In this document: positions 1 through 61,118 of the stretch, one piece after another | Position numbering within the stretch: position 1 is the stretch's first letter | Layout: each line of letters starts with the position of its first letter | DNA from: Pezizomycotina sp. ARF18 | Lineage: Eukaryota; Ascomycota | NCBI GenBank assembly: GCA_002224055.1 | Contig: AZLU01000017.1 | Span: forward strand, 230,540 to 291,657 | DNA: 61,118 nt | Reading direction: 5' to 3' | Made by a program: the position numbers and the translations under genes | The notes under the pieces: model-generated | The model's database searches: none | What the model was told of the DNA's origin: nothing | The model's input: the letters and a program-made list of their open reading frames with translations, nothing else

Positions 1-485
1 CTTTTGAGAGGAGGAGGCGGACGCGGGTGGGGGCATGACACCTTGCTTCATGGGGAAACCTTGCTTGTCGTTTCCGTCGCCGGTGATTTTGAAGATGTAG
101 CCTTTGAATTCGTCGCCGACGCTGTCGCCTGCTACTTCCTGGCCCATTGCGCTTGTCCATGAAGGCGCGGAGCTTGCGCTCATCTTCGATTTTCGATCAG
201 CTTCTGGAGCCGTGGCCGGGTAGCTGTTGGATTAAGCGGTGTATTCGTTAGCGTCTCTCTCCTCTCTTTTTCATCTGCCTCTCCGTTTGTCCACGAGCAA
301 TGTCGTATCCATTATCATCTCCTCTTCATTTTCTTTTGTCGATATCCAAACGAAAAAATCACGGGGAAGGATTAAATAAAACATACGCCTAGAGTTTGAA
401 CAGATCGTTAGCAAAGACACAAACAACAGCCACGATTAATCCAGCAGACGATTGAGCAGTATCTTCTTACAATATTTAACTTCAT
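1..485 (-). CDS. rps6: 40S ribosomal protein eS6 (RPS6), N-terminal part
   Basis: This is a structural protein of the 40S ribosomal subunit and, in the family, a TOR-pathway target. Only the N-terminal part of about 75 residues lies in the window; the rest runs off the left edge. The first exon is tiny (471-485) and reads MKLNI followed by a GTAAGA donor at 470. The second exon starts near 223 after a CAG acceptor, which gives an intron of about 247 bases. The second exon carries the eS6 signatures GDEFKGYIF and [13 protein letters not shown]. Reading frame is lost several times in only 70 codons (around 205-210, 150 and 30), each time fixable by one base in a short run, so I blame sequence error and not a pseudogene. 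The splice joint itself is off by one or two bases, probably for the same reason. Identity is secure; exon ends are approximate. Confidence 0.9.
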
Positions 486-2849
486 GATTGCTTATGTTCT
501 TTTGATTTTTGGTTGTCGTCAAACTTGATGGTGATAGAACGAAGAGGGTCGGGTTTGGCGTTGTTTCGTTAGGTGTGGGTTGGTTAATTTGGCTTTCCCT
601 CCGTAACAAAAATTGCTGATGTAAAATTCGGTTGCAGCTCGAATTTGGTGGTTTTCTCGGAATTGCACTCAAAAAATTTTATTGACTGGGTTTTTTTTCA
701 TCCTTGGCACGCCCACCACCAAAAAATTAGCCTTAGGTTTGAAGCCCTAACGTTACAAAATAGTCTCGGTAACGAATTGTGACATCAGCCAGAACCGTTC
801 GAGATTTCACGCCTGGCTCTGTATAGTTTTTTTTTTTTTTTTGACTGTATATGTTGTGCTTGTGCTTTTGCCGAATCAAATGACACGTATAAGGAACGTC
901 TGTTTTTTCTTTCATATATATATTTGGTTTAGCAGCGATGGCTTTACGTACTTATGGCTGAAATTTTTTTTTTTTTTTTTAATTCCTAAAAGTATGATAT
1001 ACTACTGCTTAGTTGGCGATGTCGCCAGCTTCAAACTTGATCTCAGCAAATCGTTTCTCGGCTCACTTTTGGGAAGTTGGTTCTCGCCAGCCACTTTCCT
1101 CGCCTCTATCTCCCTTTTCCCACAGTACAGTAGATGGTCTCATTGAGTCCTCTAGAGGCTTGTTTCTCGCCCGGGACACAAAACTCTGTGAGATCTGAAC
1201 GGCGGATCCGTCGGCTTCTAGCTCGGCGTCCTTTTTTTGCGTCGAGCCCGTCGGAATTTTTTTCGGTTCGTTGGTTTCGCGTCCAGCCTCGGGTCGGCCC
1301 TATAAGGTCCCATACTACCCCACTCTCTAGCCTTTCCTTTTCGAAAAAAACTGCGCAGAGTGTGTTCCTAGCCAACGAACCAAATGAGATCAGAAGGGGG
1401 CACATAAACGGAGACAATTATTTACAATAATAAACATACACTCACGACAATAGCTGCCTTCTTTGGTAAATTTACGTGCTGGGTTGTCCACGGCAGGGCT
1501 ACTGGGCGGGTATACTGTCGCCGCTCCCACCTCGTCCTCGTGGGTGCTCCGGGGGTCCTTCATCACGATTATTCGATGGTGCAGCGTACTTGTAGTGGTA
1601 TGCGGAGCCCTCCTTGTGGCAGCAAAGGTACTCACGCCTTTTCAACAACGATAGCTTCCAAGACCGATTTTAATATATGATCATGGTTTTTTTATGGTAA
1701 ATATTGTTGTTGTTGTTGGTTGTTGTTGTTTTCTAGAAAGAGGAGATACTCTATATAGGTTAAAGAGGTAAAGGATATGATGTTTGTTGGATTCGGCAGT
1801 ATCGTGAGAGTTCAGATGGAAAAGGGCCAATAAAAAATCAAGGGGGGTTTTTCTTCAACAATGGTCATCGCTCCGGAGCCTGTTGTTTATTCCCATTCTT
1901 TCCCTCGCCGTCGATCATAGCGTATACTGGGTGGTTATATTACAGATATATATTTTTTCAGCGTCGTCGCCATCGAGAAGTCAAATGTCTCCCAAATGGG
2001 TGTCGCCAAACCGTGCGCGCTTATTATTTTACATGCATCAAGTACATAAGTATATATAAAGTGAACTGGACGGAGTTAAATTTGATAAAAGTGAATAGTA
2101 TGGGGTTACCCCTCAGTCATGGATCATAAAAACCAGGTTGTCTTAATGATATCCATTCCTATTAAAAAAAAAAAAAAAGAAGCACATAAAAGTATTGTGC
2201 AAATGTACAGTTATATACTCAAGTGTGAAAGTGGCTTCTTGAAATTACCCAGTTTTAGAATGCACAACCTGTAAGTGAAGTATCTATGTTTGCCAGTACA
2301 GCAAGGCAGGCAATCACCAGTTTATGACCGAAGTATATTATTGGCATATTAAATCTTCTTTTTAATTCCTTATTCCTAGCTACTTCATAGTGCTGAGTAC
2401 GAGATTTTTGAAAAAAGCAGAGAAATGATGATATTGATAATAATAATGAAATTTTCTTTATTATAAAACAGAAGAAACAACGCCTATAACAATTTCTTTC
2501 CTTAAAAAAAAAAAAAAAAACCGAAGCTACCTAGTGAAAATAGAAGAAAAAACATTAAAAGAGAAACCAAAGTGAATTTTTTTTGTGTGGATTCTACTGG
2601 CCATAACATTTAAACTTCCGTGAAGAGAAAACGCTAAAAAAGAGAAGGATATAAGAATAATAATGATAGTAAACAGTACTATAAAAAAAAAAACCCCAAT
2701 GTATGTTTTTTGTAATAGCCATCATGACAAAAAAGAAGAGACGATTTTTCCCCCATTCGATAATTCCTGTATAATAAATCCTGGTTAGCCTATGTCCAAT
2801 ACAAAGGTGAAGGGTGTGATGCGAGTGTTTACCTTTTAATTCTCCATTT
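486..2849. other. Spacer between rps6 and TOM1
   Basis: It holds the rps6 upstream region and the 3' flank of the ligase gene. It is AT-rich, with T runs near 828-842 and 967-980, A runs near 2163-2178 and 2503-2520, and a TTG microsatellite near 1705-1730. The part from about 1,000 to 1,660 is more GC-rich and open on both strands, with short possible proteins of about 60-100 residues. None resembles a family I know, and none has a convincing splice pattern, so I do not call a gene there. Confidence 0.6.
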
Positions 2850-4090
2850 TTAAGCAAATCCGAAGTATTCGGCACCTTGCGTCATGGCGGTGTGCAGGTT
2901 CTGGCGGAGCGTCTCGTAGCTTTCGTACTCGGGTAGATCAATTCTAAATAAAACATCAAAAAGCCATATTAGCAATCATCAATCAATGATCTTAAGGGTA
3001 ATAACAAGCAAAGGAGGTGGTTTACTTACGGTTGAAGCAGTATGACTGCTGGGGTAAACGCTCCTTGCTCCCGTAATCGCGGTGGATGTTGAATTTTGAA
3101 AAGCCGTTCATGCCCTCGAGCTCCTTGAAACCGTTGAGGGGCACTTTACTCGTTCCCGTAGCGAACTGCAGCAGCTTCGCGCGCTCTTCCTTGTCGAAGG
3201 AGCGGACGGCCCTCCAGAACCACTGGATCTGCGGCGAGGAAGCCGAGTAGTTGTGGTACTCGGTGTTGTTCCTCAGTCGTCGACCGTCGATGTCCGGCAG
3301 ACCGGGAAATCAGGAGTTCAAGTTCTTGCTCGTTGAAGATGGCGACGAGCTCCGCGGGGACGATGTCGTGGAAACCCTTGAGGAAGTTCTCCATCTGCTC
3401 TTTCACACTGTTGAGGAGCTTGTACTCGATGACGAGGCGGACGTACTCGTGTTGTTGTCCTGTGTGACGGCGATGTTCCTGCCGTTGGGGACGAGGTCGA
3501 CGACGGTTTCGGCTCCGAACTCTTCGGATTCTATACAGAAGTTTTCGGTTATCACGTCGGTGATGTCGTTCTCGAGCATCCACACGAGGGACTTGTAGTA
3601 TTCGAGGTCCAGGGTCTCCATGTCCTTTGAGCGAGACGTTTTGACCAAGGAGACGCTATATTATAATTAAAGTGTTAGACAAAAACTTCCATAGTAGATA
3701 TATAATTTTTTGATGTAGAAAGAGTTTTTCACGTACCTTGTAGACAGCTCTGCTGAAGTGACAATCCAAGACCCGCCTTCGTAAAGGGCCTTGCCGATGA
3801 TCCTACCGATGAACTTGAAGAAGCTCAGGTGCTCTGGATTGACAGCGCTCATCCTGTTCGGGTGGAAAGTCGTGCGGTCGGACGCAACGGGCAAGAAAAG
3901 TGCGTAATCGGGGTATTGAACATTTGCCTAGCGAGAACCTGGAACCATTCCCGGTAACACCACCAGCGGTCGACACCTCTTCACCTTGGAACCTGATGCT
4001 CAGCTTCGAATATTTGATCTCGTCGCCACCCTTGAGTACATCGCCCTGTAAGAGTCGAGGAAGACTTGGTCCCTCCTGACGTTGAGCTGC
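2850..4090 (-). other. HECT catalytic domain of TOM1
   Basis: The domain runs from the NVRRDQVF segment, through GEEGVDAGG and the [19 protein letters not shown] block at 3,780-3,840, to the final [12 protein letters not shown] and EYFGFA residues. The active-site cysteine is the TGC at 3037-3039 in the context CFNR, just before an intron (GTAAGT donor at 3029, acceptor at 2944-2945). One gained and one lost base close to this site scramble the SHT residues that normally precede the cysteine. The catalytic residue is present, so the ligase is probably active. Confidence 0.85.
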
Positions 4091-7000
4091 AAGGTATTGT
4101 GTGGGATCCCTGGCGTTGCTCTCGAGTGCAGGCGGCGGTTGAAGTAGTTGCGCTTGTTGTCAAAGTCCGAGACCTTGGGTTGTGGACCAGCAGAGAGAAG
4201 GAACCGCTCATGAGCTTCGGGTTGTCCGCACCATCTGGTTCAGGATCTTACGGTGGTCCTCGGTGACGTGAAGAACAAGCGCTCCATGTCTGTTAACAGC
4301 GCGCGGGCTGGTAATGCTCGGCGTCCGCTCGCGGTTCCTGCCGCTGGCCTTGTCGTTCAAGCCGCTGTTCTTGCAAACAACCATCAGAGCCTCGATAAGC
4401 GGCAAGAGGATCGTCGCCAGTGAAGCATGTCGGCCCTGCCTCAATCGCGGTAAGGCAGTTGCTCAGTTGAGACCACAAGGGCGCGAAAGTAAGACTCTCG
4501 TACAGCCTGCTGAGGGTTTCAGCATCGCATTCTCGTCTTTAGATTCGTCGTCCTTCGAGGAGTCGGTATCGTCACGCTTCTTGCGCGGTTGTTGTCGAAA
4601 GATAGTCGAGGGCGGTAAGCGTGCGGAGCAATTTCGCCTGGTCAGAGCTTCCAGCGGAAAACTTGGAAAGTCCCTGCAAGTCGGGTACCAGATTCGCCTT
4701 CTTGATCTGCGTGACTAGTTCCGAAAAGCGATTCGAGGATTGCACCGCCAGAATTTGGGCCTGACGGATCAATTCAGCCCCGAAAACATCTTTAGCTCCT
4801 GGAATAGCGGACAGGTTGAGCATGGTCGTGACCGTTTCCCTGAACGTCTTGCCGGTGCACTCCCTAGCCGTGATAATATTGACAACCAGGCGAGGTTGTA
4901 ATCGGAACAACAGGTGGATCAGGCTTCTCTGCTTCTTGGGCTTCTCCTCTTCCTTTGGAGCTTCTTTCGCTTCTGCCTCCGCTTCCTTCTTTTCAGCTGC
5001 AGCCGGTTCTTCGGTGTAGCAGCAGCTTCCCCTTCAGCACGCTCTACCGGTTGTTCCGCTTGCACTTCAGCCGGTTCTTCAGTAGTCGCGGAGCTTCAGC
5101 ACTATCGATTTCAGTGGTAGCAGTAAGCGCAGCCGCTTCGGCCTTCTTCTCTTCCTCCTTCTTCTTATCCTTGCGAAGGAGGATCGTGAGTGGACGAGTG
5201 ATTTCGGACAAGAGCACAGAAAGCTGATCCATGACACTCGAGCTCTCGGTAATGAGCTGCCTGTCCAAGAGACCGAGCAGGGTGTTCAACGCAAACCTGC
5301 TGGCCTTGGACTGCTGCGTCTCCTTGCCTTTACCTTTCTTGCTACCGCTGCGCTTAAGACCGATGGCACTTTCATGTTCGTTCAAGAAGTAGGACGGGAT
5401 GTGCTCGTTGTAGTTGACGAGGAAGGCCAGGGCTCCAAGACACTGCTGGGCGACCATGAGCGGAGACATCTCGCTGTTCGACTGGGCGAATTGGTTCGTG
5501 TTCACGCGCTTCAGCTGCGGAGTCTTGAGCACGGAAGATTGCTTCGCCCTCAGTGAAAGCTGCGCGAAACTGCGTTCAACAGCAGACATGTCGGCGCTGC
5601 CGTCCTGCAAGATCGAAAGGAGCAGGTTGATCACTTCGCCGCGGTTCTGGCGGTTCTCGCAGACGTTGAGGAGGATCTCGTGCAGAGACATGCGCGTGCT
5701 CCCCTGCTGCGGGATGAACATGAGACGGAGTAAAGTCGCGACGCCGGCCTTGTCGAGCATCTGGATGGCGCTCTTGCGAACGATCTTCTTTTCAGCGGGC
5801 TTCGGTTCCTCTGGCGGGCGCGAACGACCCTCGTAATTTCGCTAAATTGCTGCAGGCGGCGGTCACCGCGGAGGGCGTTCGCCTCTGCCGCAATTGCATC
5901 CGGGAAGTGAGCCAAAGCCTCGTCGTTCTGTTCCATGAGCACCGTGCGGCGGAGATTTGGGTCGAGCGTAGCCAAGAAGCTGGCCAAGTCGATATCTGCC
6001 GGACCTCTAGCCTGGCCGCTTGCCGCCCTTTGACGTTCCTTTCGAGCCTACGCTGTTCGGCTTCCTGCTGCTGCAAGAGCTCGGCTCGGATCTCTTCGGG
6101 AAGCGCTTCGAGGAATTCGCGACTGATTTCGTTAGGTTCGTCGCTCGTAACCGCAGCCTGCTGGCGTTCGCGGATGTGCTGCGTAAACACTTCCTCACGC
6201 ATGTCTTCCGGCAACGCTTCCAGGAATTCAGGGTCGATGTCCATTCCCGTGATGTCCATTTCCCTGCCTCGGATCATGACGACAGCCCTAGCCGGAGGAG
6301 GCGCCGAGGACGGTCCGGCTTCACCACCGGCGGAACCTTCTTCGCCAGCGGCGGCTGCGGCTCCTTCAGTAGAAACGACACCTTCCATGGCATCTTCGGC
6401 TTGTTCCTCGGTACCCTCGGTGGCGCCACGGTCAGCAGCTTCGGCTGCAGCGGCGGCTTCAGCAGCAGCACGGGCTTCAGCTTCAGCAGCCTCCTGAGCG
6501 GCCTTTTCGGCGGCAAGGCGAGCCTCTTCGGCTTCGCGCCTCTCACGTTCTTCCGCCTCGGCCTTCTCGCGAGCAATGCGTTCTTCCTCCACTTTCTTCT
6601 GGCGCTCTTCCTCTTCCTTGCGCTTCCTGGCTTCCTCCTTCTCCTTGCGGATCCTCTCCTCTTCGATAGCAGGAGGGACGAGCTTAGTAAGGATAGCACC
6701 GACGATCCTTGAGCCTTTTCAGGACCGTTGTTCCCGTACGCGAGGCGGGACTCATCGGACCAACGCTGGACGGTAGGAACAGGGGTGAAATGAACCGCAG
6801 AAATCGGATCGCTGCGGTGATCCCTGTGGCGCTGATCGTGGTGCGAGCGGCGGACGCCGATCATGGCTTCGAACTCGGCGGGGAAGCCGAGGCCTCCGGG
6901 TCCGCCTTGGATCTGGAACTGCAAAGTGCCGTTGGAAGAAAGTGGGAGGGCGCCGGTTCGACTGACGAGACTCATTATAGTCGATAGCCAAGACACCGGA

Positions 7001-10000
7001 CCACCTCCTTGAGGATTGATACCGGGGCAGTGATGGAGTCAAACGCGTTAAAGAAGTCCGTTATGCCTTCGCCAGGACCGCCGTGGCGGAGACCAGGGTG
7101 CGGGCGGTGGTGGCTTTGTTCGATAGCTGAGGGTTGCAGGAGAGGGTTTTGAAGGTTTTCTTCGTTGACACGAGCGGTGGTACCTGTATTCGAATAGCAA
7201 GTAAAGATTAGCATTGCATGTTATAAAAAGGTAAAAGAAACATAAGCAAAAACGCTCTGGAACTTACGCATCATATCGCGTGGACCACCAAGAGTGTACC
7301 ATCCACCTCTACCGGAACCGCGAGTCATCAGAGGAGCATCTCCAATGTCATCGGACCAGCCCCAGGGGACATTGCTCATCGCCGCGTCGTCCTCTTCAAT
7401 TTCATCCTCGTGAACGACGTCGAGTTCCTCCTCATCCTCTTCATCGTCCTCCTCCTCTTCTTCCTCGTCACCGTCATCAATAAACCCATCGTCACGATCC
7501 TCACCGAGTTCGTCCATAGGATCGTCGTCGCCTTCGATAACTCTGTTAACGTGCTCCAAGACTTCCTCGGCCGCCTCGCGCTCTTCTTCGTCCGCGTTGC
7601 TAGCACCCGAATCTTCCCATTCTTCCTCTTCGTTGAAAGCAATGTGGTCTTGGACTTCAGGAGGAAGGTCGTCACCTTCGTTGTCATCTTCGAGTTCATC
7701 GTCCTCTTCGTCTTCTGAGAACTCTCGTCATCTTCGTCACCGGATCCCAGGCCACCGCTCGGGTCCATGACGATCTCAACCTTGGGGAACCACGTCAGCA
7801 AAGTTGCACATCCAAAAGCAAAAAACTAGGGAAAAGAAAACGGTTACTTACATCCATCTGTTCACCTTCATCCCCCAAAATCTCATCCTCGTCGCTTTCC
7901 TCGCTGTTCGTTCGCTCTTCCTCTTCTTCAAAATCCATTTCCTCGTACATTTCCTCGTCTTCTTCTCCGAAGTCACTAGCTTCGTCGTCGTCGGCCATTT
8001 CTCCGCCTTCGAACATCGACAGGGCGGAGTTGCGGTAGAGGTCGGGGGTTTCCTCCCGCTCGTCTTCGAGCTCGGACATCGTAGAGGCGGTGGAAATCTC
8101 GTCCTCTTCGCCTCCGGGTGTGGCAAGATCGCTGCTGTCGCCGAGGTCTATGGCGGTCTTCGATAGGAGTTTCAGCGGGCGGAGGATGTACTTGATTACG
8201 CGCCGGGCGGACGGGAAGTTGAGGTCAATGTCGGCGAGAGAATTGGTCAGTGCAGCGACGAAGTTCTTCTCGAACATGATACGGGCAAGCTGCCTTTGGG
8301 ACGTTTCGAGCAGCTGGCTACCTTGGCCGGCATTCGGTCTCGAAGCAAGCATCCTGTAAAAGAGGTCGGATAGGTTGAGAAGGCGGGCATATTTGGCGTC
8401 GAGGTGTTCGTTAGAAGCCCCAGCGTCTTTGAATGCCTTCAGAGAGCTCTCGAGGACAAACTTGCGGACAAAGACAAGGTCGGGTTCATCTTCCAGGTTC
8501 TGCGCTTCACCAGTCTGCGAACACAGCGATACTATCACCGAGATTGCCCAGTTTGAAGTGAGACACCGCTTCTTGAAGGGGATATCATCAGCGTGCGAAA
8601 GGCTGCCCACAGGGATAGATCGTTCAAGAGGTAGTTGAGGATATAAGACCGAGGCTTCGACGGTGTAATGGGATCGCGAGGCGAAGCCTTCCGAGAAAAG
8701 TTGATGAATTCGACTTTGCTCTTATTGTAACACGCTAGGATTTCCGTGAGAGCTTGCAGGAGGAAGCAGCGGTAAGGTAAGTCGGATGGTCCGCGGCCTT
8801 GAACTCGACCTTCTCCGGTTTGTCGGACTTGGCCGTGCTATCCGTGCTTGGAGATGAAGCAGCATCGCTGCTGCTTTCGCCCTCCTTATGAGCTTCTGCT
8901 GCAGCAGCTGGCTTCTCTTCCGCTTCCGCCTCCTTCTCTTTAGGCTTCGGCGTACCTTCGTTTTGACCGGCGTCTCTGATGGCCAAAAGTTCGCACAAAA
9001 GGAAATGAACGACACCGTCAGGATTCTCAACACCAGGCGGCTTAACATCAGGCACAGCCTTCGGCTTGACTTCCGTTTCTTTCTTAGGCTCAGACTCCGC
9101 CTTAACCTCCTTCGAAGCAGGAGCGGCCGCAGAAGATTCACCGGTCTCCTCTTCACCTTCCTTAGCTTCTTCGCCTTCTTCTTTGCTTTCCTCGTCTTCC
9201 TGAGGTTCTTCGGCCTCCTTGATGACGATCTGCTGGTGCCTGATATTCGACTCGTACCTCGTCAGCTTGCACAGCTCGTTGGTAGCCTCGACAAAGACTT
9301 CCGGATTTCGAAGGACCATGTGGGAAAGCTGGCGGATGTAAGCGCTAGTGTCAATCTGCCTGGCTCCTCCCCGCGAACCCCTATTCTGGTAGAACTGCCG
9401 GATCTCGCTGCACATAATCGACTTCAGCGTCGCGTCATCTTCGATAATGTGGCGGAGGATCATCATGATGCAGGACTGGATCTTGGAGGTGTCGGATCCG
9501 GCCAGGCTCTTGAACAGTTGGAAGATAAGGCTGAGGTGCTTCGGTTCCGCCATCTGGATGGCAATTTCTCGCTTCCTGGTCAGAAGAACGAGAACCCTGA
9601 TAATTGCAAGGGCCGTAGCTTCTTCTTTGCCGACGGACGGAATGCAATTGACGATAGCGTCGAAGATCGTTTGCTGTTCTTCGAGAGAGATCGTGTAATC
9701 TCCCGTTTCGATCGCTGGAGTTGGGACCCTAGCGTCAACTGTCGGTGGCGTGAACTTAACTTGCTTCGGCTGTGCAGACTCCGTGAGCATCTTCTCAATG
9801 ATAAGAAGAATATTGGCCAGCCAAGGCGCCGGCTCGTCCGGTAGACTTTGATGTAACCGACAAGCACTGGAATCTGCTCCTTGAGATCGTCGAGGGAAGC
9901 CGAAAAGAAGTCCGCGTTCTGAATAATCAATCCCAAGAAGTGTGCCGTAGCAGCCACGGTTGTTCCGCGAGGCGGATATCGTCCTCCATTTGAAGTGACA

Positions 10001-13000
10001 TTAGCGACTGAACGATAGTCGAAGCGATCTCCTTACGGCTCTCAGTGTTCTCGCCGGCTTTGCTGAAGGCGTTCATAATAAGTGAAGATAGCTCAAACGT
10101 AACTTCGTGCTGTACTTGAAGGACGTCGAGGGCCCTGTTGATAAGATCCTTCCGGATTCCGGCTCGGACGTCTTCCAAGTCTTCAACGGTCACAACATCA
10201 GAAGCTTCGGCGGGAGTCTCATCCTTAGCTTTGCCTTTATCCTCTGAGGTTTCGTCAGCCGGCTGCTCACTAGTGGATGCTTCTCCCTCTTCTTGAGGCT
10301 GTGGTGCCATAACTGGAACGGTAAGATTGACTCCCGAAATGTCGTCGATGCTCATGCTCATTGTAAGGTCGTTATCTCCGTCACTGGCAGATGGCGGAAC
10401 AGTAACAACGTCGATGGAACCAGGCTGAGGAACAGCTTCTTCGGTTGACATCGTCGCCTCAGTGTCTTGCGCTTGTTGAGGAACCGGTGTACCATTATCT
10501 TGACTACGCTCAGCGGCAGCAGCTTCAGTAGCAGGTTCCGAAGCCGATGGAGCATCAGCAGAGCCCCCAGGAGCAGCAACGGAGCCTTCCCCTTCAACCG
10601 GACCGCTACCCGCAAGTCCAAGCTCATGGTCGACATCACGGGAGACAGCGGCCAATACTTCCCTAACGAGATTAGCCGGTGGCGCATCCTCTTCCACGCC
10701 GCCCATGGCCTCATTATCGCTCTGGGACTCGGAATCAGAGTCGGACTCATTGTTAATGGACCGCGAAGACTGCCTATGTCCGTAGTCCGGATGACTAAGG
10801 AGCCACTCGGCGGCCTGCTGGACGCTGTTGTTGCACTGCACCAGGCCTTCCAGCGCGACTTCGCGCGAGAAACCCATCTCAGTAAGCTGCCTGACGCGCT
10901 CTTCGTCGGCTCGAACGACTTCCAGGAGATCATGGTCGGGTGGCGTCCCTTATCGCTCCTCGTGAAAGCTCCGTTCTCGCCGTCGGCCTTGAGAATGACG
11001 CCGAGGATATCGATGATTGATTTGACTATGGAAGTGAAAGCCTTCTCTATAGACTGGGAGTTCCACATCGTCTGCACGATTTCCAGAACGGCCATGCGGA
11101 TTTCGACCAGGAGTTGGTGTGGATTGAAGTAATCGGGTCGATCCCTGTCCCTATCCCTAGATTGCAAGGCAGAAGTCTGAGTAGACTCGAGAACGGACTT
11201 GGAGTCCACGATGTGCGCAAATAATGAAAGGATGACCTTGATGCCGCCGAAACAATAGCCCATTCTCGTATGCTGGGACTGTTCACCGCTAGAAACCGAA
11301 AGGCCTTGGAGGTCCTCCCAGAAGGTGCGAAGGATGTCAGTGACCGCCTTTATTCCGTTGTTCTGCTTGAAACAGATCAGGACCGTCGTGATGATCTGAG
11401 GAGTACTACTCCTATCGCCGCCTGTACAAACATTCAGTTAGCGCATGTATTCTTGGTACGAATAATATGGAATTTGGTTACCTTCTAGAAGCAACGCAGA
11501 TATTGACGACAGCATCACGATCCAATAGCTATAACGGTCGGTTACAGACGTGCTGGTTTCTACATCGAAAAGCAAAATTAGTTCCAGGAACACGATCAAG
11601 TTGAAAGAGCGATACAACAAAACCACATACCCAATCGCTTCCACGTAAGGTGTTGGCACAAAACGTCCGAGATCGCATCGCCGATCTTGAACGCGTATTT
11701 CTTGTGTACCTGATCCGAACTGCGCCTAGTAATCAGGACTCTTGCAAGGCCTATAAGTTAAAAGACAAGTTACGTTAACATCTGTCAATAAATCACAAAG
11801 TTTGAAAACAAGAGATTCTTACCTTGGAAGAACGGAGTAATGCTGTTGGGAATCTGGCTGATAAGGAAGCGCAGGGTCTTGACGTTCTTAAACCAAGGTG
11901 ATTTCCCTTCCTTTTCAACCACGATCTTCTCCGCCGCTTCCTTCTCTTTGACCTTCTCCTCCTGAGTCTTTTGCGGAAGTTCCTGTCCGTCAGGCCCGAA
12001 TATCTTCGTCCGGGTTAACCACGAGCGAGCTGTCTTTGACTTTCGTAGCCTCGTTCCACGTATCCGGAATACTCTTCTGCAGGAGGATTTCTTCCCAAAC
12101 GCAAGCACGGTGGAGCGCGCCAAGGCTTGGAACCAGCGTTTCGTAGAACCCGCGCTGCGTCGACGGTTGGAAAAGCTGCGGTGTATGTCGTACGTTGAAA
12201 AGAGCCTGCGAATAAAGTTCCTGGAGCAACTGGCTGAGGGCGTGGACGGTGACGAGATCCTTGACGATCTTAGTCCCGTTGGCTCGGATGTTCATGGTCG
12301 CCGAGCTCGACTCTCCCTCTTTGCTAACCACAGCTGTCTTATCCGTCAGAGGCTTGAAGAAGGCCTCCTGGGAGTCATGTTCCAGCAAAGGTTTCAGCTC
12401 GTCAACAGCCTTTTGAGTGTTCTTGAGCAAGGCCGGCAGTGTTGCCGCGGGGCTGGCTTCTCCGCAAAGATGCATGACGCGAGACAAAGCAAGAGAAACG
12501 GCCCTGTTGGCAAAGTCGTAGGGCAGGGAAGGCAGGAAGTATATTTCGAGCAAGGAATCAAGACCGCCATGCTTGACAAAATCTCTCGAGTGAGATGGGT
12601 GCGTTAAGAATCCTTCCAGGAAGCGGGACATGACATCGATGTACGTAGAAATAGAAGTGGTCTGAGACGTGGAGCTCTCATCGTCGTCTCCAATGTCTCC
12701 CAATTCGACGACTTCGTTGGGTTGCTCTTCCTCCTGTTCAACCGATGGCTGCTGTTGTGGCTCCTGAGGTGCTGAGGGTGCTGGGGTTGCTCTGCAGTTG
12801 GAGCAGAAGAAGTTCCGGCAGTCTCCATAGCAGGGGCATCAGCGTCCTGCATTTCAACGTCATTAGAAGGGGCAACCGGTTCTTCCGATCCTTCCGGTTC
12901 GTCAGCCGGTCATCCATTTTAACAGCCCTTCTTCCTACACCAGAAAGCGCCCGACGACCGCCAGATACGACCGTTCGCCCCTGTTCGTCTTCCATCCAAA

Positions 13001-15963
13001 TTTTCGCACCTACGCCACGTTTCTCAGCGGCTACCTTCCGAGTTCTACAACACGCTTGACCATATCGACCGTAACCTTCATAATGTCTTCCTTGAGGGGA
13101 GGGTGGTGACGGACGAGCTCATCAAATTGGCTACCGAGGGTTGTCGCAAGTCGGATTCGGCCATGCACTTAACATGCTCCTGGCTTTCAAAGATTTCGAA
13201 AAACTTGGGAAGTGCTCCGGATGCCTTGAAAAGATCAAGCCCGGCGGAGTTGAGACAGATTGCTCCGAACGCAAGAGGGATAGTGTTAATAACCTCAAGG
13301 GCCGGAATGATCCCACTAGCTGGATTTTCCGAAGGCGTTAGGCGTTGCTCAGATGTCGTGTCACGGCTGGGCTGGGCGGCGGAAGCTTCTGCAGAAGCAT
13401 CATCAACAGTCATAGCTTCTCCTTCTCTATTATCAGCCTGAGCTTCACCTCCCTCTTGGGTAGCAGCTGTTGCTGTGCCGGGTTCTGTAATCTTCTCGCC
13501 AGTGATAGATTCGAGGAAACAATGGCTGAGCTTCGCCTCGTGAATGACAGCATAGCTCGTAGGCTCGTTGTGAATAAAGGTCGTCAAGATATTAACAGCG
13601 GAAGACCAAACGTAGTTGCCGAATATCCTTCCGTTGGAGATAACAGTCCTCAGCGCATCCAAAAGCTTTGGGGAATCGATCAGGTTCCTCAGGAGGCGGT
13701 CAGAGTTGCCACCGGTTTGGCCCATCATGTGGTGCGTAAATTTGAAAACCGTCTTGAGGATGTTTGCCCGGTAATAGCTGATCTGAAAATCTAGCACGTT
13801 GGACCTATAAGATTCGGATAACCACCACCGGGAGATTTCAACTCGACCATCGCCGAAGTAACATGGTGGGAAACAAGGTCGACTATCGAATCCAAACCCT
13901 TCGCGTTGGCAAACGCTTGGAATGCAGGTGGGATACCGTAAACCAGAGCATCTAAATACTGGAGAGCACGGACGACGACGCGAATACCCTTGACGGTTCT
14001 AACGTTCATGAGGTCGACCAGAGTGGGATAAGACCGGCACTAACCAAGACGCTTCCGGAAGTCTGATTACTAGGCAGATATCCTACGAGGCTCAGCAGCG
14101 CTTCCCTCCACTCTTCCTCGTCCCTGTCTATGACGATCGAGTTTCCCTTCGCCTCATCCCTCAGTTCAGCAACAGCTTGCCTCGTAAGAGTGAGGAGAGC
14201 TCCGTGGTTGACGTTGATGCTCAGTGCCGTGTTGACATCGTTGACTTTAAGCTTGTGTCGGGCAAGGGCTTCGAGTCCACCGAACGCTAATGTTTGGATC
14301 CAGCGAGGAACATCGTGACCTTCAGAAGGGTTGACCATGTTGGCGAGTTGGTAGACCATCTGCAGGCGGCGCGGTTCGTCCATGTCTGGCGAAATGATCT
14401 TCGTGTGGAAGTTGGATTCACTGAGTACGTACGCGAGGTTTGTTATCGATAAGATACGGATACCCAAGATCTCACGCCTCGTCTCCGAAGATTCCGTGAG
14501 GGCCTTCGCAACGCGCAAACGCTGAAGGAACTCGTAATGATAATCCGATGGGATATTGGGGAGATTTTCCTTCAACAGATCGATCAGCGACGTCGACGCG
14601 ACTTTGGCCAGGGGAACTTCCAGAGTGTTCATTCCCCCTGAAGCAGGCGATGTCGAGGAAGTCGGATCACCAGCAACAGCCTCATCGAACGTCTTACCAC
14701 CCGAAGGAGTATCCTTGAGGTGACTACTGTGCCTGCGTGCAGAAGTTGGCGATTTGGGAGGGTTAGCTGTTGAAGGGGTCTTTGGAGCTACCGGGGTAGC
14801 TGTGATTGCCGTTGTTGTTGTCGTAGGCCCGTTGTTAGCGGGGCTAACGTAATAGCTAAAGGTGACGCCTCCGAAATCCTCCCATCGGCTAGAAGCGTTC
14901 CCTCACGGGCCGGTGCCTTCCCTTTGCCCTTTTGAGCATCCGAAGGTGTATCCTCGATCAAACTCATAAGATCGTTTGCTACAACGGGCACCGTCTTTCC
15001 CGCCGGCTTTATAATAGGTCCCGTAACACTACCCGATCCCGGAATACCGACGAACGGCGTTGCCATTTTGAGAACCTTGTCGAGATTGATATTGTAGTGG
15101 CTGTTCAGTAAGGTAGCGTTCGCCATGCTCGAGAGAGCGCCCGTCCTCGAACGCGAGCTGTAGTATCTCTGTGCCAGACGTGCCGATAACCGCAGCGTAG
15201 CGTTGAGTGTCTTCAGGGAAACGGTATTTAAAAGATCGTTCAGTACTATAGTAATGAATGCATACAATGTCAGAAAATTCTCCACAGATCAAATAAAAAC
15301 AACGTCATCAAGGGGAAAACACTTACAGAGCTGCTGGCATATAGACTGCGGTTGCCACACTGCTCAATAAGCAGCCTGCTGAAGTCTAAAACGCCCAACA
15401 ACGTCTCCTCATCTTCCTCCTCGAACGGGATCATCTGCGGACCATCCTTCAATTTGTACTTTTTCACCAGCTGCTCCAGGATCTCGTCAAACTTGTTGAG
15501 CAGGTTTATCCAGTGGTAGAGGTCACCGCGCGGGAACGGCCATAGTAGCGGGAACTCGCGTAAATGTGCTAGAAGTTCCGGGTGGGTTTCGATTTCAACC
15601 GCTTTGATGATGAACTCACGTAGGAACGGCGACTATACGAAGCGTGAAAAAGAAAGCATCAATCGAGCGGTCAGCAAAGCAAAGCCCGAAAAAAAAAAAA
15701 AAATACAAAAAAGGCCCGTGGAAAAGCAGCAGCCGAAAAAAAAAAACGTGGATACCAAATGCGGAAGCTTCGAAAAAATATTTTTTCTCAGCGAGCGAGA
15801 CAAGGCTGAAGAGGCATCTCCACGAGGGAAGTGGGGTGAAAAAAAAAAAAAAAAAAAAAAGAGAGAGAGAGGGAGCTGAGAGAACAAAGAAAAAGAAAGA
15901 AAGAACGGAAAGGGCTTACGAGTGTGTTTTCGTGTTTTGACTTGCTTGCTTCTTGATCTTCAT
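2850..15963 (-). CDS. tom1: TOM1/HUWE1-type giant HECT E3 ubiquitin ligase
   Basis: This HECT-class E3 takes ubiquitin from an E2 onto its own cysteine and then onto substrates. Yeast Tom1 acts on excess ribosomal proteins and histones and affects mRNA export. The start at 15963 gives MKIKKQAS, the usual Tom1 N-terminus, then a 44-base exon, a GTAAGC donor at 15919 and a long poly-A-containing intron. The next exon reads [19 protein letters not shown], the conserved DUF908 start. DUF908 and DUF913 repeats follow down to about 11 kb, then a UBA domain near 10.8 kb, long acidic regions, paired FLEALPE ubiquitin-binding motifs near 6.1 kb and a C-terminal HECT domain. The last exon ends EYFGFA at 2850. 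The coding length of roughly 12 kb agrees with a protein near 4,000 residues, usual for Tom1. Many single-base shifts break the frame throughout. Introns are seen at 2944-3029 and near 3.66-3.74, 7.18-7.27, 7.80-7.86, 11.4 and 11.75-11.82 kb. Confidence 0.93.
5990..6300 (-). other. UBM-like (DUF4414) ubiquitin-binding motifs of TOM1
   Basis: Two related segments, [19 protein letters not shown] and [19 protein letters not shown], lie about 35 residues apart. The repeated FLEALPE core is the helical ubiquitin-binding motif found in Tom1/HUWE1 ligases. A long Ala/Glu/Arg-rich predicted helix lies immediately N-terminal (about 6,400-6,680). Confidence 0.8.
7220..8110 (-). other. Acidic low-complexity segment of TOM1
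   Basis: The translated segment is dominated by Asp and Glu (for example [18 protein letters not shown]) with few charged residues of opposite sign. It is split by an intron near 7.80-7.86 kb. In Tom1 the acidic stretch is known to contact basic substrates such as histones and unassembled ribosomal proteins; that role is carried over from the family, not shown here. Confidence 0.75.
10770..10877 (-). other. UBA domain of TOM1
   Basis: The segment begins with [12 protein letters not shown] and ends with [10 protein letters not shown]. This is the MGF...AL...NNxxxAAEWLL pattern of a ubiquitin-associated domain, about 40 residues long. It lies where Tom1/HUWE1 proteins carry their UBA, between the DUF913 region and the acidic regions. 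Confidence 0.85.
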
Positions 15964-18900
15964 CTTTTGCTCGTCGTATCGTTCAATGTTCCGTTTTTGG
16001 AAGATAAAAGTAAAAGTAGTTATTGGGAGATTTGAGATTTAATTTCTTTGTAAGGGCGAAACGAGCCAAAAGTGACGTGTTATGTCGTCTGCCTACAAAA
16101 AAAAAGAGACCTCAACCTCCCCACAGCTTGACTTTGACCGCGCTCAAATAACCCGGCGTGACAAGGGAGAAACGGAAGTGAAAAGGATCTTTTTCGAGAT
16201 AGACAAACTGTGGATCGCCGACCTTAGAGTTAGTGGACGTACGTCGACGGTGATAGTAGGTAAGGTGAGTGAGAGAGTAATCGAGAGGAAGGAGTGGGAT
16301 AGCTGAAGGGGTGATATGGAGAGGAAATGTTTTGTTATAGGATGGAGGAAAGAGCAAGAGAGGGATAGGGCAGAGAAGAGAAGCGGGAGAGAGCAAATCA
16401 ATACTTAATATGAGCACGTAGTATTATTAAACAATATATATATCGTTAAAAAAGCTTCGATTTTTTCCAAAGGAAAGAACAGAGAACAGAAAACAGAACA
16501 GGGACGAAACAAATCGCAGAACAAACAATGAGATAGCAGCAAATAAGTAAAAGGGAAAGCAGCTGTAGGAGTAGTAGCTTTGTGGCTACTGCTGTTGCTG
16601 CTATCCGATAATGTGTTGATAATGTGAGATATACTGCGATCAGACAAATAGCAGTAGTAGTAAAGAGTAGGAGCTTTGGTTGGTGTGTGAAGTAATAAGG
16701 AAAGTGCGTTGGCGGGATAAAAGAAAAAATAAAATAGAAGACCTAAAAAAAAAAAAAATTAGAGTGGGGGACAATTTTTCAATTTTTTAAATTTTTTTTT
16801 TTTCTTTTACCCGGAGCTTGGGTGAAAATTTGCTTGAGTTTGGAGGCGAGATAAAATAAAATACACTATAAGGCGAGGCTCTGCGATAGCAAAATCTTAA
16901 TATCTCACAGCTTCAATACGTTCAATACGATTTTATTTATCTCAATCAGCTAAATACTTTGACTGCTATGAAGTACATATCATGATTATCATAGTCCTCA
17001 AGAAAGCCTCGTAGTAGTTGTTGTACTACGAGAATAAGTGGAGGATGATATAGTAAAGAATCTTCGAGATATGTAAGGCATTCCGTTCACAAAGAAAAAC
17101 CGCGTCTCGCACAAAGAAAGTTCAATTTCCCGTTGTAGTCGAACGAAACCGACGCGACGCTCTAGGGCTGATGGAGGTGTTAGTTCTTCCAAGGCGAGAC
17201 TCGGCAGAGAAAAAGTAATAAATATACAGTAATTAAGGTAAATCCCTTCTCATTACTCATCATTGTATCACCATGTGTCCCTATATCTCATGAGAGGGCT
17301 GCTCACAGCTGCTCATGGCGTTTGTGTTGCACTGTGAGCTCACAACCTTGGCAATAATGACAAACATAGACTGAAGCTATGGAAGTCACGTTGTTCCGAA
17401 GCCTTGAAAGCTCCCCACCGCGTCGGCATGCAGACGGTGTAAGCCGAAAATACATACAAGCGAAAGCACAAAAAAAAAAAAAAAAAAAAAAAAAAAGCCA
17501 TTACAAAACAGACTAAAGATAAGTGGCGGTATTGATTTCGCGCCCCTTCTTCGCACAGAGACTTAGGTAGGGTGAGTCACGACCTAGAGCTCTTATTTCA
17601 AAAAAAAAAAAATAGCTCGAGAGATGCCTCTTTCTTCCGAAAAGGTCGAGGCTTGGAAATATATATATCCTAGCTCGTGGTTCGCCAGCTCATCCAGCCA
17701 ATCACTTCTCGTTTCCCCGCATACTTAGAAGACAAACGTTTAGTTCGTCTGCTCCGGAAGAAAGAGAAGGCAGAGGTAATTTAACCTTGCAGCTCTCAGT
17801 CACGGTGCTTATATTACGTGCTCTGCAGTAGGTAATCCAGCAAATTGCAAATTTTGATAAAATGTGAAGGCTTTTTTTAAGATTTGCCGCCCAAGCTTGG
17901 GTGCAGCTTCGAGGAACTGGCAAACTGGCAACTGGTAAAATTGTTTCGTTTCCTCAATAGAAATTGCGCTCCCAACAATTTAGAAAAAAGTCTAACGGTT
18001 CATCGTGTGCTGATGTGAAGTATCGGCAACAAAAGCAGGGGAAATATAGAATGGATAAATTGAAAGAATCGATACCGTTGAAAGGATACGCAGTGTGCCA
18101 TGCATGGGATTCGATAAGCATGAAGCAGATAGAAGATTGCAATGTGGCGATCTAATATCGAAGATCTCGAATAAACGCTAAAGGGAACGGGCAGTTCGCC
18201 GCTGCCCGCGAGAAAGAGGGAACAAGGCTCGTCGGCTCAATTGACCACCAATCAATCCCAGCTCAGGATTGAATACGCGAATTAGCCTTGAGAGGAACCA
18301 CGGATCAGGCCGCCTGTTGGTTTCTGAGAGGCAAGTTCATCTTAAAACATCGAAACTCTTGTAACGGCACAAGCGAGAAAGGAAAAAGGGACTGAGAACA
18401 CTTGAAACGGTACCTGTTTTTTGTTTTTTGTTTTATCTTTTTTCGTTTCCTCCTCTTGCTTAAAAACGTTTGCGATAACAGTTTCGCAATGCGGAGAAAC
18501 CTCGAGCAGGGTTTTCCCTGAGGAGGGATATTATGCAGAGGTTTTTTTTTTTTTTTTTTTTTTTTGTTCTAACAAGGTTCAAGAACCCAGCTCCGAAGCT
18601 TTATAAATGTCTTTTTCGGCGAGAAAATATCGCATAAAGTGATTGACCTGCGGTAACATTCTCTCATAAGCGCAAATATTAGACGAGTTAGAGAAAGTTG
18701 CACTTTACGAAGCTCTTTTTTTCGCAAGTTCGCAACACCTTTTTGTCTTTCACAACGGAGAATTATACTTTTATAAGGAATATTCGAGTAAGGATTCTGA
18801 GGAACTCGCAAAGGGACAATAAACCAAAAAAAGGAAAACCACAGTAGCATAAACAACGTGGAGTTGATAGAAGTAAGTGCTGTCGTTCGGAACATTCTCC

Positions 18901-21862
18901 TCTTCATTTCGTGGAGGAGGAATTGTTTCCAATTTCTTTTTTTGTTGATGGAGGCGGTGAAGGCGTTTCTTGCCTGAGCTGTAAGGAAAAGCATCTCCAT
19001 ACTCCGTACAGCTGATAATTTCGCTTGACCGATAATTGTGGACCTACTAGTAAGCAAAGCTATTTTGAATCAATTGACCCTTTCGAGCACGAAAGGTGCG
19101 AAATGTGACAACATTTTTCGCCATTTCGATCGTTAATTTACTATAATCGATAAGGGGGTTTTCCTCCATCTCGGTAACTGTGAGAGAGAGGGAAACACAC
19201 ACAATCCGGTGCTGTTGGCGGGATCGGCCAAGCGCATGTGCGATAATCAAGATAAAGTTGATTTTTTTCCCCTCCCCCTTTTTTGGGGCTTCTTTTTTCC
19301 TTTCGCGCATTTTCAATTCGTTTCGAAAAAGAAGGCATCAATACCTGTCTCTATCTCGTACTCTTAATCTCTTCGTATGCGCGTGAAATGTTCCAGCCTC
19401 AAAAAAGCCTAGAGACACTACCGGGCGGGGAGTCGGAGGTTCGATACAAATCGAAATTAAACAGCGGCAGGAAAAGATTGAAAGTAAGTTTAACCGGCGC
19501 GACTGCTGCTTTCAGGAACCAATGCTCGCTGGTGTGATAATGGCTTGCCTTCGCTCCAGAGAATGGAAAAATTGTCTCTTGTTTCCTGTTTCCTGTTTCC
19601 TGGAGGCATTGGTCAATCAATATGAACCGGCGGGTCCCACACCGTGTTACAGCCCACCTGCTTACACTTATCTCGCCCTCGATCTTATTATTTGGAGGCA
19701 CGGTCCAGTAAAAAAGGAGGGACCCCTCACTGCTCAGCTCTTTTTTTTTTTTTTTTTTTGAGAAAAATATCGGGAAATATACTGTGGTTAAATATCATTT
19801 GCTGTTGGTTGGAAAGGATATCACTTCATATTCTTTCATAGTACTCGGCATGCTCCTTTTGGTTGAAGCCCGTAGACGAGTTCTTGATAGGTCCTAGTCC
19901 CCCGGTATTCTCGTATGTATTTCCCAGGATGCTCCTCTGGGCGGCGCGACAGAGAAGATCGAAAGAAGCATCTCGCTCGTGCGGTCATAAGGAAAAGTAC
20001 TCTATTTTTGGAAATCTTAGAAAGAAAGCATGACCCGGTTAAACTAAGATGAACCACTAGATTATTTATTTCTTCGACGAGAGAGAGGACAAAACGGACC
20101 TTAAAAAAGAGAGGAAGGTTATATACAGCCTTCAAAAATCCAAAACTCATCCGAACGAGCGTGAGAGACAAGCTTAGCTTACCTTTCGTTTTGAGAGACA
20201 CCCGACACTCGTCTATCCATAAGCATGGGTACGCTATTGTTTCCGGTTGATCTCAGCGCTTTTGCAAAAAATGTTCGTTAAATTGAGCTTTGACACGGCC
20301 AAGCCTCTCATGCAGGAAGGAGGGAGAGAAAAAAAGGGTTAGAAAAAAAAAAAAACGTATTAGTGTGTATGGTTCGATGTAGCTGAACTCTTCGGAAAAG
20401 CGAAAAAGGGGATGAAGAATGGATACGTGAATTGAACAATAAACCCACCATCCATATCATCACGGCAAGACAATAAGATGAGAAAGAAGAAAGCCCCTTA
20501 AAAACTGTCTTTTTTGAGTCGAAGACCATGTCTCTCGGTATTGTTTTGAAGCCAAAATATACTTGCTTAGAACGAGTACTTCTAGCATCGTTAGAAAAGT
20601 ATATCCCAGAACAAAATTGACTTCCACGGTCAACAAGAGCTCTCGTCAGTCAGCGGTGATTCGTTTCTCTCTTTCCTGGATGACCATTACTCTTCCTCTT
20701 GCTGCCTTATCTTTGACACTGTCTCTCGAGGTATTTCTTCTTCCCGTGGAACATCTTTTCGGGCCTAGGTGATGTCGGATTAGAGGGGCCTGCTACGGCT
20801 GGAGGGTGCTTGCTCGCTGCTGGGGGCTGCAACTGGATATGGGATAGGCACTCTGGAAGTAGGGTAGCTGTATGGAGACTAGCAGTATCCCTATGGGAAA
20901 TGGCTTCTTATTTTAGACTGCAGGCAGGTTGAGAAAAAGAAATGAAAAAGAGAAGAGGGTACAGCCACCACCGGGTAATTTAATATGTCTTAACAATACC
21001 TCTAAGCATTTTCAGACCCACTACCCTCTCATCCACTACTGCAGAGAAAAAAATTAAAATGAAATTTGAAGACAAAAAAAAAGGAAAAATCGATGTTAAA
21101 AAAAAAAAAAAAAAAGATAAAATATAATATATAATTATTATTCTTTTTTATCTGAAGAAGAGGAGAAAAAAGAGTGAGGAGAAAAACAGAAGAAAAAAAG
21201 AAGAAAAAAAAAAAAAAAAAAAAAGAAATAATACGATTTGTCTATTGCGTTGTCATTGCTTGCTGCTTTTTTTTTTTTGGTTATATTACCCATTGGATCC
21301 TCCCTACTCTTTTATTTTCTTATACTCCTCTTTTTCCTTCTTCCCTTTTCCCTTCTCTTTTTCTTTTCGACGTCCCCTTAAACATCACGAACGTTCCTCT
21401 GCAACTTCACGAACCCAAGTATTCAGACGAGGAGTAACGAAGAAGGTTGAACCTCTCTGTTCATTTTTTTGTTTTTTTTTACCTTTCTGAATTCTTTTCT
21501 TTGGCTCCTTGATCGTTTCATTCCCCTTTTTATTTTTGCTTATCCTGAAAGACTGTATATTATACAGCTGGTCGTTCCTTTTAGTTTCTTTCCTTTCGCT
21601 TCCGTTCCCCCTTTTTTTTTTTTTTTTTTTTTTAATTCTTCCATTGTTTGATTGCTTGCTTTTACCCCTCTGCTCGAAATAACCTGACAATCATAGCTCG
21701 CGATCTTCACGTCTACACAATTACTACGAAGAAGGAAGTCAATTCGGTGGTTTTTGTTCTTTTTACGTTTGCCCCGGTTCGGTTAAACAGAGTTGGAAGC
21801 TAAACGCCTCTTACAGCACTTATTTTACCTTTTGAATTAACGTTTTTACCTCGAGAATAAAC
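15964..21862. other. Long spacer between TOM1 and the TBC gene (divergent promoters)
   Basis: This 5.9 kb stretch lies between divergently transcribed genes. It is AT-rich with very long homopolymers (27 A at 17470-17496, 24 T at 18542-18565, and T runs near 19741 and 21611). Open frames in it are short, often poly-Phe or poly-Lys from the homopolymers, and match no family I know. Two stretches differ in texture: a hairpin-rich, GC-richer piece around 18,180-18,330 and a GC-richer piece around 20,740-20,930. No tRNA or 5S rRNA box pattern was recognised by eye. Confidence 0.6.
18188..18290. other. Cluster of three complementary stems; possible structured RNA
   Basis: CGGGCAG at 18188-18194 pairs perfectly with CTGCCCG at 18202-18208 around a 7-base loop. 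Just downstream, CAAGGCT (18223-18229) can pair with AGCCTTG (18284-18290). Nested inside, TCAATCC (18252-18258) pairs with GGATTGA (18266-18272) around another 7-base loop. The stretch is more GC-rich than its surroundings. No known RNA family is recognised, and chance pairing is possible. Confidence 0.2.
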
Positions 21863-24800
21863 ATGGCTACCGCCGTTGCTCATGCTCCCGCTCCCCACAT
21901 CGTGGAGAAGGATCTTTTGCAGGAGGATCACAGGGTCGAGGACTCTGAAGAGGAGGAAGCAGAGGAGCACCTTCTCGACCACCACGAGACAGTCCATTCC
22001 GACGACGAGGACGAAAGTCACAGCGAAAGCGGAGAAGAAGGAAGCTCCGAAGAAGAGGAAGAGGAGGACGAAGAAGAAGCAGGATCAGGATCAGAAGCAG
22101 AAGTGCACGAGAGCACGCAGAGCATAGCGAACATGAAGAACATTCGGGAAGTGAAGTAGAAGAGGAGGAGAAGAGGAGGAGGGACAGGAAAGCAGTGAGA
22201 TGAGGAACATGGAAGTGTGAGTATCTCCACCTCTTTAATTCTACTATAGCAACAACAACAACAACAACAACACAAAAAATCGTCATCATTATCCTTTTCT
22301 TCAGACGAAAAAAAAAAAAACATTGTTTGCTCTTTTGGTTCAGTCTCGATTTTGGAGGAGTTACGCCATTTTGGTCCAAAAAACCGAGCTTGTATATTTC
22401 CGGACAACAGCTACGGTCGTTGCTCTTTGTTTTAAGGCAAACTTTATTTATTTTGTCGTTGGGACCTGTTTGGTGTCTGAGAATCATAGACACCCGTACA
22501 GTCTCGATCAATACATGATGATAGGAACTCGGAAGAGACCATAAAACCTGGATATCCCTCTAGAAGGAGATCAAAGGCTCTCTGTGCTTTCATTCTCCAA
22601 TATTTTTGCGATTTTTATTTTCCAGATCTTATATAATTATAAAAATGATTTTGAGGAACCCAAAATTCTTGTCTACTTTCTACTATATTGGAGCATGGAT
22701 ACTGACCCGTCTGCCAAAATTGAACAGTTCCACTCACCTACCGGTACTGGATCGCGGCCTTCCTCGCCGCGTCCCTCCATAGCGCGTGCTTTGACCCCTA
22801 CTCCTCCGACGCCTGCCTTCCCGCCTCAAACTCCCTCGACCGCCCCTGCTGAATCTACTACAGAGCAGACTCCGAAGCCAAAAAAACGGATGTCTGCAAC
22901 GTCACTGGATGATGTTGACCTCGTTGACGAGGACCTTAAAGCTGAATCGCGGCCGCACTCGCCAACCTCGATCAGCTCTACTAAATCTGAATCGGCGGTC
23001 ATTGTGTCGCCACCACCTAGGAAGAGCTCGAAGCTCCCCTGGTCTTCATCAGTGCCGCCCTTGACGATTCCTGACAAGCAGCAGTCCACTCCACCTCCGG
23101 GTCCGGCTGCTGCTCCTGCACCTGTTCAGCCTACCCGTCGTGGGCCGTTCGGTTGGTTCGGACGCGCTAGTACCAACTCTATTCCCCAATCGGCAGCCTC
23201 GACGTCGACAGAGAAATCGTCAACATCCGGCGGAATCTTTACGGGACGCCGTTACACCACATCTTCTACCATTACCAATTCGTCGGGTTCCCCGTCGTCG
23301 GCAACTCGAGGATCGCACGGTTCAATCCAGGGGATATTAACTCCTTCGACACAAAACTTCTTAATAAAACCCGTTAACGGGCAGGATCTCATCCAGCAGC
23401 GTATAGAGTCGACGAACTCACAACACGGAGTGGGTGCTCAGCAAGAGGAAACAAAACTGGAGCCGACTCCCTACGTGCCAACTTCAGGAAGCTTCGTGAG
23501 GCTGCTGGTGACGTTCCATCCCCCAAATCAGCTCCGGAATCGCCCAAGCTCCTTCCATCTCGAAGGGTCTCGGCCTCGGCGGATTTTTCGCGAGGAGCTT
23601 GTCGAGAAGCGATACGAGGAGTGACGAGGACCTCAAAGAAGCTCGCTGCCGAAGCCCTGAAACGCCAAAGAGTGGATCGACAGTTATACACTCCTCTGCC
23701 GAAGCTAGTCCTGCTCCAGGCCTACCACTGGGTCCGTTGAAGACGAAATCGACTGGGAATTTGGTCGTCCGTTGTTGAGGACTATTACTCCGTCGCGACT
23801 AAATCTTCACAGCTTTTGACGCGTCATATCCAAGCCGGTATCCCTCAACAATCCGCGGAACAGTATGGCAGGCCATGGCTCAGTCAAAAAACGAAAGTAC
23901 CGAAGTTGTCTACAAGGAGTTGCTTGCTTTACCTTCGACATTTACCACAGCTATCCCGGTCACAAAGCCTTCGTGGTCAGTTTTGCCCGAGTCCAAAGAT
24001 TCTCCGGAGAATGCAAAACCATTGCCATGCTGGAGAAGGAGATCAAGAAGGATATGGGCCAAAGAACCAGCTTCTCGAACTACAAGGGTTCAGGCAAGAA
24101 GGTCTCATGGGTCTTATGAAGGCGTACGCTGTATACGATCCCGAAGTTGGTTACGTACAAGGAATGGCATTCCTCGGAGCACCTCTCTTACTCAATGTAA
24201 GTTTCTTTCGTCTATTTATCTCACCCCACGCGTTTCATTCGCGTATTTTCCTCGACAGTATAACTAATTTAATATTCGAAAATCAGATGACCGAAGAGGA
24301 AGCGTTTTGCCTTTTGGTTGAGCTCATGAGGACCTACTCCTTCCGTGACATGTTCACGGTCGAATGAGGGGTCTCCACCTCCGCCTTTACCAGTACGATC
24401 GTCTCCTAGAAGATGTCTGCCCTGCTCTCAGCCTTCACCTTCTCCGCCGCAAAGCCGACTCGAAACTATACGCTACCCAATGGTTTCCTTACTTCTATTC
24501 GCCTATAATTCCCCCTCCAGCTCGTGCTACGCGTCTACGACCTGGCGATCAGCGAGGGTATTGAGGCGGCCATCCTGAAATTCGGCATCGCGCTGATGAA
24601 GAAGAACGAGGAAGCCCTCATGAAGATCGCTGACCTCGAGCAGCTGCTCCCGTTCCTGCGCGAGAAGCTGTTCGACGTGTATCTCGATACTTCCCCCAAT
24701 GCTAGCAGCTAAGGAGGCGGGCTTCTTCGGGAACGGAGGCGAGAAGGAAATTTACAGGGCCAACGAGCTCATCAGGGACGCGTGCGCCGTCAAGATCACG

Positions 24801-25360
24801 CCCGAGATGCTCCACCAGTACACGCTCGAGTGGGTCGAGAAGGACAAGCGGGAGATGGACGAGCTGATCGAGAAAGAGACGCTGAGGTCGCAGAACGCGA
24901 AGCTTTCCGCCAAGCTCAAGATCGTCGAGCAGGAGCTTCAGCAGATCACTCAAGAACACGTTCAAGTTGCCACGGACCTCGTCCACAAGAAGATGGAGAA
25001 CTCCCAGCTTCTGGATGAGAACGAAGGGCTCAAGGCTGAAGTCGACGAGCTCAAGGTGATCGTAGACAAGCAACCAAGAAATCGAGGCTAAGCTGAAAGA
25101 TGAGATGGAGCGTATCATGAAGAGGAACCTTGAGGTCCACCAACAAATCAAACCCTCGAGGACCAAATGAGGGAGATGGAAGTCGAGCTCGTCGGAACAA
25201 AGATGAATCTCGCTGAGGTGAGTTTATACTAATAGTAATGTTTTTTTTTTTTTTTTTTTTTTGCTAGATATGACAAATAACTAACGTGATTCTACTCAGG
25301 TTAATGAATCTACGAACACCTCAAACCCGGTGGGCTGAACTCAAACGCGCTCTTGAGTAA
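21863..25360 (+). CDS. gyp5: Gyp5-like TBC-domain Rab GTPase-activating protein
   Basis: TBC proteins speed GTP hydrolysis by Rab/Ypt GTPases; yeast Gyp5 acts on Ypt1 and Sec4 in ER-Golgi traffic and polarised exocytosis. The secure part starts at 22695 (MDTDPSAK). It has a Ser/Pro-rich disordered N-terminal region, a TBC domain (about 23.82-24.70 kb) and a C-terminal coiled coil ending RWAELKRALE at 25360. TBC marks are the IKKDMGQRTSF segment bearing the arginine finger, the DPEVGYVQGMAFLGAP glutamine-finger segment, and EEAFCLLVELM after an intron at about 24.20-24.28 kb. The exon at 21863-22216 encodes a very acidic segment. It ends in phase 2 at a GTGAGT donor, and a possible acceptor at 22692-22693 restores GTC-ATG-GAT in frame, so I include it as exon 1. 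The 477-base intron is long, so it could instead be a separate small gene. Several internal frame breaks look like sequence errors. Confidence 0.82.
22250..22272 (+). repeat. CAA trinucleotide microsatellite
   Basis: About seven uninterrupted CAA units lie in the proposed first intron of the TBC gene, or between two genes if the acidic exon is separate. Confidence 0.9.
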
Positions 25361-27305
25361 ATTCGAGAAAGCAACCCCACCACAATCCGAAGCACTCTTC
25401 ATCCTCACTCTCTTCCCTTCGATCCGCACTCCCAATTATCACATTCTTCGTTCTTCCGCATCTCCGCCTAAAGCATCGATAATCCCTGGCCAAATAATAA
25501 AGGCAATCACTAGCCTTTTTGTATTTAAACAAAAACCCTTTTTATTTAATATCTGTTTGTCTTTCGAGCATGTTTGTGATTACTTTATCCCTTTGGCAAG
25601 TTATGTCTCCTTTTGCTTTGTCTATACTCCTTTTATCCAAATCTGCACTATTAATTTACAATTACAAGAAGTGTCAGAACGTACTTTACTCTTCGAGTAT
25701 CGTCACTGTAAACTGTATCCAACTGTATCCTATCAAAAATAATGGCTTATCATTACTTGTTCTGCCTGACTTTTATAAAAAGAAAAAAAAAAACACCCGT
25801 GTACTACTAAACAAATGTATAATACTCTATACTATCTTTTCATTTCGAGAATTTGTCTTCATGACTTAGCGAGCTTATTCTTTTTTTCGTCTCTTGCAAT
25901 GCAACAATTGAAAATATTTATATTCCGCCCCCCCCCCCTCTTTATTATAATAGTAATAACAACGCGATGATTTTTGATTTGTCTTGTCTTGGTCTCTGCC
26001 TGCGGTATTCCCCCTTGCAATTGGAATGCTTAGAACTAGAATATAGAATAGATCTAGATTTTTTAGGACTACTAAAGTATATATATACTATTAACATGTA
26101 TCTATAGATCTAAATCTATTTTTATTTATTTTTTGCATTAATATTCTCGACAGCGGAAAAAAAATCCTAATGCCCTTTATATTTTTATAAATTTTATTTG
26201 TTATATGGAACCATACGTAATATTTGATGCGCATTATTGTTGGACATTTTGCTCTATATTCTGTCCGGGTACATTACGATCTATAGTTCGAGATCTGACG
26301 TTTTCCTTTTCTTGTCTAAGACAAGCTCACTAGTCGCTGCTGCGCAGTATCCCTCAACCAATTCTGTGTTTTTTTTTTTTTTTGGTTGGGGACCAATTAG
26401 CCCCATCCTATACATCATGATCTCATGTCTTGGGAAACAATTTGGTTTGGTGTTTTTATTATGTATATATATAATATATATATATATAGCAGAACCTTAA
26501 ATACTACGAGCTTAGTGCCTTGACTTCATTCAGTAGACTGTGCAAGCACTGTTAAGCTGGCAAGGTGAAGCAAAAAAAAAAAAAAAAAAAGGAAAAGAAA
26601 GAAACATTTTCCTCTTATTTATTTCCACCAGCCACAGGTAGCTTTCTTTCCCTTTAAACACACGCTATCTAATTGCTAAGCCCTGCACCTATGGAGCTGT
26701 CTTGAGCTCCCATTGGGCATCCACTTCTAGAGTGTTAAGAACTGTCTGATATAGGGTCAGGACATCGTTCGTCCAGTAAGTAAGTAGCCCGTTACTTCAA
26801 CACCCCCTCACAAACCTCGATGCCTGCTCGTTCCCCCTCTTTATTTCTTGTATGCCCAAGCCTCCAACGCTTTGCCTTGACTATTTAAGCGCCTCTTAAA
26901 CTAACCTCAATCGCTCTTAGCGCTCATCGCGGTGTATATCACCATAGCTGCAATTAACACCGGAAATCTCGCACTCGCAAGGAAATAACAACGGGAAGGG
27001 AGAAATAGAGGGCTATTGAGCGGCTATTGGAGCGGCTATCGAGAACCTTAAGAAGAAACTCGAACCCCGTTTTTCAGCGTTGCATTTGCAAATCGGGACA
27101 ATTTCGAACAATCAGTTAAAATTGCAACAGCAGTTTAAAAATTATGGAAATTGTTTTGTATGTTCTTGCCCTTGTACAGAATTCAAATATAAAAAAAAAA
27201 AAAAGAGAAAGAAAGAAAGAAGAAAGAAAGAAAGAAAAGGGAGAGGGAGCGGGAGCGGAGAAATTTCTACGTGTCGAAGCTAATCTCGTATCTCTATAGA
27301 GTATC
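25361..27305. other. Spacer after the TBC gene
   Basis: AT-rich non-coding DNA. It contains a 22-base-scale T run near 25240, a C run near 25929-25938, an imperfect TA microsatellite around 26463-26488 and an A run near 26572-26590. The part from 26,640 to 27,300 probably includes the upstream region of the next candidate gene. I see no gene. Confidence 0.6.
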
Positions 27306-27929
27306 ATGGGTTTCTTGGGAGTAAAACCGCCGGGGCAAGTAGCTATCGGTAACAGTCCTCCTCCTTTCTCTTCTTTCCTTTCTTTCCATTTTCATTTTTC
27401 TCACTTTTTACTTCTTTTTTGCTTTTTCTCCCGCTCCCAGCGAAGTGCCCATCTCCGGCTTCCAATGGTAATGGTTCCCCGCTGGTAAGTTTTCTCCTTT
27501 CCGCTCTTTCTCCCACTTGTTCATACCTCTTCTCTACCCGAAAAAAAAAAAAGCACCATTTCTAATCTCTTCTACCTTTGTAGGTGACAGTAGTGGTTCT
27601 CTATCTTTAGCTGATAGTCCTCCCTCCTCTGCTGGTGGCTCTAATGGTAAGACGTTTTCTCTTTTTCCGCTTTTTCTCTTATTGTTTATACCTCTTTATA
27701 AAAAAAAAAAAAGTACTATTACTAACTTGTCCGCCTTTGTAGTGGAAACGGTGGTTCTCTATCCCTAGCGATGGTTCTCCTTCGTCTGCTGTGGCTCTAA
27801 TGATGGGCAAGTTTTCTTCTTTCCGCGCTTTTTCCTACTTGTTCGTACCTATTCTTTACCAAAAAAAGCACCATTTCTAACCCCTTTATAGATAGCTACG
27901 GTATCCTTCCCCCCCCCGGTCGACTCTGA
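27306..27929 (+). CDS. Candidate small Gly/Ser-rich protein from tandemly duplicated exons
   Basis: I do not recognise a family. The proposed exons are 27306-27348 (MGFLGVKPPGQVAI), 27441-27484, 27584-27646, 27743-27806 and 27892-27929 (ending YGILPPPGRL). The third and fourth exons encode nearly the same peptide, GSLSLAD...PSSAGGSN. They are 63 and 64 bases long, and the introns before, between and after them are also copies of each other: a pyrimidine-rich start, an A run, a TTTCTAA or TACTAAC branch and a TTTGTAG-like acceptor. The last intron would use a GC donor (GCAAGT at 27807). All introns would be phase 1 if one base is missing near 27484 and small shifts are allowed in exon 4. The predicted protein is about 75 residues, low complexity, with no clear signal peptide. 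It may be a decaying gene or a 5' part of something longer. Confidence 0.4.
27485..27891 (+). repeat. Three tandem copies of an intron plus exon unit
   Basis: Units of about 150-160 bases follow one another: intron 27485-27583 with exon to 27646, intron 27647-27742 with exon to 27806, and intron 27807-27891. The introns share a start like GTAAGNNTTTTCT, a TTTCCGC word, a TTGTTCATACCT-like word, an A run, then ACCATTTCTAA or a close variant and the acceptor. Copies differ by substitutions and by A-run length, so the duplication is not very recent and is not an assembly stutter. Confidence 0.7.
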
Positions 27930-28242
27930 TCTTGATGGGTCAGCACTATGGTAACCGGTAACGACTACTGGTAATTCTGGAGCTTCCTCGGAGAGACATT
28001 TTTATTGAAATTATATGCCAAGGATGGGTAGTTTCTACTTTTATTACATGGGGTTTTAAAATTTTCTTTCTAGGATGTTGTCCTTCTTTCGGGTATGGGG
28101 TTTTTCTTTTTTAAGATGCTATGTTTTTTAAAGCGCGGTAGTTGGTATCACCAGTTAAATGTAACGTCGAGAAAAAAGAAACCCTTCGCCGAAATGCAAA
28201 TAAAAAAAAAAACGCTATAATAAGAAAGCGAGCTCCTAATCC
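27930..28242. other. Short spacer before the MMS22 3' end
   Basis: The stretch separates the plus-strand candidate gene from the convergent MMS22 gene. It is AT-rich, with an A run near 28202-28212 and no open frame of note. Confidence 0.6.
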
Positions 28243-31200
28243 TCAAGCTCGAAAACCCATCATCCTCATGATCATCAACGCCCCCTCCCTCCGGAATAAC
28301 ACCGCAAAAATACATCCCCCCACCGCCGAAATCCTAACACTCCTCAACGCCCTCCTCCTTTCCCCTTCCCACACCTTCACTATATTCTTTAGTATAGGAT
28401 GCCTACCCGCGACCTTCAAATACTCCTGCATACCATCCGCCAATCTCGCTCTAACGCTTCTGTTCCGTAAATCTTTATACTTCTCATACTTCACAACCCT
28501 CCTACTCCCACCCCTCGCGGCAGATAACTCGTCCCGATGAGCAAAAAGTCCCTGCGTAGGCGGTTCGTAAGCTCGGCGTGGAAGTCGTTCCTCTCCCTTT
28601 GGAACGGAGGAATATACTCCTCACCGGCGGGTTGAACTCCGGCGGAACTTCTCGCTGATGTTATCAAGGCACCCGCCAACTTCACAAAGTAACTAGCGCA
28701 CTCCACCGCGTGTTCCACCATTACCGCCGAAGTAGACGATTCAGATAACCCATCGAACACGGATAACGAAGACGATAACACGCGGAAGTACGCTGCCAGC
28801 GTCTCCTGCTGTCCGGCTCGTACGCACAAATCGCGATCTTTCAACCAATCCTCCACCGCCAGACGCATGGAATCCCACGTGGCTACGATCATATGTAACA
28901 CCGCATCGACGGACGACGGATTAAACGAATCGACGCCGCATATTAACTCGGAAATAATCTTCTCCGCGGCGTTTATGACGGACGCCAACGACTTGACGGC
29001 CAGATTAACCAGCGAGGTCCGCGTATACGCCGGAAACAACACAAGCGCAGAAACAACCGCAGGCTCGGTTATCCACGTTCATAGCCTCGACGGACGCACC
29101 CGGTTTAAAAGCCGTAGATAACTGCGAGACTAAATACCCCTGCTGCTCATCCACCGCAGCGCGCTCGCACATAGAATGGAAGAACGATGCGAGCTGCTTG
29201 CGCGTACCGGAAGTATCGAGCTTCAAACCGTAATTCTTCAGCCTGCCGACGACGTACGTCGGATCCGTCCCCGGTAAGGGAACTGCGCCGAATCGACGAA
29301 GAAGCGGTCGATGGGGACGATGTCCGCGGTAAATTGCTGGAGATACTCGATGACCTGGTGCACGAAGGTGACGTAGCTGCTGCTGTGATTGTTATTGCTC
29401 GTTTTATGGCTACTGCCTTGCTGGAAATCTTGGAGCTCGAGGTAGTTGTCTTTCATCGCGGACATGAAGTACTTTAGCATGTCCGAGTACTCGACTTTGA
29501 TCTCTGCTGCTTTGGCGATGGAAAGCGTACAGGTAGTGTCGTAGGAGATGCGGATATTTTCGAGGACGGCTTGCAAGATATTAGCTTTGTAAAGTATTTG
29601 AGTGATAGCGTAGAAATGTCTTACTGGATATCAACGATAACCTCCTCTCTCGGAATTCCCTGCTCTGGATGTTATATATGCCATCTCTATTCCCCTCAAA
29701 CGGCGGGTTTTGGAATAGTGAATTCGACGGATCAGAGTTGAACAAAGTCGAGGTGAGTTCGTGTTGGAACTTAAGCATCGCATCCCGATCCACCAGAGTC
29801 GCAAGCCAAAATGATATGAAAGATAGTTTGTTTCCCTAAGATCGAACTTCGTAAGTTACTGAGCAAATACTGAGAATTTCGTGGGTCAAGGTACCTCATA
29901 CGCCGGAAAGCTACGACCCAGGATCTGCTGCAGAAATTTAGGAGTAAACTTCTTCCTCTGTTCCGTTTTCCTGAGCGTGAACCACGAGTATTTTCCGTAC
30001 TCGCCGATGCACTCGTCCCAGTCCTAAAAGAATTGTTAGTTATGCACTCGATCTCTCTAGGAAATTACAGAACATGAGTACAAACCTTCAGCCCTCGCTC
30101 AACCAGGAAGTTAACCAGTGAACCCAAGTCTCGAGAGTAGAAGTCAAGATCGGCTCGAGCGGCATGGAATCCGCGCGAAGCAGTTCGATTGTAAACGATG
30201 AAGGGGTCGTGGATCTCGTTAAGTAGGAACTGTTTGAACGTTAGCGATTCTGAAGTAAATTATTGTTGGGAAAGTATTAGTCTCACCTCCGCCGCCTTCT
30301 TCATATCTGATTCGATCACCATATCTTCGAATCCCGACAAGTCAAATTTTGACTTCCTCATTCGACTGCTGTTGAGAAGATACACCGAATGACTGTGCCA
30401 ACGTGATGAACTGCTGAACAACCTTGAGACTCTCCATGACCAATTTGTCGGGTAAAACGAACGCCAAGCTGAATACAGAAGACGTCGCCACTAAAGGAAT
30501 AAAACGAATAGTTAGATAAAGAACTATGGTAATAAAAAAAAAGAATGATATAACGTTTACCTTTGGTCATCAAAGCAACCATAGCGTCCACATTCTTCGG
30601 CATCTCCTTGAGCGCGTGCCGCAATAACCCAATCCCGAAAAACAATATATCCTCAAATACCCTCCTATTCTTCCGCACCACCTCATCAAACTGCTTCTCA
30701 TCAACAGAGTAGTTTCCCTCATTGAGGAGAGCAAGGTACTCCCCTGGCCTGCGTTTGCGCCTGCTGGTGCTGCTGCAGTGTCTTTTCATAATATTCGAAA
30801 ACCAGCTCATCAGCGGCGTAAGGAGCGAGATCTTGCAGTCGTTCGAGAGCTGGAACGTTATAATATTCGACCACGTCCTAAGTGCTACGCGACACGCCGC
30901 CAGGTGTGATTTTCTTAGGATCGACGAGGTCCGACAGGATGTTCAGTTGGAAGCGATGTTCCGGTAGCGCGGCGTAGTAAAGCGCCGTGAGCAAGTCGTG
31001 GTGATTACGCAGCGCGTGGAGGTCTTCTCTTTTCAACTCTTCTTCCTTGGGATACATGCGGCCGTGATTCGGTACTAGACGGAATACCAAGTTTCTAGCG
31101 GCATTCGGTGGAGCCGTTCTGTTCAAGAATTTCAGCCCGACGACGATAATTTTTAAGAATATATGGAAGCACAGGTCCCTATCTTCCAACTCGAGCGACG

Positions 31201-34200
31201 GATTCTTGTGAAGCTCCTCAAGAAAATGCGGCGATCTCGGTCCCCTCCTTCGTGAGATTGTTAAGCTTATTCCGAGCGAAGAAATCATAAAGCACGCCGA
31301 TGATATCGTTTGGCCGCGTCCAGCCCACTCGATATCAGCTCGAAGCAACGACCGTAAATAGCTCTCAAGTACGGATTATATTTAGGTCGCTGCAAAGGTG
31401 TCGAAGAGTTGTATATAGCCAGCACTCTACTAACTAAGCCTTCACAAGCTTCCAATCATCAGAATTGTTCGTGGAAGAGTCACTTTTCCATTTGAGTTGA
31501 ACTGTAGTGTGGGTAGGAGGGTAAATAACACATTCCAGCGGTTTTCAAAGGTCGGAACGTCGTGCGCTTTGCCAATATCTGTGATACCGACAGCCGTATC
31601 GATAGCAGGCCAGATTTTGTCTCTTAGTAACTCGCTATTCGCCGATAATACCCGGAGGGTAACCCATATTTCCATAATGTAATTATCAGACTTGATTCCT
31701 TCTCGCCGTTGAGACGATTGTCTTTGTGCCGTGTAGCATTCTCTCAGCTGAGAGAGGCCAGACTTTAGGAGAGCTAAGAAAGTTTGTGAAGCATCTCTGC
31801 GGCATTCTTTGCAATGGAAATTCGTCTGGTACCCGTCGCTCTCCGAAAAGAAATTGAATTTGGGCAATGTGTAAAACGCTGAATAGTATGTTTTCAAGGC
31901 AAACTCGGAGCGCCGCCGGTCAGACGAAGTAGTAGTATAGTTGATGCGGAGACAAAGCTCCTCTATAGCAGGTAAAACACGTCTGGTGAAGGGATTAGGT
32001 CGATGAGATCTGAGAAAGACAGCGTTCGAGCCATAAAGTGTGATACAAATCTGAAGAACGCAAGGCTCTCCTCAATGAAGTCCGATACGGTCAAGTCCAT
32101 ATATTGATCGCCTTGCGTCTCTAATCTATCGCCAATCATTCGCATGATAGTCTCGAATTGCGCACCAAGGTCTTCGTCGAATACTTCCCAGCGCAGCATG
32201 GTCCCAAAACGTTCCGTTGCTGCTTCCGCTCGTTTCTCCGGCTAGGCGAGCGGGCGGGGTCTTTAACGCCTGATCGAGGTCCCCTTCTATAAAAGTGTCC
32301 GCGCGGAAATGCACATCTTCTGGGAAGGGTAGAACACCGAAATCGATCGAATAAAGGCTCCCGTGGCTCGCTAGCCCCGTCAAAGCTGCCCACTGCTTTC
32401 TGGTACGGATTCGACCACTAGAGAAATGTCATCGCTGACTTTATACGCCTTCGGCTCGACAACAGCAGCAACGTTCCTAGTCGGTGTTACTTTCCGCCGT
32501 GTCCTTCCCGGATGATGAACGACATTACGATTGAGCTCGCTTAATGATGGCTGATCGTTTATACTCTGATTGTTTATTAGTGGTGCGGGGTTTGTCGGTT
32601 TATATACTGAGGCTTGGGCACCCGACCGCTTCTGTGCTGTATGAGTCGTAGTATGGCGAGGAGCAGGAATACCTTCTGGAGTAGGTAATCGAAAACATTA
32701 TCTAATCTACGGTATGTAGTCGGTGCTGCCCAAGGTCGTACGCTTGAGACCGTCTCCAATTGCATTGTCATATATTGAGGCACTCGTCGCTGGAAGACAG
32801 CATTTGATGAACGCGGAACGACAGCCAAAGTTCGTTGTCCTGGTTTCGATTTAGATTTGGAAGAGGTAACTTTCTCAGCTGGGGAAGTTTCAGAGTTTAC
32901 CAGCATCCCGTCGAGTCTGCTTTGGTATTTCCGCCCTTGATGCTGTTCAAGTGAGAAGCGGGGTTGATCGTGACGTTTCTTCGTGCTCTCAGAAGAAGTA
33001 GACATCCTTCCGTATGCAGAGTTCCTTCCCTCCAATCCGAAGAAGCTGCGAAACTTCCCTAGAGTCCTCGTCATCGTCATCGAGCTGTATAAACTTCCCT
33101 TGGGACTAGCTCGCCCTTTATCTTTTCTCTCCGCGCCCTGCGTTTGGCAACCCGAGAAAAGGCGGAGTCTTCATCCTGGTCGCCGAAGTTTGGACCGGCG
33201 CGTCAAGGATACTAACTCTCTGTCGCGGCCGTGATGGCGTATGCCGTGTCTTCTTGGGCTTCTTCTTAGCGCCGGTTGATAGGTCGGTAGACTTCCTCTT
33301 CTTCGGATTAGCATCGAAGGGTATCCTAGACTGGCGGAGCGGTGCATTGCTCTGGCTCTTCTTATACGTTGTGCGAGGGCCGCGTGAAACCATTGTGTCG
33401 ATCCTGTTATCCTCGAAAGAGTCGCGAGGAAGATAGGGCGTGACCTGTCCGTTCCCGCCGGAGGAGAAGCCGTCCGAGAGCTTCCCGGCAGTCGAGACGA
33501 ACATCGGCGGCTCGTCATCGCTGGAGCTGATATCCGAATGAGCAAGCTATCAATCGGTCCGGAGTATTCAATGGCCTAGAGCCTCTCGCCACCTTTCTAG
33601 CTACGCCGGTCGTGACACAACTCTCTCAGGGAATGCGCAGGGTGCCTGTGCTGCTGCTGCTCGGTTATTTTTATTCTTCGTCATCTTCTGGTTGATAGTC
33701 AGATATGAAGCCGGAAGAACACCCTTCAGTTTCTTTTTGTACCGCGTCTTTTCCCTCTCCTCCTGTGCTTGTATTCTCCGCTGCTGAGAAGAATCATCAC
33801 TTTCCGCTCATCGGACGACGATTCGAGTACGCTTATAGCAGAAGCTCGAGGCGTACTCATCGGATGTCTCTTCTCAGGGAGCGAGGTAAACTATCTGAAG
33901 AGCTCTCGAAGCCGCCATTGTTCTGCTCTACTTCGAAATTGTTCATCGTATATCCTCGTCATCCGATAACGGCATAGCGAAAGGTCCGGTACGGTGCCAA
34001 CAGGCCTTTCCGCTCGCTGTATAGCCTCTGCTACAGAGGCAGTCTTATTAAGAAGTGCATTCGCATTACGAACGGACTTCGGTATAACTAAATGCGTCGC
34101 AGCAGGTTTTCCAGCCACATCCAAACGTCTCCTTTCACACCAGATTCAAAAGCCCTCCGGTCGCTATTCTTCCTCTGCGTCCGCTGTTCCAAAAGCTCGT

Positions 34201-35517
34201 GGACCGAAGGGAGGTCATTATCCATCCCTTGGTCTGCGTCGTCTTCATCCTCGCGCGCGGGAGCAGAGGAGCTCGGCGGCTCACCACCATCTACTTGCGT
34301 GCTAGCAGAAGCATCCCATTCTTCCTCTTGCGAGTCGTGGCTGCTTGTCGGGTAACGTTAGGAGTTGGTGTCGGCTCGGCGATCCTCACTGGCTTCAATC
34401 CCGAAGCTTTAAACGACTGCCGGTACCTCTCGTTTTCGATAAGGTAAGGGTTGAGTTGGATAGGTTTCCGGTGTCGCAACCGGGCACCAATGCCGAAAGA
34501 TTCGTCTTCATTCGCTAAGTCCATCGCAACCTGTAAAGATTGCGCATCGGTATCTGTTACTTCGTTCGGGCAGTTCCTTGTGATTGTGCTGGCGGGCTTG
34601 GGGTGGAGACGAGGCTGTGGGAGGAGCAGACGGTTGGTGCCGCACCGGGGTCATCGTAGAACAACGGCGAAAGTAGGAGGCGGTCGCATCGAAGGAGGAG
34701 GGTACCGTCTAACGAGAGGGCGGGGGAAAAGTGGCGAAGAAAGCGGGAGGATGAGGGGCGCCGATACTGGAGCTGGTTTAGGAGTAGCGATTACCTTCGT
34801 CCACAGTATCGACGGCTTTTTGGGGAGTCATCTCAGATGGATCCTATAAATTGAACATGGGTTAGAAGACTCTCGGCCGTAGTAAAAAAATAAAAAAAAA
34901 AATGGAAACAGAGTAAGCTTGTTTTATTCCTCGTACATAATCTACAATGTCCGGGATCTGGATATCCTGACTCGGCGGAATCTCCAGGCTGTCCTTTCGT
35001 AATCGTAGCGTTGGGTCGTAGGGCTCGAGCTGCAGGTCCGCCTTCTAGAGGGTAGACCACCTTAAAATACCTGTTAGTATCTAAGGAAAATCCAAAAGAA
35101 TAAATGTCAGGCAATTCCAACGAACCAATTCGACCATATCATCATCTTCGTCTTCTTCCTCCATGGCAACATTTCCATCAGTCGGACGGATAGCCGAATC
35201 ATCCGTACTCAATTCTTCCGGTAGGCCTTGATACAGTTGTTGTAGCTTTTCGGGTGGTAGGTCCGCGGGAGAGGAGCGAGACGCGGAACCGTTCCTATCT
35301 TGAGAACTCCAGACCTTTTTCGAACCATCGGCATCGCTCTCGGCGCTGGACGAAGGGGTATCTTCTTTTGGTGGTATTGCTGGTGCATTTTGCTGCTCTT
35401 CAACTTTCTCTTGAACGTCCGTCGGCGCGGGATCGAGTCGAGTTCGGCGTCTTCGTTTTCATCGAATTCGTCTTCGTCGCTGTCTGGAACGACCCCGGTC
35501 ACACGCCAGTCCTTCAT
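28243..35517 (-). CDS. mms22: Mms22/Mus7 family replication-fork repair scaffold
   Basis: In yeasts Mms22 (Mus7) joins Rtt109-acetylated chromatin, Rtt107 and the Rtt101-Mms1 cullin ligase to rescue damaged replication forks in the nucleus. The start at 35517 gives MKDWRVTGVVPDSDED, the acidic VPDSD motif expected near the N-terminus. A long disordered, Ser/Arg-rich region follows, including the family motif RKPIQLNPYLIENERYRQS near 34,450. The conserved C-terminal half (below about 32.4 kb) includes LNRTAPPNAARNLVFRLVP and ALRNHHDLLTALYYAALPE at 30.9-31.1 kb, and ends KYEKYKDLRNRSVRARLADG through to 28243. The span of about 7.2 kb suits a protein a little over 2,000 residues, usual for filamentous fungi. 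Introns are visible near 29.8-29.9, 30.03-30.09, 30.48-30.56 and 34.85-34.92 kb. Repeated frame shifts inside exons look like base-call errors. Confidence 0.88.
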
Positions 35518-36509
35518 CCGTAGCTCATTGAAATTGGAAAAGCAGTTATTGGTGATTAAACTCGGAAAGAAGAGAGACAAGAGAGAATGGATAACCCTGA
35601 CGGTCTTTTAGGAGGTACTGTAGTCGCGATACTGTAATTTATAGGAGTGCTGTTGTTGATCTGAGATAATTCACGAATAGTTAGTTCCCTTCGTTGCTGG
35701 TGAAATTGACCCTTTGTTGTGTTGCCATTAGTGAAAAGTGGGAATCCAATTCAAAGCAAATAACAAGCAAAAAAAAAAAAAAAAAAAAAAAAGCAAAAAA
35801 CAAAAAAACAAGAAGACGCGACTTTCCCGAAAAATGCGCGTGTCACGTGCAAATGACTCTATTCCTATAGTGCACGCTCCTTAGATCTCATTGCACGCAA
35901 TATCTTTTCGATAAAAATCCTTGGCATTGTATTATGGGGAAATACCATGGCCAATATTGCTTGCTATAATGCAATTTTCTTATAGGTGTGAGCTCTTCAA
36001 CCTTCTTTCTGTCCTTCTCTCTCTTATTATTACTTAACTTCCATTTGAAACAAAACACACAGACCATCTGCAGGTTCGCCGGAATTCGTCAATTGAGTGT
36101 CATTCTCCCCCCCATATTATTAAGGCACCCAATTAACAGCTCAAATGTTTTCCTTTTTGTTCCCGTATTTTTTATGTAATAACTGCTCATATTATAGGAC
36201 AGGATAAACTCCGTACATACATTGCCAGTTGCGCTCTTTTTCCGTGTCGCCTTTTCTTTAAGAGAAAGAGAGGAACTGATTTACAGAAATTGACAGCTCA
36301 CACTCACAGACTCACAGTTCACTTCCATCCTTTCTTCTTTTCCCCCTTCTTTTTTCGAATAAGAGACAATTGAGACCTTCTTCTCACCACTAAAAAACAC
36401 GGGTTTTTGCAGGTTGTTATCGCGATAGTAGTAAAGGGTCGTACTATAAAGAAGGGACTATATAATAAACCCGCATTCTCTCGTCGACAATTCGAAAGAT
36501 ATCGATTGG
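35518..36509. other. Divergent promoter region between MMS22 and a small membrane protein gene
   Basis: Nearly 1 kb of AT-rich sequence serves two divergent genes. It contains a 24-base A run at 35769-35792, pyrimidine-rich leader-like sequence near 36,240-36,360 and no open frame I would call a gene. Confidence 0.6.
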
Positions 36510-37239
36510 ATGTCCTACAAAATTCCGTAATGTGGGGATAGCCTGTGCGGTTGGCTTTGGCATCTGGAACGGTAAGGCCCTTTTTTTATATATATATATA
36601 CCATTGCGACATATTACGGGAGGAAAACTTATCAGAGATCTATCCGTAGTGCAGAGATCTTAGCAGAAAAAGATACTAACTAAATGCGCTTACAAAAAAA
36701 AAACAGTTACCACACATTAGCACCAGAATTCGAACGAGAAAAAACGAAAGAGCGCTCAAAGATTCTTCTTCCCCAGCTTCTCCATCATCTCCTTCCGGCG
36801 GCGTAGTCGCAATGTGTGTAACCTTTTCTTCTATTTCTTCTTTCTCCTTCAATTTTTTTTTTTTTTCTGTGGTGTTCTAGTCGACCTTCGCAATCCTTTC
36901 CATTTCCCCGTACCCGCACTAAACCAAATCACCACTGCTATCACCATCCTATCCAACCAACTAACAAAAAAAACACAGGAACCACTGGTAAACCACCAAC
37001 CCCTCCGACTTCGGAAACCGAAGAGCAGAAGCGGCAGTTCCTAAAGTCGATACTACCATCCACCGTCGTCGCGCCATCAGCACACCCGGACCACGCCGCG
37101 AAGATCATGGATTCCCCACTCCCCGCGATGCTGCTGACGGCGAAGAAGTACCGACGAGGGAGGAGGCAGGGAGATGCAGGCGGAACCCTACGCTATGGCG
37201 GAGGCGAGTAATTGGTACGATAAGGTTAAGTTCTGGTGA
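36510..37239 (+). CDS. Small uncharacterised protein with one predicted membrane segment
   Basis: No family is recognised with certainty. Three exons are proposed. Exon 1 is 36510-36571: MSYKIP, one frame break, then NVGIACAVGFGIWNG, a glycine-rich hydrophobic segment. Intron 1 is 36572-36706, with GTAAGG donor, a perfect TACTAAC branch at 36674-36680 and a CAG acceptor. Exon 2 (36707 to about 36813) has YHTLAPEFEREKTKE and a Ser/Pro-rich tail. Intron 2 ends at the CAG at 36976-36978. Exon 3 reads TGKPPTPPTSETEEQKRQFL, then SILPSTVV, and after one frame break QAEPYAMAEASNWYDKVKFW to the stop at 37237-37239. The total is about 110-120 residues. A short basic N-terminus, one membrane segment and a charged tail would suit a mitochondrial or ER membrane protein, but this is inference. 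The well-formed introns argue that the gene is real. Confidence 0.6.
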
Positions 37240-38339
37240 TAATAAATTTAAATGAAAAATGAGAAAAGGAGAGAATGAATGAGTTCTGATTTTTTTTTTT
37301 TTTTTTTTTTATACCTTTTTTATTGTGTTGAAGAGTTGTTCGAGGTTCTTGAACCGCGATTGCGCCTACCCTCGTCCCTGCTTCAATGCAAAGCGGACCA
37401 AGGATGTTTTACTTATTAACAAGAAATTTTTCTCTAATTTCTCACTCTTTTATTTGTAATGCTTATTTTTATTCAGGGTTGCCTGAATAGGTTGCATCTT
37501 TTCATCCTTTCTACCTTATAAATTTCATGCTTTTCCTCTTCTATTCTTCCTTTCTTTTCCACTTTTTTTTAGGGCCATTCATCATGACAGAAGACATTGG
37601 TCATCGGGGAGTTTTCAGTTGCTTGACTTTTCTTACTTGATTTATAAAACAAAACACCTTTAATCTCGCCTTATAATTCTTTTAAAAGGCTACATTAATG
37701 TCCTTTCGTTTCGTTTTTCTTATTTGTACGACATAAAAAAAACATCTGGCATAGTAATATCCAACCGTTTATATAATTCTGTCCTTGACTCGTACAAGCC
37801 CTAAGCATTTCTTTATCAACTAGTCGTATGGCGAGCTTAAGTTCCTTTCACTTTATGCAAGATCTACGGGAAAAGACATTTTCAGACCGCCTTATTTGTC
37901 AAGCATTAGCCAAGTATCTATACTAATATAAAGCGCTAGCATGGAGGAATTAGCTTTATAATTCAATATCCTGCTATTATACACGAAGCTAAGTGGTGGT
38001 CAAGGGGATATATCTGAATATCAAATAAAAAGGAGAAAAAACTTCCATGCTGTGCAAATAACAGGCAGACGGTGATCAATGTCGATAGGTATTCTGTGTG
38101 TGTGGTGAATCTCTCTCTTGCTTTGAGATCACGCGCCTGGATGGTATAAACGAAATTTCTTTCTACAAGCGCTTTGCATGGGGAATTTATGGAGGAAGCA
38201 AAAGGGTCAAAAGACAAGCAAAAGCGAATAAAAATGAAAAAGAAAAGGACATGATATAAAAACATAAGCAATGAAGAATATGCTATAACACAGCTCAAGA
38301 AGAAAAAGTGAAACTGATCATAAATAAAGAGTAAATGTT
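37240..38339. other. Convergent spacer before the ABC transporter gene
   Basis: AT-rich 3' flanks of two convergent genes, with a T run near 37291-37310. The minus-strand open frame at 37,963-38,298 lies in the 3' flank of the transporter and has no recognisable domain. I see no gene. Confidence 0.6.
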
Positions 38340-40668
38340 TTAAGCAATAGCAGCCTTCAACTCCTCAATACGGCGCTTGATTTCCGGAACGGCGCGGAGC
38401 TGTAACTCGAGCTCTTCCTTCTCACTAAAATTCGAACATAAAACATTAGCATTTATTCAACCACAACTCTCAACCCTCCCCAAAAAAGTTCAATCAGGAA
38501 GTAGAAGAAATGTAAGCAACTTACTCCTCAAGCTTAAGCCGTCTCTCAGCGTCCAGCTTCGTGAATATGAAACCTCCCTGGCCGTCGAACTGCAGGATGT
38601 TCTCGTGGTACTTCCACAGCGACCGGCGGTGGCTGACGGTGATGAGCGTGATGTCGAGCTGCTTCGCCGTCTCGTACATGATACGCTCGATGTCAAGCGT
38701 TTGAGCGGCCGTGCACTCGTCCAGAATCGCACTATCGTAAAAAAGTATTGAATTAGCATAACCGTATTGATTAGGGTCGTGTTTTTTTTTTTTTTTTGAA
38801 GAGATCGAAGGAGTTTTGAACATACAACTTCGGCGCATGGTAAAACAACCTCGCCATTGCAACCCTCTGCTGCAAACCACCCGACAATACATCCCTCCAC
38901 TCCTTCTCCACATCCCATCCTCCCTCGCGCTCCACCATCCTTCAATCTCAACGATCGTGAGAAGGCGCATGAGGTCGTCGTCCGTGACTCCGCGGGAATG
39001 CATATCGCCCAGACTATCCGGGTATATAACCTGCTGCCTCAGCGATCCCTCGACAAATACGGCCTCTGCGGAATATAGAAGATCTCTTCAGACGGCGGCT
39101 TCTTAACTTCTCCGCCGTACACGGGCCACAACCCTCCCAAAATGCGGAACAGGGAGGATTTCCGCACCCGTTGGGCCGACGATTAGTAAGTGGTCTCCGG
39201 GTTTTACGTTGAAGGATAGCTTCCGCACTAAGACGTCCCCGTTGGGTGATACGATGGGTACGTCGGTGAATTCGATGTAAGATGCTTCTATAACTTTCCC
39301 GCGACCGCGGAGTACGGCAGCGTTTTCTTCGGTGGAGGCGGAGGAGACGAGGTTCTTTTCGAAGTGGCCCTTTTGGATGTCGTCCATTACTTTTAGTAAG
39401 GTAGATACGCGGGATGTGTAACCCGCCAATTCCGTGATTTCTTTATACGAGACATAACGCGTCCGAAGGCGTCGGAAGCAGAAAGCAGTAGTCGCCTATT
39501 CGTAACAAAACTCTCCGTCCGGTCTCCGAGCGAAGTACCGCCGTGACTCCGGGTACTTTAAAGAACACCGGTACGGAGCAGAGTATCAGACCGAGTGCTC
39601 CCCAGAAGTACTTGATCACGTAGTCCTCCATTATACCGTGGTACAGCCTCTGCCGCAAAATATAGTTGACGTATTTAATCAGCGTAAAGTACCCTTTATC
39701 CAACGTCGTCTTCTCGCTCTGGTGGCCCGCGTACAGCGCGACTTCCTCGGAGTTCTCGATTAATCTGTTGTGTTGGTACCTGAACTCCCCTCGAGCTTCG
39801 CCTCGTCCGCGACGTACTTGCCGAACGGCGGCGTGAGAGCCCTCATAAGGTTCGCAGAAACCTGCACTAACAGCGCCATCGCGAATAATCCTTCACCTCC
39901 CACGTTCCTCGAAAGCTGCCAGTTGTAAATAACCATATCCAGCACCGGCTTCGCGAGGTTAGAGTACAGCTCCGCCAGCGAATTAGAAAACTTCCTGACG
40001 TCCCCACGATCAACTGATCCGGGTTTTTAATCCTATCGTCAAGATTTCCGACGGAGTAGAACGTCATGTTATCCAAGTACTTCTTGTGGATGAACTGCGT
40101 CAGCCGCGTCCTGTACAGCAGCGCGAGCTTGCACTGGTGGTACGACAGCATCGAGTTCGTAAACGTCGCTGGTACGGCGACGATCATCCACCAGACTATA
40201 CCCAGCAGGAAATCCTTCCCTCTTCCTCTAACGAGGTTGGAAACTAACCGGCCGTCGAGTTCGGCGACGTACAGACTGATCAGCGTCCTCACGACCAGAA
40301 AATGGAATGCACGATCAGCATCCGCGCCTCTTTACTCCTCGCGCCGGGTATGACGATCCTTAACAAACGGAAAATATTCCGGAAAAACTCCCGGTTCAAT
40401 TCTACCCGCGGCTTCTTCGACGAAGGTGTTGTTGTCGATGAAGAGGATGACGATGATGATGTAGGCTCGGGTAGCGGCCGCTGCCGCGCGGATTTCTGCT
40501 CGGCGATGGCATTGCGTACCCGGACGATGAGAGTGATGAACGTGAAGAGGTAGAGCGACCGCGAGATCTTCGTCTTGTGCGTGAAGTAGAACGAGGCGAG
40601 TTCACCCAGCATGTTCCGGATGGATCTGTCGGATGTGAACCGCCATAGCAGCTTGGATTGGCCGCCAT
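38340..40668 (-). CDS. Peroxisomal ABCD-family half-transporter (Pxa1/Pxa2 type)
   Basis: ABCD half-transporters pair in the peroxisomal membrane and import long-chain fatty acyl-CoA for beta-oxidation. The start at 40668 gives MAA, then, after one lost base, [20 protein letters not shown]. The transmembrane half follows (40.6-39.45 kb), including the ABCD-typical [20 protein letters not shown] and [10 protein letters not shown] regions. The ATPase half shows [20 protein letters not shown], a Walker A (GPNGCGKSS once two lost bases are allowed, near 39,150-39,180), [17 protein letters not shown] as signature (near 38,870), AILDECTAA as Walker B (near 38,720) and [13 protein letters not shown] as switch. 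The C-terminus is [14 protein letters not shown]. Length is about 700 residues. An intron lies at about 38.73-38.83 kb and a short one near 38.43-38.52 kb. I cannot separate Pxa1 from Pxa2 by eye. Confidence 0.88.
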
Positions 40669-41621
40669 GTTGGGCTATTTAATTGCTCGGACGGTCGAAG
40701 CCGTCTCCGTTAAGTTCTCCTCCGATAAAAGTACGGGGGAACGAAGAGAAGGAACACCTATGATGAAGGAGATGAGAAGAAAGAAAAGAAAGATGAGAGA
40801 GAAAAGGCGGAGGTTAGATCTGTGGAGAATAATAAAAATATGGAGAGACGGGTGTCGAGCAGTTTCAGGAGTTCCTTATTCTTATTCTGTCCTTATTATG
40901 GTGATGTCAAGTTTTTTTTGCGAGTGGTGTTTTTTCTTCTTTTCGCCTTCCTGTCTAACATGCGGATTTCGGCAATTTCACCTCGAACTTCGTATACATG
41001 TGATCCCCCACAAAACAACTAGCACTAGAGAGAAGAATCCCGTCGGCCATTTTGCACCACACAAATCACAGCCAATCAGAGTGCGGAACTCACCGCCTTA
41101 GAACGAAGAGCAATTCGAATTCCGCATCCTCTAAACACGTTAACACTAGGATCATGGATCACGACGAAGACAAAAACAGACGTTGCTCAAACAATATTTA
41201 TTCTGTTCCTGGAGTGCTTTTTACAGAGCGATAATCAAGCTCTGAAGAAGTCTATTTATTTGCTCTATAGTCATTTATCTTCATTTATGGTCGTTATACG
41301 TTATCGTCGTAGGATTAAAAAAGAAAAACAATATCTGCGACAACACCTTGTGCTCCAATACGTAAAAACGCTAGTTATATATAAAAATGACGAACACCGA
41401 AAGGAAAACAACAGAACGATAACCCAAATCTAGAGATAGTAACAAAGCGCCGTGGTTTATGAAAATAAAGCCCCTCCAACCAATGAGTAAACAAAATAGA
41501 AACATCTATCTTCTTGTGTTTCGTGCCAATTCAACCTTTTAATAATGATCCACTATAAGTAAACCCATTGTTTAAGAAAAAAAAATTATAAAATTATAAA
41601 ATTTTCCTTGCTCAACGTCCA
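40669..41621. other. Spacer upstream of the ABC transporter
   Basis: It contains the transporter promoter side and the 3' flank of the repeat-protein gene. A CCAATCA box on the plus strand lies near 41071-41077. Open frames here are short and match nothing I recognise. Confidence 0.55.
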
Positions 41622-44600
41622 TTAACGAGGGCAATCGGTCGGGATGAAGTAATGAGTCCTGGTCAACGTGGTAGTAACCGTTGAACACATGTGGTGCAGG
41701 CTCATGTATTTGCAAGCGAACTCACTGTAAAGAAAGAAAAGAGGTTGTCAGTCAGAAACATCCATGTGCAGCTGCTGTTGAGGAATACTTACTCAATCAA
41801 AACCTCCTTGTTGCTTGCGAGAGCTTCCTCCAAGTCACGCTTGCGATACTTCGACAGCATATTCTTGGCAATCATAGCGCGGTAGTAATTTGGATCTGCC
41901 AGATATACAGTCTTGGTTGTCTGGATGCATTCCTGAGGAGCCGGTGTAGGAACCAAATTTAAGGTCGAGGGAGATGCAGGACGAGCTTTGGCGTAATTAT
42001 GCTTGGACCGGCGCGAACGGACGAATCCTCAGAACTGGAACGTTTCCGGATGGAACTTTAACAAGCAAAAATCAGCAAAGGAAGAAGAAACAAAAATAGA
42101 GAAGGGCAAAAAAAAAAAAAAGGAAAATAAAGAGGATAGAGTAGTTTGTAACGTACTAGCAGCCACAGCAGAGGCACCTGGAGCGGCAGGCCCATAGTGA
42201 GCAGCCGGACCATTCTGACCAACTGGTCCACTTGAGCAACCGGTGCATTCTCCGCAGCTGGTGGGTGCGGATACCGGACCCATACTGAGCACCGGCGCCG
42301 TATGAGCAGCAGGTTCATTGGAGGCACCAGATGCGTTCTGAACCGTGGGTCCATACTGAACGGCGGACCACTCCCAGAAGCAGGACCACTTCCAGAAGCA
42401 GGACCATTCTGACTAGCTGGACTATTCTCATACGTAGGACTATTCTGACCGCTGGCACCGTACTGAGCAGCGGGACCGTTCGGGGCAGCAGGGTTGTTTT
42501 GGCCAGAAGGACCGTTCTGAGCGGCAGGCACTTCAGCAGCTGGTCCATAAGGACGAGGAATCGGCACATTAGGGAAGGGAGCTCCTGAATCCAGAAGTTA
42601 GTGGAAGGAAAGGGCTGGACAAAAACGTTTGAAAGAAGCCTTAAAACAAAGAAGGACAAAAGAAATAAATATCAAGAACATACCAGCGGCAGCGACGGAA
42701 GCCAATGGGTTACCGGGCGACTCCTGATTAGCAGCGGAGCTCCAGGGCCGTACTGAGCGGCAGGACCATAGGGTTGCGGGGCTGGGGTATTGAAAGCGGG
42801 AACTATCTCAACATTAGCAGAAGAATGAAAGGTTCAACGAGGGAAGAAATATAGAGGGAAAAGCGGTTTAATATAATAAATCAAAAGAAGAAGGGGGCTC
42901 ATCCGAACTTACCACCTGCCACCGCGGTATTCAGTGGAGTTGAAGACTGCGGAACGGCTCCTAGAGTAGTAACGGTTTCAAACTCGTACTCATAAACGGT
43001 CACGGTTCGGACGTCATCACTCTCCTCATCAGGTTGATACGGAACATGAGGATAATAAGCGTGCGGGACCGGGATATTTGCAGTTGGCACTTCGAAAAGA
43101 AATTGTTAGATCAAAGAGAGATAACAAGAGTAAAAAAAAAATAGTTGTTGATAATATACCAGCTTCAACGGCAGGAGCCACCGGAGCATTTGGGACAGGT
43201 TGAGCAGGTCCGTATGGAATCCCCCGTTGATGTACCTATTTAGCGGGTGATAAACTGGATGTGGCATTGACAAGACGTCTCCCTCGGAGGACTGAACATC
43301 ACCAACAGAAGCGGCCTGGTAGTAGTAATAGCCAATCGCAGAAGTGACTGGAGCAGGTAACTCCCAGACCTGCTGTGGTTAGATGCCGAGAGGGTTGGGA
43401 TGGGAATAGCCATGAGAGGGTATCAGTAACGTTTGAGGCCACGCTAGTCGCTTCGACTTCAGTGCCAACGGCTACGACGGAAGTGACCGGGATGGACGAG
43501 ACAGTGATCCCAGAGAGGATAACACCGGGGCCAATACGATGGGTACTGATCGTAATCAGATTAGCTCATGAGCGTACGTTGAAATATACTTGGAATTGTT
43601 ACTTACTCGATATAGTTCGACGGTGAAGAAACCCCTGCAGTCTCCGAGGGCTTGACAATACCCGGCAAAGTTGGGTTACAATTTCGCTTGCTTCCGTGTT
43701 GACCAGTGAAAGAGAAGTCAGAGCTGGAGCACTCTCAGAACCGGAGGCAGTGGCCGGAAGAACAGTAGCAGAAGCCTCTGAGCTACCAGGGGCAGTTTCA
43801 AATTCGGCGGAGGATAATCCAGGCAGGGAAGTTTCAGTTGGCAGCGGGACAATACCGGGAAGAGTAGGCGAGAATTCGGGGGAGGTTGAGCTACCACTAG
43901 ACGATAAAGGTTGTGAAGGAGACTCTGCTGTTTCGGTGGCAATCGAAACATTTCCAGAGAAAGTCGGGGTGAAGGTGAGGTCACCAGCAGAAGTTGAAAC
44001 CGGAGCAAGAGATGAAGCTTGCCGCCCCCAGTCGAGAATGGAAAATTCCTGAAAGAGTGAGAGTGATATCGACTCCGCTTGGAGTACTTTGAACCGCACT
44101 AGACGAAGCAGCTGAAGTCTCAGACAGTGAGGAACCAGTTCCCGGATTTCCGCCATAGACGGGAACACCGGCAGAGTTTCCAGTGCCACTGAGTGAAGTT
44201 GACAATGGGCTTCAGTTGGAATATTAGACCCAGTACCTCTGAAGCTCTAGAAACCGCTTGTGTCCCGTTGGCAGTGTTGACCGCGCCTACAGATGACGAC
44301 TCCGGCAGCTCAGTTGGGATAGGAAAATACCGGGCAAAATAGGCGAGAACTGCGGAAGGCTTGCAGTATTGACAGCTGAATTGTTCGCAGCGGACAGGAT
44401 CGGGGAGGCAAGAGGGGTTTCCGCAAATGAGGAAACAGGACCGGAATAAGTCGCCCGTTGATGATAAACTGGACCGCTCGCAGCAGCTGAACCACTTGCA
44501 GAGTTTTCAGTGGGACTCAAAGAGGTTGATGCTGGAGCCCCTTCAGTCGGGACAGGGATGGTTCCAGGCAAAGTTGGAGAGAACTGCGGGGCAGATTCTG

Positions 44601-46232
44601 TACCGGAACCAGATGGAGAAGACCCTGAGTTGGATTCTGGCGACTCACTGGTTGGGATAGAACGATTCCCGGCAAAGTTGGCGAGAAAACGGAGTGGCGT
44701 TCGTACCAGAGGCAGATGGAGGAGAAGATTCCGCACCTGATCCAGTTGGTGCTGATGAGGAGACAGCGGTCAAACTAGCAGAACCTTCAGACGCAGTGGC
44801 AGTATTGCTGGGAACAGACCCGGAAGCCTCAGCCGAGAAGAACCTTGAACTTCAGTTCCAGTTGGCAATGGGACAATTCCTGAAAGAGTCGGAGTGGTCT
44901 CAGGCAAACCCTCAGTACCACTTGGACCAGACTCGGAAGCCTCAATTGAGAAGGAGCCCTGAGCTTCAGTACCAGTTGGCAACGGCACGATTCCTGGAAG
45001 TGTAGGAGTCGGAAGAGGAACAGTTCCTGGAAGCGTTGGAATGGTTTCAGGGAAACTTTCAGTACCGCTAAAATAGAACCTGAGACCAACTGAAGATGCT
45101 GGAATTTCAGTACCAGTTGGAATAGGAACAATCCCTGGAAGTGTGGGGTCGGAAGAGGACAATTCCTGGAAGCGTGGGAGTGAATTCAGGGAAACTTTCA
45201 GTCCTACTCGCCTCACTAGTTGAAGAAGAAGGAGCCTGTGATTCTGCTGGCGCTGAAGTAACGATACCCGAGAGAGACACGGGATCGTACAGTGCACCAA
45301 CAGCCCTCACGGAACTGGATCCGTAGCTCCAACAGTGGGAATGGGAATGATTCCTGGCAGAGTGGGGGAAAATTGGCGAGTTTCCGTAGGACCACTTGCA
45401 GAAACTTTGATCCAATGGGTGAAGACGAACCACCAATTGAAGTGGACTCCGCAGTTTGCTCAGTGGGGATTGGAATAATACCCGGCAGAGTAGGGGTAAA
45501 CTGACGAGTTTCCTCAGGACCACTCGCAGAAACCTCGCTGCCAGCAGGCGAAGACGAGGCACCCCCGTTGCTGCTATGAGGGCAGGAGCTGGGCCGTAGT
45601 ACTTGTACCTGTTGCCATTGCTGCTGGGACAACAGGAGCTTCACTGGAAGTCAATGGGACTTCCTGGTGAAGTATTTGGACCACTGGTAGGCGAGTTGGC
45701 AGAAGCTCCAACGGCTGCGACGGAGGAAGTTCCAGCTGGAGCAGGAGTGGACGGAGCAGCCTGAGATTCTCCACTCAAAGAAGTATCAATAGGACCTGCA
45801 CTTGAAACAGCCGGGGACCAAATTGAGTAACAGTTCCTACAAAGTTGGTACCCGTCAGCTTGGATTATCTTTCACACCCAATTGAAAAGTAATTTTGAAA
45901 GGAACTCTTTTTTTTTTATAACGTAAGGAAGACAGACAGAAGAAGAAAAGCTTACCTGGGCAAGAATACGTGGAGCTGACATAGGTGATATACGTTTCGG
46001 TGACCGTGAAGTGATTCGCCGAAGCAACTGAACCATCAATGGGACTACCACGATTATCAGTCAAAGGAGCTCGATGCAAAGCAAAAACGAGGCCAATTGC
46101 TTTCCATTGGAAAAAAAAGATAGCTTACCGAGAGATAGCAGCAGATTGAGAAACCCGCGGCAAGCCGAGAAGAATGGATACCAACAAGGGCACGAGCAAG
46201 AAGCTCGAACACTTTGCAAAGACGTCACGCAT
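41622..46232 (-). CDS. Secreted Ser/Thr/Pro-rich tandem-repeat (mucin-like) protein
   Basis: I do not recognise a named family. The start at 46232 gives MRDVFAKCSSFLLVPLLVSI followed by LLGLPRVSQSAA, a clear signal peptide, then a GTAAGC donor at 46128. The next exon begins about APLTDNRGSPIDGS and has VTETYITYVSSTYS, typical of fungal wall proteins. A long region (about 45.6-43.6 kb) is built from repeats around TPTLPGIVPLPTGTE separated by Ser/Thr/Ala/Glu-rich linkers. Then come segments with VTVYEYEFETVTTLG, an NGPAAQ-type low-complexity part (42.56-42.18 kb) and a distinct C-terminal part, ECIQTTKTVYLADPNYYRAM to HYFIPTDCPR, stopping at 41622. An intron at about 41.73-41.79 kb splits that end; more lie near 42.06-42.16, 42.59-42.68, 42.81-42.91 and 43.09-43.16 kb. 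There is no C-terminal hydrophobic GPI signal. It is probably a heavily O-glycosylated extracellular or wall-associated protein. Frame breaks are frequent, so repeat number is uncertain. Confidence 0.72.
42180..42560 (-). repeat. NGPAA-type low-complexity coding repeat
   Basis: The minus strand encodes serial variants of the five- to seven-residue unit QNGPAAQ, QNSPTYE, SGSGPAS and similar. It forms a Gly/Pro/Ala/Asn-rich linker in the secreted protein before its C-terminal part. Confidence 0.75.
43640..45600 (-). repeat. LPGIVPIPT coding repeats of the secreted protein
   Basis: At least a dozen copies of a motif close to FTPTLPGIVPIPTE occur, spaced irregularly (about 20 to 70 residues) by Ser/Thr-rich linkers. 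Examples are FSPTLPGIVPLPTET near 43,830, FSPTLPGTIPVPTE near 44,560, TPTLSGIVPLPTGTE near 44,880 and FTPTLPGIIPIPTEQ near 45,480. Some copies are recognisable only after a frame shift. At DNA level the copies are diverged, so they are not a collapsed satellite. Confidence 0.8.
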
Positions 46233-48001
46233 CTTGAACGAAGGTCAGTACGAACACAAATAACGCCAGTTGGCTGAAACGAACCACGGATGATAAAACA
46301 ATGGCTCTCACGATGAAGCCAACTGGAGATGGATTCTCATACCTTTCCAATCCTCAACTTGCTACCAAATTACCAACAAGTGCACAAATGTTACTTACCT
46401 TCGAGAACGAGATTTGAAGATAATAGACAGATCAAACAACAAGGTATTACTTAATAAAGACTTCACGAACAATAGAGAAGAACGAAAGATGGAGAGAAAC
46501 GAAAAGTCAAGGAGAATGCTTTATTGATCACGATGTTGTAAAATTTATAAAGAAAGAAATAAAACACGGGAAAAAAATAATTTATAGACAGAAAGGAAGA
46601 TTGTTTGTGGGAAGAAAGAAAAAGAAAAAGAACAAAAGAGGAAGGGGACGGTCGAAGGTGTAAAAAAAAATCATTATTATTAAAAGGTGACGACGTCGAA
46701 AAAAAAAAAAAAAAAAAAAAAAAAAAACAGTCAAAAAGAGCAAACATTGAAAATTTTTTCAACAATCACGTATAAAAAAAGAGAAATGAAACAAAATATA
46801 TGGGCCAACGATAATTATTTAGTATGAGAAGAATATATTACGCCCTTTTTTAAGGCACCTAATCACTTGGACAGCGATAGGTTCATCTAAACTACCAAGC
46901 TGGATAAGTGTACGTAGATCGTGAGATATGTACAAGTAATCATATATATCAAGATATTAAACGAGTCCTGCTGTCCGTATTGTGTATCCTCTGTAAAATG
47001 TCCTTGGCCAGCTTATTTGCTAGTAAGATGTATTGTGTAATCCTTTAAAACTTGTCATCCTGCCGCAAAAGAGCGTCGTCACTCTCATTTGCAACAATAG
47101 TAAATCATATATTCGATATTGGAGAGCATCATCAACAAGAGTTCAATTTATCCCCCTGCTCTACCGGTACCTCTCACTCTCTAACCCACGCTGCAGATGT
47201 AATATAAGTAGTACTGCTTATTAATGTTTAATATTTTAACTCGCTGGAGCGAGGGTCGTTTATCTGTAATCACTGCAATACAGTAAATATCCCAAGGATC
47301 TCTACGCTTCTCATTTCGCCTAACAGCACCGTTCAACATGGCACAATCCCAGTAGGACGTTTTTTGCGTATATGTGACCTTTGCTAGAGAAAATAAACTA
47401 AACTGAGCATGTCAGTATTAATGCTATAACATTTTTTCCTAGGATCCTATGAACCGTCGATGTTCGAATGTTTAGCTGGTGCGGCCAGACGGTTTTAATA
47501 GATGGCATGGAAGCTTACTTTACTTTTACTTGAAAGCTTGATATCAATATGAGGACCGTTTTTCCAATACGAAGCTTTTTTAAGTCTTAGTATGTTTGAA
47601 AACACCTGTATATTGGCAAAATGATAGCGTCCTGAAAGGTATTTTCATATAGATATACTCAATATACAAATACTCTTCTAGTTGAATTGTACAATACTTA
47701 GAGGTAGGAAGGAATGTCGTGAGAGAGGTTCGAAGGTGTTGAAATTAATGGTTCCCATGATAAGTTGTACCACTATAAGTAGAATACCTAAGAATAGGGG
47801 AGTGATTGTCATTATTGTTTCCCAGCCGCCGACTAAATTTAGTGGGGCTTCTAAACGCCAAGCCAAGCTTTCCTAAAGCTCCCCCATTTTTATCTCCCTC
47901 GCAAACGTAACAGGACAAGTCTCACTTTATTTCAACAAGCATCTATCTCCAGCCGTCCGTTCTTTTCCTTTCTTCGCCATCACCATCATATCTCTTTTAA
48001 C
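46233..48001. other. Divergent promoter region between the repeat protein and SEC17
   Basis: A GTAAGTAAC donor-like word on the minus strand near 46390-46399 may belong to a 5' leader intron of the repeat-protein gene. The stretch also has the longest A run in the window (29 A, 46699-46727). A pyrimidine-rich leader lies just before the SEC17 start (47,930-48,000). No gene is recognised. Confidence 0.55.
46699..46727 (+). repeat. A29 homopolymer
   Basis: Twenty-nine consecutive A, the longest homopolymer in the window. Comparable runs lie at 17470-17496, 18542-18565 (T), 35769-35792, 55472-55494 (T) and 56345-56367. Confidence 0.95.
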
Positions 48002-49307
48002 ATGTCTGATCCTAGAGCACTCTTAGCTAAGGTACGGAAAGCTTCCCACAGCTCAGTCTTCTTGAAGTTTAGGATCTTCTCGGTTTTAGATCACGATTTC
48101 GCTGACATTGTAGCTTTTTCTCTTTACAATAGGCCGATAAGCTCGCCGCTTCAGCATCCGGCGGCTTCTCCTTTTTCGGCGGAAAGGGCGACAAACTGGA
48201 ACAGGCCGCGGAGGCGTACTCGCAAGCCGCAAATGCGTTCAGGATCGCTAACCAAGGTTCGTCCCTCACACACCCCTCTCCAATACTCCCTCCTCCGTAC
48301 TCTCTACTTACCAATCTCCCTCCAATAATTTTTAGGCCACGAAGCCGGCCAAACCTTCGAAAAGGCTGCCCAAACACAGCTCAAAATCGACGAAAAAACG
48401 ACGCGGCGAACAGCATGATCGAAGCCTTCAAGTCGTACAAGCGGACCTCGCCCGAAGATGCCGCGCGGTGCCTCGAAGAGGCCATCAAGCACTACGCCAT
48501 CAGCGGTAACCTCCGGCGGGCGGCGACGTACAAGCAGAATTTAGCCGAGCTATTCGAGGTGGACGTGAACGACCAGAAGAGGGCGATAGAGGCGTACGAG
48601 ACTGCGGGGGAGTGGTATTTGTCGGATAATGCGGAGGCGTATGTTGTTCCTTTCCACATAATTTTTTTTTTCGGGGGGAGGGTGAGATATGGAGGAAGTA
48701 GGAAAGTGGAGTTGATGTTGATGTGGGATGTTTTGGTGTAGGCTCGCGAACAAAGTCTTCCTCAAGGTAGCGGACATAGCCGCGCTGCTGAGGACTACGA
48801 AAAAGCCATCCAGCGCTACGAGCAGGTCGCGGCCGCGTCCGCGAATAACAACCTCATGAAGTGGAGCCTCAAGGATACTTTTTGAAAGCTGGGATATGCC
48901 ATTTAGCCACGAAGGTATGCCTCCCTTTTTTCCACCCTCTTCCTTTTGCCCTCTTTCTTTTTACGAATTAGAGCAGAAGGATTAATTTCCCTTGTAGGAT
49001 ATCGTCACGGCCAAGAGACAGCTCGAGAAGTACGTCGAGATGGATATGGGCTTTATGCAGACGCGGAGTATCAATTATTAGTCGTAAGTATCCTACTACT
49101 TTCCCTTTGGCATACACATCCCTAACCATTGGCGTTCTCTTTCCGAACTTCGTAGGACCTCATCCAAGCCGTCGAGACCCAAGACAACGAGCTGTTCGAA
49201 GAGAAGCTGTTCCAGTTCGACCAGGTCGCCAAGCTGGACAAGTGGAAGACGACCTGCTGCTGCGGATCAAGCAGGACATCGAAGCTGAAGATGAGGACCT
49301 CCGGTAA
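48002..49307 (+). CDS. sec17: Alpha-SNAP (Sec17), SNARE disassembly adaptor
   Basis: Sec17 binds cis-SNARE complexes and recruits the ATPase Sec18/NSF to take them apart, allowing repeated membrane fusion in the secretory and vacuolar pathways. Exon 1 (48002-48031) encodes MSDPRALLAK. Exon 2 (48133-48256) encodes ADKLAASASGGFSFFGGKG, with the hydrophobic membrane-contact loop SFFGG. Exon 3 (48336-48638) carries the TPR-like helices, including RTSPEDAARCLEEAI and SGNLRRAATYKQNLAEL. Later exons encode ANKVFLKVADIAALL, NNNLMKWSLKDYFLKAGICH, DIVTAKRQLEKYVEMDMGF and the C-terminal LLRIKQDIEAEDEDLR. The penultimate leucine, which stimulates NSF ATPase in alpha-SNAP, is kept. About six exons give roughly 290 residues, the usual family length. 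Small frame losses occur near 48,797, 48,880, 49,065 and 49,250. Confidence 0.95.
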
Positions 49308-49652
49308 AACTACGACTCTTTTCTATTCTTTGTGTGTTGCGTTATTAAATTGTACGCTGCTTTTGGAGGTTTCTCTTTTTTTACGTTTCTTCACAACCGT
49401 GTTATATTCCTGTTTACTAGTATTTGCATCATAACAAACCCATTGTCGAGGAGATACAGGTTTTTCTTTTTTCTTTTTTTTTTTCTGTGTTGGTTTTAAA
49501 TTCGATCTACAAGTATATATAGAACGTTCAGTCATTTTGCAGATGTGTGCTTCTTTATTCTATCAGGCAAGTCAGAAGTATCAATGAAACGTGAGTGGAA
49601 CATTCAACACCAGTATGCATAAGGTCTAGTTTACTATTTCCGTAGATCTATC
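49308..49652. other. Convergent 3' spacer between SEC17 and gatC
   Basis: This short AT-rich spacer holds the 3' flanks of two convergent genes. T runs lie near 49373-49382 and 49476-49484. Nothing else is seen. Confidence 0.7.
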
Positions 49653-50348
49653 TTACAAGTATTTACAACGACCAATTTCCTTCTCAAGTTCCTCAATATA
49701 AACCACCATCCCAGAGCTAATCCTCCCCTCCTCCCCCGGAACAACATAATACTTCCCGACCTTTTCCTTTGCCAAACTAACAGGATCCCACTGCACATCC
49801 CCCATATCCCCCAACCTTCCCTCTTCCTCCTCCGCCCTCTCCAAATCCTCCAACGTCAACCCTTCCATCCCTTCCTCCGTAAGTAACGCCTGATCCCTCG
49901 TTATACCAACGCACGGTTCCACCCGAAGTGTCGACGGATTGTATCGCGCGGACGAAGTGCAATTGATCGTTGAGATCCTTTAACATTTTCGCTTCTTCTT
50001 CGGGCGATGAAGGAGGTGGGAGGGCGGATAGGTGGAGGAGATGTTGAAGTTTTTGCGGTGTTATGATGGGTCTGCGGGTGCCGATGGTGACGGGAGGAGG
50101 GAGCGGACGGAGAAGGTTGGTGGTGGGAGGATGGAGTCTATTGATTCGTTTTCTTCGGAAGAGGGTGTTTTGGAGAGAATTGAGGTTTCTTGTGATGGTG
50201 AAGTCGTCGTATCGGGAGCAGCGGCACTGGAGGATGGTCGCGAAAGTGCTCTTGTTTGTTGTATTGAAGGAGCAAGTGGGATTGGAGAGATGCGGAATGC
50301 TCGGGGTACAGCATTGAGGCAGCGGCGGTATAAGATAGGCGCTGCCAT
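49653..50348 (-). CDS. Mitochondrial GatC-like subunit of Glu-tRNA(Gln) amidotransferase
   Basis: GatC-type subunits stabilise the GatA/GatB enzyme that converts Glu-tRNA(Gln) to Gln-tRNA(Gln) for mitochondrial translation. The start at 50348 gives MAAPILYRRCLNAVPRAFRI, a basic, amphipathic mitochondrial presequence. A Ser/Pro-rich linker follows. After a frame break near 50,060 comes ITPQKLQHLLHLSALPPPS and LKDLNDQLHFVRAIQSVDTS, the GatC helix pair. A further frame break at about 49,925 restores VEPCVGITRDQA, matching the VDTSGVEP motif of GatC. The C-terminal part has WDPVSLAKEKVGKYYVVPGE and ends at 49653. About 230 residues and no clear intron. Fungal mitochondria can use GatF in place of GatC, so the exact subunit name is left open. 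Confidence 0.78.
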
Positions 50349-51645
50349 TGGTTCGCCGCTTGCTGCCCTGTAGGACTGCGATACCCTCAGGAATGAATAG
50401 TGTTTGGTGAAGACTGGTAGTCAGGTAGCTTTAGTGGGTTGCAAAACCGTATCCATACCTATGGCTTGAGTTTTTTGTAGCTTGTAAAGAAAACCTTCCT
50501 TGGAAGGTATAAGCAGCACGTACGGCTCCCTTAACACGCGCCAGAGCTTAAAGCAGCCAACTCCAAAGCTGCTTTCAGAATATTTGATTTTTTTTTTTTT
50601 TGAGGGCATTTTCTTTTCTTTCAAATCTTCTCCTATGCTCTTGCTGATTTCACTATTTCGGTCTTTTTCTTTCAATCACCTTCGCCCGTGTTCTTCTGGT
50701 AAGTAGAAGAAGCCCTCTCAAATTTTGTGCTTCTTTATATCTCCCCGGTTTCAACCGCGGTGAGTTTCGTGAGCAAAAGCTTCAGCCCTCATAAGCTTTG
50801 ACTTGATTTCATCTTCTCATAAAACTCGAACCGAACAACATTGCCAACATCACAAACTTCCTTAATCAGTAAGGCAAGAAATTACTCCTCTTCATTATCT
50901 ATAAGTATAAATATATCAATAGGGACAAAGGACTGGTAAGAACTTGCCTGTTCACGAAAGCACACCCGAAGCTGGGTGCTATAAGGTGCGTCACAATGCA
51001 TATCCAACTCGCAAGATCAAAGCTTGCCTTTCTCTGCCCTGGTAGGGCTCCCATATAGCACAGCAGCTTTCTGCTGCTTCTGCTTGCTACCCGCTGAATC
51101 GGAAAGGTGGGAGGGAGTATCCCTGCCCGCAAAGCCCCAGCAAAACGCATAAGCTGTCTAGCTTGAGCAATGCCTCGTGCAACCGCTGCTTCGGGGGTTT
51201 CTTTCGCTCCCAGAGCTCGGGAGTTCGCCTCGAGTCGAGAAAAAGCCCTCCCTTTCCTCCCTTTGAATCCCGGCAGTTTACCGAAACGAGGTTACTAGAC
51301 ACAGCTGACTTTCAACCGCATCTGGCCTGTTGAAGTGGAGCAGAACCTAAAAGCTAAAGCCGTCATTCTTTCCCACTGTTCTTTTTTAAGCTTCCCGGTC
51401 CTTGTCGTCCAATTTAAAAAAAAAAAACCAAAAAACCAAGGACTAAAAAAGCCTCACTCAACTTTAAGGAAAACACTCACGATAATTCTTAAAAGCTAAC
51501 AAGTGTCAACAATTCCTTATATCCTGTCGCTGCGACCATAGTAGACTATTCCTCCGTACGGTGCGCTGTCTTCCAAGCTCAAAAGTGCTTCGAGTGCTGA
51601 CATCTGCTCTTCGGTTGCGACAGAAAACGTGCAGAATCGGTCGCA
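50349..51645. other. Spacer rich in short hairpins
   Basis: No gene is recognised. Several perfect short inverted repeats occur: ACCTTCC-TT-GGAAGGT at 50493-50508, AAAGCAGC/GCTGCTTT at 50550-50575, AAAGCTT/AAGCTTT at 50776-50799 and CACCC/GGGTG at 50963-50978. The minus-strand open frame at 50,899-51,150 has no recognisable domain. A degraded transposable element is possible but not shown. Confidence 0.5.
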
Positions 51646-52238
51646 ATGTCGTCGAAAAAATCACTCGCCGCCATTAAGACGGTACAAGACCTGCGAGAAG
51701 CCCTGCCTCAGGTGCCATACCCGGAGGATGGCATGGGCGGTATCGTTAACGATGCTCCGGTATATATCCCACCTTCGTTTTGCTTGAAAGTGCCTGGGAA
51801 CTACGCGTTCCTTGTTTCTGTGTTCTAGCTTCGCTTCCAATGGGGTTCCCAGTCATTTCGTTTTCGTTTTCGCTTCCGTTCCCCAATGCTACTTTCTTCG
51901 CCGCACATCGATGGAATAGCAGATGTCAGGAAAAGTTAGCACTCCAAAAGCTCCGCGATGCAATTCAGGCAGAATACCTAGATAAAACCAGCCAATGGCT
52001 CGAAGGAAGAGAGTTAAACGAACCTGACGAGAACGAAGGCTCTGCTTTTGCGCTTCCTTGCGGAAGGGTTTCCTGGGGCATTTACTGTCCAAATCTCTTG
52101 GTTCGACAAGGCTGGCGGCGTTTTGCTTGCCTGTCCGAGCCTGGTGCACCAGGCCGTCGCTATACGCACACATTATATCCTCAAGCCTGGGTATGGGTCG
52201 CTCTAGGACTATTGTTCCTTTATCTTGGTTGGAAGTAG
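51646..52238 (+). CDS. Doubtful coding region, unknown product
   Basis: An ATG at 51646 opens MSSKKSLAAIKTVQDLREAL followed by YPEDGMGGIVNDAPVYIPPS and stops at about 51826. A second frame from about 51,930 to 52,238 encodes ALQKLRDAIQAEYLDKTSQW and LEGRELNEPDENEGSAF, then a Trp/Leu-rich end that might be membrane-embedded. The composition of these two pieces looks protein-like, and they could be one gene with an intron or a frame break near 51,820-51,920. No family is recognised. A long minus-strand open frame overlaps 51,889-52,242, so the strand is not certain. A relic of a transposon is another possibility. Confidence 0.25.
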
Positions 52239-52988
52239 GCATGCACCAGCACCTCCTCTAGACAAAGAGAATATAGAACAAAGCTCTGCAGGACTCACAG
52301 GAGCGCAAGCATGATGGCCGTGAGAAGTGCAAGGCTTGGGAGAATTTGACTTTTCGCAAGATTGCGTTGAGAATGGTTGGGAGGTGGAGTAAAAGGAAGA
52401 AAGAGAGAAAGAAAGAGGATTGAACGATATATTATTATTACGAATACCGCTATAAGCGGAAGTGGAAGCTCAGTTTCCTCTACTGAACCTTTTTTTTTTT
52501 TTTTTTTTTTTTCAGAGGTCTTCGGATTTGGCAGTGCCCATCGACGGACGACTCAGCGCTGTGTAAGCTGTACCTTTGTTTTGGTATAGGTGCACAGTGG
52601 TGACCACGATATCAAAAGCCCGTATCTACCACTTGAAATACAATGGAAGAAAACCTGCTGGCATTCTCTCGGCGGAAGCTCATAGAAATATAGCCACAGC
52701 TCCATTCCTACTTACTCTTCCTTCCTTCTTTTCCCTCTTCCTCTCTTCATATTCTCCAATCTTCCTGCTTTATGTCTTTTGGTCTATCCTCATCTCCCTT
52801 TTACCATTCAAGAGGAAAGAAGGTTCACAATCCAATCTTTCCATTTTGCTTTGAAAGAGATCAAGCAGTTACAGAAGAAAACATCAAATTGCCCTTCATC
52901 CCTATTCAAGGATCTCCTTCTTCCTATTGCCTTTTTCTTCACAGTTACTAGATCAAGTCTTCTACACTTTTCCCTCTTTTCCAAATAA
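52239..52988. other. Upstream region of the PFK-2/FBPase-2 gene
   Basis: It has a T run near 52493-52512 and a strongly pyrimidine-rich leader at 52,700-52,980. Words resembling a donor (GTAAGC at 52561) and an acceptor (TATAG near 52,590) suggest a possible leader intron. No coding region is recognised. Confidence 0.5.
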
Positions 52989-54913
<1,925 letters not shown>

Positions 54914-56301
54914 CCGTTGAAATCTATTTTTCTATTTTCCCTTTCTTTTCCTCCAAAATAATCTCCCCCAAAGATTTCGAAGAAAATCTCTTTGGTATGG
55001 CCTTAAAGAAAAGAAAGAAAAGAAGGCTGTTATCACTGGTGCGCGATGGGATGTTCTATTCAGCGAGCCGGAAAGCACATACTGTTTTACTTCTGTTAAA
55101 TCATCGCTCTTATCATTTGGGGAAGAAAACGGATTTGCAAAAGAATCGCTTCAAGGTTCTGTTCAATCATCTTTATTCGAGGTGATATATATTTTTTTTC
55201 CGTCATATACAAAAAAGATAGGCGACGGTGCTATATTCAGCTGCGTCTTTCTCTTCCTCTCAACTTCATTTGTTTTTTCTCTTCAAGCTGAAATTATTAT
55301 AGATACTATTTCGAGCGAATCATGTAAAACCCTTTTCCATCAGACATACTTCACTGGCGTTTCACTTTTTTGTACTTTTCCGGGGTTATTTAGCTACTCT
55401 TTCCTACTTCCTGTTCTCTTAGCCTTTCCTCTTTCTTGATATTTTGAATATAAAATATATCTGTGAATCCCTTTTTTTTTTTTTTTTTTTTTTTGCACAT
55501 ACCCTACTTACTCATCCTGTACATACAAAATAAATAAAAATAAAAACGGGCACATATATCTCCGTTGCAGTCGTCTTTTTATATGTAAATTAATTGTATT
55601 TTTTGCACGATGGGTGATGTGCTTGATATAACCTTTTCATCAGCTTATAATCCGCTTAACGGGATTGTTTTGTTTACATCCATTTAGCTAGCCTGGTGCG
55701 TGAAGAGATCATAATGGCAGTTGCGGGATTATATGGCTAGCTATTCATGAAAAACATTGCAACAACTAGCCTGAAAGGACTTTTCTCAAGAAAACATAAT
55801 ATATATATATATATATATATATAAAACTACTGATTATAGCCTTAAAACAATAAATATCCTTCAAACAAATTATTTTTAGTGTTGAAAAAGTAGTATGTAC
55901 ATAATTCATTTTTGGTGTACCTACAAGAATAAGCAATATCTGATTGATATTTCAAAAAATAAAAAAGGAAATGACGACAATGAGGAGTATCAAGATGGCA
56001 GCTATGAAACGAAAAACAAGAAAAGAGAAAATGCTTTGCAAAAAAAAGTCAAAAATATGAACAGGTCGTGAAGAAAACAAAAACAAAACCCGCAACAAAA
56101 AAGACGTTTTTCAAGAAATTCAAGAAGCAAGATTAAGTACAAAAGTAGTTGTCGTGAGAAAACAAAAGGTTAGAATCATCAAAGGTCGGTTCGGTATGTG
56201 TAATAAAAAACGAAGTCGATCTCCAATATAAAGCGGGTATTTTATATAAATATATAAAAGCTAAAGCAAAAAAGGGCTTTGGATTCCTTTCATTCTTAGT
56301 T
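54914..56301. other. Convergent spacer between PFK-2/FBPase-2 and the RhoGAP gene
   Basis: AT-rich 3' flanks of two convergent genes. It contains a 23-base T run at 55472-55494 and an AT microsatellite at 55799-55823. No gene is recognised. Confidence 0.65.
55799..55823. repeat. AT dinucleotide microsatellite
   Basis: Twelve uninterrupted AT units in the convergent spacer. A shorter TA tract lies near 26463-26488. Confidence 0.95.
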
Positions 56302-59300
56302 TTAGTCGTAGATGTCCATATCATCATCGTACGGGTTGCTATATAAAAAAAAAAAAAAAAAAAAAAAGGCAGTTAGCAACTATATATCTTCTCAAGTCTA
56401 AAAAGCATTGAAAAATGGGAGGCAAGGGTTTACTCACGACTCATTCGTGTTCCTTCTTCTTGTACTCAGCCTGCTTGCTGGAGCTGAAGATGCCCAACAT
56501 CGCGCTCTCCCTCTTCTTCTTCTTCTGGTCGGGTACACCGAGCGTTAAGTTATTGTTACCGCCGACGGCCAGACGGTCTTCCGCGGCGACCTCCCTGTTC
56601 TCCATCAGCGCGCGGAACTTCTGCTGGTCCTCCCTCCTCTTCTCCTCGGCGGACGGCGAGATGTCGAACGCCATCTTGCGGGGGGTCGTGGTAAGCCGAC
56701 GGCCTGTGCCGATCCGAGTGGCCGTGGTGGTGGATCGTCTGCTCCGTCACGTTCTCGATAACAACGGGCTCTCGTAACCTTCCTCGCCGGGGCGGAAGAA
56801 GATGGACGAGTACTCGAGTAGGAACAGGGAGAAGACGCCCGCGGGGATGTTGAGGGTGGGAGAAAATACGATGCCGACGTTGCGGACGGTCATCTTGTTG
56901 ATGTCGGCGTTCTCGACGACGGTGAGGAGGTGGCTCGCTAGGATCTTCAGGAGGGTGAAGTTTTCGACGGGTAGCTTGTGGACGAGGCCGTTCAGGTCAT
57001 GGACGCGCTTCAGGCGGTCCTCACTCTCGAGCACGGCAACGAAGTCACCGTGCATGTCGCGCGTGAGGACGGTGGTAGGCAGCTCGCGCAGGTACAGTTT
57101 AGTAAACCCGCAACGGCGTGGACGTCGTGGTACTCGGAATCGGAGAGGAGGTTGACGTCGGACTCGGTGTTGAAGCGCTCGCGGAGGGCCTTGATCGTCG
57201 TGTTCGAGCCGCTGAGGCGGAAGATACCTTCTTCCCGGATGGCGTTCTTAGCGTCCAAGTATTCTATCGATCGGTAGACGACGGAAGGGATCGGCAAGTC
57301 GACACCGATGGGTCGGCTCAGCTCGACGGCTTCGTTAAGCGAAGATCCGAACACGCTCCTGTTTGCAGGTATCTTAGACGGTTGGGGGCACCGCCCTGTG
57401 ACTGTGATGACGAAGCACTGTGGTTACCCGACGCAGCCGGGGAAGAGCCTCTCGCTCTGAAACCCCAGATTCCTTTTTCTTGTTCTTGTCCGCCAGCTTG
57501 CTTCCCCAGCTAACGGCATCGGTGATTACGTTACCGTTAGAAGGGCCGGAGATTGAGGCCTTGTTCCCTTGCTGACCTGAGGAGGGGAAGGAGTGTGGCG
57601 GCTCCTGTCGATAGGAGTAGGGCCACGGCGGGGCTTCGCCGGCGACGGTATCATCATAGGCTACACCGCGAACGCTGCTAGAGATGCTCGAGGCGTCGTC
57701 GTCCTTCTCTTTCTCTTTCTCTTCTTCTTCTTCTTGTCCTTCTTTCCTTTCTTTTCCCTTCTTGTTCTCATCCTTGTCGGAGCCATCTTCCTTGGAGACC
57801 CAATGTATTGCATTAGGCAATCAACCCATTCGTCTCTCTCGTATCGCTTTCAGCGCATAGGACGTGCCTGACATGACTGCCAGAGTCCTTGCGCTTGGGC
57901 TCGAGGATGAGGAAAGCGTGCCTGTACTGGTATCGCCGTTGGCTTCCTCGCCAGCATCTGGCCGAGGTGAGCTGCTAGACTGCTTGCCAATCTGGGCCTG
58001 GTGCAGCTTGATGGACCCGAGGTGGGCGCCTCCGGGGGTTTCAAAGTATCTCAGAACCGGACCGTCGAGGACAAAGTAGCGAGCTTTCCAGCCACCAAAG
58101 TTCTTACCACGCTTGGTGAGATAACCTTCTTATTCAATTACCGTTGGGCCGACTTTAGCTCCGGTAGTGCCCTTGGAACTGAACTACCCTCCTTGATGCT
58201 TCCGCTATCGTTACCGGCAGGGTCGAGGACATCGGACGAGATATATTCGCAGAGCGCATGTCCAGCCCGATCGTCGAGAGGGAAGATGTTCAGAATGGAC
58301 GCGAAGTAGTCTTCGATAGCGATCTTTCGTGCGTCTACGCGAGCAGGCGCATGTGATGTGAAGAGAGACTTCTCGGGCAGCCTAGCCGTGAAGGTCTTCG
58401 GGTTCGCAAATTGCCGCATCTTCGCGTCAACGGCGTTGACAGACGGGACATCCTTCTCAATTCTCCAAAGCTCGGCACCGTTGTTACGGGAGCAGATAGC
58501 CATCGTGAAGTACAGCTGTTCCTTACCCTTGGGGTTCTCGACGGTCTTCACCAAGCGCAGACGCGTGGAAAGCACCTTGGGATCGATTGTCTGCAGAGCA
58601 GGAGAACAACGAGAAGCTTCGGTGGAGCTTTGTCTTTGAGAGACGGAGCAGGACCCTCCGCGTTTTCTTCCTTCTGGATGAAAGGAACCGGAGGCTTGTC
58701 TTCGACCTTAATCTCTTTTGTCAAGGCGGTGAGAGGGGGCGAGTTACCCATGAGCTGTTCCGCAATCGTACCACCGGCTTCAGGCGATACTTTGGGCGAG
58801 TAAGCTCCGTTGGTTCTTGAGGGAGATCATACGGGGGCTTCAATGGAGCACGCCAAACCTCTGGCTTGCGGCGAAATCATGCGAGGACTGAGTGGGGCAT
58901 TCGTCGGAACACCTCCAGGGAAACCACCACGAGGGGATTGCGGCAAACCCATGAAATCACGGCGCAAAAGAAGGTGAGGCGGGGCCAGCAGCGCCTTGCA
59001 GGTAGGACTCCTAGGTCTCCGTGGGGAAAACATGGGAGACATTGGAGGTCTGTCGACCGGCCTAGGACTAGATGGAGACCGTAGGATCCAGAAAGTCCAG
59101 GGCTCTTGAAGCGAATCACCTGGGCGTCTAGTGGCTCCTGGGCTCGTGACGGTCACAACAGTAGATTTGATGTTATCTGCATCAGGAACCGGACGAGGGG
59201 AAAGAGGCATGCGTGGAGAAAGAAGACCACCATCTTCGTCACCATCTCACGGTTACGCTGCGACCACGGTCCTCGCTGTTTTCGTCGTTCTATATTTGAA

Positions 59301-61066
59301 ATAAGTAAAGTGTAAGCGAGAATCATCAGACTTATTTCCAGATCCGGATGGATCAATCCAAGCAGAAATCAGATTAATGAAAGGATGATTGGAAAGAAGG
59401 AAAATTTTACCTGGATCCTTAGGCTGCTCTTTCAAGACGGTGCCTGCGACTGCTTCGGAGTTGTAGTGGGCTGGTACGTGTTTTCTCGAGAATCCAGCTT
59501 TTGGCGTCGACCTCGGCCTTGGGTTCTGACGGTTCGGCTTCGTCGCTAGAATTCGATTTCCTGGGCTGGTGACGGAAGCTGGCTTCAGCTCGGCAATGTG
59601 CTGTGCTGGTTCTGGCATGCGTTCCTCGATTGCGGCGCGGATCGAGGAAATTTGGTCGGAATTCGACGGGGGGGTTATCGGGTACGGTGCAATAGTTCGT
59701 CGAAACCCGAAGTGGCGAAGCGCGGCCCGCATCTCTGTGCGTACACTGCTGTTACTCTTAGTATCATTTGGCGAGTGCTCCTCACTAGGCGTGGAGAATC
59801 GGCAGCGGTTCTGGAATTCATGGTGGTGGATCCGGGAACCGGCGGACGGCGGATGCGTAATCTTTAGCTTCTTGCGATATTCTCTTTATCTTTCATAGCC
59901 TTCTCAAGATCCCTGTTTGAGATCAGGATCATAGACCGTTGCTTATCAACGAGTCTCCAAAGCTGGGCGTTCTGAGACGCTGCCTGAGCTTTGTCTTTGA
60001 GTAAATGTGCGAATAAGTGTTTCAGCTGATCCTGCCGATTCGATAAGCTGTGCTATCTCCTCAGGAGAACTCGGTACGTGACCGTTGTTACCGGAACCGG
60101 TGAGATGGGAAATTGCGGAGTCGATGGATGAGGATCGTGGGGTCTGTCGGGGGAGGTTTGTGGAAGATTTAAGGTCTGGTGAAATGGCCTGTCGGAACGG
60201 AGGGCCTGTTCTCTGGCCACGACGACTCGGGGACTGACTGCATTGGTTTAAACGCTTGGCCAGCAGTCTGGGTATTGGTGACCTTTTTACGCTGCTCGTG
60301 CTAGATGTGCTGGCAGCAGAGCCGGATCTCTGGTGGGGCTGGAATTGCGAGGGACGATTCGTTACTCGATTCCGTAACGATCTTTGGAAACCAGGTTTCG
60401 AGGAAATATATTCCGCCGTATCCGACGACTGGGACGTCTCTGACGTCTGCGCTGGTGACGTGGCGGAATGGAGGGGCAACTACTTCAAAGCTATTTTGGT
60501 CTCCTCCCTCTGCTGGTGCTTTCCTTGGCGGGGGTGTTGTTCTGTGCTGGTTACGAGCTGCGGTATGGGTATACTCAGAGTCGTGGTCGTCTATGACTGC
60601 ACTCGAATTCTGATGGGCTCCTTCCCCTGCTTGCCGCCGCTGCCGCTGCTGCTCCAAGGGTTTCGTCCCTGAGCGTAAAATTGCTGCGTATCTGGCGCGG
60701 ACCTTTCTCGTTGGGAAACACGCCTTCGTCCCACCCAACGTCGCCCTTTTCAAACTCCTGCTGATTTCGGGGGGAGCAAGGGCGAGTTTCTGTGCTGCCA
60801 AGGCCTCCTGCGGCCTTCTTCGAATTCGAGGTTTTCTGGCTTGTTAAAACGCTCGAGGCGGGTGACGATATGCTGGCCGGATACCAGGGCTTAGAGGTTG
60901 GAACTGGGACGGTGGAGCTATGCTGCGGTAATGGACTGAGGAGAAGATGAAAGAACGGATGATGAAGGAGAGGAAGAGGAAGAAGGGGATGGTGAGGATT
61001 AGAAGAAGTATTGGCAGAGCGAGGTGGGCATCAACGAAAGGCGCTGACAGGGATTGGAAGTGCGAC
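56302..61066 (-). CDS. bem3: Bem3-type RhoGAP with PX and PH domains
   Basis: Bem3 switches off Cdc42 by GTP hydrolysis at sites of polar growth. From the N-terminus, a Ser/Pro/Arg-rich disordered region contains EEIAQLIESAGSAETLIRT and QLWRLVDKQRSMIL, a coiled coil typical of the filamentous-fungal homologues (about 60.08-59.88 kb). A proline-rich linker with SPRPVPDADN-like repeats follows. A PX-like domain (about 58.65-58.2 kb) precedes a PH domain with RGKNFGGWKARYFVLDG near 58.1 kb. The RhoGAP domain (about 57.36-56.78 kb) has IPSVVYRSIEYLDAKNAI, the arginine finger in EEGIFRLSGS, and TVRNVGIVFSPTLNIPAGVF. A basic and acidic C-terminal tail ends NPYDDDMDIYD after an intron at about 56,341-56,437 containing a 23-base A run. 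The start at 61066 is the only good ATG near the edge but is followed by an odd hydrophobic stretch, so the true start could differ. Frame breaks are frequent. Confidence 0.85.
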
Positions 61067-61118
61067 ATTGTTCTTTCTTTTCTCTCTCTTTCCCAATTAT
61101 TTATTACTTATAAATTTT
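61067..61118 (-). promoter_or_regulatory. Immediate upstream sequence of the RhoGAP gene
   Basis: The last 52 bases, read on the minus strand, begin with an AT-rich TTATAAGTAATAAATAATT stretch and then a purine-rich leader up to the proposed ATG. This could be core promoter or leader; the window ends too soon to tell. Confidence 0.35.

Follow-up and report, generated by a model that had tools for sequence, protein, structure and literature searches.

The window analysed here (61,118 bp; G000:C17:230540-291657, from a 408-contig assembly of 46,361,250 bases that its genes suggest to be fungal) contains an intron-exon tandem duplication at 27485-27891 that is real and old. New here is that the segment lying immediately 3′ of this array, at 27914-27981, is by sequence comparison homologous to a dehydrin-like DPR gene of another contig. 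In our judgement there is about an even chance that the array and the fragment together represent a partial paralogue of the genome's dehydrin-like (DPR-motif) gene that lies between two other genes, is diverging and has probably lost its function. The array and the fragment would then once have been part of one spliced transcript; the intron-exon block would have been copied by unequal crossing-over, whether between two similar introns or involving the block in its entirety, and exons and introns would since have drifted at an equal rate. The locus resembles what is left of a duplicated gene that has since drifted, not a repeat protein under construction. If transcribed, it would provide a small, datable case of fungal intron-exon unit duplication and would show how copies of a repeat-rich stress-protein gene arise and are lost.

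Structure and genomic context of the intron-exon array

The homologous array has the order intron-exon-intron-exon-intron and spans 27485-27891 (approximately 2.5 copies). Following the numbering of the exon-intron chain proposed in the initial annotation (i1-i4, e2-e5), it consists, on the forward strand, of intron i2 (27485-27583; 99 nt, GTAAGT...CTAAT...TTTGTAG), exon e3 (27584-27646; 63 nt), intron i3 (27647-27742; 96 nt, GTAAGA...CTAAC...TTTGTAG), exon e4 (27743-27806; 64 nt), in which the frame is lost relative to e3, and intron i4 (27807-27891; 85 nt, GCAAGT...CTAAC...TTTATAG). The sole open frame of e3 among the three forward frames reads GDSSGSLSLADSPPSSAGGSN and lies within an open frame of 98 codons. 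TRF, self-BLAST and pairwise alignment all gave a unit length of about 157 bases: TRF reported 2.4-2.5 copies of a 157/158-base unit within 27487-27880, with scores of 389 and 400 that were the top two of 22 rows, and BLAST of the window against itself aligned 27489-27709 with 27654-27867 at an E value of 4.6e-22. Identity outside gaps in the pairwise alignments was 79/92 (86%) for i2/i3, 75/85 (88%) for i2/i4, 68/82 (83%) for i3/i4 and 50/59 (85%) for e3/e4, and the scores of i2/i3, i2/i4 and e3/e4 were each reached by 0 of 1000 dinucleotide shuffles.

These results uphold the proposal of tandem exon-plus-intron units for 27485-27891 and do not extend it upstream. The first intron and second exon of the proposed chain (i1, 27349-27440; e2, 27441-27484; forward strand) have splice-like ends and no detectable homology to the array, as shuffles scored as well in 350/1000 cases for i1 against i2, 78/1000 for i1 against i3 and 732/1000 for e2 against e3. 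Comparisons with e5 gave a similar outcome (724/1000 for e3 and 329/1000 for e4). The outer boundaries of the array fall on splice sites, with detectable homology ending there at both sides. The two exons had been described as near-identical, which is an overstatement given nine mismatches among 59 aligned bases and five gap events. Since the copies are 12-17% diverged, it is not likely that the array is an assembly duplicate.

The splice signals of the predicted introns are plausible, judged from their sequence. The A-run, the CTAAY branch word and the TAG acceptor are in register across i2, i3 and i4, as first noted, and the suggested GC-AG intron holds as a sequence fact for i4 (donor GCAAGT, compared with GTAAGT in i2 and GTAAGA in i3). 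In the region 27200-28100, 12 pairs of donor and acceptor enclose a branch word, including i2, i3 and i4, which have the best donors. A strict intron pattern (GTAAG[AT], CTAAY 8-20 bases before YAG, length 80-110 nt) was present five times on each strand of 252,827 unmasked bases, i2 and i3 being, from their letters, two of the five on the forward strand; block shuffling gave a mean of 3.85 (20 shuffles, one strand), and genome-wide the pattern is no rarer than chance. By post hoc arithmetic, the chance of its occurrence in one given 157-base unit is about 0.2%. Invariant positions made up 50 of the 81 ungapped intron columns, three copies being too few to judge whether the splice signals are better conserved than other positions. 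Long A-runs are found repeatedly across the window (e.g. 17470-17496, 35769-35808 and 46699-46727 in TRF), and were also seen in some candidate introns elsewhere on the contig, in sets that were small and impure and in which masked N could be read as open.

From the flanking ORFs, the array appears to lie in the intergenic region separating two convergent genes. To the left, the nearest ORF of at least 150 aa (24624-25091, forward strand) has a weak TBC match; a clear TBC match is located upstream of it (23744-24364), and an overlapping antisense ORF extends to 25223. To the right, the nearest ORF of at least 150 aa (28491-29078, reverse strand) has no Pfam match and is followed by Mus7/MMS22 (30881-31375, reverse strand). 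Further along the window, 42058-45640 on the reverse strand carries low-complexity ORFs in which TPTLPGIVPLPTGTE-like blocks recur; the one ORF compared with Pfam had no match, and tandem DNA similarity was evident at 44808-45533 in the self-BLAST.

No second copy of the array was found in the 46.4-Mb assembly. DNA searches with the intron-exon unit (three matches) and with i4 (two matches), using a tool that ignores simple repeats and highly frequent words, returned places in the array only. A search for the exon peptide had been proposed for fungal proteomes; the search reported here had the organism's own assembly as its scope and found no further copy there. A plasmid collection (22 records) gave short matches only (best E 0.1), and the papers listed on tandem exon duplication in fungi showed, in their titles and the opening of their abstracts, nothing on the e3 peptide.

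A dehydrin-like fragment 3′ of the array

When 27892-28260 was searched against the assembly, the one non-self match was C10:335377-335451 (E 4.6e-9), which lies in a dehydrin-like gene with six DPR repeats (L051 1304-2520; G000:C10). This gene encodes MSNIVNKVKEAV... with recurring GPHSSN- and NKLDPRVDSDLDGS-like blocks, corresponding to the published signature of fungal dehydrins (PMC1550403, PMC3788798). A protein search of the assembly with one of its repeats produced six matches, all within the same gene, making L051 the only member recognised by that search. Most repeats share one exon, three of the six sit in a frame other than that of the preceding stretch, and an intron is likely to interrupt the signature between SSNL and ANKLDPR, as deduced from sequence and frames. 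Comparison of five L051 frames with Pfam gave no match.

The fragment at 27914-27981 (forward strand) aligned with repeat 1 and the adjoining linker of L051 (1501-1575) with 60 of 75 columns identical and a score of 88, compared with a mean of 26.7 (sd 3.7) for 300 shuffles, none of which was as good; the other L051 repeats scored 24-51. It begins 23 bases past the last acceptor of the array, and one of its frames reads VDSDLDGS. The distance at which the last acceptor precedes VDSDLDGS is similar to that in L051, so that the two may have an intron position in common. The full DPR signature is absent from the window, the VDSDLDGS frame reading IATVSFPPPVDSDLDGSAL, without the H, N and D before the P. 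The initial annotation had known of no described fungal family with the exon peptide; the search with the e3 peptide found no other copy in the assembly, but the sequence after i4 is homologous to a dehydrin-like DPR gene.

DPR-family homology was detected for 27914-27981 only, the array exons showing none in the same kind of test. Against L051, shuffles were as good in 79/300 and 167/300 cases for the two exons, and in 687/1000 and 871/1000 in a second test; against 27914-27981 the corresponding figures were 851/1000 and 809/1000. Also against a shared intron position, shuffles were as good in 188, 54 and 201 of 300 cases for the three array introns compared with the L051 intron region, and in 263, 399 and 641 of 1000 for exon ends of the window compared with the L051 exon end. 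With neither the exons nor the introns of the array detectably homologous to L051, it is adjacency that connects the array to the fragment.

Reading frames and alternative explanations

It had been suggested that exons flanked by phase-1 introns could be copied without a change of frame, and that a repeat protein might be growing in this way. The spliced frame of the chain as proposed contradicts the first suggestion, since it translates to MGFLGVKPPGQVAIAKCPSPASNGNGSPLVTVVVLYL and then reaches a stop in e3, the first repeated exon. An alternative e2 donor at 27468 allows the Gly/Ser frame to be entered and leads to a stop in e4 (27743-27806), and a chain that skips 27743-27806 stops as well, hence all three chains tried end in stops. 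The e3/e4 alignment contains five gap events, whose lengths of 2, 1, 1, 1 and 4 bases are in no case divisible by three, and the divergence of this pair (9/59) is comparable with the intron values (13/92, 10/85 and 14/82). Exons that have diverged as much as introns give no sign of protein-level selection, and with copies 12-17% diverged they offer no evidence of present growth; with all chains stopping and exon drift equal to intron drift, the idea of a growing repeat protein is unsupported.

Small indels are common in this assembly, and signs of them recur in CCT chaperonin genes on other contigs. Twenty profile-contiguous junctions were identified among 36 CCT/Cpn60 matches in the assembly, and 10/20 were frameshifts without intron space, two of them at one place on contig C99. 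In the window, the reverse-strand gene at about 2.9-15.3 kb, which we take to be of HUWE1/TOM1 type from its DUF913 and HECT matches in Pfam, changes frame within the HECT domain near 3451/3454 (profile 139 to 139) and 3299/3303 (profile 190 to 189); by Pfam match coordinates, from which these positions were derived by hand, neither change leaves room for an intron. The HECT profile had 14 matches across the assembly, and of the comparisons of pieces of this gene with PDB, one was empty, one gave a chance match (E 1.7) and one a UBA domain. As conserved genes carry small frameshifts, a broken frame is no proof of a pseudogene or of decay; frame evidence is therefore weak both for and against a functional array, and conclusions drawn from reading frames should not be relied upon in assembly GCA_002224055.1. 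Judged by eye, the five gaps in e3/e4 look denser than the frameshifts of other genes.

The unreliability of frames here, with half of the CCT junctions and two places in HECT affected, favours a live small gene that has two duplicated exons, encodes a disordered Gly/Ser-rich protein and has its frame masked by assembly indels. Of the 21 residues of the e3 peptide, 8 are Ser and 4 are Gly; i2 and i3 are multiples of three in length, and no stop interrupts the Gly/Ser frame over 98 codons around 27584-27646, so that an unspliced reading is possible too. The codon score of e3 was matched or undercut by 26% of coding pieces and matched or exceeded by 52% of open non-ORF pieces, in a codon-bias model that separates the two poorly (means 0.036, sd 0.103, and -0.025, sd 0.090, respectively). 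We nevertheless regard a live gene as unlikely, given that exons are conserved no better than introns, that a single exon pair contains five short gaps and that all three chains run into stops. The equal drift of exons and introns and the lack of a maintained reading frame would also be expected of a spliced untranslated transcript, or of a simple minisatellite-like duplication between genes in which the splice-like words are incidental, a possibility that we consider somewhat unlikely in view of three full in-register sets of donor, branch and acceptor, array boundaries that coincide with splice sites and the DPR fragment immediately 3′ of the array.

Copies of a mobile intron (introner-like element) would account for homology that ceases at splice sites at both outer ends, but unit and i4 DNA searches returned array places only, and short-word matches, the array's own places counted, were about equal to or fewer than those of reversed-pattern controls (23 versus 40 and 26 versus 25), making this explanation very improbable. 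It is also doubtful, though less so, that the locus is a dehydrin-like paralogue with its own exon and intron for each repeat, to which repeats were added by copying intron-exon units, an organisation unlike that of the C10 gene. There was no support for a structured RNA: 27485-27742 folds no better than shuffles on the two strands (z 0.31 and 0.84). There was no Rfam match at gathering score within the window.

Comparison with known systems

Fungal dehydrin-like proteins carry the DPR signature [GRK]-[PV]-H-x-[ST]-x-x-x-N-x-x-D-P-[RTP]-V-D-[SN], according to PMC1550403, which also reports internal repeats in the family. Members include TbDHN1 (PMC1550403) and AbDhn1-3 (PMC3788798), together with DprA/B/C and DlpA as cited in PMC3788798, where homology outside the DPR motifs is described as poor. 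Like these proteins, the array peptide is Gly/Ser-rich, and 27914-27981 aligns with a repeat and linker of L051; unlike them, the window lacks a full signature and its repeated exons are unmatched. TbDHN1 has one intron (PMC1550403) and AbDhn2 two conventional introns and one that is alternatively spliced (PMC3788798), whereas the array has an intron for every repeat, an arrangement of which the available text of both papers gives no description.

The array also resembles tandem exon duplication (Kondrashov and Koonin 2001, as cited in PMC3064661) in its adjacent homologous exon copies with a flanking intron, and departs from it in that the copies showed no shared usable frame in the three chains tried, all of which stop, in an assembly with indels, and show no sign of alternative use. 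The occurrence of similar introns inside one locus recalls fungal introner-like elements (PMC4457414). Such elements are many, dispersed and closely similar, whereas searches of the assembly did not find the introns of the array dispersed, and the exon between them has been copied too.
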